From NCBI RefSeq assembly GCF_000424545.1, contig NZ_AUKC01000019.1, positions 1-64,000 on the forward strand: a DNA stretch of 64,000 nt. Direction: 5' to 3'. A program made the translations under genes and the position numbers. Below, in pieces: positions 1-64,000 of the stretch. The notes beneath the pieces are model-generated. The model had not been told where the DNA came from, searched no databases, and worked only from the letters and a program-made list of their open reading frames with translations. Numbering within the stretch: the stretch's first letter is position 1; every line of letters begins with the position of its first letter. This DNA is from Butyrivibrio sp. NC3005 (GTDB lineage: Bacteria; Bacillota; Clostridia; Lachnospirales; Lachnospiraceae).

Positions 1-234
1 AATAAGCGAATAATAAAATGCCTCTAATTGCTTTTTAAGCGGTTGATTTTTATTGGACTCGTTTGATTCGATAGATGAAAGTCCGGCATGTCTAAAAGTT
101 ATTTTATTTCTAAATGTTTCATCAACAAGAAACGTTTTACCAACACGACGTCTGCCATATACAGCAACAAGCTCTGCTTTATTGTTTTCATATAGTTCTA
201 ATAACTCCGCAACTTCTTTTTCTCTTCCTATCAT
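1..234 (-). CDS. AAA-family ATPase, N-terminal part (runs off window)
   Basis: Only the first 78 codons are present. The reading starts MIGREKEVAELLELYENN and continues with VAVYGRRRVGKTFLVDETF, the P-loop block of the archaeal-type AAA ATPase/DUF234 family (GRE.E...L..LY, then YGRRRVGKT as Walker A at about residues 26-34). Those proteins usually have an N-terminal ATPase and a C-terminal nuclease-like or DUF234 part, which is outside the window. Their cellular role is mostly unknown. The ATG at 234 is preceded by a TGAGGAT ribosome site and by a well-formed promoter at 292-321. Family assignment is from the motif only; the fate of the rest of the gene cannot be seen. Confidence 0.75.
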   Translation of the reverse strand, partial: MIGREKEVAELLELYENNKAELVAVYGRRRVGKTFLVDETFRNKITFRHAGLSSIESNESNKNQPLKKQLEAFYYSLI

Positions 235-291
235 ATTCGTATCCTCATTGTAAACAAATCAGTATAAAAAACTTTACATCATCTACTTTTT

Positions 292-321
292 ATTATATTT
301 TTTACTATAATCAGCTGTCAA
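292..321 (-). promoter_or_regulatory. Promoter of the AAA ATPase gene
   Basis: On the minus strand a perfect -35 box TTGACA (316-321) is followed after 18 nt by a perfect -10 box TATAAT (292-297). Transcription would start near 285, about 50 nt upstream of the ATG at 234. The -35 box shares bases with one of four CAGCTG repeats, so binding of a protein there would block the promoter. Confidence 0.65.
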
Positions 322-410
322 CTGCATTTTTATATCTTTATCAGCTGGTTTTAATGCAATTTTAGCGTTATAATCAGCTGACAATACATATTATTTTTAT
401 TTATCAGCTG
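312..410. repeat. Four phased CAGCTG boxes, probable operator array
   Basis: The palindrome CAGCTG occurs at 312-317, 342-347, 375-380 and 405-410, each preceded by TAAT or TTAT. Start-to-start distances are 30, 33 and 30 bp, close to three helical turns, so all boxes face the same side of the helix. The first overlaps the -35 of the ATPase promoter. That this is an operator is inference. Confidence 0.5.
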
Positions 411-676
411 ATTATAAAACATCAGCCACAGCAAAAAGAAATACGCACCTTCCTTTCCCATCAAAACAAAAAATACAAATCCAGATAATAACATTTGAGT
501 AAACGTGCTAAGTATTTCTGGAAGAATTACCCCATAAATCCTTTTAACTCTGTCTGAAGAAGTACTGAATAATGAAAATATAAAACTGATTCTATCAATA
601 TTTTTCGTTCATTTTGATACCCAAAAACGAAAAGAGGCGAGTTTCCATTTAATTTAATGCTCTTGGCTTTTTTAAC
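411..676. other. Intergenic stretch without a supported gene
   Basis: Between the repeat array and the uvrA terminator I see no gene with a start and ribosome site. On the minus strand one frame stays open from about 593 to a stop at 351 and would encode a hydrophobic, membrane-like peptide, but it lacks an early start codon. It may be the remnant of a membrane-protein gene or chance in AT-rich DNA. Confidence 0.3.
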
Positions 677-710
677 AAAAAAACAGAGAGAACAATTATG
701 TTTCTCTCTG
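677..710 (-). terminator. Terminator after uvrA
   Basis: On the minus strand the arms CAGAGAGAA and TTCTCTCTG form a perfect 9-bp stem (684-710) followed directly by seven T residues (677-683). It lies about 55 nt past the uvrA stop codon. Confidence 0.85.
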
Positions 711-765
711 CTTTTACATCACTCAAAAATACTTATTCAAATCTTTTATTGAAACAAACTTCGAT

Positions 766-3654
766 TTACAAAAGTGGTTTCAGATATTTTCCTGTATATG
801 ACTCTTTTGTTTTTACAATCTGTTCTGGAGTTCCTTTTGCAACAATTGTTCCACCGCCAGCCCCTCCTTCAGGACCAAGGTCGATTATATAATCTGCTGT
901 CTTAATAACATCAAGGTTATGTTCTATTACTACAACCGAATTACCTGTTTCCACCAGTTTGTGCAAAATATCGACGAGTTTGGCAACATCTGCAAAGTGC
1001 AAACCAGTTGTAGGTTCGTCTAGTATGTATATGGTCTTTCCTGTTGCTGTTCTTGAAAGTTCAGCAGCGAGCTTTATTCTCTGTGCTTCTCCTCCGGATA
1101 GCTGTGTGGAAGGCTGGCCCAGTTTCACATAGCCAAGTCCCACATCGTAGAGTGTCTGAATCTTCTTAGCAATCTTTGGTACGTTTTTGAAAAATTCAAG
1201 TGCCTCCTCTACTGTCATATCCAGCACATCATAGATGTTCTTGCCCTTGTACCGTACTTCGAGAGTTTCTCTGTTATACCTTTTACCCTTGCAGACTTCA
1301 CAAGGAACATATACATCAGGCAAAAAGTGCATTTCGATTTTCACTATACCATCTCCGCTGCAGGCTTCACATCTTCCGCCCTTTACGTTGAATGAAAATC
1401 TTCCTTTGGCATATCCTCTTGCCTTGGCATCAGGTGTTCCTGCAAAAAGATCCCTAATAAGATCAAATACACCTGTATATGTAGCAGGATTACTTCTAGG
1501 GGTTCTGCCAATAGGAGACTGATCAATTGCAATTACTTTATCAAGCTGTTCACATCCCTCTATGCTGTCATGCTTACCAGGAATGCTATGCGCTCTATTC
1601 AAAACTTTTGCAAGCTGTTTGTACAATATCTCGTTTACCAAAGAACTTTTTCCTGAACCAGAAACGCCTGTAACAAGAGTCAATACTCCAAGTGGAACTT
1701 TGACGTCTATATTTTTTAAGTTATGTTCTTTTGCTCCATGAACAGTTAGCCAACCGGAAGGTTTTCTTCTTTCTTTGGGAACTTCTATTTTGAGCTTTCC
1801 TGACAAATATTGACCTGTAATAGAATTAGGATTTTCCATTAGCTCTTTGGCTGTTCCAGTTGCCACAATTCTACCTCCATGAGCTCCTGCACCTGGTCCT
1901 ACATCCACAATATAGTCTGCCTCTCTCATGGTGTCTTCATCATGTTCTACCACTATGAGTGTATTTCCCAAATCACGAAGGTTCTTGAGCGTATTAAGAA
2001 GCTTGTCGTTATCTCTTTGATGAAGTCCTATGCTAGGTTCATCAAGAATATAACATACTCCGCACAATCCGCTTCCTATCTGAGTTGCAAGCCTTATTCT
2101 CTGCGCTTCACCTCCAGATAAAGTACCGGTGGCTCTTGAAAGCGACAGATAATCAAGTCCGACATCTACCAAAAATCCTACTCTATTCTTTATTTCCTGC
2201 AAAAGCTGCTTGCCTATAAATTCCTGCTGGGGTGTTAGTGTAAGGTTATTCAAATAAATATTCAGGTCTGCAATAGACATACTCGTCAGATCAAAAATAT
2301 TTTTTCCATCAATTGTAACTGCAAGGGATTCCGGACGAAGTCTTTTCCCTCCACATGCCTGACAAGGGGTGATGGTCATATATTCCTGATACTCCTGCTT
2401 CATTGTTTCTGAAGCTGTCTCTCTATATCTTTGTTCAACATTTTTGATTAATCCGTCGAAAAGAATAGGATATACACCCTCTCCTCTTTGACCTTTATAA
2501 TGAACATTTACTTTTTTGTCTGCACCATGAATGATGACGTCACGGATTTTCTGTGGATATTTTTCAAAAGGGGTATCCAGATTAAATCCATAGGCTTTAC
2601 ATAGTGCCTGTAAAGTTGCATTAGAAAAACTTCCTTCCTTATTGGCAGACTGCCACCCCATTACTCTAATGGCACCTTCGTTAATAGAAAGAGATTCATC
2701 CGGAATCATAAGTTTTTCATCGAATTCCATTTTGTAACCAAGTCCTGAACATTCAGGACATGCTCCGTATGGATTATTAAAGGAAAAGCTTCTTGGTTCA
2801 ATCTCAGGAATACTGATTCCGCAATCAGGGCATGAGAAGTTCTGGCTAAAAGTTATCTCTTTTTCATCTATAACATCTACTATAAGAAGTCCATTTGCAA
2901 GTCCAAGTGCATTTTCTATTGAATCTGTCAGTCTTCCACGGATACTTTCTGTATCTTCTTTGATGATAAGTCTGTCTACTATAACTTCTATATTATGTTT
3001 AATGTTCTTATCAAGCGATATTTCTTCAGACAAATCATACTGATTGCCATCAATTCTAACTCTTACATAACCGCTTTTTCTGGTATGATCCAAGATTTTT
3101 TCATGCATACCTTTCCTGCCTCTGACAATAGGTGCCAGAATCATTATCTTGCTGCGCACAGGAAGTGCCAGAATCTGATCTGCCATCTCGTCTACGCTCT
3201 GCCTTCTAATCTCACGACCACACTTTGGGCAGTGAGGAATACCGATTCTTGCATAAAGTAGTCTAAAATAGTCGTATATTTCAGTAACTGTTCCAACTGT
3301 TGATCTTGGGTTATGATTGGTGGATTTTTGGTCTATGGAAATAGTAGGTGACAAACCTTCAATTTTCTCAACATTTGGCTTATCCATTTGCCCGAGGAAC
3401 ATTCTTGCATAGGATGAAAGAGACTGCATGTAGTTTCTTTGTCCTTCTGCAAAAATAGTATCGAATGCAAGCGAACTTTTTCCAGAACCAGACAATCCTG
3501 TAAATACTGTAAGAGTTCCTCTTGGAATATTCACATCTACATTTTGAAGATTATGTTCCTTGGCACCTCTAACTCTTATATAGTCATGAATATCAGTTGA
3601 AAGAATCTTTTTGGGTGTACTATTACTATTTTTCTCATGTATGTTGTTAGCCAT
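766..3654 (-). CDS. uvrA: Excinuclease ABC subunit A (UvrA)
   Basis: UvrA is the damage-sensing ATPase of nucleotide excision repair; as a dimer it loads UvrB onto lesions. The 962-residue product has the normal length and two ABC ATPase modules: Walker A GLSGSGKS at 53-60 and GVSGSGKS near 655, two LSGGEAQRI signature motifs, and paired CxxC zinc sites such as CPKCGREI and CPDCG. The ATG at 3654 follows the uvrB stop after one base; its ribosome site AGAGGAT lies inside the uvrB 3' end, so the two are translated from one message. A strong terminator follows. A longer N-terminal leader (about 25 residues before [12 protein letters not shown]) is the only minor oddity. Confidence 0.98.
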
Positions 3655-3655
3655 T

Positions 3656-5635
3656 TCAAATATCCTCTAAATACTTTTTCAGTTCTATCATCTTGTCACG
3701 AAGCATTGCAGCCTGCTCAAAGTCAAGTTCTGCTGCCGCTTTCTTCATCTGCTTTTTAACTTTTTCAATGAGCTTTTCAAGTTCTTCCTTGCTCATTGAT
3801 TCAGGATCTTTCTCAATCTTAAGTTCGCTCTTTGCCACATCCTTGGTAATAGCTATAAGATCACGAACAGCTTTTTTAATAGTCTTTGGAGTAATACCAT
3901 ATTCCTTATTGTAGTTTTCCTGAATCTTTCTTCTTCTGGTGGTCTCTTCGATAGCCCGTGCCATTGAGTCTGTCATATTATCGGCATACATTATGACATG
4001 TCCGTCAGAATTTCTGGCAGCCCTTCCTATTGTCTGAATAAGGGATGTTTCAGATCTTAGGAATCCTTCTTTATCAGCATCTAAAATCGCCACAAGAGTT
4101 ATTTCTGGTATATCAAGTCCTTCTCGAAGCAGGTTGATTCCGACTAGAACATCGAATACATCCAGTCTCATGTCTCTTATTATTTCTGAACGTTCTAGCG
4201 TATCTATATCCGAATGAAGATATCTTACTCTTACATCATTTTCTGCAAGATACTCTGTCAAATCTTCCGCCATTTTCTTGGTAAGCGTTGTAATAAGCAC
4301 CTTGTTTTTATTCGCAGTTTCTTTTCTTATCTCTGACAAAAGATCATCTATCTGGCCTTCTGTAGGTCTAACATCTATAGATGGGTCGAGAAGTCCTGTA
4401 GGTCTTATTACCTGCTCTGCTCTTAGAAGTTCATGCTCTTCTTCGTATTTTCCCGGAGTTGCCGAGCAAAAAAGGAGCTGATCTATATGAGTTTCAAACT
4501 CTTCAAAATTAAGCGGTCTGTTATCAAGGGCTGATGGAAGTCTAAATCCATAATTTACAAGAGTTTCTTTTCTTGAACGGTCTCCGTGATACATTGCACC
4601 TATCTGGGGTACAGAAATATGCGACTCGTCAATGATAATAAGATAATCTCTTGGAAAGAAATCCAGTAGTGTAAGAGGCGGTTCGCCCGGATTCATAAAA
4701 TTAAGGTGTCTTGAATAGTTTTCAATTCCAGAACAAAAACCCGTTTCTCTCATCATTTCGACATCAAAATTTGTTCTTTCAGATATTCTCTGTGCTTCTA
4801 TAAGTTTATCTGATGCCTTGAAAAACTTAACTCTATCTTCAAGTTCTTTTTCTATATTAACGCATGCTTTATTAATCTTTTCCTGAGGTACAACATAGTG
4901 AGATGCAGGATATATCATTACATGTTCAAGCTGGTGGATAATTTTCCCTGTAATGGGCTCAACTTCACAAATTCTATCTATTTCATCGCCAAAAAATTCA
5001 ACTCTCAAAATGTAGTCAGATGCATTTGCAGGTGCAATCTCAAGTACATCTCCATGTACTCTGAAATTACATCTTGAAAGTTCCATATCATTTCGCTGAT
5101 ATTGAATTGCTACAAGCTCTTTTATTACTTCGTCTCTGTCTTTTTCCATTCCTGGACGAAGTGATATAGACATACCTTTGAATTCGTCAGGACTTCCAAG
5201 TCCATATATGCAAGAAACGGATGCTATTACGATTACGTCATTTCTTTCTGCAAGCGATGCTGTTGCAGAAAGCCTAAGTTTATCTATTTCATCATTGATT
5301 GCAGAATCTTTAGCAATATATGTATCTGTCTGAGGCACGTATGCTTCTGGCTGATAATAGTCATAGTAAGATACAAAATACTCTACAGCATTTTCCGGAA
5401 AGAATTCTTTCATCTCGCCATATAGCTGTCCTGCAAGAGTTTTATTATGAGAAATAATAAGAGTTGGCTTATTTAATGCTGCAATAACGTTAGCCATGGT
5501 AAAGGTCTTACCAGAGCCTGTAACGCCTAACAAGGTTTCAAACTGGTTACCCTCTTTGAAACCCTCTACTATCTTTTTTATTGCCTGAGGCTGATCGCCT
5601 GTAGGCTTAAATTCTGAATGTAATTTGAAGTTCAT
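3656..5635 (-). CDS. uvrB: Excinuclease ABC subunit B (UvrB)
   Basis: UvrB is the DNA-strand-separating helicase-like subunit that verifies damage and recruits UvrC. The 659-residue protein shows Walker A GVTGSGKT (37-44), the beta-hairpin segment [12 protein letters not shown], the DESH Walker B, helicase motif VI region QTIGRAARN and a C-terminal UVR domain ([18 protein letters not shown]) that contacts UvrC. Length is typical. It is the first gene of a uvrB-uvrA pair, 37 nt downstream of an unknown ORF. I see no Firmicute-type LexA box (GAAC-N4-GTTC) directly upstream, so SOS control is not supported by the sequence here. Confidence 0.98.
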
Positions 5636-5672
5636 TTATTTTATTCCTGTCTATAAAAAAATTTAAAACATG

Positions 5673-6161
5673 TTATCTATTTGAACATCTCCAAGTGTAG
5701 TGCCTAAATCTTTCTCTTAGCCCATTATAAACTCCATATATAATATCTATAGTTTTATCTTTTTCATTTATTCTTTCCTGAATTTTACCAAAAACGAATC
5801 TTTGATCTGAACGTAAGTAATCTTTTCCATTTTGTTTCCCGAGTATTATCTCTGCAACATTTCTTGTATTAAGAGTTTGATACCCATTTCTTATACTCTG
5901 TACAGTAATCTTAGCTTTTTCCAAAGATTGCTTATCTTCTGGAAATAATTCTTCAAGATACTCCTTTAAAAGTAATTCTTGCCCTTTATAAAAAACCTTA
6001 ACTTCATATTTATTATCGGTCAACGGAATTTTATCATTATTTTTATCTAGATTATGCATATAGATTGCATGCTCTATTGTTATTAACCCTCTGTATAAGC
6101 CACCCCACCAAACGAGAACTGATGCAATTACCACAACACTTATAATCATCTCTGTTACCAT
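5673..6161 (-). CDS. Unknown membrane-anchored protein (second of an overlapping pair)
   Basis: I do not recognise this 162-residue protein. It begins with a hydrophobic segment (IISVVVIASVLVWWGGLY, about residues 6-23) that would act as an N-terminal membrane anchor, followed by a charged, soluble-looking region of about 130 residues ending RERFRHYTW. The ATG at 6161 has no clear ribosome site and an in-frame TAG lies two codons upstream, while 110 nt of the gene overlap the better-initiated 83-residue ORF in another frame. Translation may therefore depend on coupling, a frameshift, or the pair may be a broken single gene. It stops 37 nt before uvrB and sits where related Firmicutes have no such gene, as far as I recall. 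Confidence 0.55.
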   Translation of the reverse strand: MVTEMIISVVVIASVLVWWGGLYRGLITIEHAIYMHNLDKNNDKIPLTDNKYEVKVFYKGQELLLKEYLEELFPEDKQSLEKAKITVQSIRNGYQTLNTRNVAEIILGKQNGKDYLRSDQRFVFGKIQERINEKDKTIDIIYGVYNGLRERFRHYTWRCSNR

Positions 6162-6303
6162 TATCTATATAATTACACTGAATTTTGTCACCTACACAGT
6201 CATAACAAGTAATAATATATTTGCCTTTACTTTCTTTTAATAAATATTTAGGTACTGTACAATCATCAATAAATTCCCTTGCTGTTCTTAAATATGGAAA
6301 CAT
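6052..6303 (-). CDS. Unknown Cys-rich small ORF (first of an overlapping pair)
   Basis: This 83-residue ORF has a good ribosome site (GGGAGAG, about 6 nt before the ATG at 6303) and its own promoter at 6362-6391. The product contains CYDCVGDKIQCNY and YKCCGNC, six cysteines in about 30 residues. The cysteines from KCCGNC onward fall inside the overlap with the 162-residue ORF, so they may be a by-product of reading that gene in the wrong frame. The first about 47 residues are the only part unique to this ORF. No family recognised; it could be the intact 5' half of a gene whose 3' half is the 162-residue ORF after a one-base shift. Confidence 0.4.
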   Translation of the reverse strand: MFPYLRTAREFIDDCTVPKYLLKESKGKYIITCYDCVGDKIQCNYIDNGNRDDYKCCGNCISSRLVGWLIQRVNNNRACNLYA

Positions 6304-6361
6304 AATATCTCTCCCTTTATTACCTTCTCAACATATTTAAAGCTAGCATTTCTTATAGCTT

Positions 6362-6391
6362 ATTATAATATCCTTTTGTCTGCTATTACAA
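6362..6391 (-). promoter_or_regulatory. Promoter of the 83/162-residue ORF pair and uvrBA
   Basis: Minus strand: -35 TTGTAA (6386-6391), 18-nt spacer, perfect -10 TATAAT (6362-6367). Transcription would begin near 6355, about 50 nt before the ATG at 6303. It lies directly after the S41 protease terminator, so the ORF pair and uvrBA look like a separate unit from ftsEX. Confidence 0.55.
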
Positions 6392-6416
6392 GCATTTAAG
6401 ATACTAACAACAATTT

Positions 6417-6449
6417 GAAAATATGACCGCTTTTGGCGGCCATATTTTC
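6417..6449 (-). terminator. Terminator after the S41 protease gene
   Basis: The arms GAAAATATG and CATATTTTC close an inner CCGC/GCGG stem, giving a long near-perfect hairpin that begins right after the protease stop codon at 6451. The U-rich 3' arm serves as the tail. It may also stop transcription from the other side. Confidence 0.7.
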
Positions 6450-6450
6450 C

Positions 6451-7914
6451 TTAAAATTTATCTTTAACATTCTTTAAAGCTGCATCCAGCTGATTATCTT
6501 TTCCCTTCTTCGAGAAAGCTTCAGTATCAAGTTCGACTTTTATATCCGGTTCGATTCCAATCTTATGGATATTGTGACCATTTGGCGTATAGTATTTGCT
6601 GACTGTCAGCTTAACTGCTGTTCCATCAGAAAATGGAATAATTCTCTGGACAATTCCTTTTCCGAAAGTTGTCGTACCTATAAGTGTTCCTTTCTTATAA
6701 TCCTTGATAGCACCTGACAGTATTTCTGAAGCAGATGCAGAATACTCATTAACCAAAACAGCCATAGGAAGTTTGAATTCATTCTTCCCATCGCAGTTAT
6801 AGTCTTTTCTGTTTCCTGCTCTGTCAATTGTATATACTATCTTTCCCTTAGGAAGAAGCTGTTCTGCGATATCACAGACCGCTGTAAGGCTTCCGCCAGG
6901 ATTACTTCTTAAGTCGATTACAAGTCCTTTCATGCCTTGACCTTTGAGAGTTGCCATTGCATCCTTGAACTGATCTGGTGTTACAGAATCAAACTCTGTT
7001 ATCCTGATATATCCAATCTTGTTGTCTTTCATCTCATATTTGACTGTAGGACTTTCAACTTTTCGTCTTTCAACCTTGACATCAAATGGCTTAGCAACGC
7101 CTTCTCTAGATATTGTAAGAGTAACCTTTGTCCCTTCTTTTCCCTTTACCTTACTGACAAATGTAGACAGTTCCATGCCTTCAGTATCTTCTCCATCTAC
7201 CTTCATACAGATATCACCATCCTGAAGTTTGGCTTCCTCTGCCGGTGTTCCGGAGATGATTCCAGAAATAACTGGTCTCTTCAAATCTGTATTAGTAGAA
7301 ATGTAAGCTCCAATTCCATAGTAAATACCTTCTGTATCATCCATAAGGTCATTAAGCTGTTCTTTGGTATAATAAACAGAATATGGGTCTTCTAGTGACT
7401 CTAACATTCCAGAATACAATCCGTTAGCAAGCTTTTTGGAATCAATTTGGTCCGCATCAAGATAATAGGAATCAATCGTATCCTGAAGAAGTGCTACTTT
7501 TTGCATAGTAGCATCATTTAATACTGTGTTTTTTCCATCTTTGGATGAGGTATCTTTTGAATTTTCACTCGTTGATGCCTCAGATTCTGAATCATTTTCC
7601 TCCCGCATATTTTCTCTGGACTGCCAGGAAATCTCACGAACTTTATTGGAGTTTACCAGATAAAAGCATGCTGTAAAAATAACTGTACTAAGAATTGTTC
7701 CCACAAGGAAACCCACAAAAAAGAGCATTGAAAGTGATAATTTCTTTTTTCCATCATTTCCACTTTTATCGCCATCATTATTATCACTTTGATGGTTTCT
7801 TAAGCTTTTCTGATAATTTGTTTCCTCGATTTGGATATTTTCATTATCTTTTTCTTCAACATCCGTGTTTGTATTTTGATCCCCATAAATATTTGACTGA
7901 TTAACTTCACTCAT
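6451..7914 (-). CDS. S41-family C-terminal processing peptidase with PDZ domain
   Basis: A membrane-anchored CtpA/CtpB-type serine protease. From the chosen start (487 residues) there is a Gln/Asn-rich cytoplasmic tail, one membrane segment (LSMLFFVGFLVGTILSTVIF), a low-complexity linker, a PDZ domain (IGAYISTN...GTPAEEAKLQDGD) and the S41 catalytic domain with the Ser in NEYSASASEILSGA and the Lys in TTFGKGIVQ. I start at the ATG at 7914, preceded by GGGAGG; an alternative ATG at 7941 overlaps the upstream stop as ATGA. The gene follows ftsE-ftsX-M23, matching the ftsEX-ctpB order of Bacillus; it may process an envelope protein of the FtsEX pathway, which is inference. Confidence 0.93.
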   Translation of the reverse strand: MSEVNQSNIYGDQNTNTDVEEKDNENIQIEETNYQKSLRNHQSDNNDGDKSGNDGKKKLSLSMLFFVGFLVGTILSTVIFTACFYLVNSNKVREISWQSRENMREENDSESEASTSENSKDTSSKDGKNTVLNDATMQKVALLQDTIDSYYLDADQIDSKKLANGLYSGMLESLEDPYSVYYTKEQLNDLMDDTEGIYYGIGAYISTNTDLKRPVISGIISGTPAEEAKLQDGDICMKVDGEDTEGMELSTFVSKVKGKEGTKVTLTISREGVAKPFDVKVERRKVESPTVKYEMKDNKIGYIRITEFDSVTPDQFKDAMATLKGQGMKGLVIDLRSNPGGSLTAVCDIAEQLLPKGKIVYTIDRAGNRKDYNCDGKNEFKLPMAVLVNEYSASASEILSGAIKDYKKGTLIGTTTFGKGIVQRIIPFSDGTAVKLTVSKYYTPNGHNIHKIGIEPDIKVELDTEAFSKKGKDNQLDAALKNVKDKF

Positions 7915-7937
7915 TTTTTCATAAACCTCCCAACTTC

Positions 7938-9161
7938 TCATCCCTTAAGATAATTCCAAGGACTTACATATCCTCCATTTAATCTTACACCAAAATGAAG
8001 ATGTGGACCTGTTGATCTTCCAGTAGAACCCACTGCCGCAATATTCTGACCAGCTTTTACTTCTGTTCCCTGTGAAACATACAAAGCCGAACAATGCATA
8101 TATAAAGTATATAATCCTCCACCATGGTCAATCATTATATAATTTCCCATAGTGCTCGAATATGATGCCGCTACCACTCGTCCCTTATATGCTGCCAGAA
8201 TCGATGATCCGACAGGCGCAGCCAAATCTATTCCATTATGCATCTTATTTATCTTCAAAGTAGGATGCATTCTCATTCCGAAATTATCAGATATTCTGGT
8301 ATACCCCGGACACGGCCATGTAAACATACCACCATCATACTTTGGTCTTGATGCGAGAGAAGCTTTATCTGCTGCAAGGGCCTTTTCAAGAGCCGCAATT
8401 GTATCATTCTCTTCTTTTATCTGAGCTTCATATTCTGCGATTGCTACTTCCTTATTGGATATATCACTATTAACTGCTGTAAGCTGCTTTTGTTTATCCT
8501 GCATAAGTGACTGCATACTTGCCTGTTCTGAACTTAGCTGATTCTTTGCAGCTTCAAGTGTCTCATGCTCTTCTTTTAATGCTTTTTCTGAAAGAGCTAT
8601 AAGCTGAGTAGTCTGAGCATATTCCTGCAGTTTTTTCTGATCATAGCTCGAAACCTGACTTACATACTCTGCCTTATTTAACATATCACCAAAAGTCTGC
8701 GAGCTCATAACTAGTTCCAGAAGATATGTATCACCTTTTTCATACATGAAACGGATTCTGACTTTCATATCTTCATATTGCTTTTTCTGAATCTTCTTGG
8801 CCTCTTCGAGCTGTTTTTGAGTCTCTTCAATTTCTGCCTGTTTGCTGGCAATACTACTTTCCAAATCTTTTATTTTCTTCTGGATACTTGTAAGTGAAGC
8901 ATCCAGATTGCTGATATATGCATTCAGATCTGATTTCTGACCCTCGAGTTGTTTTTTAAGCTTTTCAAGATCTGTTTTATTGTTTTTCAAAGATTCTCTG
9001 TCTTTTTTAGCAGCAGTAATCTGTCTTTCTTTTGCCCTTATGCTTTCTTTAGTCACGCTTGCATAAACAGGCAGACTTTCCCTTTGAAAGCCTGCCTGAA
9101 TACAGAAAAAGCAAATTAAAATGCACGCAATCGCTTGATATAAGCGTTTTTTTTGTCGCAA
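7938..9161 (-). CDS. Coiled-coil M23 (LytM) peptidoglycan hydrolase, FtsEX partner
   Basis: Secreted 407-residue protein: N-terminal signal segment (IACILICFFCIQAGF), a long coiled coil at about 35-265, and a C-terminal M23 metallopeptidase/LytM domain with HNGIDLAAPVG and HLHFG (His at 387 and 389) as zinc and catalytic ligands. This is the architecture of EnvC- and PcsB/CwlO-type enzymes whose coiled coil is held by FtsX so that FtsE ATP hydrolysis activates the hydrolase at the division site. The start is TTG at 9161, supported by GAGGAG six nt upstream. It lies 21 nt behind ftsX. Its coiled coil is clearly homologous to that of the SleB-type protein at 51405-52670. Confidence 0.93.
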   Translation of the reverse strand: MRQKKRLYQAIACILICFFCIQAGFQRESLPVYASVTKESIRAKERQITAAKKDRESLKNNKTDLEKLKKQLEGQKSDLNAYISNLDASLTSIQKKIKDLESSIASKQAEIEETQKQLEEAKKIQKKQYEDMKVRIRFMYEKGDTYLLELVMSSQTFGDMLNKAEYVSQVSSYDQKKLQEYAQTTQLIALSEKALKEEHETLEAAKNQLSSEQASMQSLMQDKQKQLTAVNSDISNKEVAIAEYEAQIKEENDTIAALEKALAADKASLASRPKYDGGMFTWPCPGYTRISDNFGMRMHPTLKINKMHNGIDLAAPVGSSILAAYKGRVVAASYSSTMGNYIMIDHGGGLYTLYMHCSALYVSQGTEVKAGQNIAAVGSTGRSTGPHLHFGVRLNGGYVSPWNYLKG

Positions 9162-9182
9162 TAATGTCTCCTCACATTAATT

Positions 9183-10079
9183 TTATACTTTTAAATGCTT
9201 TTTGACAGTAAAGGCGCTTCCAAAGAAACCAATTCCTACTCCTATAGCCAATGACAATGGCATAAGATTTTCAAATATTCTCTTTACTGACAAAAATACT
9301 AAAAGATTATTAAGAATGGAATAATGCTCTGATATATAACTTACAACTCTGATATACAGTTCATATATAATTGCAAGCGGGATAATAGAGCCTATAATTC
9401 CAATCAGGATTCCTTCAATAACAAATGGTGCTCGAACAAAAAAGTCTGTCGCACCGATATATTTTGCAATTTCAATTTCGGATTTTCTAACTGAAATTCC
9501 AATTGTAACCGTATTGCTGATAAGAAAGACTGATACGAACAAAAGAACTACGATTATGCCCACGGAAACATATGCAATAAGCTTATTCATACCACTTAAT
9601 GTTAACGCTGTAATCTCAGAACTTCTGACACGTCTTACTCCATCAATACTGTTAAGGTATGTAACAAGCTGTGTTTGCATTGATACATCTTTCATATATA
9701 TCTGTAGATTAGATGAATCTGCAAGTGGATTCTCTGTAAAACCATCTGCATATTCTCCAAGGTACTGGTCTTTGAAACCATTCCATGCATCTTCGGCTGA
9801 AATGTAGACTACCTTACTGACTTCTGTTCTTTTTTCTATATTGGATTGGATTGCTAAAATCTGTTCTTCGCCAATACCCTTATTAAAAAATACTGTAACT
9901 GAAACCCCTTGTTCAGCTGTCCTGACCATATTTTGAAAATTGGCTACAATTGAATAAAACATTCCCAACAAAAACAAACATGCTGTTATAGTGGCAATGG
10001 ATGCGAGTGTATACCATTTATTTCTAGTAAGGTTTCTGAATCCTTCGCCTATAGTATAAAAAAAAGTATTAATCCTCAT
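9183..10079 (-). CDS. ftsX: Cell-division protein FtsX
   Basis: FtsX is the membrane subunit of the FtsEX complex that activates a peptidoglycan hydrolase during division. The 298-residue protein has TM1 at about 23-48 (YTLASIATITACLFLLGMFY), an extracellular domain of about 120 residues, and three further membrane segments, with the conserved cytoplasmic motif RKSEIEIAKYIGATDFFVRAPF. I use the ATG at 10079 (MRINTFF), which overlaps the ftsE 3' end by 11 nt; an upstream in-frame start at 10103 would extend it by eight residues inside ftsE and has no better signal. Overlap with ftsE points to coupled translation. Confidence 0.95.
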   Translation of the reverse strand: MRINTFFYTIGEGFRNLTRNKWYTLASIATITACLFLLGMFYSIVANFQNMVRTAEQGVSVTVFFNKGIGEEQILAIQSNIEKRTEVSKVVYISAEDAWNGFKDQYLGEYADGFTENPLADSSNLQIYMKDVSMQTQLVTYLNSIDGVRRVRSSEITALTLSGMNKLIAYVSVGIIVVLLFVSVFLISNTVTIGISVRKSEIEIAKYIGATDFFVRAPFVIEGILIGIIGSIIPLAIIYELYIRVVSYISEHYSILNNLLVFLSVKRIFENLMPLSLAIGVGIGFFGSAFTVKKHLKV

Positions 10080-10803
10080 CTTTGTAAATACCCTTCTCCT
10101 CATCTGCTATAATCACGCCTTTTTTCATCGTGATTACTCTCTTCTGCATAGCATTAACAATTTCACGGTTATGTGTAACCATCAAAACTGTTGTACCATT
10201 TTCATTGATTTTCTCAAACAGATTCATAATCTCCCATGAGGTATTCGGGTCAAGATTTCCTGTCGGCTCGTCCGCCAGAAGAACCTGAGGTTTATTAACA
10301 AGTGCTCTTGCAAGCGCCACACGCTGCTGCTCACCACCGGAAAGCTGCGTTACTTTCTTTCTGTATTTTCCTGCAAGCCCTACAACAGCCAGAATCCTTG
10401 GAACGTTCTTTCTGATATCACGTCCTGGAGTCTGGATGATGTGCTGGGCAAATGCAACATTATCGTATACATTTCTATCTTGAAGAAGTCGGAAATCCTG
10501 AAATACAATTCCCAAATTACGTCTAAACTTCGGAATCTGTCTATGCCTTATTCTATTTAAATTATAACCAAGTACCGCAATATTTCCGCTGGTTGGCTTT
10601 AATTCTCTTAAAAGAAGTTTTATAAGCGTGGATTTTCCGCTTCCACTATCACCTACGATAAATACAAATTCGCCTTTTTTTACATGTAGACTTACGCCAT
10701 TTAATGCCGGTTGTCCCGATTCATATGATTTAGTAACATTCTCAAGTGTGATTATTTCATCACTCGGAATCCTTTTTTTCTTTTTTCGCATTACTTTTTC
10801 CAT
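10069..10803 (-). CDS. ftsE: Cell-division ATP-binding protein FtsE
   Basis: FtsE is the ABC ATPase that powers FtsX. The 244-residue form shows Walker A GDSGSGKST (51-59), signature LSGGEQQRVALARAL, and Walker B VLLADEPTGNLD. The chosen ATG at 10803 has a strong ribosome site (GGGAGG six nt upstream); the longer frame to 10842 lacks one. A basic N-terminal stretch (MRKKKKR) precedes the usual start of the family. It heads a four-gene unit ftsE-ftsX-M23 hydrolase-S41 protease. Confidence 0.96.
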   Translation of the reverse strand: MEKVMRKKKKRIPSDEIITLENVTKSYESGQPALNGVSLHVKKGEFVFIVGDSGSGKSTLIKLLLRELKPTSGNIAVLGYNLNRIRHRQIPKFRRNLGIVFQDFRLLQDRNVYDNVAFAQHIIQTPGRDIRKNVPRILAVVGLAGKYRKKVTQLSGGEQQRVALARALVNKPQVLLADEPTGNLDPNTSWEIMNLFEKINENGTTVLMVTHNREIVNAMQKRVITMKKGVIIADEEKGIYKDED

Positions 10804-10950
10804 CGGATCCCTCCCATATCTCCTATTTACTATTGATGACATAAAGATTAGCTTTTTAGCAAATATACAGTGTCAGATTTTAGACACCTCCGGGGCGATG
10901 AAAAATAAAGGATGCCCCCTTGATTCTATGTTTCAGATAACTAAATAATA

Positions 10951-12039
10951 TTAATACTCAAATTTTTCCATGTACTTCATATACTTCACGACCATAAGAG
11001 CAATTTTAAATGTAATTGCATCTTCAAATATTCTAAGGTCAAGTCCTGTACTCTTTTGAAGTTTATCCAAACGATATACAAGAGTATTTCTATGAATAAA
11101 TAGCTGTCTTGATGTTTCTGACACATTAAGATTGTTCTCGAAGAACTTGTCAATGGTCACTAGTGTTTCCTCATCAAAGTCATCCGGATTCTTTCCGCCG
11201 AAAATTTCTTTGATAAACATTTTGCAAAGAGGTATAGGAAGCTGGTAAATAAGACGACCTATTCCAAGCTCGCTATAGCTTATTACTTTTCTAACTTCAA
11301 AGAAAATCTTTCCGACATCAAGAGCCATCTTAGCTTCTTTGTAGGAACGACTGACTTCCTTAATTTCATGGACAGTAGTTCCGAGAGCAATTCTAACCCC
11401 TCTAAGTCCCATTTTTTCCAATTCTGAACAAAGATCGCGAGCAAATCGTGCCAAATCTTCGTGGCTGTTAAAAGATGAAACATCTTTAACAATGATAACA
11501 TTATCTTCGTCAACTTCTGTTACGAAATCGTCGCCTGTACTTCCGATGCAGGTTCTGGTAAGTTCCAATGCATTGTTATCTCTGCTGTTCTCAGATTCCA
11601 TAATCATTGTTACTCTGCTGGAATCTGACTGGATGTGCAACTTCTTGGCGCGGGAATATATATCAACCAAGAGAAGATTATCCAGCAAAAGATTTTTAAT
11701 GAAATTGTCCTTATCAAATCTTTCCTTATAGGCAACAAGAAGACTCTGTAACTGAAAAGCAATCATTTTTCCAAGCATATATGTGTTATCACCACTTCCT
11801 GTGGCTATCAAAATATACTCTAACTGCTGCTCGTCATAAATTTTAAAATACTGATGTCCCTGGATCTCCTGTGAATCAGCGGGAGATGTTACAAACTCCT
11901 TCGCAGAAGCGGACAGGTCTGTGGCCTCAATAAGAGTTGACGCAACTTCCTTACCTTCTACATCTAACACACAAAGCTCAACATGTGCTATATTCTTTAG
12001 CCCATCAATCGTGTTCTGCAATATTTGATTTGAAATCAT
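10951..12039 (-). CDS. PucR/CdaR-type transcriptional regulator
   Basis: A 362-residue regulator with an N-terminal sugar-diacid-recognition-like sensor domain (MISNQILQNTIDGLKNIAHV..., about 1-130), a middle GGDEF-like/CdaR region, and a C-terminal HTH_30 domain (NVSETSRQLFIHRNTLVYRLDKL) typical of PucR/CdaR proteins. In that family the sensor binds small organic acids or nucleotides, but the ligand here cannot be told. The ATG at 12039 has AAAGGGG seven nt upstream; the frame opens further to 12114 without a ribosome site. It lies alone before ftsE, and the 147-nt gap to the ftsE start has a C-rich block but no clear terminator. Confidence 0.85.
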   Translation of the reverse strand: MISNQILQNTIDGLKNIAHVELCVLDVEGKEVASTLIEATDLSASAKEFVTSPADSQEIQGHQYFKIYDEQQLEYILIATGSGDNTYMLGKMIAFQLQSLLVAYKERFDKDNFIKNLLLDNLLLVDIYSRAKKLHIQSDSSRVTMIMESENSRDNNALELTRTCIGSTGDDFVTEVDEDNVIIVKDVSSFNSHEDLARFARDLCSELEKMGLRGVRIALGTTVHEIKEVSRSYKEAKMALDVGKIFFEVRKVISYSELGIGRLIYQLPIPLCKMFIKEIFGGKNPDDFDEETLVTIDKFFENNLNVSETSRQLFIHRNTLVYRLDKLQKSTGLDLRIFEDAITFKIALMVVKYMKYMEKFEY

Positions 12040-12180
12040 TCCTGTGCCCCTTTCTGCACTATCATATAGTCGCCCCGCCCCTTTATTGTAAAGCACTTTA
12101 GTGAAAAAATCCACATTTTAACTATCTTTTTTGTGAATTTTGTTTATTTTCAAAATATCGTTAACATGCGTAGAACATGA

Positions 12181-12197
12181 AAACAATATAATTGTTT
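12181..12197 (-). terminator. Weak hairpin after cvfB
   Basis: The arms AAACAAT and ATTGTTT form a 7-bp AT-only stem two nt after the cvfB stop codon, with a short T run. It may be a weak terminator. Confidence 0.3.
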
Positions 12198-12199
12198 AA

Positions 12200-13039
12200 T
12201 TATGCTCTCTTTATTCCTTTGGCGGTTATGACTATTTTACGCATCTTAAGTAATCTTCCAACTGCTCGTTTAAATTCGCTTTTACTCATCTGCATCTTCT
12301 CACGAATTATTTCCGGGCTAGCTTTATCTGTAAATGGCAGAACACCATTATAAGCGTCTATCTCTGAAAGAATCTTTTCTCCATCTATATCCATCTGCTC
12401 AGAAGTTCTCTCACGTATTGAAAGCGTGAGTTTTCCATCTTCACGAACATTAATTATACGTGCGTTAATTTCATCTCCGATGTTTATTGAATCTCCGTAC
12501 AATTCTTTCTTTGGAATAAGCGCTGAATATATATCATCAACCGCTACGAACATTCCAAAATTGTCACTGGTCTCGTAAACGACACCTTTAACTCTATCAT
12601 CTTTATGATATGGGCTTTCTGTGCTGAGATAATCATAAACATTCATAGTTACACACAAACGGCTTGATTTGTCGATATAAAGTGCACAAAGCACTTCTTC
12701 GCCCTCTCTTACCCTTCTAGTCTGTTCATGGAATGGAAGAAGAACATCTTTCTCAAGTCCCATATCCATAAATGCACCAATCTTGCTTACTTCTTTTACT
12801 TTAAGCCTCTTTACTTCATGAAGCATGAGCTTTGGTGTATTAGTAGTTGCAATTAATCTGTCATCAGAGTCTTTGTATAAAAATACTTCAAGTTCGTCAC
12901 CGATTTCAGCTTTCTCCGGAACCTGCTTAATCGGAAGCAAAACCTTTTCGTCTTTTGTTTCGATGCTGCATGCAAGATAAACACCGAAATCAACTTTTTG
13001 AACAATTGTTAGTGTCTGTTTTTCTCCTAGTTTTAACAT
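12200..13039 (-). CDS. cvfB: CvfB-type S1 RNA-binding protein
   Basis: The 279-residue protein fits CvfB (YitL): three S1-like OB folds (about 1-65, 70-135, 145-210; the third with VKGVVYETSDNFGMFVAVDD) and a C-terminal winged helix (EIIREKMQMSKSEFKRAVGRLLKMRKI). CvfB binds RNA and affects virulence-gene expression in staphylococci; in other Firmicutes its role is not settled. It is monocistronic by appearance. Length and domain order match the family, so the family call is firm while the function remains general. Confidence 0.9.
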   Translation of the reverse strand: MLKLGEKQTLTIVQKVDFGVYLACSIETKDEKVLLPIKQVPEKAEIGDELEVFLYKDSDDRLIATTNTPKLMLHEVKRLKVKEVSKIGAFMDMGLEKDVLLPFHEQTRRVREGEEVLCALYIDKSSRLCVTMNVYDYLSTESPYHKDDRVKGVVYETSDNFGMFVAVDDIYSALIPKKELYGDSINIGDEINARIINVREDGKLTLSIRERTSEQMDIDGEKILSEIDAYNGVLPFTDKASPEIIREKMQMSKSEFKRAVGRLLKMRKIVITAKGIKRA

Positions 13040-13094
13040 AGTTTTTCTCTTTCTTTTTTAAAGCCTGTTGTTACTTCCACATTTGCAAGCAATA

Positions 13095-13127
13095 AGGAGG
13101 CGGATTCCCCATTAACAGAAATCCGCC
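13095..13127 (-). terminator. Terminator after the thioesterase gene
   Basis: Arms GGCGGATT and AATCCGCC (13099-13106 and 13120-13127) make a perfect 8-bp GC-rich stem with a 13-nt loop, 16 nt past the stop codon; the following minus-strand bases TCCTTATTGCTT are only moderately T-rich. Confidence 0.6.
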
Positions 13128-13143
13128 AATACACGTAGTCGAC

Positions 13144-13902
13144 TTAGGTTACAATCTCAACTATGCAGTATGGACTGCCTGTGGCTGAATTCAAAGCGAC
13201 TGTTTCTATTTGTTTGTCGTCTTCCGTCCTCTTCATATAATATGGTTCAACTTTGTCCCACAAATGCGCCTGTTTCTTGTACTCAGCTCTAAGACGCTTT
13301 ATGTTTCTATACCATATTTCTCTGCTCTCACATTCATTTTGATGAAAATTCATAAGAGAGCTTAATGCCATGCTAATGTATTGTGCGTTATTCACATGCA
13401 TATTCGTATCTAGATGAAAAGGCTGAACTACAAAATCCATTTTTTCATCATGACATCCTTCATGTGAATAATCTATTTTTCTTGGAGCATATTCCATTTC
13501 AAGTTTCTGATCAAGTGGATAAGCCTTTCGAATATCTTCTGATACTCTTTTGGGCATTCCTTTCTCCATATCCATAAGTGACCATATTGAATTGGCTACT
13601 GCAAGCCTTTCTCCTTTTGCAGTGTCCAGAAAAAAATTCCTGTACCCGATAAATCCTTTAATATCGTACGGAACTGTTCCTATCACTACTTCTTCACCCA
13701 GCTTTGGAAATCTGTTAATTTCAACTTGCCAGCTGTTAACCACCCAGGCAAGATTTCTTTCCATTAAGTAGTCTACACTTGCTCCACTATCTTCAGACTG
13801 AAACGTAGAACAGTCTTGAAAATAATTCATTAATGATTCGATTGTCAAGAAACCATCTGAACCAATTTCGCTATATCGAATTCTAGAATTAAAGATATAC
13901 AT
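13144..13902 (-). CDS. Acyl-ACP thioesterase
   Basis: A 252-residue bacterial FatA/FatB-like acyl-ACP thioesterase that releases free fatty acids from acyl carrier protein. Two hotdog repeats are visible: the N-terminal one with RIRYSEIGSDGFLTIESLMNYFQ and WVVNSWQVEI, the C-terminal one with the conserved block HLDTNMHVNNAQY (Asn/His/Asn catalytic region). The start MYIFNSRIRYSE is typical of the family, although the ribosome site is weak. It stands between cvfB and a secreted DUF5722 gene and appears monocistronic. Confidence 0.9.
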   Translation of the reverse strand: MYIFNSRIRYSEIGSDGFLTIESLMNYFQDCSTFQSEDSGASVDYLMERNLAWVVNSWQVEINRFPKLGEEVVIGTVPYDIKGFIGYRNFFLDTAKGERLAVANSIWSLMDMEKGMPKRVSEDIRKAYPLDQKLEMEYAPRKIDYSHEGCHDEKMDFVVQPFHLDTNMHVNNAQYISMALSSLMNFHQNECESREIWYRNIKRLRAEYKKQAHLWDKVEPYYMKRTEDDKQIETVALNSATGSPYCIVEIVT

Positions 13903-13954
13903 GTTATTTGTCTTTCTGTCAAGTTTTTTGCATTATGTCAGTTTTGGTAATTCA

Positions 13955-15553
13955 TTATCTTCGTATAAGAAGTGAGTTTAAATCTGCTCCTATAATGCTA
14001 GAAGCAGCATTAATATACTGCTGTCCATTTGCTGTATCAATATTCTTATAATAGTCAAAACTCATCTTGTGAGCGCCATTTGTCTGCATAAGACCAGTTG
14101 CAAGTCCTTGGGCTATCTCTGTTGCATCATCCATCTGACGATTTAAAATAAATCCATCAATATGCTGATTAGCAGCTGCCTGCTGATATGCATATACAAT
14201 TGATGCAGCCTGAACTGCCTCGCCCGCACTACTAGTATAACCTACTTCACTGCAAAGTACACTTCTAATTTGTCCTTTTGGATTAAGAAACTGTGGACTT
14301 CCCATGTAATCTGTAAGCACATCGATGTTCTGCATAGCTATAAATCTTGTGTTTATTGTATGATTAACATACTTTGCAGAGTTTGCCCAGCTATAAGGGC
14401 TTGTGAGCGGTACATTATATGGGTGGAATGCCAGATCCCAGTCAATATTTCCTTCCGCAGAAATATAAGAATTGAAAGCATTAAGATATGACAATCCCGA
14501 ATAATACTTGGCGGCAGAGGACGAGCTTGCCCACTGCTGATCAAGCGGCAAATAAACTTTTGCATTTCCATTTTCAGACTTAATAGCATTATAGAAAACT
14601 CTAAATGCATTTGCTGTCTGAACAGCATATGTATTAACATCAACAGGAGACATATAGTTCCACTCCTGTCGTGCATTTATTTCATTTCCGATTATAAAGT
14701 TATCAACTTTTCCTGCATATCTTGAAGCAAGAAAAGAACCTATAGCTGCAAGATATCCTGTTCCATCACCATCTGCTGCATTGAAAGCATAGTAATAGGC
14801 GCCAGCTCCTGCTCTGGACCATGGATGAATTGTAACCTGATTATTCTGCCAATCATTAAGAATAATAAGTGTTACCTGTACATTGGAGCTCTTAAACCAG
14901 TTCATAAGGTTATCATATGCTCCGATAAGCCCTTTACTGAAGTGATATGTTTTACCATTATAGTTATATGTAATCTGTCCCTGACTTGTATTCATCATGT
15001 GCGAAACCAGGAGGTTATAGCTGACCTGATGTACTCCAAGTTCTTTAAGACCATTATCACCAAGTTTCGCTGATGCTGGAATAATACCTTTTTTTCCAAC
15101 ATTCATGCGAGCAACTGTATGTGTTGCACAGCCTTCAGGATTAGTAATATATGCTGCATTACTTGCAGGCACTAAATTTCCATTCTGATTAACAAGTACT
15201 ACGAATTTCTTATATAGCATACTTCCTGCAGAGTTCTTTGCAAGAGGTACAGTAAACGTTGCAGTTTTTGCTGCGGCTTGAGTTGCAACCTGTTTGCCCA
15301 TTGTTCCGCTTTCAAAAACATCTTGAGCATATAAATGATACTGACCATCAGAATTTGACGGTACGGTTCCGACGTTAGCCTTTATTACGACATTTTTCCC
15401 TGCAATACTGGCAGTTAAAGAAATAACATTTCCAGCAGCTTTTGTTTTAAGTGTGAATGAACTCATATTATCCATTGCACAAATACATAAGGTAGCTCCA
15501 ACAATCAAAGCTACTATTTTTCGCAAAAATACAATTCTTTTACTGTCCTTCAT
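13955..15553 (-). CDS. Secreted DUF5722 protein (glycoside-hydrolase-like barrel)
   Basis: A 532-residue exported protein: signal segment at about 10-40 (ALIVGATLCICAMDNMSSFTLK, here shortened by cleavage), an N-terminal beta domain of about 120 residues, and a C-terminal DUF5722 domain. The latter looks like a TIM-barrel glycosidase: IIGNEINARQEWNY has the strand-4 acid/base position and VLCSEVGYTSS a likely strand-7 nucleophile Glu. Substrate unknown. A good promoter lies at 15593-15620, with a ribosome site AAGGAG before the ATG. The gene seems to stand alone; the stop at 13955 is 50 nt from the thioesterase start. Confidence 0.85.
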   Translation of the reverse strand: MKDSKRIVFLRKIVALIVGATLCICAMDNMSSFTLKTKAAGNVISLTASIAGKNVVIKANVGTVPSNSDGQYHLYAQDVFESGTMGKQVATQAAAKTATFTVPLAKNSAGSMLYKKFVVLVNQNGNLVPASNAAYITNPEGCATHTVARMNVGKKGIIPASAKLGDNGLKELGVHQVSYNLLVSHMMNTSQGQITYNYNGKTYHFSKGLIGAYDNLMNWFKSSNVQVTLIILNDWQNNQVTIHPWSRAGAGAYYYAFNAADGDGTGYLAAIGSFLASRYAGKVDNFIIGNEINARQEWNYMSPVDVNTYAVQTANAFRVFYNAIKSENGNAKVYLPLDQQWASSSSAAKYYSGLSYLNAFNSYISAEGNIDWDLAFHPYNVPLTSPYSWANSAKYVNHTINTRFIAMQNIDVLTDYMGSPQFLNPKGQIRSVLCSEVGYTSSAGEAVQAASIVYAYQQAAANQHIDGFILNRQMDDATEIAQGLATGLMQTNGAHKMSFDYYKNIDTANGQQYINAASSIIGADLNSLLIRR

Positions 15554-15592
15554 TTAAAATTCTCCTTTGTTTTAGATATGACACATATATTC

Positions 15593-15620
15593 ATTATATC
15601 GGATTTACATTAACTTTCAA
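15593..15620 (-). promoter_or_regulatory. Promoter of the DUF5722 gene
   Basis: Minus strand: -35 TTGAAA (15615-15620), 16-nt spacer, perfect -10 TATAAT (15593-15598). The -35 lies within one of two direct repeats CAAAAGAAT (from 15618 and 15641) spaced 23 bp, which may be a binding site. Confidence 0.65.
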
Positions 15621-15760
15621 AAGAATATTTTGATCATTTCCAAAAGAATTAATGTTTTTGTGCTTATTTTCTTTGAAATGGATAACATATAGAACACTCT
15701 TGTGTGAACAACGCTATTTTTTACTACTACTTATCTTACATTAATTATTTTTATGCAACA

Positions 15761-15783
15761 AAAAAGGACTGCTTCAGCAGTCC
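15761..15783 (-). terminator. Terminator after tRNA-Gln
   Basis: Perfect 8-bp stem GGACTGCT/AGCAGTCC with a TC loop (15766-15783) followed on the minus strand by six T residues, ten nt past the tRNA 3' end. Confidence 0.9.
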
Positions 15784-15792
15784 CATAAATAG

Positions 15793-15865
15793 CTGGGCTA
15801 GCAGGATTCGAACCTGCGAAGTGACGGAGTCAGAGTCCGTTGCCTTACCGCTTGGCGATAGCCCA
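15793..15865 (-). tRNA. tRNA-Gln, anticodon CTG
   Basis: Read on the minus strand, 73 nt fold into a cloverleaf: acceptor TGGGCTA/TAGCCCA with discriminator G, D arm containing GCCAAGCGGTAAGGC, anticodon stem ACGGA/TCCGT with loop CTCTGAC (anticodon CTG, glutamine codon CAG), and T arm GCAGGTTCGAATCCTGC. The sequence resembles the Gln tRNA family closely. The 3' CCA is not encoded. It is a single-gene unit ended by its own terminator. Confidence 0.95.
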
Positions 15866-15975
15866 ATGTTTTATTTTTGTGTTGCTTTCGTGCCCCGCAA
15901 CAATTAAATACTATACAGGATTAGTTTTGATTCGTCAAGCACTTTTTTGAAATTTTTTCAAAAAAATTTTACCAA

Positions 15976-16162
15976 GACTTTTTGCTTTCATATAGTCCGT
16001 TTTGCTGTTTGTATATTTCGTCGCAGACCCGCTTTCGCTTGATTATAAACGTAATGGTTCTAAGGTTCTAAAATACAGAACCATAAGAACCAACGTTTAT
16101 AAACAGTTCTGCTCATGAAATATTACAAGCCAGCAAAACTCATCTACCAAATATAAGAAGTC
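15976..16162. repeat. 187-nt nested imperfect palindrome
   Basis: Successive arms pair from outside in: GACTT (15976) with AAGTC (16158); GTTTTGCTG (15999) with CAGCAAAAC (16131); GTATATTTC (16011) with GAAATATTAC (16117); GCAGA (16023) with TCTGC (16108); TTATAAACGT (16043) with ACGTTTATAA (16093); and two GGTTCT (16056, 16064) with two AGAACC (16077, 16086). All are in nested order and separated by bulges. It has no open frame worth calling. It may be a structured RNA or a MITE-like relic. It ends exactly where the 145-bp element begins. Confidence 0.6.
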
Positions 16163-16306
16163 ATGACTTTTTGTCACTTACATTCAGAAACTCGCATTTA
16201 CTGCGAGTTTCGTGAGAACAAAAGTCAAGCGGCAAACTGGCCCAAGGCGAAGCCTTTTTAAATGGCCAGTTTGCGTAGTTTTTGGAACGCAGTGACAAAA
16301 ATCTAT
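16162..16306 (+). repeat. 145-bp structured repeat element, copy 1
   Basis: Non-coding element with a second copy at 62999-63143, same orientation, 141/145 identical. Predicted fold: outer stem TTTTTGTCACT (16168-16178) with AGTGACAAAAA (16291-16301); hairpin 1 GAAACTCGCA/TGCGAGTTTC (16187-16196, 16202-16211); hairpin 2 GCAAACTGGCC/GGCCAGTTTGC (16232-16242, 16264-16274) topped by AAGGC-GAA-GCCTT. It lies 3' of trhP and just after the palindrome at 15976-16162. No family recognised. Confidence 0.8.
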
Positions 16307-16320
16307 AGGTTTTTGTCACT
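16291..16320 (-). terminator. Hairpin after trhP made from the repeat's right arm
   Basis: AGTGACAAAAA (16291-16301) and TTTTTGTCACT (16310-16320) form a perfect 11-bp stem with an 8-nt loop, ten nt downstream of the trhP stop. Read on the minus strand it ends in GTCACT rather than a T run, so termination strength is uncertain. Bases 16310-16323 duplicate the repeat element's left arm. Confidence 0.5.
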
Positions 16321-16329
16321 TACTAATGC

Positions 16330-17580
16330 TCATCCTCTGACTTTACCATTCTGCGGAGCGTGGATTCTAAGAATGTCATTTACTTCTGGTTTTACAGACA
16401 AATCAACGTACACAATCTGCTGTGGATGAGGTGCGCTTTCCTGACTGGTGCCATCTTCCGCATAGATTCCAAGAACCTTTGTCTCGATATCTCTTCCATC
16501 AGTCTTCATTATCTCGATTGTTTCACCAACAGAAAACTTATTACGCTGTTCAAGTCTTGCCTTTCCATCCTTAGTAATATCTCCTACTATTCCAAGATAT
16601 GTATATTCATTTACATAGGTATTAGAATCGTAAATTTGTGTTTCTTCGTTAGGCTTACCATAATAGAATCCTGTAGTAAACTGACGATATGTACACTTGG
16701 CAATTTCATCTTTATACCAATCCATATTTGACTGATACTTTTCAGGAGACTCGAAATAATCGTCAATTGCGCGTCTGTATGTTCTTGCAACAGTTGCTAC
16801 ATATAAAGCTGTCTTCATACGACCTTCAATCTTCAAACTATCGATACCCGCATCAACCAGATCTGGAAGATGGTCTACCATGCACAAATCCTTACTGTTA
16901 AAAATAAATGTTCCGCGCTCATTTTCATAGACTGGAAGATATTCTCCTGGTCTTGACTCTTCTACAACTGCATACTTCCATCTACACGGATGTGTACACG
17001 CACCTTTATTGGCATCTCTGCCTGTAAAATAATTTGAAAGCAGACAACGTCCTGAATAGGAAATACACATTGCGCCATGAATAAATGCTTCGATTTCCAA
17101 GTCATCCGGAACATGCTTTCTTATTTCCTTTATCTCATTAAGAGAGAGCTCTCTTGCGCATACTACACGTTTTGCGCCCATTTTATACCAAAAATTAAAG
17201 GTTTCATAATTTGTATTATTTGCCTGGGTTGAAATATGAATCTCAAGTTCAGGACACACTCTCTTGGCAATCGAGAACATGCCCGGATCTGCGACTAATA
17301 CTGCATCAGGCTTAAGCTCTGCCAACTCTTTAAAATATTTCTCTGCTGCCTCTAAATCATAATTGTGTGCCATGATATTAGCAGTAACATGAATATGTAC
17401 GCCATGTTCATGTGCAAACTTTATGCCCTCAGCCATTTCCTCTTTAGAGAAATTGTGAGCTTTTGCACGAAGGCTAAACGCCTGTCCACCAATGTATATA
17501 GCATCTGCTCCATAATTAACAGCTGTTTTTAATACTTCCAAATTATTTGCCGGAATCAGCAATTCTGGTTTATTTCTCAT
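16330..17580 (-). CDS. trhP: U32 family tRNA hydroxylation protein TrhP
   Basis: A 416-residue peptidase-U32 protein. Family members next to trmR (YrrN/YrrO of Bacillus, YegQ/TrhP of E. coli) make 5-hydroxyuridine at the wobble base of certain tRNAs using prephenate-dependent chemistry. The N-terminal barrel carries the U32 signature EAFIHGAMCISYSGRCLLSN, with further cysteines in GACTHPC that could hold an iron-sulfur cluster, and a C-terminal beta-barrel domain is present. Bacillus has two consecutive U32 genes here (yrrN, yrrO); this genome has one. Its start lies three nt behind trmR, the methyltransferase for the same base. Confidence 0.88.
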   Translation of the reverse strand: MRNKPELLIPANNLEVLKTAVNYGADAIYIGGQAFSLRAKAHNFSKEEMAEGIKFAHEHGVHIHVTANIMAHNYDLEAAEKYFKELAELKPDAVLVADPGMFSIAKRVCPELEIHISTQANNTNYETFNFWYKMGAKRVVCARELSLNEIKEIRKHVPDDLEIEAFIHGAMCISYSGRCLLSNYFTGRDANKGACTHPCRWKYAVVEESRPGEYLPVYENERGTFIFNSKDLCMVDHLPDLVDAGIDSLKIEGRMKTALYVATVARTYRRAIDDYFESPEKYQSNMDWYKDEIAKCTYRQFTTGFYYGKPNEETQIYDSNTYVNEYTYLGIVGDITKDGKARLEQRNKFSVGETIEIMKTDGRDIETKVLGIYAEDGTSQESAPHPQQIVYVDLSVKPEVNDILRIHAPQNGKVRG

Positions 17581-17583
17581 TTT

Positions 17584-18282
17584 CTAAATCCTTTTTTCTT
17601 CATCTGCAGGTATCTTAACACTAAGTGTCATACCATCTCCAACATTAAGAATTACTGTCTGAAGCTGGTTATTATGCGTAAGTTCATACAAATATTCACG
17701 CATTCTCGAATGAATCGTTCTATTTCTTCTGGTAACAGCAAATCTCGACTGAGCAACATCTCCATCCTGCAGCACGTTGTCAGAGACAAGTATTCCGCCA
17801 TTTCCAAGAAGACGCATTGCAGCAGGCAGCATCCTTGGATACTGTCCTTTTGCCGCATCCATAAAAATAAAATCATACTCTGGAGTAAGTTCTTCTAAAA
17901 CCTCTGCTGCATCCCCCTCCAAGAGCATGATTTTATTAAAAGTATCATACTTTTCAAAATGTTCTTTAGCTATAGGTATTCTTTTTTCAAACTTCTCAAT
18001 AGTAGTAATCTTAGCATCTCTCGAAGTATACTCTGCCATCAGAAGTGCAGAAAAACCTGTTGCTGTACCAATTTCCAAAATATTTTTGGGATCAAATGAC
18101 CTCATCAAAAATTTCATCAGACTTTGCGTATCTTTACGAATTATTGGTACATCTGTTTCAATAGCCTCTTTTTCCAAATCTTCGAGCCATCCAGGGCTGC
18201 CATGGTCCATGGCACAGATAAATGTTCTGAGCCTTTCCGGATCCATGGCAACCAGATTTTCTTCATCAAAACGATTAGACAT
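17584..18282 (-). CDS. trmR: tRNA 5-hydroxyuridine methyltransferase TrmR (O-methyltransferase)
   Basis: SAM-dependent O-methyltransferase of the catechol-OMT-like family, 232 residues. Visible features are the SAM-binding block ILEIGTATGFSALLMAEY, the metal-site Asp in DFIFMDAAKGQY, and DNVLQDG. In Bacillus the neighbour-conserved YrrM (TrmR) converts ho5U34 to mo5U34 in tRNAs. The gene sits between the MltG-like stub and trhP exactly as in yrrL-yrrM-yrrN, which is the main reason for the specific call. The ATG at 18282 is preceded by GGTGAGAGATG-type purines. Confidence 0.85.
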   Translation of the reverse strand: MSNRFDEENLVAMDPERLRTFICAMDHGSPGWLEDLEKEAIETDVPIIRKDTQSLMKFLMRSFDPKNILEIGTATGFSALLMAEYTSRDAKITTIEKFEKRIPIAKEHFEKYDTFNKIMLLEGDAAEVLEELTPEYDFIFMDAAKGQYPRMLPAAMRLLGNGGILVSDNVLQDGDVAQSRFAVTRRNRTIHSRMREYLYELTHNNQLQTVILNVGDGMTLSVKIPADEEKRI

Positions 18283-18306
18283 CTCTCACCTTATATCAAA
18301 TCAAAA

Positions 18307-18828
18307 TCAGTTTCCTTCAGCAGGTTGCTGCGAATTTCCCTCTTCAGACATATCCTCACCCTCAGCAGAGCCAGTTCCGGCTTCGCCTTGTGTAGTAGGA
18401 ACTTCTGTCTTACCATCTTCCTTTTTCTCTTCGGTTTTGGGTGAGAAAACAGCAAGCATTTCATCAGGTTTCATAGCTGTTGTCACAGTGTATGTCCCAG
18501 CTTTTTCCTTATTATGATTATCTGAAACAAACTCCTGTACTCTAAAAAGAGTTGCATCCTCAATCAAACCTTTTTCTTTCAAATCGTTTGCAAGTTCTGC
18601 AATGGATTCACCCTCTTTAATGGTGACAGTAACAGATTTTCCCTCACCTGTTGATACGGCTTTCTGGTTAAAAACCTGATAACCGTAGTCGTATCCTACT
18701 TGTCCCAAGCGAACAAATACCACCAGCAAAATTATTATAACTATTACTTTTATAATTCCTGAGATTGCAGAAATTCCAATTTCCTTTGAATTCATATTAT
18801 TCCCGTTCTGCCTCTTTTTATCAAGCAT
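18307..18828 (-). CDS. MltG-like membrane protein lacking the catalytic domain
   Basis: A 173-residue protein with one membrane segment (ISGIIKVIVIIILLVVFVRLG, quoted here as about residues 20-40) and an extracellular LysM-like YceG subdomain (VTIKEGESIAELANDLKEKGL and LFRVQEFV). Complete MltG transglycosylases have about 340-380 residues with a C-terminal catalytic Glu; here the homology ends in a Glu/Gly/Pro-rich tail. It occupies the mltG (yrrL) position before trmR, so it is a shortened family member and not an unrelated gene. The ATG at 18828 overlaps the RNase J stop; an alternative at 18795 would remove 11 residues. Function unknown. Confidence 0.8.
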   Translation of the reverse strand: MLDKKRQNGNNMNSKEIGISAISGIIKVIVIIILLVVFVRLGQVGYDYGYQVFNQKAVSTGEGKSVTVTIKEGESIAELANDLKEKGLIEDATLFRVQEFVSDNHNKEKAGTYTVTTAMKPDEMLAVFSPKTEEKKEDGKTEVPTTQGEAGTGSAEGEDMSEEGNSQQPAEGN

Positions 18829-20503
18829 TTTCTTCCATGATAATCGGAAGAATCATTGGTCTTCTCTTTGTCTTCTTCCAGATAAAATCACTAAGTGCAT
18901 CTTTTACTATATTCTTGAGCTTTGCCCAGTCTGTTATGCCCATAGAAAGCGCTTCAACAACTTCATCAAGAACCAAATCTGTTGCATCCTCGATAAGTTC
19001 ATCAGATTCTTTGACATAAACAAATCCTCTAGATACAATGCTAGGTCCTGAAATAAGTTCTGCATTCATTTTGTCAATTCCAAATACAGCAATAACTATG
19101 CCATCTTCTGCAAGACGCTGTCTGTCTCTAAGTACAACATTTCCGACATCCCCAACGCCAAGTCCATCAACAAGAATAGCTCCAACCGGAACATTTCCAT
19201 TTATTTTAGCACCATCTTCATTCATTTCCAACACTTCGCCGGACTTCAATATGAAAATGTTGTCCTTGGGAATACCTAGTGAAAGCGCTATTGATCTTTG
19301 TGCCATCAGATGACGATATTCGCCATGTACTGGAACTGAATATTTTGGCCTTACAAGGTTATAGATAAGTTTAATATCTTCCTGACATGCGTGACCAGAC
19401 ACATGAACATCCTGGAAAATAACTTCTGCACCCTTCATCATAAGCTCATTCACGATATTGGTTACTGATTTCTCATTTCCCGGAATAGGATTTGAGGAAA
19501 ATATAACTGTATCACCAGGTTTGATAGATATTTTCTTGTGCTGGTTATTAGCCATTCTTGAGAGCGCAGCCATTGACTCACCCTGAGAGCCAGTTGTTAT
19601 AATAACCTGCTTATTATCAGGATAGTTCTTCAACTCATCTATATCGATTAATGTGTTCTCCGGAACCTTGATACATTCAAGTTTCTGAGCAATATCAATA
19701 ACAGTAACCATACTGCGGCCTTCTACTACAACTTTTCTTCCATAACGGTCTGCAGAATTAATTATCTGTTGAACTCTATCTACATTACTTGCAAAAGTCG
19801 CAATAATAATACGTCCTTTTTTATGTTCTCTAAAAAGAGAATCAAGTGTATCTCCTACTGTTTTCTCTGAAGCAGTAAAACCTGAACGCTCAGCATTTGT
19901 TGAATCGCATAAAAGTGCAAGTACACCTTTTTTACCTATTTCGCCAAATCTCTGCAAATCGATAGGATCTCCGTAAACAGGTGTATAATCAACCTTGAAA
20001 TCACCAGTATGTACTACAATTCCTGCAGGTGAATATATAGCAAGTGCTGCAGCATCGACAATTGAGTGATTTGTTTTAATAAATTCAACTCTAAAATTTC
20101 CTAAGTTAATTGATTGTCCAAACTTTACAACTTTACGTCTGGTATTTCGCATAAGGCCGTGTTCTTCCAGCTTGTGCTCTATAAGTCCCATCGTAAGGCG
20201 TGTCGCATAAATAGGCACATTCACAGCCTTGAGCACATATGGCAGTGCACCAATATGATCTTCATGCCCATGAGTGATAACAAAGCCTTTTACTTTTTCG
20301 ATATTGTCCTGAAGATAAGTTATATCAGGTATTACCAAATCTATTCCCAGCATATCATCATCTGGAAATGATAATCCGCAATCTACCACTATAATACTGT
20401 CTTCATACTCAAAGGCAGTAATATTCATTCCAATCTGCTCAAGACCACCAAGAGGTATTATCTTAAGCTTACCGGCTTTTTCACTATTTTTTTGTTTCTT
20501 CAA
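18821..20503 (-). CDS. rnj: Ribonuclease J
   Basis: A metallo-beta-lactamase/beta-CASP ribonuclease (560 residues) that processes and degrades RNA, with 5'-exo and endonucleolytic activity in the family. Motifs seen: HGHEDHIGALPY (zinc ligands), GDFKVDYTP, CDSTNAERSGFT and the beta-CASP blocks around TTGSQGESMAALSRMA and HVSGHACQEDI. The start is a TTG at 20503 backed by GGAGG eight nt upstream and overlapping the fur 3' end by 20 nt. It interrupts the conserved ireB-ruvX-DUF1292-mltG order found in Bacillus, together with fur. Confidence 0.95.
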   Translation of the reverse strand: MKKQKNSEKAGKLKIIPLGGLEQIGMNITAFEYEDSIIVVDCGLSFPDDDMLGIDLVIPDITYLQDNIEKVKGFVITHGHEDHIGALPYVLKAVNVPIYATRLTMGLIEHKLEEHGLMRNTRRKVVKFGQSINLGNFRVEFIKTNHSIVDAAALAIYSPAGIVVHTGDFKVDYTPVYGDPIDLQRFGEIGKKGVLALLCDSTNAERSGFTASEKTVGDTLDSLFREHKKGRIIIATFASNVDRVQQIINSADRYGRKVVVEGRSMVTVIDIAQKLECIKVPENTLIDIDELKNYPDNKQVIITTGSQGESMAALSRMANNQHKKISIKPGDTVIFSSNPIPGNEKSVTNIVNELMMKGAEVIFQDVHVSGHACQEDIKLIYNLVRPKYSVPVHGEYRHLMAQRSIALSLGIPKDNIFILKSGEVLEMNEDGAKINGNVPVGAILVDGLGVGDVGNVVLRDRQRLAEDGIVIAVFGIDKMNAELISGPSIVSRGFVYVKESDELIEDATDLVLDEVVEALSMGITDWAKLKNIVKDALSDFIWKKTKRRPMILPIIMEENA

Positions 20504-20981
20504 TCAGTTTTCCTCCACATTCCTTGCAATACCCGTAGAGTTTAACCTCATGATCAACGACATGAAATCCTGTTTTCAGCATAATAGCACTTTCTAAAGC
20601 CTCTAGCATATCATCTGCAAACTCGGATACTTTGCCGCATTTTATACAGATTAAATGATGATGATGGTGATGCTTTACTCCGTCTTCGAGGATTTCGGCA
20701 ATCTCATATCTCTCTGTTCCATCATCAAAATTAATTCTGTCAATAAGGTGTAACTCTTTGAGTATCTGTATTGTTCTGTAAACCGTAGCCAATCCGATTT
20801 CAGGATGATCTACTTTTACATTGTTATATATTTCTTCTGCCGTCAGGTGTTTGTTCCTGCAACTTTCCAAGGTTTGAAGCACATAAATACGCTGATTTGT
20901 AACCTTAAGCCCTTTTAAGCGCAACATTTGCTTGAATCTTTCAGGATCTACCATTTGGCTTTTAGACTCATTCATTGTCAT
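20484..20981 (-). CDS. fur: Fur-family metalloregulator
   Basis: A 165-residue Fur/PerR/Zur-type repressor: winged helix with GLATVYRTIQILKELHL, the His-rich metal site HHHHHHLICIKCGKV and a second Cys pair CKECG forming the structural zinc site. Which metal or peroxide it senses cannot be decided from sequence: the CxxC pairs are common to all, and the genomic context (RNase J, DUF1292) does not help. The ATG at 20981 has AAAGGA upstream. Symbol given at family level only. Confidence 0.9.
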   Translation of the reverse strand: MTMNESKSQMVDPERFKQMLRLKGLKVTNQRIYVLQTLESCRNKHLTAEEIYNNVKVDHPEIGLATVYRTIQILKELHLIDRINFDDGTERYEIAEILEDGVKHHHHHHLICIKCGKVSEFADDMLEALESAIMLKTGFHVVDHEVKLYGYCKECGGKLIEETKK

Positions 20982-21035
20982 AAGGTCAATATCCTTTCTG
21001 ACTTATTCCCTAAACATAAATACCTGTCTCATATC

Positions 21036-21299
21036 TTACATATCAAGTCCAATCCCATCGTCTGCTAGTAGCTTTTCAAAAATCTTTCCTACTGCACTTA
21101 ATTCATCGTCATCTTCCACTATGCTGTAAAGTCCATCTTCTTCTTCGGGATTTGAATCATCTCTTAAAATAAAAGCTTCTCCGTCACCTTCCTCAGAGTC
21201 GGTAACGAGAATATATGTTTTTCCTCCAATGACAGTCTGGGAAATCGCATAAAAATCCTGCTCATTCTGACCATCTAGGCAAAAAGAAATCTTTTCCAT
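21036..21299 (-). CDS. DUF1292 small acidic protein
   Basis: An 87-residue, strongly acidic protein (about 25 Asp/Glu) with the DUF1292/YrzB pattern: a beta-rich core around FYAISQTVIGGKTYILVTD, then EAFILRDD and a C-terminal helix SAVGKIFEKLL. Function unknown across Firmicutes. It lies between ruvX and fur as in the conserved yrzL-yrrK-yrzB cluster. A 105-nt gap separates it from ruvX without a convincing terminator. Confidence 0.88.
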   Translation of the reverse strand: MEKISFCLDGQNEQDFYAISQTVIGGKTYILVTDSEEGDGEAFILRDDSNPEEEDGLYSIVEDDDELSAVGKIFEKLLADDGIGLDM

Positions 21300-21404
21300 A
21301 ATTTTTTCCTCTTTTTACATGCAAAAAAAGTCGCCTATCTGTCACATAAACAAAAGAAATCCCTTTTGATCCCAATAAGCAACAACTCTTGCAATTATTC
21401 ATTT

Positions 21405-21827
21405 TCATTTACGCACGTTATCTAAATAATCCTGCAAAATAAGTTCTGCTGCAATCATATCTACGTGCTCTTTTCTTTCACGACCGCGAATGCCTAGTTT
21501 ATCCATTATTTCATCTGCTTCAACAGTAGTTAATCTCTCATCAAGCATATGAACGACAATTCCGCATCTTCGCTCAATTCTATCTTTAAATTCCAGAGAA
21601 AGCTTTGCACGTTCTCCTTCACTTGTATCCATATTTACAGGGAGTCCGAGAACTATTTCAGTAATCTCGTACTCCTCAATAAGTTCTTCTATCCTAGCAA
21701 GTGTACGACGAAGTTTATTTTCTTCCTTACGTCTAATTATTTCTTTTGGCTGCGCGATGGTATTTGATGGATCACTGATTGCCACTCCCACCGTGCGAGA
21801 GCCATAATCAAGACCCATATATCGCAT
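21405..21827 (-). CDS. ruvX: RuvX/YqgF RNase H-fold nuclease
   Basis: A 140-residue RNase-H-fold protein. The first strand MRYMGLDYGSRTVGVAISD carries the catalytic Asp, VLGLPVNMD and LDERLTTVEA the other conserved positions, and the C-terminus has HVDMIAAELILQDYL. The family acts as a Holliday-junction resolvase-like or pre-16S rRNA 5'-end nuclease. It is 17 nt behind ireB and part of the ireB-ruvX-DUF1292 cluster. Confidence 0.95.
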   Translation of the reverse strand: MRYMGLDYGSRTVGVAISDPSNTIAQPKEIIRRKEENKLRRTLARIEELIEEYEITEIVLGLPVNMDTSEGERAKLSLEFKDRIERRCGIVVHMLDERLTTVEADEIMDKLGIRGRERKEHVDMIAAELILQDYLDNVRK

Positions 21828-21844
21828 GTTTTTCTGCCTCTTTA

Positions 21845-22120
21845 TTATTTTTTCTCATTCCAATGATATGTACGAATATACTGTGTGAGCATCTCTTCAA
21901 CAAGTTCATCACGCTCAACCTTCATGATAAGGCTTCTGGCACCATTATGGCTTGTAATATATGTCGGATCACCAGACATAATATATCCAACGATTTGGTT
22001 TACAGGATTATAGCCTTTCTCAAGCATTGCTTCATAAACTACTTCCAAAATTTTATGTACTCCATTTTCCTGAGGAGCCTCCACTTTAAAAAACTGTGTA
22101 TGTCCTAAATCGTTTGCCAT
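21845..22120 (-). CDS. ireB: IreB-family regulatory phosphoprotein
   Basis: A 91-residue DUF965/UPF0297 protein. In Enterococcus IreB is phosphorylated on threonines by the PASTA kinase IreK and influences cephalosporin resistance. Recognisable blocks are [21 protein letters not shown] and [17 protein letters not shown]. First gene of the ireB-ruvX-DUF1292-fur-rnj-mltG-like-trmR-trhP run; the ribosome site AAAGGA lies eight nt before the ATG. Confidence 0.95.
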
Positions 22121-22254
22121 AATTTACGTCCTTTCTAAGCCAAATGCTCGAAAACGAGTTTCCATATTCACTAGACAATACCTATATTTATATTACTATA
22201 GCATCAGAATAAATACAAATAAATGTTTACGGGCAACATTATTTATCTAAATAT

Positions 22255-23640
22255 TCAACAAACAAATACTATGCTTCCATCCTCTGCCAGGCACGTTGCT
22301 ACTGCACTTGTAATATTACCGGATTTTTCATTATCCTTTAATTCGCTAACTTTTTTGGCGAATTTAACATATCTTTCGTTATGACCTACAAGGAATTTTT
22401 CTTCATTTATTTCTTCGATATCTTCCCATAAAATCTTTACAGTTTCGCCCAAAAACAGTTTTCTATATTCTTCAGAGTGTTTCTTTGTCATATTTAAAAG
22501 CACATTACTTCTTTCTGTTTTCTGACGGTCTGTAAGCTGATCCTTCATCCTGGCTGCAGCTGTTCCTTGCCTTACTGAATATTTAAATACATGCATTTCG
22601 TAAAAATTTATATCTTCGCAAAAAGCTCTGCTTTCCTCAAATTCTTCTTCTGTTTCGCCAGGAAATCCCACGATAACATCAGTTGTAATAGCTGGTTTAT
22701 CATAAACATCTCTAAGAATATCCACACACATCTTGTATTCACTTGAAGTATAATGTCTATTCATTCTCTCAAGAACACTTTGGCACCCACTCTGAAGCGA
22801 TAGATGAAAATGAGGACACACTTTAGGCATAGACGCCAGTGCTTTAGCATTCTCCTGTGTTATTATTCGTGGCTCAAGAGAGCTTAATCGAATACGCTCA
22901 ATTCCCTCAATCTCATGAACTTTCTGCAGAAGTTCTATAAACTCCGACTGACCCCTGTCAAGACCATAAGAGCTAACATGTATTCCTGTTATAACAACTT
23001 CTTTTACACCTTTTTGGGCAAGTCCTTCAATTTCTCTTACTACGTCACTTTGCTCTCTGCTTCTGATTCGGCCTCTTGCATAAGGGATAAGACAGTAACT
23101 GCAAAACTGATTACAGCCATCCTGTATTTTTATGTATGCTCTTGTATGTTCCGGAGCATTAGTAAGTTCCATATTTTCATACTTAGTCTCTTCTTTACTT
23201 CCAACTTCTATAGATGCATCCATTTCCATAACAGGAGTTTTTACTTTTTCATTAGTTAGAGTATTTTCATCAAGGCTTGTTTCGCAACTTTCCTGCTGTT
23301 TTTCATATTCCATAAGAATTTTAACAACGTCTTTTTTTCTATTGTTTCCAACTGCAATATCTATGCAAGGATCTTTTTCAACCTGTTTTTTGCTTGTTTC
23401 AACATAGCATCCCAAAGCTATTACTATAGCATTTGGATTTTCTTTTTTTGCACGATGCAGCATCTGTCTGCTCTTTCTATCTGCTATATTAGTAACTGTA
23501 CAGGTATTGATAATATATACATCTGCTATTTCATTGAAAGGGACTATATTATATCCATTCTCGATTAAGTCCTGTTCAATAACATCAAGCTCATAACTAT
23601 TTACCTTGCAGCCAAGGTTATGTAATGCAACGTTTTTCAA
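22255..23640 (-). CDS. mtaB: MtaB, t6A37 methylthiotransferase
   Basis: Radical-SAM methylthiotransferase that converts t6A37 to ms2t6A37 in tRNAs reading ANN codons. Domains: N-terminal MTTase domain with cysteines in GCKVNSYE, NTCTVTN and GCYVE; radical SAM core with the CxxxCxxC cluster in GCNQFCSYCLIPYARG; C-terminal TRAM-like part. I start at the TTG at 23640 (AAAGGAG seven nt upstream, product LKNVALHNLGCK, 461 residues); a longer open frame runs into the divergent HPr-like gene and is not credible. About 45 extra residues (ESCETSL to ELTNAPE) lie between the first two domains. The substrate is made with TsaC, encoded at 54374. Confidence 0.95.
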   Translation of the reverse strand: MKNVALHNLGCKVNSYELDVIEQDLIENGYNIVPFNEIADVYIINTCTVTNIADRKSRQMLHRAKKENPNAIVIALGCYVETSKKQVEKDPCIDIAVGNNRKKDVVKILMEYEKQQESCETSLDENTLTNEKVKTPVMEMDASIEVGSKEETKYENMELTNAPEHTRAYIKIQDGCNQFCSYCLIPYARGRIRSREQSDVVREIEGLAQKGVKEVVITGIHVSSYGLDRGQSEFIELLQKVHEIEGIERIRLSSLEPRIITQENAKALASMPKVCPHFHLSLQSGCQSVLERMNRHYTSSEYKMCVDILRDVYDKPAITTDVIVGFPGETEEEFEESRAFCEDINFYEMHVFKYSVRQGTAAARMKDQLTDRQKTERSNVLLNMTKKHSEEYRKLFLGETVKILWEDIEEINEEKFLVGHNERYVKFAKKVSELKDNEKSGNITSAVATCLAEDGSIVFVC

Positions 23641-23670
23641 TTGATAACTCCTTTTTATACCATTACCCCG

Positions 23671-23699
23671 TTGACTTTGCCTACTACTCCGTTTATTAT
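23671..23699 (+). promoter_or_regulatory. Promoter of the HPr-like gene
   Basis: -35 TTGACT (23671-23676), 17-nt spacer, -10 TATTAT (23694-23699). Start near 23706, 20 nt before the ATG, which leaves a very short leader holding only the GGAGG ribosome site. Confidence 0.6.
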
Positions 23700-23725
23700 T
23701 AAAAAAAGAAGGAGGTATTTGCGTA

Positions 23726-23956
23726 ATGAAGACTGTTAAAATTTCTCTTAATTCAATCGATAAGGTTAAGTCTTTCGTAAACGAAATCACAAAATTCGAT
23801 TATGATTTTGATCTTGTTTCTGGAAGATATGTTATCGATGCAAAATCTATTATGGGTATCTTCTCATTAGACCTTTCTAAGCCGATTGATCTGAATATTC
23901 ATGCAGAGGATCGTGTAGACGAAGTGCTCAAAGTTTTGCAGCCTTACATTGTTTAA
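23726..23956 (+). CDS. HPr-like protein without the phospho-acceptor histidine
   Basis: A 76-residue HPr-fold protein. The second half matches HPr well (YVIDAKSIMGIFSLDLS, where HPr has the regulatory Ser46 region; Ser41 here), but the N-terminal segment that carries His15 (GLHARPA in HPr) reads NSIDKVKSFVNE, with no His. It therefore cannot carry PTS phosphate from enzyme I in the usual way. A regulatory role like Crh is conceivable, because Crh also lacks the His and keeps the Ser, but nothing in the neighbourhood proves it. Own promoter and terminator, opposite strand to all neighbours, GGAGG ten nt before ATG. Confidence 0.85.
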   Translation: MKTVKISLNSIDKVKSFVNEITKFDYDFDLVSGRYVIDAKSIMGIFSLDLSKPIDLNIHAEDRVDEVLKVLQPYIV

Positions 23957-23999
23957 TGTTCGGCTATTTCCCTTTTGGAATATTTTTAAGGTATCTAGA

Positions 24000-24027
24000 G
24001 GCTCTGAATTAATTCAGAGCCTTTTTC
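24000..24027 (+). terminator. Terminator after the HPr-like gene
   Basis: Fully palindromic GGCTCTGAATT/AATTCAGAGCC stem (24000-24021) followed by TTTTT. Confidence 0.9.
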
Positions 24028-24110
24028 CTTTTCTATTGTTTCCCGCTAGAATTCAGGCTAATTGGTAAATTCCCCAAATTCTAACAAAAAGTTCTGACAA
24101 TACAATAATT

Positions 24111-25313
24111 TTATCCTTCGATTTCAAGAATCTCATCTGTATCTAAAGCTGTCTTAACAAGCTCGTCTATCTTCTCATTTAAGTTTTCTTCGTGCTTTCT
24201 GATAACTTCAACCTTAGGCTTTGTTACAGGATGTTTTGCAACGAAAATTGTACAGCAGTCCTCATATGGCTGAATTGATATGTCATATGCTTTAATCTTA
24301 AGAGATATATCAACAATATCCTGCTTATCAAATGCAATTACAGGTCTGTAAACAGGCATAGTCTCAACTACATCGTTTGTACACTGAAGTGACTGCATTG
24401 TCTGTGATGCCACCTGACCAATTGATTCACCTGTGATAAGTCCCATACAACCTGAACGTTTTGCAAGTTCTTCTGCAATTCTCATCATGTACCTGCGCAT
24501 GATAATAGTAAGTTCATCATGTGGGCACTTATCATAAATATAAAGCTGTATATCTGTAAAATTTATGATATGAAGCTTAACTTTACCTGTATATCTTGCT
24601 ACAACCTTTGCAAGATCGATAACTTTCTGCTTTGCTCTTTCTGAAGTATAGGGTGGTGCATTGAAATAAACTGCTTCAATATCCACACCTCTTTTGGCAA
24701 TCATATATCCTGCAACAGGAGAATCTATTCCGCCTGATAAAAGAAGCATCGCCTTGTTACCTGTTCCAAGCGGCATTCCACCTGGTCCAGGAATAACCTC
24801 TGAATAGAGATTTACCTTTTCACGAATTTCTACATGGAGCAAAATTTCAGGATTATGAACGTCTACCTTAAACTCAGGAAAAGCTTTCAGAATATCTCCG
24901 CCAAGTTCTCTTCCAAGTTCCATAGAATCCATTGGATATGTTTTGTCAACTCGTCTTACCTGAACTTTAAAAGTCTTATTTTTATCCGGATAAACATTAT
25001 CCATGAATCTGCATACTCGTTCTGCAAGTTTCTCGTATGTTGGAAGCTTGCCATCTCCATCTCTTTCAATAGAAACAGCCGGGCAAATACCTGTAAGTCC
25101 AAAAACTGTCTGAAGTGCTTCTACTGTTTCGTCAAAATCATAATTTCTGGCGTCAACATAGATTCTCCCTGCAGTTTTATCAACTTTAAACTCACCCTGT
25201 ACTTTAGAAAGAACACGATTAATCTGTTTTACAAGGGCATTCTCGAACATATATCTGTTCTTACCCTTAACACCAATTTCTGCATATTTTAATATAAAAG
25301 CATGATACTGCAT
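24111..25313 (-). CDS. thiI: ThiI, tRNA 4-thiouridine synthetase
   Basis: ATP-dependent enzyme that adenylates U8 of tRNA for sulfur insertion (s4U8) and in some bacteria also takes part in thiamine synthesis. The 400 residues contain an N-terminal ferredoxin-like/THUMP region (to about 165), then the PP-loop ATPase motif LLSGGIDSPVAGYM and GESIGQVASQT. There is no C-terminal rhodanese domain, as in other Firmicutes, where the neighbouring cysteine desulfurase supplies sulfur. I start at the ATG at 25313 (AAGGAG six nt before); the longer frame begins inside the desulfurase gene. Confidence 0.95.
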   Translation of the reverse strand: MQYHAFILKYAEIGVKGKNRYMFENALVKQINRVLSKVQGEFKVDKTAGRIYVDARNYDFDETVEALQTVFGLTGICPAVSIERDGDGKLPTYEKLAERVCRFMDNVYPDKNKTFKVQVRRVDKTYPMDSMELGRELGGDILKAFPEFKVDVHNPEILLHVEIREKVNLYSEVIPGPGGMPLGTGNKAMLLLSGGIDSPVAGYMIAKRGVDIEAVYFNAPPYTSERAKQKVIDLAKVVARYTGKVKLHIINFTDIQLYIYDKCPHDELTIIMRRYMMRIAEELAKRSGCMGLITGESIGQVASQTMQSLQCTNDVVETMPVYRPVIAFDKQDIVDISLKIKAYDISIQPYEDCCTIFVAKHPVTKPKVEVIRKHEENLNEKIDELVKTALDTDEILEIEG

Positions 25314-25327
25314 AAAAATCTCCTTAA

Positions 25328-26488
25328 TCACTGACGGGAATATCTGCGAAGAAGCGGTATTACTGCGCACATTGCTTCAATCGCGTGGTCAATTTCTTCC
25401 TTTGTTGTAAATACTGACAGGCTTACACGGATAGTAGAATCCAACAAATCACTATCTAGTCCTATGGCTTTCAAAGTATCGCTTACATGCGGATGATTAG
25501 AAGCGCACGCTGATCCAGCCGATACATATACTTCTCTATCTTCAAGCGCATGCAAAAGAACTTCTGCACGTACTCCTTTTACAGATAGACTAATGATGTG
25601 AGGTGCACTGATTTCATCAATTCTACCATTTATTGTTATATCCGGAAGCTTTGATGTAACTTCATTTATAAAATAAGCCTTAAGTTCTCTTAGTTTCGCA
25701 ACATGTTCGTCTAAATTTGCATATATCTCTTCTGCTGCTCTTCCAAGACCTACTATTCCTGGTACATTTTCAGTTCCCGAACGCATACCCTTCTGCTGTC
25801 CGCCACCATAGTTTATCGGTACAATTCTGACAGAATTTTTCACATACAAAAAACCGATTCCCTTTGGTCCATGAATCTTATGTCCGCTTACTGACAGCAT
25901 ATCAATTCCCATATTCTTCGGAATAATAGAAAATTTACCATATCCCTGAACTGCATCAACATGAAAATATGTCTTTGGATTAACTTTTTTAATAAGTTCG
26001 CCGGCTTCTGCTATCGGCTCCAAAGCCCCAATCTCATTATTCACAAACATTATACTTACAAGTGCTGTATCAGGTCTTATAGCCTTTTCCAACTCATTTA
26101 GATCTATTCTTCCCTGATTGTCAACTGAAAGATATGTAACTTCAAACCCTTCTTTTTCCAAGTGTTTCATTGTTTCCAGAATAGCAGGGTGCTCTATTTT
26201 AGTAGTAATAAGATGTTTTCCAACTTCTTTTTGTCTGCTTAGGGCTGTGCCTATAAGTGCCATATTGTCAGACTCTGTTCCCCCAGAAGTCAGAATAATC
26301 TCCTTTTCTTCACAACGAAGAGTTTTAGCTATCTTCTTCTTTGCGTCCTTAACTAAATCTTCTGCATCTTTTCCTTTGTGATGCATACTGGAAGGATTAC
26401 CAAAATTCTCAATCATTGTCTTTGCAACAAGCTGTGCAACATCCTCAAAAGCTTTAGTTGTAGCTGAATTATCTAAATAACTTTCCAT
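25328..26488 (-). CDS. Cysteine desulfurase (NifS/IscS type), ThiI partner
   Basis: PLP-dependent cysteine desulfurase, 386 residues. HVDAVQGYGK and SVSGHKIHGPKG (PLP lysine) are conserved, and the mobile loop SAGSACASNHPHVS holds the persulfide Cys. It ends 14 nt before thiI, the usual NifZ-ThiI arrangement in Bacillus and relatives, so its main job is probably to donate sulfur to ThiI. A role in Fe-S cluster assembly cannot be excluded, since no other isc/suf gene is in view. Confidence 0.95.
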   Translation of the reverse strand: MESYLDNSATTKAFEDVAQLVAKTMIENFGNPSSMHHKGKDAEDLVKDAKKKIAKTLRCEEKEIILTSGGTESDNMALIGTALSRQKEVGKHLITTKIEHPAILETMKHLEKEGFEVTYLSVDNQGRIDLNELEKAIRPDTALVSIMFVNNEIGALEPIAEAGELIKKVNPKTYFHVDAVQGYGKFSIIPKNMGIDMLSVSGHKIHGPKGIGFLYVKNSVRIVPINYGGGQQKGMRSGTENVPGIVGLGRAAEEIYANLDEHVAKLRELKAYFINEVTSKLPDITINGRIDEISAPHIISLSVKGVRAEVLLHALEDREVYVSAGSACASNHPHVSDTLKAIGLDSDLLDSTIRVSLSVFTTKEEIDHAIEAMCAVIPLLRRYSRQ

Positions 26489-26507
26489 TACTTTATCTTC
26501 TTTCTAT

Positions 26508-27266
26508 TTAACTCTTCTGACCTTCAAGATGATACATCAACCAGGACAAGATTGTAAAGCCGGCTGTTTCTGTTCTTAGAATTCGCCTTCCCATAGTGAT
26601 AGGAATAACTCCATTTTCTATAGCTTTTTCAATTTCCCTGTCATCAAATCCGCCTTCTGGTCCTATAAAAATGGCTATGCTCTCTCCAGCTTTAACTTCT
26701 GATATAAGCTGTCTTGTCTTATCCATTCCCTCTGCAAGTTCGTAAGGAATAAGTCGTACATCCATTTCAGATGCTCTTTTTATAGCTTCTCCAAATGTCA
26801 TAGGCATGGACACTTTTGGAATTATTGCTCTCTTACTCTGCTTTGCAGCAGCTTCTGAGATACTCTGCCAGCGGCTTATTTTATTCTTGGCCTTTTTTTC
26901 ATCAAGTTTTACAACTGCTCTTTTTGTTGCAACCGGAATTATCTCATATGCGCCAAGTTCAACAGCTTTCTGTATAATAAGTTCCATCTTGTCTGCCTTT
27001 GGGAGACCTTGAAAAAGATATATTTTCGAAGGAAGTTCTACGTCAGGCTCTTTTATAAACAACAAAGTACCTATTACCATCTTGTCTTTTATCTCTTCGA
27101 CTGCATACCTATATTCTTTTCCGTCTCCATCTTTGACAGATACAGAGAATTCCTCACCCTTGACCATTCTAAGCACATTTATCATGTGATTATAGTTATC
27201 ACCGTCGATAAATAGCTGTTTATTTACTTCATCTATCTGTTCTTTTTCAACAAAAAAATGATACAT
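26508..27266 (-). CDS. rsmE: 16S rRNA m3U1498 methyltransferase RsmE
   Basis: SPOUT-family methyltransferase, 252 residues, with an N-terminal PUA-like domain and the knot motifs YLFQGLPKADKMELIIQKAVELG, IFIGPEGGFDDREIE and MGRRILRTETA. It methylates U1498 of 16S rRNA in the decoding region. The start ATG at 27266 has GGAG upstream. It follows prmA by 18 nt, the conserved dnaJ-prmA-rsmE order. Confidence 0.95.
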   Translation of the reverse strand: MYHFFVEKEQIDEVNKQLFIDGDNYNHMINVLRMVKGEEFSVSVKDGDGKEYRYAVEEIKDKMVIGTLLFIKEPDVELPSKIYLFQGLPKADKMELIIQKAVELGAYEIIPVATKRAVVKLDEKKAKNKISRWQSISEAAAKQSKRAIIPKVSMPMTFGEAIKRASEMDVRLIPYELAEGMDKTRQLISEVKAGESIAIFIGPEGGFDDREIEKAIENGVIPITMGRRILRTETAGFTILSWLMYHLEGQKS

Positions 27267-27284
27267 CAATTTTTCTCCAATTAA

Positions 27285-28352
27285 TCACGCTCTAGAAGTA
27301 ACTGATACCCATTCTCCCTTATGGTGAACCTCTATATCAGTAAAACCCGCATCTTTATGCGCTTTTACAACTTCCGCCTCTTTTTCTTTTACGATTCCTG
27401 AAGTAATGTAAAGGGCACCCTTTTTCAAAAACCTATGAATAAGTGGTGTAAGAGGCAGTAGTACAACCGGAAGTATATTAGCCAAAACCACATCATAACA
27501 TCCAAAGCCAACTTCTTCCTGAACCTTTTCATCATCGATAATATTACCGATTATAAGCTTCATTTTGTCTTCCTCAAATCCATTACTAGAAAGATTCTGA
27601 GCAACTGCCGGAACTGCCTGTGGATCAAGATCTGTTCCTACACAGTGTCCTGCTCCGTATAAAAGAGCTATTATAGACAATACACCGCTTCCCGTTCCGA
27701 TATCAAGCACTTCCATACCCGGCTTAATATATTTTCTAATCTGTCCAATACAAAGCTGAGTTGTCTCATGAAGACCTGTTCCAAATGCAGTTCCCGGATC
27801 AATATGAAATATCTTATTGGCCTTTTCAAGATCTTCTTTGGATGGTTCTTCCCATGAAGGAATTATTAATACATCTTCTACTAGAAATTTATGAAAATAC
27901 TGTTTCCAGCTATTCATCCAATCGATATCCTCGGTAATATCAACTGATACTGTTCCATCTCCTATATCGCAGTATCTCTTAATATCTTCTAACTGTTCGA
28001 AGATTTCTTTCTTTAGCTGCTCTGGTGTTTTCTTGACTTCTTTTCCGGATTTATTGGTCATTTGATAGGACACATCTCCTCTGCCGTTTTCTACGGACAT
28101 GTCTTCTTCGTCATTAGGCATTGAAACAAGCAGGGTATTGTCGTCATAAAGCTCAGCAAAAAAATTAAGATAAGCAATTCCATCATCTTCTTCATCCGGA
28201 AGAATATCAGTAAACATCTGCTCTTTATCTGCCGCTGTAAGCGGTGCTTTATCTTCAATCTGTGCTCCTGTAAGACCTATATCCAGCATGGAACTGATAA
28301 TAATATCTTCTGCCTCTTCTGTTGTACGAATTCGAAAACGCATCCAACGCAT
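27285..28352 (-). CDS. prmA: Ribosomal protein L11 methyltransferase PrmA
   Basis: SAM-dependent methyltransferase that trimethylates ribosomal protein L11. C-terminal catalytic domain with FHIDPGTAFGTGLHETTQLC and VLDIGTGSGVLSI, followed by DVVLANIL. The N-terminal domain is longer than usual by an acidic insert (about residues 55-125, rich in Asp/Glu). Start ATG at 28352 with AAGGAGA seven nt upstream. A strong terminator stands between dnaJ and prmA, so it needs readthrough or its own promoter. Confidence 0.95.
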   Translation of the reverse strand: MRWMRFRIRTTEEAEDIIISSMLDIGLTGAQIEDKAPLTAADKEQMFTDILPDEEDDGIAYLNFFAELYDDNTLLVSMPNDEEDMSVENGRGDVSYQMTNKSGKEVKKTPEQLKKEIFEQLEDIKRYCDIGDGTVSVDITEDIDWMNSWKQYFHKFLVEDVLIIPSWEEPSKEDLEKANKIFHIDPGTAFGTGLHETTQLCIGQIRKYIKPGMEVLDIGTGSGVLSIIALLYGAGHCVGTDLDPQAVPAVAQNLSSNGFEEDKMKLIIGNIIDDEKVQEEVGFGCYDVVLANILPVVLLPLTPLIHRFLKKGALYITSGIVKEKEAEVVKAHKDAGFTDIEVHHKGEWVSVTSRA

Positions 28353-28371
28353 AAAAATGTCTCCTTTTCCT

Positions 28372-28408
28372 AAAAAAGGTGTCATATCGCTATATACGAT
28401 ATGACACC
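28372..28408 (-). terminator. Terminator between dnaJ and prmA
   Basis: Perfect 12-bp stem GGTGTCATATCG/CGATATGACACC with a 7-nt loop (28378-28408), then TTTTTT on the minus strand, 14 nt past the dnaJ stop. It overlaps the approach to the prmA ribosome site, so it also controls prmA-rsmE entry. Confidence 0.9.
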
Positions 28409-28422
28409 GTATCAATTAAAAA

Positions 28423-29598
28423 TTATTTGTTCCAAAAGCCTTTTTTCTTCTTTTTCTCTTTGCCATCTTCAGTATTTTCGCCTGTTACTCTATCGGCCTC
28501 ATTAAGAGAATCACCTGTTATAGCATCGAACTGTCTGAGAAGTTCTTTAGCTTCTTTGGACAAATGTTCAGGAGTCTTTATAACAAGTGTAATATAGTGA
28601 TCGCCTCTTATATTCTTATCCCTAAGAGATGGAACACCTTTTCCACGAAGTCTGACTCTTGTACCAGTCTGTGTACCCGGCTTTACATCATACACTACTT
28701 TGCCGTCAACGGTATCAATTACTACTGAACCGCCAAGTGCTGCCACTGCAAGTGACATGCTGACATTTGAAAAGATATCATAATCTTCTCTTTCAAAAAT
28801 AGGATGACTTGAAACGATAACTTCTACAAGAAGATCTCCGCGTGGACCACCATTTATACCTGGCTCACCCTTTTCACGGATTCTAACACTTTGTCCGTTA
28901 TCAATACCTGCCGGAATAGATACTTTAATAGTCTTACGGCTGGTGATATATCCTGAACCACCACAGTCAGGACACTTATCTTTTATAATCTTTCCTGTAC
29001 CGCCACAATCCGGACATGTCTGAACATTTCGCACTGTTCCAAAAAGTGACTGCTGTGTAAATACAACCTGTCCTTTACCACCACACTTTGGACACATCTG
29101 AGGATTAGTTCCAGGTTTAGCGCCACTTCCTTTACATGTCGGACATGGATCTTTAAGGTTCAAAGTTAATTCCTTCTCTGTACCTGTAATAGATTCCATA
29201 AATGAAATACGTACACTTGCACGAATGTTAGCACCCTTCTGCGGGCCGTTTCTTGCTCCACGGCTTCTTCCACCACCGAAGAAATCTCCAAAGATATCTC
29301 CAAAGATATCACTGAAATCTCCACCGGTAAAATCAAATCCACCGCCGCCATTACCAAATCCGCCGCCTTCAAATGCAGCATGTCCAAACTGGTCATACTG
29401 TCTACGCTTCTCCGGATCACTAAGTACGGCATAGGCCTCTGATGCCTCTTTAAATTTATCTGCTGCTGCAGCATCACCAGGATTCATATCAGGATGATAT
29501 TTCTTGGCCAGTACACGATATGCCTTCTTTATCTCATCATCTGATGCCCCTTTGCTGACACCAAGCACTTCATAATAATCACGTTTCTGATCTGCCAT
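28423..29598 (-). CDS. dnaJ: Chaperone protein DnaJ
   Basis: Hsp40 co-chaperone (391 residues): J domain with YHPD (HPD motif), a Gly/Phe-rich linker (about 75-135), four CxxCxGxG zinc repeats beginning CPTCKGSG, and C-terminal substrate-binding domains. It stimulates DnaK ATPase. The ATG at 29598 is preceded by GGAGCAGGAAGC; the open frame reaches 29667 without support. It is separated from dnaK by 164 nt that contain several hairpins and ends at a strong terminator. Confidence 0.97.
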
Positions 29599-29762
29599 GC
29601 TTCCTGCTCCTACATCTATATGCACAAGTGTGAGGACAGTATACCGCTTAACAGTAGCTGCCCTCACTTTTTTTAACTGTTAAACCAACAGTAATTATAA
29701 TAACCATGCGCTGCCTAAAAGGCAATCCGTAAAATATAAAACTTTACGAAATTTTTTCTTGA
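29599..29762 (-). promoter_or_regulatory. dnaK-dnaJ spacer with a chain of hairpins
   Basis: Between the dnaK stop and the dnaJ start four stem-loops can be drawn in order: CGTAAA/TTTACG, TGCCT/AGGCA, ACTGTT/AACAGT and the largest, GTGAGGGCAG/CTGTCCTCAC (29630-29667, ten pairs with one G-U). No classical T run follows, so these are more likely RNA processing or stability elements than terminators. Confidence 0.5.
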
Positions 29763-31664
<1,902 letters not shown>

Positions 31665-31703
31665 CTAATCAAATAATATTTTGAATTATAATTGTCTATA
31701 TTT

Positions 31704-32384
31704 TTATTTTGCAACAGCCACCATTGAGTGTCTGATAACTGTATCATGATAAGTGTAGCCTTTTTGAAGTTCCTGTGCTACGACACCTTCTTCATACTCA
31801 TCACTTTCAACCTGCATTACTGCATTGTGAAGATTAGGGTCGAACTCTTTGCCTAATGCCTCAATTGGCTTAACATCCATATCTTCTAAGAATTTCAATA
31901 CCTGCTTGTAAATCATATCCATTCCCTGAACAAAAGAATCATCTTTCTTGTCCTCTGGAATTGTTGAAAGACCTCTTTCAAAGTTATCAACTACAGGTAA
32001 AACCTTCGTGAGAACACTTGCAGCTCCATTGTCAAACATTTGTGCTTTTTCTTTCTCAGTACGTTTTCTGAAATTATCAAATTCAGCAACCTGACGCATA
32101 TATTTGTCTTTCATGTCATCAAGCTGATCCTGAAGCGGATTTTTCTTTTTCCCAAAAAGAGATTTCTTTTCTTTTTTCTCTTTTCCTTTTTCGTCAGAAT
32201 TCTCAGACTCGTTTTCTGCTTCATCAGTTTCTTCTTCGTTTGTATTCTCTTCTACAACTTCAGATTCCTCAACTGTTTCAGCTTCTGTATCATTATCCTC
32301 GACATCCGGATTAGCTGTTTGTGTTTCTTCGTTTTCAACAGCCTCTTTATTTATTTCTTTTTCTAATTCCTTCTGATCGCTCAA
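31704..32384 (-). CDS. grpE: Nucleotide exchange factor GrpE
   Basis: Co-chaperone that releases ADP from DnaK. The 226-residue protein has a long acidic, low-complexity N-terminus (about 1-85), the coiled-coil stalk (MKDKYMRQVAEFDNFRKRTEKE) and the beta domain GEEFDPNLHNAV-like block (here GKEFDPNLHNAVM). It starts with TTG at 32384, overlapping the hrcA stop as TTGA, with GGAAAGGA upstream; this implies coupled translation. Confidence 0.96.
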   Translation of the reverse strand: MSDQKELEKEINKEAVENEETQTANPDVEDNDTEAETVEESEVVEENTNEEETDEAENESENSDEKGKEKKEKKSLFGKKKNPLQDQLDDMKDKYMRQVAEFDNFRKRTEKEKAQMFDNGAASVLTKVLPVVDNFERGLSTIPEDKKDDSFVQGMDMIYKQVLKFLEDMDVKPIEALGKEFDPNLHNAVMQVESDEYEEGVVAQELQKGYTYHDTVIRHSMVAVAK

Positions 32385-33427
32385 ATCGTTTCATCCTTTC
32401 CTTCATCATGATATAAAACACCAAGCTGGTGCATCATCTCTCTAAGGGTGGTTACAACTTTGTCATAATCCATCCGCTTTGGTCCGATTATTCCAACCGT
32501 TCCTCGCATTCCTTCGCCCAGTTCATAGGTTGCCGTTACTACACTGCAATCTTTCATGGTCTCAACCGGTGTTTCATTTCCTATGTATATCTGGATACCA
32601 GTATTGTCTTTAGTGTCCAAAGAACTTTTTACAATGCTGGTCAATTCGCTTTTTTCTTCAAAAGCATTTATCAGCTCGCTGGCCTTACGATTATCTGATA
32701 ATTCAGGATATCTTAGTATGTTGTTAGTACCACTTGTGTATATCTCCAAATCTTCATCTGCTCTTATCGACTCAGCCGCTACATCAATTACATATCCGAC
32801 GATTTCTGAATGAATTCCTGCCTGCTGCTTAAGTGCAGCTATAAGTCCCAAGTTAATATTCTCAACTGCCACTCCGTTTAGATTAGTGTTAAGAAGGATA
32901 TTAAGCTTAAGAAGTGTTGCATCATCAAGCTGAGTTTCAACTGGAATCATCTTATTTTTTATAAGATTTCCTTCCAGAACAATCGTTGCAAGCAGATGAC
33001 TCGAATCAACCTTGGAAATTTGAAGGAATTTCAGCTTGTTCTTACTCACTGACGGACTCGAAACAATTGTTGCATAATTTGTATTATCCGCAAGTTTCTT
33101 AGCTACGTCTTTTAGGAGATCTTCAAGCTTTTCTTCCTTATGAAGGAGCATTTCCTTCATCTCATTTACTTCTTTTTCCTTTTCCTGAAGCATCGCATCT
33201 ACATAGATTCGATAACCCTGATCGGAAGGAATTCGTCCTGCAGAGGTATGAGGTTGAAGGATAAGTCCCATCTCTTCAAGATCCGCCATCTCATTTCTGA
33301 TTGTTGCGGAACTCAAATTCAAATCAGTATATTTTGAAATGGTTCTACTTCCAACAGGCTCGCCAGTTTCAAGATAATTGCGAACTATTGCATTCAGAAT
33401 TATTTTTTTTCGTTCTGTCAGTTCCAA
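32381..33427 (-). CDS. hrcA: Heat-inducible transcription repressor HrcA
   Basis: Repressor that binds CIRCE, kept active by GroEL. The 348-residue protein has an N-terminal winged helix (ETGEPVGSRTISKYTDLNLSSATIRNEMADLEEMG) and the HrcA core with GTVGIIGPKRMDY near the end. I choose TTG at 33427 because the full-length anti-Shine-Dalgarno match GGAGGTGAT ends five nt upstream; another TTG at 33433 would add two residues but sits too close. First gene of the dnaK operon and autoregulated through the site at 33497. Confidence 0.96.
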   Translation of the reverse strand: MELTERKKIILNAIVRNYLETGEPVGSRTISKYTDLNLSSATIRNEMADLEEMGLILQPHTSAGRIPSDQGYRIYVDAMLQEKEKEVNEMKEMLLHKEEKLEDLLKDVAKKLADNTNYATIVSSPSVSKNKLKFLQISKVDSSHLLATIVLEGNLIKNKMIPVETQLDDATLLKLNILLNTNLNGVAVENINLGLIAALKQQAGIHSEIVGYVIDVAAESIRADEDLEIYTSGTNNILRYPELSDNRKASELINAFEEKSELTSIVKSSLDTKDNTGIQIYIGNETPVETMKDCSVVTATYELGEGMRGTVGIIGPKRMDYDKVVTTLREMMHQLGVLYHDEGKDETI

Positions 33428-33496
33428 ATACAATCACCTCCAAAACCAGATGTTTTTCTCCACATACGAACTGTAACGATGTTTTCTTCCCAGGTG

Positions 33497-33523
33497 TTAG
33501 CACTCATTACGTTTGAGTGCTAA
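33497..33523 (-). promoter_or_regulatory. CIRCE operator of the hrcA operon
   Basis: Exact consensus TTAGCACTC, nine bases, GAGTGCTAA. The dyad is extended by GGTG/CACC on both sides (33493-33527). It lies between the predicted transcription start (near 33531) and hrcA, so HrcA would block promoter clearance. Confidence 0.98.
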
Positions 33524-33538
33524 CACCTTACATAGGTT

Positions 33539-33567
33539 AAGTTATCACTTTACCATTACAATGTCAA
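33539..33567 (-). promoter_or_regulatory. Vegetative promoter of the hrcA operon
   Basis: Minus strand: perfect -35 TTGACA (33562-33567), 17-nt spacer, weaker -10 TAACTT (33539-33544). Position directly upstream of CIRCE is what HrcA-controlled operons show. Confidence 0.6.
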
Positions 33568-33601
33568 CCGGCTTTAAAACAAAAAAATATTAATTAAATA
33601 T

Positions 33602-33638
33602 AAAAAAAGAAGATGATGCGCATATTTACGCACCATCT
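33602..33638 (-). terminator. Terminator after the DUF6465 gene
   Basis: Stem GATGGTGCG/CGCATCATC (one G-U pair) with a short AT loop, followed on the minus strand by TCTTTTTTT (33602-33610). Confidence 0.8.
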
Positions 33639-33665
33639 TTCTTTTGCTCTCAAAAAAAATTTTTA

Positions 33666-34178
33666 TTAAAGATCAAAGCTTCCGCTTTCCTCATTTGCAA
33701 CGTAGTAAACTTTTCCTTCTTCAGGCTTTACATAAAGTTTTAAATCTTTGAGATCTTCTACGTTCTTTCCAAGGTCATACTGCCAAACATTCTTTGCATT
33801 CTGAATGAATGTCTCATCTGAAATGCTGCGTCCGCCAAACTCTAATACTACACTTACCTTCGGCTGTTCGTTTTCCTTGTTTTCAGCTATCTTCTTTACA
33901 GATTCAGCTTCTACTTTCTTTTCTACTGCTTTTTCTACTTTCTTTTCTGCTGCCTTTGGCTCTTTACTTTTTACTGTCTTCTTTGCAGCAGGCTTCTTTT
34001 CAGTCTTTGTTGCCTTTGTTTCTGTCTTTTTGGTTGCAGAAGTAAGTTTTACAACCTCAATTTTCTGAGTTTCCTCAGGCTTTCCAGCAGCTTCTGTTTT
34101 ATGATCTGCAATAACTGCAGTACGAATGTTGCTTTTGATATTTGCTACCGGTTTTACAGTTTTTGTCATCTCTGCCAT
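33666..34178 (-). CDS. DUF6465 protein, Lys/Ala/Glu-rich
   Basis: A 170-residue protein of a type common in Lachnospiraceae. The first two thirds are low-complexity, basic and Ala/Lys/Thr/Glu-rich with histone-H1-like repeats such as TKKTETKATKTEKKPAAKK; the last about 60 residues (VSVVLEFGGRSISDETFIQNAKNVW to YYVANEESGSFDL) form the conserved DUF6465 domain. Function unknown; nucleic-acid binding through the basic tail is a guess. ATG at 34178 with GGGAGG just upstream. Monocistronic, with a promoter at 34398-34426 bordered by TTATCGCA repeats. Confidence 0.8.
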   Translation of the reverse strand: MAEMTKTVKPVANIKSNIRTAVIADHKTEAAGKPEETQKIEVVKLTSATKKTETKATKTEKKPAAKKTVKSKEPKAAEKKVEKAVEKKVEAESVKKIAENKENEQPKVSVVLEFGGRSISDETFIQNAKNVWQYDLGKNVEDLKDLKLYVKPEEGKVYYVANEESGSFDL

Positions 34179-34347
34179 TTTCCTTCCTCCCATACGTATA
34201 CAGTACACTTTTGTACTTTCTCTAAAACGTCAATTATTTTTGGTTTCATTGGAAAAAACTTTGAATCTGTGTAAAAAAGATAATTCACTGTTATCTTAAG
34301 TAAATAACAGTAATTGACCAGCAAATCAGCACATTGCATTGGTAAAG

Positions 34348-34408
34348 TTATCGCGATATAGATGTATCAGTTTGCGATAATTTTCTTTACAAATTTGAGT
34401 TTATCGCA
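34348..34408. repeat. TTATCGCA repeats at the DUF6465 promoter
   Basis: TTATCGCGATA (34348-34358), TGCGATAA (34373-34380) and TTATCGCA (34401-34408). The last two are an exact inverted pair with 20 bases between them, and the third overlaps the -10 box. Possible binding site of an unidentified regulator. Confidence 0.4.
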
Positions 34409-34426
34409 GATATTCGATATTGTCAA
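34398..34426 (-). promoter_or_regulatory. Promoter of the DUF6465 gene
   Basis: Minus strand: perfect -35 TTGACA (34421-34426), 17-nt spacer, -10 TAAACT (34398-34403). The leader would be about 210 nt. The rest of the 34179-34538 gap shows no gene. Confidence 0.55.
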
Positions 34427-34538
34427 TCTTTTTAACGTTTTTTTGTTATGTTCCTATCCAGCTTTTGGCCTGTTTGGATGTCTGTATTTTGAGTATGCAG
34501 CTTCCTTGTAATAAAAAATTGCCCTGTATTCTTATATC

Positions 34539-34576
34539 AAAAAACTGCCTACCCGCAATAAATGCGGATAAACAGT
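34539..34576 (-). terminator. Terminator after uppP
   Basis: Interrupted stem ACTG..TA.CCGCA with TGCGG.TA..CAGT, followed by TTTTTT on the minus strand; six nt past the uppP stop. Confidence 0.75.
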
Positions 34577-34581
34577 CTCTA

Positions 34582-35430
34582 TCAGCCTTTTAATATTCCA
34601 TTTGCAACAAAATATGCCATTACTATAATACCTAATACGATTCTATACCATCCAAAGGCTTTGAAGTCATGCTTTCTGATATAGCTCATAAGGAATCTGA
34701 TTACTATTATGGACACAATGAAAGCTACAAACATTCCAACAAAGAGAATTGCTCCCTCCATTGGAGTAAAGTTAAATCCGAATTTCACAATTTTCAAAAG
34801 ACTTGCTCCGAACATAACCGGTATTGCAAGGAAAAATGTAAACTGTGCAGCAACTTTTCTGGATACTCCTGCAAGAAGTGCTCCTATTATTGTAGAACCA
34901 CTTCTGGATGTTCCCGGGAATATAGCTGCAATAAGCTGCCATGCACCTATTATAAGAGCTGTCTTATAATCAAGATCTTTGATATCTCTTATCTTAGGCT
35001 TTCTGTGCTTGTTTCTGTTCTCGACTATAATAAAGAAGATACCAAACAAAATAAGCATTGTAGCAACAACAGTTCCCTTGTATAAATGCTCATCAAGCCA
35101 GTCATCAAACAGTACACCTACTATTGCTGCAGGAATACAGGCTACTAGAATTTTCCCCCACATCTGCCAGATTTCTATTTTATTTACTCTATGCTCTTCT
35201 ATAGCTTTTTTGCTAAGATCGAATGGGAATATTTTTTCCCAATACAAAAGAACTACCGCCAGAATAGCACCTAGCTGAATAACCACAAGGAACATCTTCC
35301 AAAATTCAGGAGATACATCCATCTTCAAAAATTCATCAAGAAGAATCATGTGCCCGGTTGAACTTATAGGAAGCCACTCAGTAATACCTTCCACAATTCC
35401 ATATAGAATTGCTTTTAATAAATCGATCAT
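34582..35430 (-). CDS. uppP: Undecaprenyl-diphosphatase UppP (BacA)
   Basis: Integral membrane enzyme that dephosphorylates undecaprenyl pyrophosphate to recycle the lipid carrier for peptidoglycan; extra copies give bacitracin resistance. 282 residues with about eight membrane segments and the two signature loops EGITEWLPISSTGHM (near the N-terminus) and PGTSRSGSTI. ATG with AGAGGTGA four nt upstream. It appears monocistronic with its own terminator. Confidence 0.97.
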   Translation of the reverse strand: MIDLLKAILYGIVEGITEWLPISSTGHMILLDEFLKMDVSPEFWKMFLVVIQLGAILAVVLLYWEKIFPFDLSKKAIEEHRVNKIEIWQMWGKILVACIPAAIVGVLFDDWLDEHLYKGTVVATMLILFGIFFIIVENRNKHRKPKIRDIKDLDYKTALIIGAWQLIAAIFPGTSRSGSTIIGALLAGVSRKVAAQFTFFLAIPVMFGASLLKIVKFGFNFTPMEGAILFVGMFVAFIVSIIVIRFLMSYIRKHDFKAFGWYRIVLGIIVMAYFVANGILKG

Positions 35431-35562
35431 ATGTCACCTCTTTTGATTCTATTTTATTTCCAAAAGAGTATCAGTCGTTAGTATAAATAAGCACCAAAGC
35501 TTTTTCTTACTTTTTATCTAACAAGAATATGCTACGCATTACAAAAACTTCTTCGCCTTAAT

Positions 35563-36759
35563 TTATATTTCTTTTCCATAAACCTCTTCAACGAACTGTC
35601 TTAGTCTTATCATCGCTCTCTCTACTTTCTCAGTATCAATGCAGTATGCCATTCTGAAAAAGCCAGGTGCTCCAAAATTGTCTGCCGGAACAAAGATAAG
35701 ATCATACTCTTTTGCTTTATTACAAAAAGCAATTGAATCTTCTTCAAGCGCTTTAGGCAATATATAAAATGTACCACTTGGCTTCAAAACAGTAAATCCC
35801 ATTTCTATAAGATTTTTATATATTATTTCCATATTTTTTTCATATACCGACAAATCAGCAGTCAGGTCACATACTTTAGCAACTGCCTGTTGAATAATTG
35901 AAGGAGGACAATTATGTCCTGTTCCTCTACTTATCTGACCGCATATAGGTACGATACAATCTGATTCTTCACAAAGAGGATTAACTGCAACATATCCAAT
36001 TCGTTCTCCAGGGAGTGATAGCGATTTTGAGAACGAATAACATGAAAGTGTGTTAGGATAAAACTTTGAAACATATGGTGAATCAGCATTTTTATACACA
36101 ATTTCTCTATACGGCTCATCTGAAATAAGGAAAATAGTATGTTTATACTCTTCTGATTTTTTCGTAAGAAAATCAGCAAGATATTCAAGAGTTTTAGTAG
36201 AATATGCTACTCCCGACGGGTTATTTGGTGTATTGATAAGAACTGCCGCAACATCGCTTGTGAGCATCTTCTCAAACTCTTCTTTGTTTATCTGAAAAGT
36301 AGTGGTATCAGCTGGTACAACTTTGAGTTTCGCTCCGCATCCTTCAATATATGGCTTATATTCAGGGAAAAAAGGTGCAAAAGTCAGAACTGTATCTCCC
36401 TGCTTGGTAACCGCTCTAACTGCATGTGCTATCGCACCTGCTGCTCCTGTTGTCGGGAAGATGTGTTCACTTCTGTACATCATTCCAAATCTTTTATTTA
36501 AAGACTTTGCAATTTCTTCTTTAAAAGACGGATCGCCTAAAGTAGGACTGTATCCATGAAGCTTCATTGGATTTTCATTTTGCAAAAGATCTATCATTAC
36601 ATTTGTGAATTCATCCGGTGTTTTTACTGACGGATTTCCTAAACTAAAATCAAAAACATTTTCATATCCTATTATTTGTCCCCTTTTTGTGGCAAACTCA
36701 GCAAGATTTCTTATAACACTTTTAGCTCCAAGCATCTGCTTATAACTTTCATTTATCAT
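35563..36759 (-). CDS. PLP-dependent aminotransferase, class I/II
   Basis: A 398-residue fold-type-I aminotransferase. NTPNNPSGV, LISDEPYREI and the PLP lysine in SFSKSLSLPGERIGY are all present, as is the C-terminal Arg in FFRMAYC. Closest known groups are aspartate aminotransferase-like enzymes of clostridia, annotated only as pyridoxal-phosphate-dependent aminotransferase. The amino donor cannot be read from sequence. I start at the ATG at 36759 (GGGAG seven nt upstream). Monocistronic by appearance. Confidence 0.88.
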   Translation of the reverse strand: MINESYKQMLGAKSVIRNLAEFATKRGQIIGYENVFDFSLGNPSVKTPDEFTNVMIDLLQNENPMKLHGYSPTLGDPSFKEEIAKSLNKRFGMMYRSEHIFPTTGAAGAIAHAVRAVTKQGDTVLTFAPFFPEYKPYIEGCGAKLKVVPADTTTFQINKEEFEKMLTSDVAAVLINTPNNPSGVAYSTKTLEYLADFLTKKSEEYKHTIFLISDEPYREIVYKNADSPYVSKFYPNTLSCYSFSKSLSLPGERIGYVAVNPLCEESDCIVPICGQISRGTGHNCPPSIIQQAVAKVCDLTADLSVYEKNMEIIYKNLIEMGFTVLKPSGTFYILPKALEEDSIAFCNKAKEYDLIFVPADNFGAPGFFRMAYCIDTEKVERAMIRLRQFVEEVYGKEI

Positions 36760-36839
36760 CACAATTCTCCCAAAACACTATGACTGTATCATCAACTTAT
36801 TGTTTTTCACTTTACAACTGTACATTGCAACACTAACAT

Positions 36840-36917
36840 ACTAACAAAAAAGCGGGATAATCTCCATAGCTAAAATTAATAAATTTCAGCTATAAAAATT
36901 ATCCCGCTTTTTGTTAG
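36840..36917 (-). terminator. Long two-layer hairpin, terminator of the unknown 142-residue gene
   Basis: Outer arms AAAAAGCGGGATAAT and ATTATCCCGCTTTTT extend to CTAACA/TGTTAG-like ends, and an inner hairpin is formed by TAGCT...AGCTA. Both outer strands carry T/A runs, so it should terminate in both directions. Confidence 0.8.
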
Positions 36918-36929
36918 AGAAATTCTATG

Positions 36930-37358
36930 TTATACCATTGCTATAGTACTTAAATTCATAGCCTGTGTCTTAATCCATGACAACGGAATATGATCAGTTC
37001 CAAGTCTGTCAAGTTCCATACCAAGTTCATCAAGCTGTTCCTTAGTATCGTCATCAGTAAAAGATTCAATTGATTTTCCTGCCAGTGCATACATAAGAGT
37101 CATAACGAAGATATTACGCATTTTCTTTTCTTTGAAAAATACGATATCATAAGTTGTTTCTTCACTATCATTAGACACTGCCCAAGGATAATCATATTTT
37201 AAACCAGCTACATCTGCCGGTGCCTGACTAATTCTATATTCTCCTGGTCCTGCAAAAAGAATCTGGGAAAATGTCCGAGCATCCTGCTCACCCAAAAATG
37301 CCATCACATCCATGTGGCCTTCCAGTGAAACCTTGTAAAGCATTACCTTAGCACTCAT
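36930..37358 (-). CDS. Conserved-looking hypothetical protein
   Basis: I do not recognise this 142-residue protein. It is soluble, slightly acidic, has no signal peptide and no cysteine cluster. Sequence blocks that look constrained are MDVMAFLGEQDARTFSQILFAGPGEYRI and VFFKEKKMRNIFVMTLMYALAGKS (given in part). The start is well supported (GGAGG six nt before the ATG), and it has its own strong terminator, so it is very likely a real gene. It lies downstream of mfd, from which it is separated by 155 nt holding a small GCCTGC/GCAGGC hairpin (37397-37411). Confidence 0.75.
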   Translation of the reverse strand: MSAKVMLYKVSLEGHMDVMAFLGEQDARTFSQILFAGPGEYRISQAPADVAGLKYDYPWAVSNDSEETTYDIVFFKEKKMRNIFVMTLMYALAGKSIESFTDDDTKEQLDELGMELDRLGTDHIPLSWIKTQAMNLSTIAMV

Positions 37359-37513
37359 TATCTACCTCCTGTAATAAGCCACCTATTGAAATAACTGCCT
37401 GCTTTGCAGGCGTAAGTGCAGACAAACTTTGTTTCATAAAACATATTTGAAATTTCAAAATTGTTATTTTACTTAACTTTCAACAATAACATCGGCTTAT
37501 TTTTACCAAAAGT

Positions 37514-40500
37514 TTAGTTTAAGGATTTTTTCTTTTCGTTTTCAGAAGAAAGGAGCAGGCTTTCCATATCTTTAATTATTGTCTCTGTTTCGGTAATAAG
37601 ATCCTCTTTGGTGTCTTTGTGGGCAGTTCCTCTGTTATAAATAAATGCCGGAATTCCCTTAGTCTTAAAGCTGAGCTTTTTATCATGTTTTTTCAAAAGA
37701 AGTGGTATATTTTTTGATACAATTTTTGCCTGAGGAAGTATGCTAAATACAATTTCTTTATCGCCACCTTTTACTTTGGTAAGACAAAGACGATGCGCAG
37801 TGCTTCGTATAAGAGAGATTCTTACAAGATTTTCGACACTCTTTGGATATTCTCCAAATCTGTCTTTGAGCTCGCCCATCATTTCCTGTGCTTCCTCTGC
37901 GCTTTCTATCGACGCAATCTTTTTATATATTTCAAGCTTCTGCTCTTCATTCAGGATATAGTAGGTTGGAATGAAAGCATCACACTCAAGTTCAATCGAT
38001 GTTTCGAAATCAAGAATTTCTTCAGTATCATTAGCTTTCTTTCTCTTAATGGCTTCACCAAGCATTTTGCAATACAAATCGTATCCAACAGCCATCATAT
38101 GACCTGACTGACTCTTTCCAAGAAGTGAACCAGCTCCGCGTATCTCCAAATCTCTCATTGCTATCTTGAATCCTGAGCCAAGATCTGTGAACTCTCTTAT
38201 AGCTGCAAGTCTTTTCTCAGCAACCTCTTTTAACATCTTATCTTTTTTGTACATAAGGAATGCATAGGCTGTCCTGTTAGATCTTCCAACACGTCCTCTT
38301 AACTGATACAACTGGGACAATCCCATTTTGTCAGCATCCTGTATTATCATTGTATTAACGTTGGAAATATCAAGCCCTGTCTCGATAATGGTCGTAGATA
38401 CCAGTACATCAATATCTCCATTTATAAAGTCATACATTATACGTTCAAGTTCCTGCTCAGACATCTGGCCGTGTGCAAACGCTACATTTGCCTCCGGCAC
38501 AAGCTTCTGAATTCTGGCACAGACATCTTCTATTCCGTTTACTCTGTTATTAACATAGTAAACCTGACCTTTTCTGGCAAGCTCTCTAACAATTGCCTCT
38601 CTTACCATCTCAAGATTATATTCGCATACAAAGGTCTGGATTGGTTGTCTTTCATTTGGCGCTTCTTCAAGAACGCTCATATCTCTTATTCCTATTAGAG
38701 ACATGTGAAGAGTTCTTGGAATAGGTGTTGCTGAGAGCGTAAGTACATCAATGTTGTTTTTTAACTTCTTTATTTTTTCTTTGTGTCTTACACCAAATCT
38801 TTGTTCCTCATCAACTATCAATAGGCCCAGATCCTTGTATATAACATCTTTTGACAAAAGTCTGTGTGTTCCTATGATAATATCTACCATTCCTTTTCCA
38901 AGGTCTTTAAGTGTCTTTGTCTGTTCTTTTTTGGTTCTAAATCTGGAGAGCATATCGACTCTTACCGGAAAGTCCTTCATTCGCTTGGAAAAAGTATTAT
39001 AATGCTGCTGAGCAAGAATAGTGGTAGGTACCAGTACAGCAACTTGTTTTCCATCCTGAACAGCCTTGAATGCGGCTCTTATCGCAATCTCTGTTTTTCC
39101 AAAACCAACATCTCCACATACAAGTCTGTCCATGGTTTTATTGCTCATCATATCAGCCTTTGTCGCCTCTATTGCACTAAGCTGATCTCTCGTCTCTTCA
39201 AACGGGAATGCATCTTCAAACTCATTCTGCCATATTGTATCCGGGCTAAACTGGAATCCTTTTGCCTGCTGCCTTTTTGCATACAGTTCTACAAGGTCAT
39301 TTGCCACTTCTTCTACAGCGCTTCTTACTTTTAACTTTGTCTTTTTCCATTCGCTTCCGCCAAGTTTGTTTAACTTTGGCTTATGCTCAACTTCAGCATT
39401 TCCTGAAGAGTATTTTTGCAATACATCAAGTCCTGTTGCAAGGACATAGAGATTACCTCCATCTGCGTACTCAACTTTGACATAGTCTTTGGTTACGCCA
39501 TCCTGAACTATTTTCTCTATTCCTCTGTAAACTCCAAGTCCATAGCTTTCATGTACTACATAGTCTCCAGGTTTTAATTCAGACAAAGAATTTATAAGTT
39601 CACCATTTTCTTTTCTTTTCTTTTTTTTCTTTTTATGCTCTATGAAAATATCACTTTCCGCAATAACAGCAAACTTAATTTCTGAATACTCGAATCCCTT
39701 AAAAATTCTGCCATAATATGTCATTATTTCGCCATTTTCAAGGACTCTTCCCGGATCTTCACTATATACTGCAGGCACATCATTATCTCGCAAGTCTTCA
39801 ACTATTCTTTTTGCTCTAGTTCTTGAACCTGAAAGTATGAGAACCTTATAACCTCTTTTTCTGTAATCTTTTAAATCCTTTACAAGGACATCAAAGCTAT
39901 TATTATAAGGTGCTATTGACCTTGCATGTATTTCGCAGGTTTTGCCTGGATTAAAATGATTCTGACTCTTTGGAACAGGAATTGACTCAATAAGAACTCG
40001 CCTTACACTTTCCATTTTGGCTATTACTTCGTCTTCGGAAAAAAGAAGATCCATCTGAGTAGGAAGTATATATCCTTGCTCTATTCTATGAATCATGCTT
40101 TCTCTAAACTCATTCCAAACCGCTTCTGCGTGTCCTTGAACATGCAAAGGCTCATCTATGAAAATCATAGTATTACCTTTTTGAAAAACTTCCAAAAAGG
40201 ATATTGGATCATCTATAAAATATCTTAAGAAAAAGTCCATTGAAGAGAGATTATGAAATTCAAGTGCCTCTTCCTTTTTTTCCTCAATGTACTTTTTAAG
40301 TCTTGCTGATTCTTCTGTCTTAAAATCTTTTCTAAGAAGGTTATACTGCCTATCAAATTCTTCATCGATTTTTTCGAAACCTTTTTTAAGTTCTTCAGAT
40401 GATAGAATAAGCTCTGATGCAGGATAGATTTCAATTGACTCAAGTTTTTCCAGAGATCTCTGCGTGCTAATGTCAAAAGATCTTATAGATTCAATTTCAT

Positions 40501-41086
40501 CATCAAAGAATTCTATTCTATAAGGATTTTCTTCAGTGATATCAAAAATATCTACAATATCTCCTCTAACAGAAAACTGCCCGGGAGCTTCAACCTGATA
40601 CACCTTTTCATATCCGGTTTTAACAAACTTTGCCAGTAGTTTTTGAAGATCAAAGCTCTTCCTTTTATCCAGTGCCACAATATTTTCTTTTATCATGGAT
40701 ACTGGAATCTGAGGACTCATAAGAGCTGAGAAGGTTGTTATAACTGTTACAGGCCTTCCTTCTATAAGGCGCCTTATCGTCTTTATGCGTTCTTTTACGA
40801 TATCATTACTATGAATATCTGCCTGATAAAAAATCAAATCTTTGGCAGGATAAACGGTAACATTCTTATCATAAAATTTGTATTCCTCATACATTTCTTT
40901 AACTTTGATTTCAGATGAGGTGACAATTATACGATAACGCATTTCCTTTCCGAGACCATTTATCATGTGAAGTTTTTGAGAATCAACGCATCCAAAAACC
41001 TCAGCACATGCAAATGGACTGTCTAGATACTTATTCAGCTCTTCAAATACCGGATAACTCTGTAAAGGTGCTTCAATAGCTCTCAT
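37514..41086 (-). CDS. mfd: Transcription-repair coupling factor Mfd
   Basis: DNA translocase that removes RNA polymerase stalled at damage and recruits UvrA. The 1190-residue protein has the normal order: UvrB-like N-terminal domains, the RNA polymerase-interacting domain (LKPGDYVVHESYGLGVYRGI), RecG-like helicase with GDVGFGKTEIA, DEEQRFG and the TRG region RGRVGRSNR, and the C-terminal autoinhibitory domain. It works with UvrAB encoded at 766-5635. Directly behind pth (18 nt), the conserved pth-mfd order of Firmicutes. Ribosome site AAGAGGT. Confidence 0.98.
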   Translation of the reverse strand: MRAIEAPLQSYPVFEELNKYLDSPFACAEVFGCVDSQKLHMINGLGKEMRYRIIVTSSEIKVKEMYEEYKFYDKNVTVYPAKDLIFYQADIHSNDIVKERIKTIRRLIEGRPVTVITTFSALMSPQIPVSMIKENIVALDKRKSFDLQKLLAKFVKTGYEKVYQVEAPGQFSVRGDIVDIFDITEENPYRIEFFDDEIESIRSFDISTQRSLEKLESIEIYPASELILSSEELKKGFEKIDEEFDRQYNLLRKDFKTEESARLKKYIEEKKEEALEFHNLSSMDFFLRYFIDDPISFLEVFQKGNTMIFIDEPLHVQGHAEAVWNEFRESMIHRIEQGYILPTQMDLLFSEDEVIAKMESVRRVLIESIPVPKSQNHFNPGKTCEIHARSIAPYNNSFDVLVKDLKDYRKRGYKVLILSGSRTRAKRIVEDLRDNDVPAVYSEDPGRVLENGEIMTYYGRIFKGFEYSEIKFAVIAESDIFIEHKKKKKKRKENGELINSLSELKPGDYVVHESYGLGVYRGIEKIVQDGVTKDYVKVEYADGGNLYVLATGLDVLQKYSSGNAEVEHKPKLNKLGGSEWKKTKLKVRSAVEEVANDLVELYAKRQQAKGFQFSPDTIWQNEFEDAFPFEETRDQLSAIEATKADMMSNKTMDRLVCGDVGFGKTEIAIRAAFKAVQDGKQVAVLVPTTILAQQHYNTFSKRMKDFPVRVDMLSRFRTKKEQTKTLKDLGKGMVDIIIGTHRLLSKDVIYKDLGLLIVDEEQRFGVRHKEKIKKLKNNIDVLTLSATPIPRTLHMSLIGIRDMSVLEEAPNERQPIQTFVCEYNLEMVREAIVRELARKGQVYYVNNRVNGIEDVCARIQKLVPEANVAFAHGQMSEQELERIMYDFINGDIDVLVSTTIIETGLDISNVNTMIIQDADKMGLSQLYQLRGRVGRSNRTAYAFLMYKKDKMLKEVAEKRLAAIREFTDLGSGFKIAMRDLEIRGAGSLLGKSQSGHMMAVGYDLYCKMLGEAIKRKKANDTEEILDFETSIELECDAFIPTYYILNEEQKLEIYKKIASIESAEEAQEMMGELKDRFGEYPKSVENLVRISLIRSTAHRLCLTKVKGGDKEIVFSILPQAKIVSKNIPLLLKKHDKKLSFKTKGIPAFIYNRGTAHKDTKEDLITETETIIKDMESLLLSSENEKKKSLN

Positions 41087-41104
41087 TCTTACCTCTTAAA
41101 AAAT

Positions 41105-41680
41105 CTACTTAACTTTTTTCTGGTTAAACTTATTCATTGCAGAATCAGTGCCTTCCTCAATGATAGTTGCAACAGCTCTTACTGTATTATCAACTGATTC
41201 TTTCATTTCTTTCCTGTCTTCTTCGGAAAAGTGTCCTAAAACAAATGCTGCAAGATCCATTCCCTGCGGCTTATGTCCTACTCCTACTCGTACTCTCTTA
41301 AATCCATCTGTCTGACAATGTGCTATTATGCTCTTTAATCCATTATGACCGCCAGCACTTCCCTTGGGACGAACTTTAATATTTCCAACTTCCTGATCTA
41401 TATCATCCGAAATAACTATAAGATTTTCAGAAGGATCAATCTTATAGAATCTACACATAGGTCCTATTGCTTCTCCGCTGTTATTCATATATGTCAAAGG
41501 TTTCATAAGGATAACCTGATGTGTTCCTATTCTTCCTTTTCCATAAGCTGCATTGAATTTGGTTTCTGTAAGTTCAATTCCATATTCATTACAAAGTGCA
41601 TCTATTGCATCGAACCCGACATTGTGACGAGTTCCCATATATTTTCTTTCAGGATTTCCAAGCCCTGCAATTACGTACAT
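41105..41680 (-). CDS. pth: Peptidyl-tRNA hydrolase
   Basis: Releases peptides from prematurely dissociated peptidyl-tRNA. 191 residues with VIAGLGNPERKY, the catalytic His in TRHNVGFDAID, YMNNSGEAIGPM and SAGGHNGLKSII. Standard length, ATG preceded by AGGAAG. It is followed 18 nt later by mfd. In the 283-nt gap to spoVG there is a terminator and an imperfect stem around CACCAG-TAC-CTGTGTGG upstream of pth. Confidence 0.97.
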   Translation of the reverse strand: MYVIAGLGNPERKYMGTRHNVGFDAIDALCNEYGIELTETKFNAAYGKGRIGTHQVILMKPLTYMNNSGEAIGPMCRFYKIDPSENLIVISDDIDQEVGNIKVRPKGSAGGHNGLKSIIAHCQTDGFKRVRVGVGHKPQGMDLAAFVLGHFSEEDRKEMKESVDNTVRAVATIIEEGTDSAMNKFNQKKVK

Positions 41681-41812
41681 TTCTATCTTCCTCTCTATAT
41701 TTCATATGCACACCAAAAGGACAAATCACCAGTACCTGTGTGGTTTGCCCCGCTTAATTTTATTATTACAGAGTTATCCTTTTGTGTCAAAAAAAGTTTT
41801 ATATTTTATCAA

Positions 41813-41847
41813 ACAAAAAAGACCTAGTTTCCTAGATCTTTTTTGTT
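41813..41847 (-). terminator. Terminator after spoVG
   Basis: Stem AAAAGATCTAGG/CTAGGTCTTTT (one G-U) with AAA loop and a T run on either side; probably bidirectional. About 115 nt past the spoVG stop. Confidence 0.75.
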
Positions 41848-41963
41848 TATGTTAATAAGTCATCTATACAAAAATCTTGCCTATTGAAATAACCTTTAGT
41901 TGTCTTTGCAACCAGAATAGTAATATCCTAGTGCAATTGTTTAATCAAAATAATGACGTCGAT

Positions 41964-42263
41964 TTACAAAAATGGAGTTTCTGGTAAATCTTCTGACATT
42001 TCTTCTGACATAGCTGCCTTTTCATAAGCTTCTAAAATCATTGTCTGAATCTCTTTTCGAGTATCGGAATTAATAGGATGAGCGATATCGCGGTATTCTC
42101 CATCTGCTGACTTCTTGGAAGGCATAGCGATGAATAAACCTTTCTCACCTTCAATAACCTTTATATCGTGTACTACAAACTCATTATCAAATGTTATAGA
42201 AACAACTGCTTTCATTTTACCTTGTTTCAGGACTTTACGAACGCGTACATCTGTAATCTTCAT
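41964..42263 (-). CDS. spoVG: SpoVG family regulator
   Basis: A 99-residue SpoVG protein: [11 protein letters not shown] at the start, the conserved core [19 protein letters not shown] and [13 protein letters not shown]. SpoVG is a small nucleic-acid-binding regulator linked to septation, sporulation and cell-envelope genes, and also occurs in non-sporulating Firmicutes, so it says nothing about spore formation here. ATG with a very G-rich ribosome site (GAGGGGG). Monocistronic. Confidence 0.96.
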
Positions 42264-42404
42264 GTTTTCGGCCCCCTCACGGCACTAAAAATTTTTTGAC
42301 TTTAGATGACTTATACGACTCTTGAAACTCCATACAAAAGCTTTAAAGTATCAACAAAATTTTTAAATGCAATTTTTTATTTTGACAAGATAGTTGCAAT
42401 ACTA

Positions 42405-43523
42405 TTAAATCACATATCGCTCGTTATTTTCTACTACAATCTTTATTCCGTCTTCACCTTTATGATATGAATTGGCCTGAATTGTACCATGACTCTCAAC
42501 TATACAGTTTTCAATATGCGTATTATCGCCAATATAAACATCATTAAGGATGATGGAATTCTTGATGGTACAATTATTTCCTATAAAGGATTCTTTGAAT
42601 ACCAATGAATTCTCCACACTTCCATTGATAATGCATCCTGAAGAAATAAGACTGTTCTTTAGCTGAACTCCAACATTAAATTTTGCAGGTGGAAGATCAA
42701 TAACCTTAGTATAAATACTAGGATATTCGCTAAAGAAATAATTACGCACTTCAGGCTTTAAGAAATCCATATTGGTACGGAAATAATCTTCAATTGTAGC
42801 GATATTTGACCAGTATTCCTTTATTTTATAACCATAGATTCGTTTCATATCTTTGTAGCGAACAAGGATATCACGCACAAAGTCAAAACGTTCTTCAGCT
42901 TCTGCCTTCTCTACAAGTTCAATGAGCTGGCGGCGTCTTATAACATACACACCACAAGAAATAGTGTTGGATCTTGCAACAACTGGCTTTTCCTCGAATT
43001 CTTCGATTCGGCTCTCTTCATTCATTCTGATTGTTCCGAATCTGTCTGTATTTACATCTGCCGGCATATCTTTGCAGACAACTGTAATATCTGCCTGTTT
43101 TTTTATATGATATTCCAAAAGCTTGTTATAATCCATCTTGTAAACTACGTCACCAGATGTGATGATAACATATGGTTCATGACATTTTTTCAAAAAATCA
43201 AGATTCTGTCCAATGGCATCTGCTGTGCCTCTGTACCATCTTGAATTATTGGCTGTCTGTGTAGGTGTAAAAATAAACATACCGCCTTGTTTACGTCCGA
43301 AATCCCACCATTTGGATGATGAAAGATGTTCATTAAGTGAACCCGCATTATACTGTGTGATAACACCTACTGTCTGTACATGTGAATTTGACATGTTGGA
43401 TAAAGCAAAATCGATACCGCGGTAGTGCCCAGCAATAGGCATTGCACAAATTGCACGTTTTTGTGACAATTCACCCATTTTGTTGCTGCTTCCGCCAGCT
43501 AAAATAATGCCAATAGCTCTCAT
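42405..43523 (-). CDS. glgD: GlgD, glucose-1-phosphate adenylyltransferase-like subunit
   Basis: Second, probably regulatory subunit of ADP-glucose pyrophosphorylase. 372 residues: nucleotidyltransferase domain with [13 protein letters not shown], where GlgC has the catalytic-type GGQGSRLG, and a C-terminal left-handed beta-helix ([20 protein letters not shown]). The altered first loop is typical for GlgD, which lacks activity alone but raises that of GlgC in Firmicutes. The start overlaps the glgC stop as ATGA, with AAAGGGGG upstream, so the subunits are made together. Confidence 0.95.
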
Positions 43524-44794
43524 TCCTGTATACCCCCTTTATCCAAAGTCTTTCCACTGTCAAGCCTTCCGTCTTCGTAGTCTTCTTTGGTAGTAACGCC
43601 GTTAATCATTACGTTTTTACCTATAACGACGCCGTTAGGAATAACAGACTTTTCACCAATTGTACAAAGATCATCACGATAGATATCTGGTCTTAGATCA
43701 TTCTGAACAGAATCACCTACACCCATTTGTACCTGATTACCTATGATACTCTCTTCATCGATAATCGCTTTGTCAATTGAGCAATTCTCCCCAATTACTG
43801 TGCCATTCATGATAATTGAGTGTCTTACGGTAGTACCTTTACCGATTCGAACACCACTACCTATAACTGAGTTGTAAATCTTGCCTTCAATTTCTGCTCC
43901 TTCACCAATGATGCTGCGTTCAACATCACTTTCTGGTCCGAAGTACTGAGGTGGCTGGATTTCATTCTTTGTATAAATCTTCCAGTATTCTTCATACAAA
44001 TTGAACTCAGGTACAATATCGATAAGCTCCATATTGGCTTCCCAATAGCTTGTAAGAGTTCCTACATCTTTCCAGTATCCGTCGAATTCGTAAGCAAATA
44101 GTCTTTCGCCCTTATCTCTGCAATATGGGATGATATGCTTACCAAAATCAAGTCCCGGCTGATTACGATTAGTAATAAGTGCTTCTTTCAATGCATTCCA
44201 TGAGAAAATATAGATACCCATTGATGCAAGGTTTGAACGTGGATGTTCAGGTTTTTCTTCAAAATCAACGATTTGGTGTTTTTCATCTGTAATCATGATA
44301 CCAAATCGGCTAGCCTCTTCCATTGGTACCGGCATAACTGCGATAGTAACATCAGCATTGTTAGCCTTATGGAAATCGAGCATCGTCTCATAGTCCATCT
44401 TGTAGATGTGGTCTCCGGAAAGTATAAGAACATAATCCGGATGATAGGATTCCATATACTCGAGATTCTGATAGATAGCATTTGCGGTACCTGTGTACCA
44501 TTCGCTATTTGTGTTCTTCTCATATGGAGGAAGAACGGAAACGCCACCAACGTTTCTATCGAGATCCCACGGAATACCAATTCCAATATGAGAGTTAAGT
44601 TTGAGTGGTCGATACTGGGTCAAAACTCCGACAGTATCAACACCTGAGTTAATACAGTTACTGAGTGGGAAATCAATTATCCTATACTTGCCCCCGAACG
44701 AAACAGCAGGTTTGGCCATTCTTGCAGTCAGAACTCCAAGTCTGCTTCCCTGACCCCCGGCGAGCAACATGGCGATCATTTCCTTTTTAATCAT
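43520..44794 (-). CDS. glgC: Glucose-1-phosphate adenylyltransferase GlgC
   Basis: Makes ADP-glucose from glucose-1-phosphate and ATP, the committed step of glycogen synthesis. 424 residues: pyrophosphorylase loop [13 protein letters not shown] with the catalytic Arg, [20 protein letters not shown], the active-site block [16 protein letters not shown] and a C-terminal beta-helix. I use the ATG at 44794 ([18 protein letters not shown] upstream); the frame open to 44845 has no ribosome site. No glycogen synthase or branching enzyme is in view. Confidence 0.96.
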
Positions 44795-45154
44795 CTTTTG
44801 CCACCTCACTAAAGTTGTCATTTTGCCCAACATCCATGTACACAACTGTCGCTCCGCAACAGGTCCTAACTTGAAAAAACGATCCCAGCACCAAAAAAGC
44901 TGAGTTTACTAAAACATAAAATAAAGACGAGATAAGAACAGCGGTATAGTAATGCTACTTTAGAAACCGCATATCTCCTAAAACAGTATATCATATAACC
45001 AAATATTATGGAACGAGATTTCACAGAAGTTTTGGTTTTTTTTCAAATTTTTTTGGCCGTTTTTTAAGTTGCAACAAACGTTCCTATAAGTTATATTATT
45101 TTGATGGAACCGTTCAAAAAAATAATGACTTTTATGGCAATATAGGAAAAACCA
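44795..45154. promoter_or_regulatory. Divergent control region of glgCD and dnaD
   Basis: No gene is visible in this 360-nt gap. For glgC an extended -10 TGATATACT (-10 at 44985-44990) suggests a leader of about 185 nt, in which GCGGT/ACCGC (44941 region to 44970) can close a 30-nt hairpin and CTGT/ACAG a second one nearer the gene. For dnaD there is a -35 TTGCAA (45069-45074), 17-nt spacer and -10 TATATT (45092-45097), flanked by the imperfect inverted pair AACGTTCC (45078) and GGAACCGTT (45106). Confidence 0.45.
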
Positions 45155-45910
45155 ATGATTAATTCTGAAAGTACCGGTTTTACTGGAATTTCTAATGTTT
45201 TTATAGATAATTATATATATGACGCGAATGCTTTGGAGTTAAAAGTCTACCTATATTTAAAAAGGCTTTTACAGGAAAACATCTCTACGAGCATTGATAT
45301 TCTAGCCGATAAATTCAATGAAACAAGTAAAGATGTTATAAAAGCCATTCTTTTCTGGGAAAAAAAGGGGCTTGCAAAGATTGTCTATAATACTGATTCC
45401 TCTATAAAGGAAGTCTGGCTTGATAATAATCTTCTCAAATTAACAAATGCCACTTTGAATAATACTAATACTTCTTCCATGTTTTCTGTTAAAAACAACA
45501 TGGAAAAAAGAGAAATAAAAACGTCTGATTATGCTATGCCTCATAACAATCAGGTTATGGAAAATCAGAAAATCGCAGCACTTTGCGAACAATATTTTAA
45601 TACAACTCTTAATCCCGACATGATAAGCGACTTATTTTTCATAAAAAATAATTATGCTTTTTCCATGGAGGTTATGGACCTTCTTATGAAATACTGCGCA
45701 GGAAAAACAGGGAAATTCAACTTTAAGTTCATGAAAGCTGTCGCTGATACCTGGAAATCCGAAGGAGTAAAAAATGTTTCTGATGCCACTTTGCAGATAA
45801 ATCGTCACGAAGAGATGGTGGCACGTATTCAGAGCAAAAAAAACATAGATGTTTTCGAGCAGAACAACTACGATTTTGATGAGCTCGAAAAAACACTTAT
45901 AAAAAATTAA
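45155..45910 (+). CDS. dnaD: DnaD-domain replication protein
   Basis: Primosomal protein of low-GC Gram-positives that helps load the replicative helicase. The 251 residues have an N-terminal winged-helix domain (about 1-90; ALELKVYLYLKRL, SIDILADKFNETSKDVIKAI) and a C-terminal DnaB_2/DnaD domain with YAFSMEVMDLLMKYC, FNFKFMKAVADTW and the terminal helix. It is immediately followed by the helicase loader gene, so the two probably act as one loading system. ATG with AGGAAAAACC upstream. Could be called DnaD- or DnaB-like; the domain is certain, the exact paralogue less so. Confidence 0.88.
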   Translation: MINSESTGFTGISNVFIDNYIYDANALELKVYLYLKRLLQENISTSIDILADKFNETSKDVIKAILFWEKKGLAKIVYNTDSSIKEVWLDNNLLKLTNATLNNTNTSSMFSVKNNMEKREIKTSDYAMPHNNQVMENQKIAALCEQYFNTTLNPDMISDLFFIKNNYAFSMEVMDLLMKYCAGKTGKFNFKFMKAVADTWKSEGVKNVSDATLQINRHEEMVARIQSKKNIDVFEQNNYDFDELEKTLIKN

Positions 45911-45921
45911 CGGAGGTCAAC

Positions 45922-46887
45922 TTGGCACTATCAAATACACAATATAATGAAATAATGCACGAATATGAAATAATCCAGCAGGAAAATCGAGCTGATTTGG
46001 AAAAAAGACGCGAATATGTCTATGAACATGTGCCAGGCTACAAAGAACTGGCTGACTCAATTTCAAAAATTTCCGTTGAATTTGAGATAAGCCGTCTTAA
46101 TGGAAAAAAGACAGATTCTGCTTTTCTTCATGACAAATTGGAAGATATACGCGCAAGACAAAGAATTTTGCTGCATGATGCAGGTCTTTCTGAAAACTAT
46201 CTTCTTCCAAAATACAATTGTCCTGACTGCAAAGATACCGGATATATTGGGAATAAAAAATGTCACTGTTTCAACCAGCGTGTTGTAAGCATGTTGTATG
46301 CACAATCTCACCTTCAGGTACTGACTCGTGAGAACAATTTCAAAAAGCTAACTGAAGCTTATTATACCGGTGAACATTTGGATCATTTCAGGAAAGCAAA
46401 GCAAATATCAATTAATTTTATTAAAAACTTCGATTCCACCTACCAAAATCTCCTATTCCATGGTACAGTAGGCACTGGAAAATCTTTCTTGTCCATTTGC
46501 ATCGCAAAAGAAGTTCTAGACAGAGGCCATTCTGTTGTATATTATAGCAGTTGTGATTTGTTTAGAAAGCTGACTGATTTTTACTATGACTTTAATAAAA
46601 AAACAGAGCTTGCCAACCTTTGCGAGAATATATATAATTGCGAATTGTTGATTATTGATGATTTGGGAACTGAGATTTCTAATGCATTTGTTTTAGCTCA
46701 GCTATTTACCATTTGCAATGAGCGTGAACTTTTGAAACGCTCAACTATCATTTCAACAAACCTTTCGTTAAAGGAAATTCAAAACCGCTATCACGATAGA
46801 ATTTTTTCGCGCCTTGCGAAGAACTTCCAGCTGCTCCGTCTTTCGGGGCCAGACATTCGTATGCAGATGGCAAAAAAACAAAACTAA
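45922..46887 (+). CDS. dnaI: DnaI-type helicase loader ATPase
   Basis: AAA+ ATPase of the DnaC/DnaI/IstB type, 321 residues. An N-terminal zinc-binding domain (CPDCKDTGYIGNKKCHC, four cysteines near 100) as in DnaI is followed by Walker A GTVGTGKSF, Walker B LLIIDDLGTE and sensor/Arg-finger block FSRLAKNFQLLRLSG. The start is TTG at 45922 with a textbook GGAGG eleven bases earlier. No IstA transposase is near, so it is the replication factor and not an IS21 helper. Works with DnaD upstream and DnaB (63637 onward). Confidence 0.92.
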   Translation: MALSNTQYNEIMHEYEIIQQENRADLEKRREYVYEHVPGYKELADSISKISVEFEISRLNGKKTDSAFLHDKLEDIRARQRILLHDAGLSENYLLPKYNCPDCKDTGYIGNKKCHCFNQRVVSMLYAQSHLQVLTRENNFKKLTEAYYTGEHLDHFRKAKQISINFIKNFDSTYQNLLFHGTVGTGKSFLSICIAKEVLDRGHSVVYYSSCDLFRKLTDFYYDFNKKTELANLCENIYNCELLIIDDLGTEISNAFVLAQLFTICNERELLKRSTIISTNLSLKEIQNRYHDRIFSRLAKNFQLLRLSGPDIRMQMAKKQN

Positions 46888-46953
46888 GTTACAAAGTTAT
46901 TATGTTGCACATGTCCTTTTAACTCGGATATGTTAGAAAGTGAGGAATTTAAG

Positions 46954-48162
46954 GTGCCAAAGAGAGAAGAAAAAAGAGATCTGGAAACCATTCCGGTTGG
47001 AACACTTGGAGTTATCCCGCTTAAGGGTGTAAGACCTCTTGCAGAAAAAGTTGATTACTACTTGGTTAAATGGAGAGCTCAGCGTGAAAATGAGCACAAA
47101 GGAAGCCTTGCATTCTCCGGTTATGAGCGTCCATCCTACCTCTTAGACTGCGAACTTCCAAGATTCGGAACAGGTGAAGGAAAAGGTGTCATCAAAACAA
47201 CTGTTCGTGGTGATGACCTTTATATTATGGTTGATGTTGTGAACTATAGTCTCACATACAAACTTTTTGGCAGAGAAAACCATATGTCTCCTGATGATCA
47301 CTATCAGGATTTAAAGAGAATCATTGCTGCTGTTGGTGGTAAGGCTCGTCGAATCACAGTAATCATGCCTTTCTTATATGAAAGCCGTCAGCATAAGAGA
47401 AATGGTCGTGAATCTCTTGACTGCGCTCTTGCACTTCAGGAACTTGTCAACATGGGTGTTGATAATATTATTACATTTGACGCTCACGATCCTCGTGTAC
47501 AGAATGCTATTCCGCTCAACGGATTCGAAACTGTACGTACAACTTACCAGTTCGTAAAGGCTCTTCTTAGAAACATCAGTGGACTCAAAATTGATTCCGA
47601 CCACATGATGATCATAAGCCCTGATGAAGGCGGTATGAGCCGTGCTATCTACACAGCAAGTGTACTTGGTCTCGACGTTGGAATGTTCTACAAGCGTCGT
47701 GATTATACTACTGTTGTAAACGGCCGTAACCCAATTATTTCTCACGAGTTCCTTGGATCCTCTGTTGAGGGCAAAACTGTTGTAATCATTGATGATATGA
47801 TTTCTTCAGGTGAGAGTATGCTTGATGTAGCTAAAGAGCTTAAAGCTCGTAAGGCTGATCGAATCCTAGTTTTCTCAACATTTGGTCTTTTTACAAATGG
47901 ACTTGATATTTTCGATAAAGCTTATGAAGATGGCATTATTGATAGAATCTTCACTACTAACCTTATCTACCAGGCACCTGAACTATTGTCTCGTGAATGG
48001 TATATTAGCTGCGATATGAGCAAATATATTGCATATATCATTGATACTTTGAACCACGATGCATCAATCAGTGATCTTCTCAATCCTGTTGAGCGTATCC
48101 ACACAATTATCAATAGCTACAAAAACGGAGAACTTGAAGAGTTTGCAACTCTTAAGATTTAA
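46954..48162 (+). CDS. prs: Ribose-phosphate pyrophosphokinase (PRPP synthetase)
   Basis: Makes PRPP from ribose-5-phosphate and ATP for nucleotide, His and Trp synthesis. The 402-residue protein is longer than the common 310-320 residue enzyme, with extra N-terminal and internal segments, a variant known in clostridia. The PRPP-binding loop is VVIIDDMISSGES, and MPFLYESRQHKR and FDAHDPRVQNAI mark the ATP/Mg side. I start at the GTG at 46954 (GAGG eight nt before); the ATG at 46930 has no ribosome site. Ends at a bidirectional terminator. It follows dnaD-dnaI and supplies the Upp reaction at 53244. Confidence 0.94.
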   Translation: MPKREEKRDLETIPVGTLGVIPLKGVRPLAEKVDYYLVKWRAQRENEHKGSLAFSGYERPSYLLDCELPRFGTGEGKGVIKTTVRGDDLYIMVDVVNYSLTYKLFGRENHMSPDDHYQDLKRIIAAVGGKARRITVIMPFLYESRQHKRNGRESLDCALALQELVNMGVDNIITFDAHDPRVQNAIPLNGFETVRTTYQFVKALLRNISGLKIDSDHMMIISPDEGGMSRAIYTASVLGLDVGMFYKRRDYTTVVNGRNPIISHEFLGSSVEGKTVVIIDDMISSGESMLDVAKELKARKADRILVFSTFGLFTNGLDIFDKAYEDGIIDRIFTTNLIYQAPELLSREWYISCDMSKYIAYIIDTLNHDASISDLLNPVERIHTIINSYKNGELEEFATLKI

Positions 48163-48182
48163 AAAGTTCCTGTTCTTATCAT

Positions 48183-48228
48183 AAAAAAGGTATTCTACTT
48201 CATTTATTGAAGCAGAATACCTTTTTTT
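48183..48228. terminator. Bidirectional terminator after prs
   Basis: Stem AAAAAGGTATTCT with AGAATACCTTTTT, enlarged by CTTC/GAAG inside, 48185-48227. T runs on both strands fit with convergent genes prs (+) and the 853-residue gene (-), whose stop codon it touches. Confidence 0.85.
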
Positions 48229-50789
48229 CATGGTATAAACGTCAGAAAATGATTTCCATTTTTAGTAAACAGTTTCTGAGAATCATTGATTCCATATTTA
48301 TAAACAATTGCCGAAGACTTGGACGGATCAAGTATTACTGTGTTTTGACTATTATATCCTATCAGGAGCATTGATTTTCCATTTGCCAGTCTTACCATTA
48401 CCGGTATGTCCTGATTAAGATAATACAGCATACTATTAACGTCGCATCCATCAAGATTCAATATTGTAGCGTTTGGAAGTCCTGTTGATAGAATTTCCTG
48501 CGGAGACTTCCCTTCTTTTAAAAGACTATCTACATCTATCCTTATACCTTTAAATTCTAAGATAAGTTTAAGACATACAGCTGTTGAATCTTCTTTTGTA
48601 AAATTCTTATTAGCAACTGCATTAGTAATAGCCATTATCTGATTACTGGACAGTCTGTTACCTGAATACCAAATGTAATGGTTGTAGTTATTTATTACAA
48701 CTCCATTATTTTCAAGCGCAAGCTGAAGAGCCTTTGCAGAATTGTTGGTAACCATTCCAACATCACCTTTATCATATACATAGAACAATGTTCCATCTAT
48801 TTCATTGGTATCTGCATCAAACACAACTTCTCTGCTGCCTTCATACTGCGTCTGTGACGGTGTAAGAAGTTTTACGTTGTCGGTACTTTCTACTCCTTTC
48901 TTAAGAGATATCTTACAGAAATTCTTGGAGTTTTCACTGCTTACAGAAACAATCTGATTTGCACCACTGTCATCCTGCAAAGTACTCATAATCTGGTCTG
49001 ATGTTGTTCCTACATACATCTTTGTTTGTTTATCATACTTAACTCTGTTTAAAACTATCTGATTTGTTTTAACATCTGCCGAAGTTACAAAACACCCATC
49101 AGGCTTATATCTCTTTAATATCGTTCCAGTAGAATCCTGTATCAAAACTTCGCCCATTGCATAAACAGGATTTCCCATCTGATCATTCCTGATATCTTTA
49201 TTTTTGACAATACCATAAACCAAATCTTTTTTCATGAATCCAAGAAGTATTATTAAATCATCACCGCTTGCAGACACCTTACTAACTGACTGATTATTCA
49301 GATTCATAACGCTGATATTTTTCATGCCTTCTTTGCCTGCATCCTGCCATGCTATATTGGCGCCATCATCTGAAAGTTTGTAATCACAGTTAACAATATT
49401 ATCAACAAGAGAAACATATTCTCTACTAGTTAGATCAACTGAATACATATCACTTCCAAGAATAGTATAGAAATGATTGGAATTTCCTATTGCAGAAAGC
49501 TGCTTGGCATAGGCTATTACAATCTTTTCGAACTGTCTGCTCTGCAAAAATGCCATTTCTTCAACAGTGTTTGTAGAAGCATTAAAAGCATATATTGCAA
49601 TTCCGACTTTTCCCTCGTATTTTCCTCTGTTCATATATCCTGAAACAGTAAAAAATACATTTCCGGTTTCATCGACTTTCAAAATCTGAATTGCATGATT
49701 CATAAACCTGCTTCTATTATCAAAGTGATCTTTATCAAAAAAACTAAAGATAAATGCAATCTTTTTATCAATAGTGTTATAAGAGTACAAGCTGTTCTGA
49801 GTTGAAAAAGCAAGCATTGAACCGCCGTCACTTTCAGCCATTTCAACATTACTGTCTCTTGTAATCTTAAGATTTATCTTACCTTCAGAAATATCATCCA
49901 TTTCACCAGAAAAATAATAATTCATTGTTCTATCATAGTCCAAAAGATATATTCTTTCCTTAGTATGACGAATTCTAAAGTATTCATTTACAAGGTATGT
50001 ACCCTTGGCTTCTCCTTTTAATTCGACATCATATTGAAGTAAATAACTTCCTGTCTGCTTGTGCAAATCAAGAATTGATACTTTGGGCTGAGTATGTTTT
50101 TTTACTTCCAAATCTTTCCAACCAATCAGATTCAAACTTGAATTAATATTAACATGTGAAAAAGAAGAATTATCTGCGGTTGACTTTGGTTCAAGATACT
50201 TCCTTAATTCTGACAATTTTTCCTCATCAAATGTCTTTGCAGAAAAATCTTTTACAAATGAAAGTCCATCTTCAAAGTTTAACCTATCACCTTCACTACT
50301 CCAGACAATTCTGCAATAATATCGAAGAGTATCTTCGCCTCTATCCGCAAGAATTACAAGTGCATATTCTTTATCTTCATCTATCAAATCTTTTATCTTG
50401 AAAGTACCTGTAAGAAAATCTTTGCTACTGTTGGAAGTGACATTTGTTATATCACTGTTTTCAACCAGACTGCTTCCATCTACTTCTCTAACCTCGAATC
50501 TTAGATTGCTGACTTCCTGCCCGTTTAAATTCATTTTAAAGGTTAGTTCACGATTTTTTCCGGTTGGAAAAATATTTCCTCGCATATAGTTGATATCCAT
50601 TTCAGTTACATACGCATGTAGTTCATCTATCTCTTTGTCTTTATCCACAAATGATAAAACAGGAAGAGTCGGTTCTTCCATTTTAGCAGTGCGATCAACC
50701 TCCTGGTGATTGGAGAAATGACCAATTACTACAAGGCTAACACAAAAAACTATAATCACATAAATAATTTTTAGAACTGTTTTTTTCAT
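48228..50789 (-). CDS. Large exported protein with degenerate C39-like C-terminal domain
   Basis: An 853-residue protein anchored by one N-terminal membrane segment (about 7-27) with the bulk outside. The middle (about 280-640) has repeated beta-strand patterns such as LYSYNTIDKKIAFIF and MYSVDLTSREYVSLV, which suggests a beta-propeller. The last about 125 residues resemble C39-type cysteine peptidases: a Cys at 739 (DSTAVCLKLILEFKGI), PVMVRLANGKSMLLIGY and ILDP (Asp 821). The His expected in the GGH position is missing (Lys-Ser here), so it is likely not a protease. Function unknown; a sensor or wall-associated binding protein is conceivable. ATG with AGGAA upstream. Confidence 0.75.
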   Translation of the reverse strand: MKKTVLKIIYVIIVFCVSLVVIGHFSNHQEVDRTAKMEEPTLPVLSFVDKDKEIDELHAYVTEMDINYMRGNIFPTGKNRELTFKMNLNGQEVSNLRFEVREVDGSSLVENSDITNVTSNSSKDFLTGTFKIKDLIDEDKEYALVILADRGEDTLRYYCRIVWSSEGDRLNFEDGLSFVKDFSAKTFDEEKLSELRKYLEPKSTADNSSFSHVNINSSLNLIGWKDLEVKKHTQPKVSILDLHKQTGSYLLQYDVELKGEAKGTYLVNEYFRIRHTKERIYLLDYDRTMNYYFSGEMDDISEGKINLKITRDSNVEMAESDGGSMLAFSTQNSLYSYNTIDKKIAFIFSFFDKDHFDNRSRFMNHAIQILKVDETGNVFFTVSGYMNRGKYEGKVGIAIYAFNASTNTVEEMAFLQSRQFEKIVIAYAKQLSAIGNSNHFYTILGSDMYSVDLTSREYVSLVDNIVNCDYKLSDDGANIAWQDAGKEGMKNISVMNLNNQSVSKVSASGDDLIILLGFMKKDLVYGIVKNKDIRNDQMGNPVYAMGEVLIQDSTGTILKRYKPDGCFVTSADVKTNQIVLNRVKYDKQTKMYVGTTSDQIMSTLQDDSGANQIVSVSSENSKNFCKISLKKGVESTDNVKLLTPSQTQYEGSREVVFDADTNEIDGTLFYVYDKGDVGMVTNNSAKALQLALENNGVVINNYNHYIWYSGNRLSSNQIMAITNAVANKNFTKEDSTAVCLKLILEFKGIRIDVDSLLKEGKSPQEILSTGLPNATILNLDGCDVNSMLYYLNQDIPVMVRLANGKSMLLIGYNSQNTVILDPSKSSAIVYKYGINDSQKLFTKNGNHFLTFIP

Positions 50790-50877
50790 AATATGATTTC
50801 CTGTGGTATAATTATTTAAATATATCTTTTTTTGTCATACAAATATCGTTTATCTTTTCGATGAATGGAGGCAGAAC

Positions 50878-51366
50878 ATGAACATAAACATCATTTACCG
50901 AAAAAGAGTCATACCAAACGAGTGTATTAAACTTGATTCAGATATTATTATATATCAAACTGATGATATGGTTTTTACAAAATGGCGTGCATTTCATGAA
51001 AAACCTTATCTTTCTTATGGTTATTCCTGCTATTTTTTAAACGAAGGCTATAAACTTAGTAAATTCATCCGTCCAGATGGAACTTTTTCTGTCTGGTACT
51101 TTGATATAGTATCCTACAGTAAAGGCCCAGAAGAAGATTCTCTGTTAGTCCAGGATCTTCTCGCTGATGTAGTGGTGAACGCTGATGGCACAGTTCGTGT
51201 CGTTGATTTGGATGAACTTGCTCAGGCGCTTGAAGAAGGTCTTATCACCAGTAGCCAAATGTGTACCTGCCTTAAGCAGCTTCATGTTCTTCTTGATAAA
51301 TTATATCACAATGGCCTTCAAGACATCATTATTCCGCTTGAAAATGCTATATCTCAGATAAACTAA
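50878..51366 (+). CDS. DUF402 protein
   Basis: A 162-residue protein of the DUF402/FomD-like superfamily: WYFDIVSYSKGPEEDSLLVQDLLADVVVNADGTVRVVD is the typical block (shown in part as WYFDIVSYS and VQDLLADVVV), with the metal-binding Asp/Glu of FomD-like phosphohydrolases (D in YFDIV, D in LLADVV, D-E in VDLDEL). Related proteins hydrolyse nucleoside diphosphates or phosphonate adducts; the substrate here is not known. GGAGG six nt before ATG; divergent from the 853-residue gene and convergent with the next hydrolase. Confidence 0.85.
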   Translation: MNINIIYRKRVIPNECIKLDSDIIIYQTDDMVFTKWRAFHEKPYLSYGYSCYFLNEGYKLSKFIRPDGTFSVWYFDIVSYSKGPEEDSLLVQDLLADVVVNADGTVRVVDLDELAQALEEGLITSSQMCTCLKQLHVLLDKLYHNGLQDIIIPLENAISQIN

Positions 51367-51400
51367 TAAATCCTCCGCTATCACGCGAAGGATTTATTAG
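51363..51400. terminator. Bidirectional terminator between DUF402 and hydrolase genes
   Basis: Nearly perfect stem CTAATAAATCCT-CCGC with GCG-AGGATTTATTAG. It covers the DUF402 stop codon and lies five nt from the stop of the convergent coiled-coil hydrolase. Confidence 0.75.
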
Positions 51401-51404
51401 TTTA

Positions 51405-52670
51405 TCAGTAGAAAATATGTCCGCCAATTTTCGTACCATTTAGTCCTGGTATAGGAGTTCTAAAGTAAACGCATTCTCCTACATTAGTATATCCAGCCAT
51501 AGCTTCATCTGCAGCTTTGTAGCAGGATGATGTAGCTTTGTCCTGCGCCAGAGCAAGCGCGAGTCTTCCCGTTGCAACAGGTTCAAACTGCCCTCTTTGA
51601 TAGATTACTCCAACCACTGTATCAGGATAAATACTGGACCTTACTCTGTTTATTACAACAGCGCCGACTGCAACCTGGCCGCTGTAGGGTTCTCCTCCTG
51701 CTTCACAATAGATTAGATTCGCAAGAAGATATCTATCTCCCTCCGCAAATGAAACTTGAGAAATATCTCTCCACTTTGACCTTGCAGCAAGTTTTGACAT
51801 TCTTATTTCTTCTTCAAGCTTTTTTTGGAGAGCTTCGATATTTTCATTCTGTTTTTCTATAGATTCTTTTAGTGCATCAGCTTGAGCCTGAGCACTGTTT
51901 ATCTGATCAGAATATTGAGATATGGAGGAACTGGTATTGTTGACAAGAGTTGAAACTCTCGACTGCTCAGTTTCCTGTTTTTTCTTCAAGTCTTCTAAAC
52001 TCTTCATATCAGCATCAAGTTTTCTGGATTTGTCTGTTATACTCTGACAAATCTGCTGATAATTTATCAGCTGCTTCCTATCATATGCAGACAACTGAGC
52101 CACATATTCACTATTATTTAGAAAATCCGCAAATGACTTTGATGAAAGCATTAGCTCAATCATCATAAAACTTTGAGATTCATATATAAACTGAACTCTT
52201 TTTTTCATAGCAGCATATTGCTTCTTTTGCGTTTCAATAGCTTCTTCCAAATCTTTTTTTGTCTGATCTATTTCTGCTTGTTTGGAATTTATGTTTCCTT
52301 CTATCGTAACGAGATTGTCACTTACTGTTTGAAGTTGTGAATTCAGACTAGACAACTCAGACTGTAATCCTGTCTTTGTTTTGTTAAGTTCTTCAATATC
52401 GCCCTTTTTCTCTTCAAGCTGTGACTTAGATTTATCTCTGGCATCCTTCGCCTCTTGTAATTTCTTTCTTGTCTCTTTCGTGGCAAAAACAGAAATCACA
52501 TTACTTTCCATACCAAAAAACTGCACTGAAATAGATAAAGCGGTGATAAGTGCAATGCATGTCCATATCCGCTTTATCTTCCCACTGCCGCCTGTTTTAA
52601 AAGGCAATAAATGTGCTCTTTTAGAAAAAAATGCTATTATGGTGCCAAAAATACTCTCTCTTCGTCTCAT
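51405..52670 (-). CDS. Coiled-coil cell-wall hydrolase with SleB (Hydrolase_2) domain
   Basis: A 421-residue exported protein: basic N-terminus, membrane/signal segment (WTCIALITALSISVQFFG, about 36-53), a long coiled coil to about 285, and a C-terminal SleB/CwlJ hydrolase domain (LLANLIYCEAGGEPYSGQ with the catalytic Glu, GAVVINRVRSS). SleB-type enzymes cut glycan strands; outside spores they serve in wall turnover. The coiled coil, including QYAAMKKRVQFIYES and FLNNSEYVAQLSAYD, is clearly homologous to that of the FtsEX-linked M23 enzyme at 7938-9161. Start overlaps the dCMP deaminase stop as ATGA. Confidence 0.9.
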   Translation of the reverse strand: MRRRESIFGTIIAFFSKRAHLLPFKTGGSGKIKRIWTCIALITALSISVQFFGMESNVISVFATKETRKKLQEAKDARDKSKSQLEEKKGDIEELNKTKTGLQSELSSLNSQLQTVSDNLVTIEGNINSKQAEIDQTKKDLEEAIETQKKQYAAMKKRVQFIYESQSFMMIELMLSSKSFADFLNNSEYVAQLSAYDRKQLINYQQICQSITDKSRKLDADMKSLEDLKKKQETEQSRVSTLVNNTSSSISQYSDQINSAQAQADALKESIEKQNENIEALQKKLEEEIRMSKLAARSKWRDISQVSFAEGDRYLLANLIYCEAGGEPYSGQVAVGAVVINRVRSSIYPDTVVGVIYQRGQFEPVATGRLALALAQDKATSSCYKAADEAMAGYTNVGECVYFRTPIPGLNGTKIGGHIFY

Positions 52671-53149
52671 ATTGATATTTTAATATTTCGCCCTGATCGC
52701 TGATACTGATAATATCTCACACCTGCTGCATCAAACATCTTTTTGCTGGCTTTAGTTGATGCTGAACTGCTATATTTGTCACTGTCATAAATAACAGTAC
52801 GAATTCCAGCCTGAATTATGGCCTTAGCGCATTCATTACAAGGGAATAAAGATACATATATTTTAGCACCTTCAAGGCTTCCCCCTCTGAAATTCAGAAT
52901 TGCATTTAGTTCCGAATGAGTTACAAATGGATATTTAGTGGACAACTCGTCATCTCCATCTCTATCCCATGGAAACTCCTCATCACTACATCCTTTCGGA
53001 AAACCATTATATCCCATTGAAAGTATCTTGTTATCTTCACTAACGATACAAGAACCAACCTGCGTATTAGGATCTTTTGATCTCATACCAGAGAGCTTTG
53101 CAACTCCCATGAAATACTCGTCCCAGGAAATATAATCTTCTCTTTTCAT
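52667..53149 (-). CDS. comEB: dCMP deaminase (ComEB type)
   Basis: Zinc-dependent deoxycytidylate deaminase that feeds dUMP to thymidylate synthesis. 160 residues with the zinc and proton-shuttle motif THSELNAIL (His-Ser-Glu) and SLFPCNECAKAI (two Cys). DPNTQVGSCIV and MGYNGFPKG mark the substrate side. I start at the ATG at 53149 (AGAGGTGA upstream); the frame open to 53218 is not supported. Translationally coupled to the SleB-type gene, which is a chance operon neighbour. Confidence 0.93.
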   Translation of the reverse strand: MKREDYISWDEYFMGVAKLSGMRSKDPNTQVGSCIVSEDNKILSMGYNGFPKGCSDEEFPWDRDGDDELSTKYPFVTHSELNAILNFRGGSLEGAKIYVSLFPCNECAKAIIQAGIRTVIYDSDKYSSSASTKASKKMFDAAGVRYYQYQRSGRNIKISI

Positions 53150-53243
53150 CAGTTCACCTCTAAAGAGACTATTTTTGTTGCTGCCAAAACCTGCTAATAC
53201 TACATTGCAAAATAACACACTGATTTTTGCAGGAAATACTCAT

Positions 53244-53873
53244 TTATTTTGTACCAAAAATACGATCTCCGGCATCTCCAAGACCTGGAACGATATATCC
53301 ATGCTCATTAAGTTTTTCATCAACTGCACCAATGAAAATATCGATATCAGGGTGAGCCTCTTTAAGTGCTTCCACTCCCTCTGGAGCTGCAATGATGCAC
53401 ATGAAATGAATATGACGGCATCCTTTATCCTTGAGCATCTGAATAGCTGCTGCAGAAGAACCACCAGTAGCAAGCATAGGATCTACTACAAAGATATCTC
53501 GTTCAGAGATATCGCTTGGCATCTTGCAATAATATTCAACAGGCTTAAGTGTTTCCGGATCACGATATAATCCAATATGACCAACTTTAGCTGTAGGAAT
53601 CATGCTGAGCATACCATCAACCATACCAAGACCTGCACGAAGAATTGGAACAACGCAAAGCTTACGTCCCTTAAGTTCCTGAACAGTTGTCTTACAAATA
53701 GGTGTATTAATCTCAACATCCTGAAGCTCAAGATCTCTTGTTGCCTCATAACAGATAAGCATCGCAATCTCACTGATGAGCTTACGAAACTCATTTGTTC
53801 CTGTCTCTTCTCTACGAATGTGTCCTATTTTGTGCTTAATAAGCGGATGATCCATAACTACAACTTTACCCAT
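53244..53873 (-). CDS. upp: Uracil phosphoribosyltransferase
   Basis: Salvages uracil to UMP using PRPP. 209 residues, with the PRPP loop [28 protein letters not shown] and the uracil-binding C-terminus [19 protein letters not shown] preceded by AAGGAG at ten nt. It follows rpiB, another ribose-phosphate enzyme, and comEB comes next; this pyrimidine/pentose run is common in clostridia (tsaC-rpiB-upp-comEB). Confidence 0.97.
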
Positions 53874-53908
53874 TTTAAAAAATCTCCTTAAAAACTTTAA
53901 AAATAATA

Positions 53909-54346
53909 TTATTTCTCAAATTCCATCATTTCGTTAATACGACGACTGTGTTTCTCAAGCCCAGAAAACTCTGTATCAAGAAATGTATCAACAATCCTGC
54001 AAGCTGCCACAGGTCCTACAAAACCGCCGCCAAGAGCCAGCATATTTGCGTCATTGTGTTCTCTGGTAAGTCTTGCACTTGTTTCTTCTGAACAAAGCGC
54101 ACATCTTATGCCCTTAACCTTATTAGCAACCATAGAAATGCCAATGCCTGTTGTGCAGACAACAATTCCCTTTTCACATTCTCCACTTGCTACAGCTTCT
54201 GCTGCTGCCTTACCAAAAACAGGATAATCGCAGGAATTTTTATCATAAGTACCAAAATCCTTGTACTCAATTCCACGCTCTTTTAAATGCTTCATAATCT
54301 CAACCTTAAGATCAAATCCGCCGTGATCACTTCCAAGTGCAATCAT
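53909..54346 (-). CDS. rpiB: Ribose-5-phosphate isomerase B
   Basis: Interconverts ribose-5-phosphate and ribulose-5-phosphate. 145 residues, starting [14 protein letters not shown]; the catalytic Cys lies in [15 protein letters not shown], and [12 protein letters not shown] is the conserved third block. Normal length. It stands between tsaC and upp with short gaps (27 and 35 nt), so one operon is likely. Confidence 0.97.
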
Positions 54347-54373
54347 ATTAGTCCTTCTTTCTTTTTTTGTTTT

Positions 54374-55438
54374 TCAAACCTTTTCGACATGCTGACCAGC
54401 AGCTTTAAGAAGACGATTCATTATCGCCTGTCCTATACCGCTTCGATCAAAAGACTCTGAAAACATTACATCAACATTTTCATCATCAAATTCTCTAAGG
54501 ATTTGAAAAAGATGTTTTGCAACAGCCTCCTCATCATTTCGGGAACCGACATTTTTCACTACATCACCTTTATATAGATCTTTGGTTTCACTAGTAGCTA
54601 TTATACCGACCCTTTTTCCCTGCTGTTTGCATTTTTTGGCATTATCATTTATATATTTTACCACATTTTCCAGGGAACCTTCCACTATAGTCAAATCTCC
54701 CTTTGGAGCATAGTGACGATATTTCATTCCCGGAGCTTTAGGATGAAGCCCTGAGTTTGCGTCAATTATTGTTTTATCAATATCAACATTACCTTTACCC
54801 AATACTTCTTCAAGCATTTCAAAAGTAATATATCCCGGTCTTAAAATCATAGGCTTTGAAGATGTCAAATCTATAATAGTGGATTCAAGTCCGATTCCAA
54901 CAGCTCCACCATCAATTATCATTTCAATCTTCCCATCCAAGTCCTCTATACAATACTGAGCTACTGTAGGTGAGGGTCTTCCTGATGTGTTAGCACTAGG
55001 AGCTGCCACAAATCCCCCTGCCTCTTTAATCATTGCAGCTGCAATCTTATTACTGGGCATTCGCACTGCTACCGTATCAAGTCCACCTGTTGTCTCTAAT
55101 GGAATAAGATCGGATTTATTTAGAATCATTGTCATTGGGCCTGGCCAAAATTTATCAGCCAATTTCAATGCAATATCAGGAACATTACTTGCAACTTTAT
55201 ACAAATCTTCTGTTCTGTAGATATGAACAATAAGAGGATTATCCGATGGTCTTCCCTTTGCTGCATATATTTTTTTGGAAGATTCTTTGTTTCTAGCATC
55301 TCCGCCAAGACCATATACTGTCTCTGTCGGGAAAGCTACAAGTCCGCCTTCTTCCAAAATTCTGCCGGCTCTTTTCAGATTTTTTATAGCCTCTTCATCA
55401 AGATTGTTTTCATCAATAGTTACAACTTCTGTTTTCAT
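54374..55438 (-). CDS. tsaC: Threonylcarbamoyl-AMP synthase, Sua5 type
   Basis: Makes threonylcarbamoyl-AMP from Thr, bicarbonate and ATP, the first step to t6A37 of tRNAs. 354 residues: N-terminal YrdC domain with FPTETVYGLGGDA, KGRPSDNPLIVHI, SANTSGRPSPT, and a C-terminal Sua5 domain (about 225-350) that closes over the active site. The two-domain length separates Sua5/YwlC from short TsaC. MtaB at 22255 acts later on the same base. First gene of tsaC-rpiB-upp. Confidence 0.95.
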   Translation of the reverse strand: MKTEVVTIDENNLDEEAIKNLKRAGRILEEGGLVAFPTETVYGLGGDARNKESSKKIYAAKGRPSDNPLIVHIYRTEDLYKVASNVPDIALKLADKFWPGPMTMILNKSDLIPLETTGGLDTVAVRMPSNKIAAAMIKEAGGFVAAPSANTSGRPSPTVAQYCIEDLDGKIEMIIDGGAVGIGLESTIIDLTSSKPMILRPGYITFEMLEEVLGKGNVDIDKTIIDANSGLHPKAPGMKYRHYAPKGDLTIVEGSLENVVKYINDNAKKCKQQGKRVGIIATSETKDLYKGDVVKNVGSRNDEEAVAKHLFQILREFDDENVDVMFSESFDRSGIGQAIMNRLLKAAGQHVEKV

Positions 55439-55482
55439 TTATATCACTTCTTTCTTTTATTCCTGATTCGAAGTCTGAATTT

Positions 55483-57222
55483 TTATTGTAGAAGATACTG
55501 TTGTATTACAGTCCAGACATCATCAGGTGATGTATATCCAATCTGCCACTCAGCAATTCCTGCAAGCTGATTATGTGTCATAACGTCAATTTTCTGCTGA
55601 ATAGACTGCGCATCCTCAAGCCATATCTGAACTTTAGTTCCATCAGCTCTTATTGTTTCTCCGTAATTCTGTCCACATGCCGGATTCCAATCCATCTGAA
55701 TACCATTTTGAGAAATAAATTCTTTAGCCCATGTAATGCTTCCAGCTTTGCTGGATACTGTTCCATCAGATGTAGTGAACCATATTCTGGTATAAAGCGG
55801 TACACCGTTTACAACTTTATTTGCTGGAACATCTTCCAAAGTTTTAAGAATCCCCTTCTCAACGTAATCAATAGACGCTACTGAACCAGCTTCTTTACTT
55901 CCGGCATAGTGCTCATCATATCCCATTATAACAACATAGTCGCACACTGTTCCAAGTTCTTTTCTATGGAAAAAGCTGTTTCCAAACGGAACCGGAACAT
56001 CAACTGAAAGAGTCTTGCCGTTTTGCCTGCACGCAATAGACAACTCTCTTATAAATTCAATATAATTCTCTCCCTTATTGTTAGAGATATCTTCAAGTTC
56101 AGAACCTACAAATTCCAAATCCACATTTAGTCCATCAATGTTATGCGCACCTAGCTGTCCCATAATGTTACCTATAAGATTAGCTCTCGTTCCTGCAGTT
56201 GCCAAAACTGTATCAGTCTTTCCCTGTCCTGATGTAAAAAACGAATTGTTAAAATTATCCAGTGTAGCCCAAACCTTAATTCCTGCATTATGCGCCGCCT
56301 GAATATACGAATCATTTACAAGTGAATTAATATTGCCTGCATTATCACAAAGCTGAAACCATGTTGGAGCAATAACATTTACACCTTTTGTTCTACTCAT
56401 TACTGTATAGTATGAGTCTGATCCAACATTTCCTGCTATTGAATGCCATGCTAGGTTAACCTTTCCATCCAAGGAATTTCCGATATACTCTGGCTTTACA
56501 TAATCTGATTTAGCACAAACCGATGCCTTTTGAATAGAAGAAATAAACTTGTTTTCAACATAGCCTATGAATGAATCAGGACTTTTTACCTTACTCCAGT
56601 TGTCCAATTCTTCCAACACAACTACTTTATCACCTTTTTTCAAATCTGTGAGAATGCTACTTTTTACTCCGCCTCTTAAACGAAGCTTGGTATCTTTTTT
56701 CACACTTGCAACATTCATCTCAGAAAAATCAGTATATACCTGCATGTGATTGGGATTTGTGAATGTTTTATAATAAAAGTTTGTATACTCTTTTACATAA
56801 TCAAGAGCTACATACAGCTTCTCATTCTCAACTCTGGCAATTTGAAATCCAAAATCTCTTGTTGCTCCGTCACTTGATGTATATGAAGTAGAGCCAATAG
56901 GCGCTGTAATAATCTTGTCTGGCAGAGTATATATCAAACTACCATCTGCTTTTCCATAATAGAATCGGTCATTTAATAATGTTTGAACGCTATCAAAGTC
57001 AAGATAGTAAACTCCATCAATAATTCGTGCATGATTATCTATCCTGTCATTCTGCAACACAATTGGGACGTCATTTTCATCGGTGATACTAAAATATGTG
57101 TTTAAATCTGCCTTTTTTGTAGAATAAGAAAATTTCTTATATATAATCGTCCCTGCGTAGGCAGCACCGAGCATAATAATAAGGACGATCACGAGTATTA
57201 CTGGAAGTACTTTTTTCTTCAT
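55483..57222 (-). CDS. GH18-like glycosidase with Cu-amine-oxidase-N-like and SH3b domains
   Basis: A 579-residue membrane-anchored or secreted protein. N-terminal segment ILVIVLIIMLGAAYAGTII (about 8-26); two beta repeats of the copper-amine-oxidase N-like type (about 45-165); a bacterial SH3 domain (KLRLRGGVKSSILTDLKKGD, about 175-230) for wall binding; then a GH18 barrel (about 245-575). The GH18 catalytic motif is seen in IDGLNVDLEFVG, with Glu as acid, and YDEHYAGS and GVPLYTRIW follow. Relatives include YaaH/YdhD-type enzymes that cut N-acetylglucosamine links in peptidoglycan. Ribosome site GGAG ten nt before the ATG. Confidence 0.9.
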   Translation of the reverse strand: MKKKVLPVILVIVLIIMLGAAYAGTIIYKKFSYSTKKADLNTYFSITDENDVPIVLQNDRIDNHARIIDGVYYLDFDSVQTLLNDRFYYGKADGSLIYTLPDKIITAPIGSTSYTSSDGATRDFGFQIARVENEKLYVALDYVKEYTNFYYKTFTNPNHMQVYTDFSEMNVASVKKDTKLRLRGGVKSSILTDLKKGDKVVVLEELDNWSKVKSPDSFIGYVENKFISSIQKASVCAKSDYVKPEYIGNSLDGKVNLAWHSIAGNVGSDSYYTVMSRTKGVNVIAPTWFQLCDNAGNINSLVNDSYIQAAHNAGIKVWATLDNFNNSFFTSGQGKTDTVLATAGTRANLIGNIMGQLGAHNIDGLNVDLEFVGSELEDISNNKGENYIEFIRELSIACRQNGKTLSVDVPVPFGNSFFHRKELGTVCDYVVIMGYDEHYAGSKEAGSVASIDYVEKGILKTLEDVPANKVVNGVPLYTRIWFTTSDGTVSSKAGSITWAKEFISQNGIQMDWNPACGQNYGETIRADGTKVQIWLEDAQSIQQKIDVMTHNQLAGIAEWQIGYTSPDDVWTVIQQYLLQ

Positions 57223-58017
57223 AAATAATTTGCTCCTTTTTGACCGTCCTTTATTATAACAGTTTATTACACAAACGTCATTAATATGATAAATACATTT
57301 TTCAGGCGGGACCCTGTTTTTTTATATTTTTTCAAACTTAATATCCATCAAAATTAATTATTTAACCAAAAGGTTCTATAATCGTGATATAAATCCAATT
57401 TTTTGTGTAATAATTTGTTTGCCACATTTTTTACATGTAGCAGTTATTCAATTTTTTACTTCGAGATGACGCCAAACTCATTTTTGTAAAACAAGATACC
57501 ATTTATTAAAAAAATTTGGCAACTTGTTTTCACACTAAAACAATAGTTACAATCATTATGATTGTCCATTACTAAGTCCTTGAAAATTATTGCGATATTG
57601 CAAGACTTTTCATATTGATTTTCAATACATGATGCATTGAAAGACACACTAATTTGTTCATTAATTGTTTGTTATTTGTTGGTTTGTTGTTTGTTGTTTC
57701 TTATTTTCTTTGAATATGTTCTTCTCTCAGTTCTTCTGAATTGGAAATAACCGACAGACACGTCTGTAAGACAATTGCTATGGCGATTATATTAAACATT
57801 CTATGATGCTAATATAACGATAGCTATATTGAATAAATTTTAGAAACAATGCCCCCTTTCCGAGTTCCTACTCGGCGAGCACCTCGAGATGATATTTTAT
57901 TATACTCTGATTATTTTTGCAAGCGTTTTTTCAAAAAAAGTTTGTTATTTCGCTATATTTTTATTCTTATTACAATGGCTTATCTTTATATTTCCATACC
58001 ACTATCCGATAAGTATA
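57223..58017. other. 795-nt gap with no supported gene
   Basis: AT-rich DNA between the GH18-like gene and the mecA promoter. Two short ORFs exist (57456-57647 minus, 57849-58125 plus), neither with a ribosome site. Visible structure: a perfect palindrome ACAATCATTATGATTGT (57549-57565), several GTTTGTT units at 57665-57705, the palindrome ACAGACACGTCTGT near 57750, and a GC-rich hairpin CCGAGT/ACTCGG (57860-57875) followed by CGAG/CTCG. A small RNA is possible but unproven. Confidence 0.4.
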
Positions 58018-58046
58018 TTGACATCTTGCCGGGTTTCATTTAGTAT
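58018..58046 (+). promoter_or_regulatory. Promoter of mecA
   Basis: Perfect -35 TTGACA (58018-58023), 17-nt spacer, -10 TAGTAT (58041-58046). Start near 58053, which leaves a leader of about 95 nt. Confidence 0.55.
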
Positions 58047-58064
58047 CAGTAAATCAGAACAGAT

Positions 58065-58108
58065 GCGGGATCGTGTTGCTGATAAATCATGGATGATACG
58101 ATGCCCGC
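58065..58108 (+). promoter_or_regulatory. GC-rich leader hairpin before mecA
   Basis: GCGGGATCGT (58065-58074) pairs with ACGATGCCCGC (58098-58108), one bulged G, with a 23-nt loop. It lies in the predicted mecA leader and is followed by CCGGTTTTG, a short T run. It could be an attenuator or stabilising stem. Confidence 0.4.
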
Positions 58109-58147
58109 CCGGTTTTGTAACTTGATTTATACATGGAGGTAGTACGA

Positions 58148-58930
58148 ATGAAAATTGAAAAGGTGAATGATCACCAGATTCGTTGTACGCTTACCAGAGA
58201 AGACCTCGCGAAAAGGCAGCTCAAAGTCAGCGAACTTGCTTACGGTACAGATAAGGCTCGCGAGTTATTTCAAGAGATGATGCGTCAAGCGAATGTGCGT
58301 TTTGGTTTCAATGGTGATGATGTCCCACTAATGATCGAGGCTATACCTATCAATTCCGACTGTATTGTTTTGGTAATTACAAAATCAGAAGATCCGGAAG
58401 AACTTGACACTAGATTTTCTCAATTTGGTCCTTCGGTTCATGATGATGCACAGGCTTACGAAAGAGAAGATGCTGATTTTTCTGACACTGAATCGGAAGA
58501 TGATGACGAAGAAGTAATGGATTTGTTCCATAAACTGCAAGAAGGTGATTTTGCTGGTTTTCTTGACGGAGCTACTAGCCACGAGAACAGAAGATCAAGA
58601 ACCAAGAATAGAAACAGAGCTCTTCAGGCAAATGAAAAGATTCATTATTTCCGTTTGAACAATATGCATGAAGCGATTCAGGTATCGCTCCTTGTTCCTA
58701 ATGATATAAGTGATGAAAGCGCTCTTTTACGTGATCCTCAAAAACATGATTATTTGCTTTTGTTATACCAAAAAAGCGAGCAAAAATCATTTGATAAAGT
58801 TTGCAGACTGCTTTCAGAATACGCCCACGAAGATACAAGTGGTCATTTAGGACTAGATTACATTCAGGAGCATTTTATTCCGGTAATAAAGTCTCATGCT
58901 CTTCAAAAGTTAAAAAACACAGACAATTAA
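58148..58930 (+). CDS. mecA: Adaptor protein MecA
   Basis: Adaptor that brings substrates to the ClpC-ClpP protease. The 260-residue protein shows the N-terminal substrate-binding domain (MKIEKVNDHQIRCTLTREDL), an acidic linker (about 105-135, rich in Asp/Glu), and the C-terminal ClpC-binding domain (YFRLNNMHEAIQVS and later YAHEDTS). The start ATG at 58148 has GGAGG eight nt before; the frame open to 58133 is not needed. Monocistronic between its own promoter and terminator. Confidence 0.93.
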   Translation: MKIEKVNDHQIRCTLTREDLAKRQLKVSELAYGTDKARELFQEMMRQANVRFGFNGDDVPLMIEAIPINSDCIVLVITKSEDPEELDTRFSQFGPSVHDDAQAYEREDADFSDTESEDDDEEVMDLFHKLQEGDFAGFLDGATSHENRRSRTKNRNRALQANEKIHYFRLNNMHEAIQVSLLVPNDISDESALLRDPQKHDYLLLLYQKSEQKSFDKVCRLLSEYAHEDTSGHLGLDYIQEHFIPVIKSHALQKLKNTDN

Positions 58931-58935
58931 GTCAA

Positions 58936-58973
58936 TTAAAAGGGGATGTGTATTCACATCCCCTTTTAATTTG
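58936..58973 (+). terminator. Terminator after mecA
   Basis: Perfect 15-bp stem TTAAAAGGGGATGTG/CACATCCCCTTTTAA with a TATT loop, then TTTG. Six nt past the stop codon. Confidence 0.9.
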
Positions 58974-58980
58974 ATTAATC

Positions 58981-59017
58981 AAAAAAGCGCCCCATCCCTT
59001 TGAAAGAGACGGGGCGC
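58981..59017 (-). terminator. Terminator after nifJ
   Basis: Minus strand: GGCGCCCC...GGGGCGC stem with inner TCTC..GGGA pairs, then TTTTTT (58981-58986). It lies about 65 nt beyond the nifJ stop and back to back with the mecA terminator. Confidence 0.85.
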
Positions 59018-59083
59018 CTGCCGGCTTTTATGTCTTTTTGAAGCACCTAATTTTCTTTGTATCTGGCACCTCTATAATACTAT

Positions 59084-62000
59084 TTACTGATTGGAAGGAT
59101 CATACAAAGTTTCCAGTCTCTGGAGATACTCAAGATGTTCCTTCGCATTCTTAGCTGACTGAGCGTACATATCATCTGCATTTGTAGGATTGCTCTTACG
59201 AAGTGACATGTAACGAACTTCATTATCAAGGAAGTCCTGATAATTCTCAGGCTTTGTATTCTTGAAGTCAACTGTAAGCTTCTTTCCTTCTGCAGCCGGA
59301 TTGAATCTAAACAGATTCCAATATCCGCAATCTACAGCTCTCTTCTCTTCTGTCATAACCTTGCTCATACCACCTTTGATCTTAAGACCTTGGTTGATAC
59401 ATGGAGCATAGCAGATAACAAGTGAAGGACCATGATAGCTTTCTGCCTCACGAAGAGCCTGAAGTGTCTGATTCATGTTAGCACCCATAGCAACCTGTGC
59501 TACATATACATAACCATAACTCATAGCAATTGAAGCAAGATCCTTCTGCTTGATAGCCTTACCGCCTGCAGCGAACTGAGCAACAGCACCGATAGGAGTA
59601 GCTTTAGAAGCCTGTCCACCTGTGTTAGAGTAAACCTCAGTGTTAACTACAAGTACATTGATATCTTTTCCTGATGCAAGAACGTGATCAAGACCACCGA
59701 AACCAATATCGAATGCCCATCCGTCACCACCGATAATCCACTGAGACTTCTTTGCTGCAAAGTCTTTGTTCTTCTTAATAAACTCAGCTGCTTCTGAACT
59801 ATTGGAAGCAAGAACTTCAAGGAGCTTATTAGTAGCAATTGTATTAGCTTCGCCTTCTGCAAATGTGTCAAGGTATTCCTTAGCTGCATTCTTTTCAGCA
59901 TCATTGCCGCTTTCAAGAATTGCTTCTACCTGCTCTTTTACTTCGTCACGAAGTGCATTCTGAGCAAGAACCATACCGAAACCAAACTCAGCATTATCTT
60001 CAAAGAGTGAGTTATCCCATGCAGGACCATGACCAATTTCATTTACTGTATAAGGTGTTGATGGTGAGGAGTTACCCCAAATAGAAGTACATCCTGTAGC
60101 ATTTGCAATGTACATTCTGTCACCAAACAACTGAGTAGCAAGCTTAATGTAAGGAGTCTCACCACAGCCTGCGCATGCGCCTGAGAACTCAAGAAGTGGC
60201 TTCTTGAACTGACTTCCCTTGATTGTTGATACTTTAAATTTCTCAACAACATCTTCTTTTGTAGGAAGTGATACAGCATAGTTAAAGCCTTCCTGCTGCC
60301 ATTCGTTCTTTGCAAGAGCTCCCATAACAAGAGTTCCGCCATCATTATTATTTCCAGGACATACATTTGCACAGCTTCCGCATCCTGTACAGTCAAGAGC
60401 AGAAACAGCGATACCAAACTTGTATCCATCCATACCCTTAAGGTCTACAAGTCTCATATCCTTAGGAGCATTTGCAGCTTCATCAGCAGTCATAGCAACT
60501 GGACGAATTGCAGCATGAGGACAAACAAGTGAGCAGAATGTACACTGGATACACTTCTCTGGGTTCCACTCTGGAACGTTTACAGCAATACCACGCTTCT
60601 CGTATGCTGAAGAACCAGATGGTGTTGAACCATCCATATAAGGAGCAACTTCAGATACCTTGAGGTTATTACCTTCCTGAGCATTAACTTTTGCCTGAAT
60701 ATTATTAACAAAGTCAATAACATCCTTGCGTTCGCCCTTGGCAACTGTGAATGAAAGTCCTTCATCCTTTGCATCTTTCCAGCTTTCAGGAATTTCAACC
60801 TTGATAAGGTTCTTATCATCTGCACCTGCATCAATAGCTGCAAAGTTCTTATCAACGACATCCTGACCTTTACGTCCGTATGTCTTCTGAGCTGCATCCT
60901 TCATGTACTTGATAGCATCATCCTGTGGAATAATCTCAGCAAGTTTGAAGAAAGCAGACTGAAGAATTGTATTAATTCTTGTTGGTCCCATTCCTACTTC
61001 AACACCAATCTTGGAACCATTCATGATATAGAACTTAATCTTGTGATCATACATATACTTCTTAACCTGACCAGGAATCTCCTGCTCAAGCTGTTCTACT
61101 GTCCAAGGGCAGTTAAGAAGGAATGTACCTCCATCAACGATTTCCTGAACCATGTTGAACTTGCGAATATATGAAGGATTATGACAAGCTACAAAGTTAG
61201 CTGTACGAATAAGATAAGTAGACTTAATAGGCTTCTTACCAAATCTGAGGTGAGACATAGTAACACCACCAGACTTCTTAGAGTCATAATCAAAGTATGC
61301 CTGAGCATACATATCAGTGTTATCACCGATAATCTTAATGGAGTTCTTGTTTGCACCAACAGTACCATCAGCACCAAGTCCCCAGAACTTACAGTTGATA
61401 GTTCCTTCAGGTGTTGTTACCAAAGGAGCACCAGCATCAAGTGAAAGATTTGTTACATCATCTGTGATACCAATTGTAAATTCAGGCTTTGAATCATTGT
61501 GGAATACTGCAACAATCTGATTTGGTGTAGTATCCTTTGAACCAAGACCATAACGTCCACAGAATACAGGAACAGATTCAAACTTAGTACCTTTAAGAGC
61601 TGAAATAACATCAAGAGCAAGTGGCTCATGAAGTGATCCAGGTTCCTTAGTACGATCGAGAACTTCGATTTTCTTAACAGATGCAGGAAGTGCATCGATA
61701 AGAGCCTTAGCACTAAATGGACGATACAGTCTAACTTTTACAACGCCGACTTTTTCACCCTTGTTTGCAAGGTAATCAATTGTCTCTTCGATTGTATCAT
61801 TTACAGAACCCATTGCAACGATTACAGTTTCAGCGTCAGCTGCACCATAATAATTGAAGAGCTTATAGTCAGTGCCAAGTTTAGCATTGACTTTATCCAT
61901 ATATTTCTGAACAATTTCAGGAATTGCATCATAAGCTACATTACAAGCTTCTCTTGTCTGGAAGAAGATATCTGGATTCTGTGCTGAACCCATCTGACGA

Positions 62001-62638
62001 GGATGATTTGGATTAAGAGCATTTGCCTTAAATTCGTCAATTGCCTTATGGTTAACCATCTCATCGAGATCTTTGTAATCCCAAACTTCAATCTTCTGGA
62101 TTTCGTGTGATGTACGGAATCCATCAAAGAAGTTGATAAAAGGAAGCTTTCCTTCAATTGCTGAACAATATGCAACTGGAGTAAGATCCATTACTTCCTG
62201 AACTGAAGACTCACAAAGCATAGCTGCGCCAGTCTGACGACAAGCGTATACATCAGAATGATCACCAAAGATATTAAGTGCATGTGAAGCAACGCATCGA
62301 GCAGATACGTTGAATACGCCAGGAAGGCGCTCACCAGCTACCTTATAAATATCTGGAATCATGAGAAGAAGGCCTTGAGATGCAGTATATGTTGAGGTAA
62401 GTGCACCTGCAACTAATGAACCGTGTACAGCACCAGCTGCACCAGCTTCAGACTGCATTTCAGTAATTTGAACTGTACGACCGAAAATATTCTTTTTTCC
62501 AGCCGTTGCCCATTCATCTACATGCTCAGGCATTACAGATGAAGGTGTAATCGGGTACATCGCTGCCACTTCTGTGTACGCATAGGATGCGTATGCAGCA
62601 GCTTCGTTACCGTCCATGGTTTTCATGTTTCTTGCCAT
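59084..62638 (-). CDS. nifJ: Pyruvate:ferredoxin (flavodoxin) oxidoreductase
   Basis: Single-chain PFOR that oxidises pyruvate to acetyl-CoA and CO2, giving electrons to ferredoxin. 1184 residues in the usual order: domain I (YPITPSSVMPEHVDEW), domain II, the gamma domain, a ferredoxin-like insert with CIQCTFCSLVCPH and CTGCGSCANVCPG (two 4Fe-4S), then the TPP domain with CAGCGETPY, GGDGWAFDIGFGG and NTEVYSNTGGQ. Start ATG at 62638 with GGAGG seven nt before; the frame extends to 62728 without support. Divergent from a small ferredoxin gene that may be its electron acceptor. Marks a fermentative anaerobe. Confidence 0.98.
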   Translation of the reverse strand: MARNMKTMDGNEAAAYASYAYTEVAAMYPITPSSVMPEHVDEWATAGKKNIFGRTVQITEMQSEAGAAGAVHGSLVAGALTSTYTASQGLLLMIPDIYKVAGERLPGVFNVSARCVASHALNIFGDHSDVYACRQTGAAMLCESSVQEVMDLTPVAYCSAIEGKLPFINFFDGFRTSHEIQKIEVWDYKDLDEMVNHKAIDEFKANALNPNHPRQMGSAQNPDIFFQTREACNVAYDAIPEIVQKYMDKVNAKLGTDYKLFNYYGAADAETVIVAMGSVNDTIEETIDYLANKGEKVGVVKVRLYRPFSAKALIDALPASVKKIEVLDRTKEPGSLHEPLALDVISALKGTKFESVPVFCGRYGLGSKDTTPNQIVAVFHNDSKPEFTIGITDDVTNLSLDAGAPLVTTPEGTINCKFWGLGADGTVGANKNSIKIIGDNTDMYAQAYFDYDSKKSGGVTMSHLRFGKKPIKSTYLIRTANFVACHNPSYIRKFNMVQEIVDGGTFLLNCPWTVEQLEQEIPGQVKKYMYDHKIKFYIMNGSKIGVEVGMGPTRINTILQSAFFKLAEIIPQDDAIKYMKDAAQKTYGRKGQDVVDKNFAAIDAGADDKNLIKVEIPESWKDAKDEGLSFTVAKGERKDVIDFVNNIQAKVNAQEGNNLKVSEVAPYMDGSTPSGSSAYEKRGIAVNVPEWNPEKCIQCTFCSLVCPHAAIRPVAMTADEAANAPKDMRLVDLKGMDGYKFGIAVSALDCTGCGSCANVCPGNNNDGGTLVMGALAKNEWQQEGFNYAVSLPTKEDVVEKFKVSTIKGSQFKKPLLEFSGACAGCGETPYIKLATQLFGDRMYIANATGCTSIWGNSSPSTPYTVNEIGHGPAWDNSLFEDNAEFGFGMVLAQNALRDEVKEQVEAILESGNDAEKNAAKEYLDTFAEGEANTIATNKLLEVLASNSSEAAEFIKKNKDFAAKKSQWIIGGDGWAFDIGFGGLDHVLASGKDINVLVVNTEVYSNTGGQASKATPIGAVAQFAAGGKAIKQKDLASIAMSYGYVYVAQVAMGANMNQTLQALREAESYHGPSLVICYAPCINQGLKIKGGMSKVMTEEKRAVDCGYWNLFRFNPAAEGKKLTVDFKNTKPENYQDFLDNEVRYMSLRKSNPTNADDMYAQSAKNAKEHLEYLQRLETLYDPSNQ

Positions 62639-62998
62639 TTTTTTCCTCCTACTTAAAAATAGAATTATTACTATCGCTACTTTTATTGAAAAAGCAGCCA
62701 ATAATCCTTTCGCGCTCGGATTTGCCAATTTAAGCGTGAAAAATTATGCTAAAACATAAAATTATAGCCTGCAATATCATGCTAACACTTCAATAGTTTT
62801 ATGTCAATTTATCATAAAAAATCTTAATTTAATTTACTTTTTTTATATACAGTTCACAACTATTTATTTCACTATATTTCGAAGCAGATAACCATACTCC
62901 TTATAGGTTTTATCAATTATTTATTCTAGTGATTCTTTTTATCAGTAATTGTCACTCAACTATCTTTTCTCCCAATAATAATCTAACATTTAGTGATG
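62639..62998 (-). promoter_or_regulatory. nifJ upstream region
   Basis: No gene visible. A -10-like TATAAT is at 62761-62766 (minus strand), without a good -35 at the normal distance. Two direct repeats ATGCTAANAC (62746-62755 and 62779-62788, 33 bp apart) flank it and may bind a regulator. Confidence 0.4.
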
Positions 62999-63143
62999 CA
63001 TGACTTTTTGTCACTTATATTCAGAAACTCGCATTTACTGCGAGTTTCGTGAGAACAAAAGTCAAGCGGCAAACTGGTCCAAGGCGAAGCCTTTTCAAAT
63101 GGCCAGTTTGCGTAGTTTTTTGAACGCAGTGACAAAAATCTAT
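62999..63143 (+). repeat. 145-bp structured repeat element, copy 2
   Basis: Same element and orientation as 16162-16306. Four substitutions relative to copy 1: two in single-stranded linkers, one in the internal loop, and one C to T in hairpin 2 that changes a G-C into a G-U pair. Placed between the divergent nifJ and ferredoxin genes. It lacks the extra left-arm copy that follows copy 1. Confidence 0.8.
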
Positions 63144-63258
63144 CTATTTATAAACAAAAAATAATAAAGCAAAAATGTCATTTTATAAAATGCGTATTTT
63201 ATGCGCTTTTTTTCAATTTAAAAAAATGTCATTTTTTTGTAAGCGATAACTAACAAAC

Positions 63259-63337
63259 TTGCATAAATACTGCATTTGCGATATGATTACATCATAAAAA
63301 TGACAGTATTGACTGTCTAAATACTATTCTTTTTTAT
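63259..63337 (+). promoter_or_regulatory. Candidate promoters of the ferredoxin gene
   Basis: Two arrangements fit: TTGCAT (63259-63264), 17 nt, TATGAT (63282-63287); and TTGACT (63309-63314), 17 nt, TTTTAT (63332-63337). The second leaves a 16-nt leader, the first about 65 nt. Upstream, ATGTCATTTT occurs twice (from 63175 and 63228). Confidence 0.4.
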
Positions 63338-63358
63338 TTTAGGAAGGAGATTATAACT

Positions 63359-63529
63359 ATGGCATACGTTATTGGTGATTCTTGCATCAGCTGTGGATCT
63401 TGCGCAGGTCAGTGCCCTGTATCCGCTATTTCTCAGGGAGACGCTCACTACGAAATCGACGCTAACACATGTATCGATTGCGGTTCTTGTGCTGCACAGT
63501 GTCCTGTATCCGCTATTTCTCAGGGCTAA
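63359..63529 (+). CDS. Clostridial-type 2[4Fe-4S] ferredoxin
   Basis: A 56-residue ferredoxin with two CxxCxxCxxxCP motifs, CISCGSCAGQCP and CIDCGSCAAQCP, each holding one 4Fe-4S cluster. The two halves are so alike that 23 nt (63416-63438 and 63503-63525) are identical at DNA level. Excellent ribosome site (GGAAGGAG) before the ATG, own promoter and terminator. The gene is divergent to nifJ, so it is a natural candidate for the electron carrier of PFOR and hydrogenases. Confidence 0.95.
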   Translation: MAYVIGDSCISCGSCAGQCPVSAISQGDAHYEIDANTCIDCGSCAAQCPVSAISQG

Positions 63530-63560
63530 TTTAAGATTTAGTAGTGATTTTATAAAAAAT

Positions 63561-63597
63561 GGACTATTAAACATCAATGTTTAATAGTCCATTTTTT
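63561..63597. terminator. Terminator after the ferredoxin gene
   Basis: Perfect 14-bp stem GGACTATTAAACAT/ATGTTTAATAGTCC with a CA loop, then ATTTTTTG; AAAAAA on the other side suggests it also ends dnaB transcription. Confidence 0.9.
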
Positions 63598-63636
63598 GTT
63601 GATATAGATTTCTTTGATATGAATTTCCAAAATTTA

Positions 63637-64000
63637 TTAATGTCTTTCTAAATTCTGGAATTTCGTAAACTGAGGCATCCACAAAAGTTCTACTGTTCCA
63701 ATCGGACCATTTCGCTGCTTGGCAATAATAATTTCTGAAATTCCCTTTTTCTCACTATCTTTGTTATAATAATCATCACGATATATAAACATAACCATAT
63801 CTGCATCCTGCTCAATAGCTCCAGATTCACGAAGATCCGAGAGCATCGGCCTATGGTCTGGTCTTTGTTCAACGGCTCGAGAAAGCTGAGAAAGAGCAAC
63901 TATTGGTACATTAAGCTCTCTTGCCAACGCTTTTAGTGAACGTGAAATATCAGAAATCTCCTGCTGTCTTGACTCTGATGACCTTGTTCCTCCACCTGTC
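63637..64000 (-). CDS. dnaB: Replicative DNA helicase DnaB, C-terminal part (runs off window)
   Basis: The last about 120 residues of the RecA-like helicase domain. Visible motifs are [34 protein letters not shown] (with the Arg-containing block of DnaB motif H3/H4), and [13 protein letters not shown] near the C-terminus. The end of the protein at FQNLERH is normal for Firmicute DnaB. The 5' part lies beyond base 64000. Loaded by DnaI and DnaD, encoded at 45155-46887, though not in the same operon. Confidence 0.95.

Follow-up and report, generated by a model that had tools for sequence, protein, structure and literature searches.

Two nearly identical segments, at 16162 to 16306 and 62999 to 63143, recur on the same strand of the window analyzed here, a 64,000-nucleotide stretch of the Butyrivibrio sp. 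NC3005 genome (hereafter the host). They raise the question of whether a structured RNA or a mobile DNA element lies behind the repetition. The initial annotation left both options standing, described the sequence as present twice, and proposed a genome-wide count, a covariance model with a search for covarying pairs, and an inspection of target-site duplications. Here, we assign a probability of roughly 0.74 to the reading that this sequence, termed element A, is a non-autonomous, MITE-like mobile DNA element, mobilized in trans, with a hairpin core that acts as DNA.

Two copies in the window and their surroundings

The two segments align without gaps and are equal at 141 of 145 positions, with four differences, as originally reported. 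Their right ends were placed correctly, and their left ends one base too early: the leading C lies outside the element, and the true borders are 16163 to 16306 and 63000 to 63143. Elements of this type abut in chains with two related families, B and C, neighbors overlapping by the two bases AT. The features around the two copies are as follows.

16163 to 16306, plus strand: copy 1 of element A, 144 bp, from AT to AT, with borders set from AT-sharing chains and tandem copies; covariance model match 16161 to 16308, 138 bits
63000 to 63143, plus strand: copy 2 of element A, from AT to AT, standing alone; covariance model match 62998 to 63145, 128 bits
15974 to 16164, minus strand: element C to the left of copy 1, profile match 15979 to 16155, border by eye
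16168 to 16178, plus strand: left terminal inverted repeat TTTTTGTCACT, inverted partner at 16291 to 16301, weakly conserved as a stem in relatives
16291 to 16301, plus strand: right terminal inverted repeat AGTGACAAAAA, inverted partner at 16168 to 16178, weakly conserved as a stem in relatives
16305 to 16321, no strand assigned: half-site ATAGGTTTTTGTCACTT, facing outward from the right border of copy 1

Copy 1 lies beside the C element, between a tRNA-Gln and another gene, which we take to be U32 peptidase-like, and has the AT at 16163 to 16164 in common with that C element. The left border of the C element appears degenerate by eye, with AA in place of AT. Half-site ATAGGTTTTTGTCACTT ends near the stop codon of a minus-strand gene (16330 to 17580). 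We take it to have belonged to the original target; comparable half-sites flank other chains. Copy 2 is flanked by genes that, from their translations, we presume to encode a pyruvate:ferredoxin oxidoreductase-like protein and a ferredoxin-like protein.

Copy number, companion families and distribution

A search of the host assembly (3.87 Mb, 93 contigs) did not bear out the description of the sequence as present twice. The genome holds roughly a hundred copies, a large family far beyond the two in the window. The assembly search returned at least 50 matches, with 40 of the 168 candidates scored. Across the whole genome, the right-end motif matches 126 times (reversed control 1), a count that includes outer half-sites and truncated copies, the left-end pattern 91 times (control 1), and the GGCGAAGCC pattern 104 times (control 1). 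Profile searches over 534 kb of host stretches, chosen around matches, found 115 A matches (71 nearly full length), 69 B matches (47) and 65 C matches (32). Segmental duplication of one locus is ruled out by the many copies at unrelated sites.

The end motif of A is carried by both companion families, B with a length of about 126 bp and C with one of about 190-198 bp; examples lie at 15974 to 16164 in the window and at L064 2685-3006. The B ends look like self-pairing hairpins that are also found alone, and by eye their arms change together in some copies (TTATTG/CAATAA, TTCTTG/CAAGAA).

Beyond the host, a covariance model recognizes the element in at least 60 of 79 Butyrivibrio genomes, and in at least 65 of 397 Lachnospiraceae genomes. 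The latter span at least 56 of 334 genera and include the host together with a second Butyrivibrio genome. The E-values of this model are rough; with strict filters and a capped number of scored candidates, these genome counts are lower bounds. Element A matches one plasmid record, pNP243 of B. fibrisolvens D1. Plasmid searches with B and C, a plasmid search with a copy from another genus, and a pattern search of viral contigs gave no match. Copies of the other-genus type were observed in five unannotated phage records from human feces (MT836459.1, MT837311.1, MT839789.1, MT836432.1 and MT839453.1). In one further genome (G029, L041 1470-1670), an element sits amid a long inverted repeat (...GACGTATCAAATTGACTCATT).

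A covarying hairpin core

The 145-bp sequence folds better than all 200 of 200 shuffles on either strand (z = -6.2 on the plus strand, -7.8 on the minus strand). Its core consists of three local hairpins, here given for copy 1 with the covariation seen in the wider alignment A3 described below.

16187 to 16211, plus strand: hairpin 1, arms GAAACTCGC and GCGAGTTTC; in helix 1, 7 of 9 pairs show changes on both sides
16232 to 16274, plus strand: hairpin 2, arms GCAAACTGGCC and GGCCAGTTTGC, with an inner stem at 16244 to 16256 and a GAA loop; in helices 2 and 3, 15 of 16 pairs show changes on both sides
16277 to 16304, plus strand: hairpin 3, the right-end motif paired with its own internal inverted copy; in helix 4, 13 of 13 pairs show changes on both sides and 87.7% of cells are paired

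Two of the hairpins, one of 10 bp and one of 11 bp tipped by GGCGAAGCC, had been recognized correctly from the letters. The four differences between the copies had been described as compatible with the structure. Not all of them are neutral: position 16284 is G in copy 1 and T in copy 2, and the T disrupts a G-C pair that is conserved in the third hairpin (columns 130 and 142: GC in 22 rows; of two further rows, one has UC and the other a gap). The proposed outer 11-bp stem has its inverted partners in place, and is mainly a terminal inverted repeat. In the 24 aligned sequences, the paired share of its cells is 61.4%, against a shuffle mean of 55.8% (one of 500 shuffles as high) and 59.8% when the stem is slid by one column; the corresponding figure for the three local hairpins is 92.9%. 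This test is weak because the left-end alignment is shaky.

Two alignments describe the core. Alignment A1 comprises 24 copies from 19 genomes and yields three hairpins; an inner stem lies within the second. Of its 38 pairs, 21 show changes on both sides (122 cells), with 92.9% of cells paired against 33-41% in slid controls. Alignment A3, with 58 distinct rows that include a few partial ones, extends to members from other genera; 94.2% of its cells are paired against 34-42% when slid, and 35 of the 38 pairs show changes on both sides (575 cells). A3 favors the structure because it was fitted to the covariance model, which A1 was not. Covariation across genera is thus strong, and an unpaired stretch, CGTGAGAAnATGATTC, is conserved across genera as well.

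The chemistry of the pairs offers a further criterion. G-U pairs are tolerated in RNA and poorly paired in DNA. Of the 1312 standard pairs in helices 1-3, 19 are G-U (1.5%). Helix 4 has 34 of 611 (5.6%), which is nearer to the tRNA level: 38 tRNAs from the analyzed sequences, folded by minimum energy, have 80 of 911 (8.8%). Four partial or spurious A3 rows were excluded from this count and kept in the covariation count. The scarcity of G-U pairs in helices 1-3 leads us to read the core as a DNA-level structure.

The paired changes could also reflect palindrome correction, that is, replicative template switching between arms, rather than structural selection. As arm-to-arm copying predicts, the changes in helices 1-3 are nearly all full Watson-Crick double changes with few G-U intermediates. 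Palindrome correction alone, however, would not keep the number, order, spacing and loops of the hairpins across many genera, and we regard it as unlikely, though a serious contender.

Borders, chains and targets in Butyrivibrio

The borders of the element are precise. With borders placed solely by profile, 54 of the 55 complete A copies in the host have AT on both sides, as have 41 of the 43 complete B copies. Among relatives, it is present at 70 of 71 left borders and 69 of 71 right borders, likewise placed by profile. IS630-type TA duplication is ruled out: the dinucleotide in common is AT, and junctions such as GTCATGAC contain no TA.

Sequences outside the borders resemble the element itself. 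In the 41 of 120 chains whose outer ends were recognizable, both flanks weakly repeat the element's end motif, AT-A-N-N-T-T-T-T-T-(G/A)-T, and the two-sided target consensus is AT-ANNTTTTT. This consensus is evidence on the flanks only, because the end pattern used to select the chains already starts with AT. In relatives, the left flanks (n=64) read AAnAAA(A/T)G(T/C)-AT, close to the right end of the element, CAAGAATG(C/T)AT, and the right flanks (n=61) read AT-ANNTT, more weakly conserved than the left. These flanks derive from 72 of 87 copies retained after duplicate removal; flanks resembling another copy were left out, and copies without AT near an end were passed over, which the profile-placed border counts include. 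The target thus resembles a right end-AT-left end junction. Mutual pairing between left and right flanks (7.8 of 20) is hardly above that of random pairings (7.2 of 20). Free-standing palindromic targets were also considered and rejected: of 37 palindromic sites, 35 had sequence examined and 34 of these sit at an element border, so no clear empty palindrome was found.

Abutting copies are strongly polar within a family. All five full A pairs in the host are head to tail, as are 10 of 11 when truncated copies are included, and all three full B pairs. In relatives, nine abutting A pairs lie on the same strand and one, which involves a partial copy, on opposite strands, two loci that occur twice being counted once. 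A and B also meet right-to-right and left-to-left, and polarity between families is therefore not strict.

One interspecies locus, about 96% identical between genomes G008 and G068, captures a single unit as the difference. G008 carries one copy followed by AT-AAGAATTTAATACGG; G068 carries the same first copy, AT, a second copy of a different subfamily, and AT-AAGAATTTAATACGG. The two genomes thus differ by one whole copy plus AT, which represents either a gain in G068 or a precise loss in G008. The right flank is common to both for about 56 bp, after which G008 has about 2 kb of other DNA. A recombinant origin of the G008 copy looks unlikely because the right end of the first copy is kept. 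This is the one clean locus comparison, two further ones being too rearranged to use. The proposed inspection of target duplications accordingly yielded AT at this locus and, as set out below, 8 bp in members of other genera.

Exact 8-base direct repeats occur near the borders of 13 of 72 Butyrivibrio copies (control 7.3%), or 8 of 57 without tandem copies (control 5.3%), a small excess for which tandem copies do not account. At seven or more matches there is no excess (34 of 72 against 47.5%; 23 of 57 against 44.5% without tandem copies).

A fixed 2-bp AT with half-sites on both sides, a target that resembles the right-left junction, and head-to-tail tandems would also be expected of a serine-type recombinase cassette that uses AT as its crossover dinucleotide and integrates in circular form at sites similar to its own junction. 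We judge this account of the Butyrivibrio element unlikely, while giving it real weight: no recombinase is linked to the element, its insertion sites are numerous and weakly matching, and members in other genera carry 8-bp duplications.

Members in other genera

Genomes of four other genera (G327, G353, G450 and G171) carry the same core with the same spacing, and ends that read GTAAC(T/A)GTTCAG or close to it. In these members, too, the right end pairs with an inverted copy of itself inside the element. G457, a fifth genome, carries AT-type ends. Perfect 8-bp direct repeats stand at the borders of 12 of 27 other-genus copies, or 13 with one shifted by a base (L333), in a count that required similar ends and missed a repeat visible by eye at L332. 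A looser scan found 16 of 27, against 3.6% in shuffled pairings. A solitary right-end hairpin of about 28 bp also carries 8-bp repeats (L337 10797-10824).

Two accounts of the IS66 family describe ends that start with GTAA and 8-bp repeats (PMC11946415, PMC12888890). Both hallmarks of an IS66-derived MITE are found in the members of the four other genera; they are lacking from the Butyrivibrio copies, including those in the window, and no IS66 transposase is linked to the element. A crude IS66 transposase motif scan of 1030 ORFs in 28 loci found none. Judging solely by their GTAA ends and 8-bp repeats, the GTAAC-ended members are most likely served by an IS66-type DDE transposase.

Genomic position

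The element often sits close behind genes. For 87 chains with a gene on both sides, the neighbors are convergent in 32 cases, on the same strand in 45 and divergent in 10; the 218 background gaps comprise 53, 126 and 39, respectively. Where a chain adjoins the 3' end of a gene, that end lies within 50 bp in 89 of 139 cases; for 5' ends the count is 20 of 77. These counts follow a simple ORF rule applied to sampled stretches, with the background taken from the same stretches and 11 ORF-overlapping chains excluded. On host contig C51 (L143 2148-2733), the first bases of an A copy supply the stop codon of a gene, presumably GNAT-like. Elsewhere (L064 3005-6472), two inverted half-sites ATAGATTTTTGTCACTTT flank a pair of genes that by eye encode an ABC transporter, an arrangement that is either two targets by coincidence or a cargo unit.

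Relative to same-strand neighbors, A lies on the same strand in 21 cases and on the opposite strand in 18, which indicates no preference. This balance bears on the possibility that the core is a mobile structured RNA gene, spread by its ends and with an RNA function of its own. The very good fold, the strong covariation together with conserved unpaired CGTGAGAAnATGATTC across genera, and a G-U share in helix 4 near that of tRNAs are what such a gene would show; the low G-U share of helices 1-3, the lack of strand bias and the Rfam results speak against it, and we consider it improbable. At curated thresholds, an Rfam scan of the window returned only the nearby tRNA, and a known RNA family is ruled out for the window and 14 loci; at E up to 10, only sub-threshold matches appeared. 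The initial statement that no named family matches thus holds for Rfam at these thresholds and for the non-subscription literature searched, in which no description of the element was found. As to the choice first offered between a structured RNA and a MITE/REP-like element, the copies, AT borders, locus difference, chains and tandems, and 8-bp duplications uphold a mobile element, and the few G-U pairs in helices 1-3 and the absence of strand preference disfavor the RNA.

Search for an enzyme or autonomous partner

No enzyme could be tied to the ends in searches for DDE_3, rve, serine recombinase and Y1 families. In the host, DDE_3 produced one match, below cut-off, and rve three broken or partial matches. 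Serine recombinases gave 12 matches, none enclosed by the end motif as judged by eye. These 12 include an element that by eye is IS607-like and is truncated at five contig ends (L148-L152). It is multi-copy in the host but has other ends, and is ruled out as the mover.

Within 2.02 Mb of mostly Butyrivibrio, partly overlapping sequence and 0.38 Mb from elsewhere, no autonomous element was recognized. Similar end pairs 0.6-3.5 kb apart occur 14 times in the 2.02 Mb (control 0). They were rejected as an autonomous element, the four of 14 inspected enclosing ordinary genes.

Y1_Tnp matches number ten in the host. These loci, with up to 1.5 kb of flank, contain no pair of element ends and one single motif match (L078); six were inspected by eye, and TnpB-like ORFs lie near three. 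Movement as single-stranded DNA, an early suggestion for this sequence, would, if driven by a Y1 transposase as in REP/REPIN-like or IS200/IS605-type elements, fit the hairpins at the ends, the head-to-tail tandems, the solitary B hairpins, the solitary right-end hairpins of other genera and the somewhat stronger conservation of left over right flanks, but is very improbable in view of the classic 8-bp target duplications in other-genus members, AT on both sides of the extra copy in G068, the same inverted motif on both ends and both flanks, and the lack of a pair of element ends at any host Y1 locus.

A model for insertion and the role of the core

For a MITE-like DNA element mobilized in trans, the following scheme may apply in Butyrivibrio. 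The end motif AT-NNN-TTnTTG, present at both ends, would be the binding site for a recombinase or transposase supplied in trans. Insertion would occur where the target resembles the junction that the element's right and left ends would form, and the cuts on either side of AT would be two bases apart. The right end itself would serve well as the left half of a target, so the next copy would tend to land head to tail. The core hairpins would act as DNA, either as an extruded cruciform or as a single strand, and not primarily as RNA; they may help the element to move or to be tolerated, often just behind genes.

The three-hairpin core is kept while ends and insertion differ between groups, so the folded core is perhaps useful to the element, and this pattern suggests that it does something for it. 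A broader proposal, which we hold only tentatively and would sooner doubt than assert, is that one folded-DNA hairpin module serves two transposition systems in Lachnospiraceae, with the module and not the ends conserved: in at least four other genera it would have IS66-like ends with 8-bp duplications, and in Butyrivibrio new ends with a previously undescribed AT-specific 2-bp system.

Relation to known systems and significance

Bacterial MITEs include Correia/NEMIS, RUP, Nezha and ERIC. Element A resembles them in falling within 100-200 bp, in having no coding capacity, and in its many near-identical, intergenic copies with precise ends. Its terminal inverted repeats are short, and imperfect in relatives. 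A short target duplication is seen as AT at one locus and as 8 bp in the 12 of 27 other-genus copies. RU-1/RU-2 provide a further comparison among bacterial MITEs (PMC2759123). Unlike these, A has a hairpin core that covaries across many genera, and one core combined with two kinds of ends and duplications, AT being the type in Butyrivibrio.

With REP/BIME/REPIN sequences and their RAYT proteins (PMC2817692, PMC3116915, PMC3733652), A has in common palindromic units, chains and an extragenic position. It differs in that no Y1 gene occurs with a pair of element ends, and in the target duplications of other genera.

IS30-type target choice involves a 2-bp spacing, head-to-tail dimers and insertion next to the element's own ends. 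All three are seen in A, but the rve matches in the host are only broken or partial, and the two annotated IS30 copies on plasmid pNP243 have other ends by eye. What sets the element apart is a hairpin core in many genera with two sets of ends and two modes of insertion.

Covariation-based discovery of RNAs in Lachnospiraceae can pick up DNA elements, and the present case serves as a warning in this regard. The element may also become a marker or genetic tool for rumen and gut Lachnospiraceae. Small repeats are usually treated as ends with filler between them; in this one, conservation lies in the supposed filler. The fold is recognizable in dozens of genera, and ends and insertion type vary among those examined closely. 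As such, the element provides a testable case for the role of internal DNA structure in a mobile repeat.
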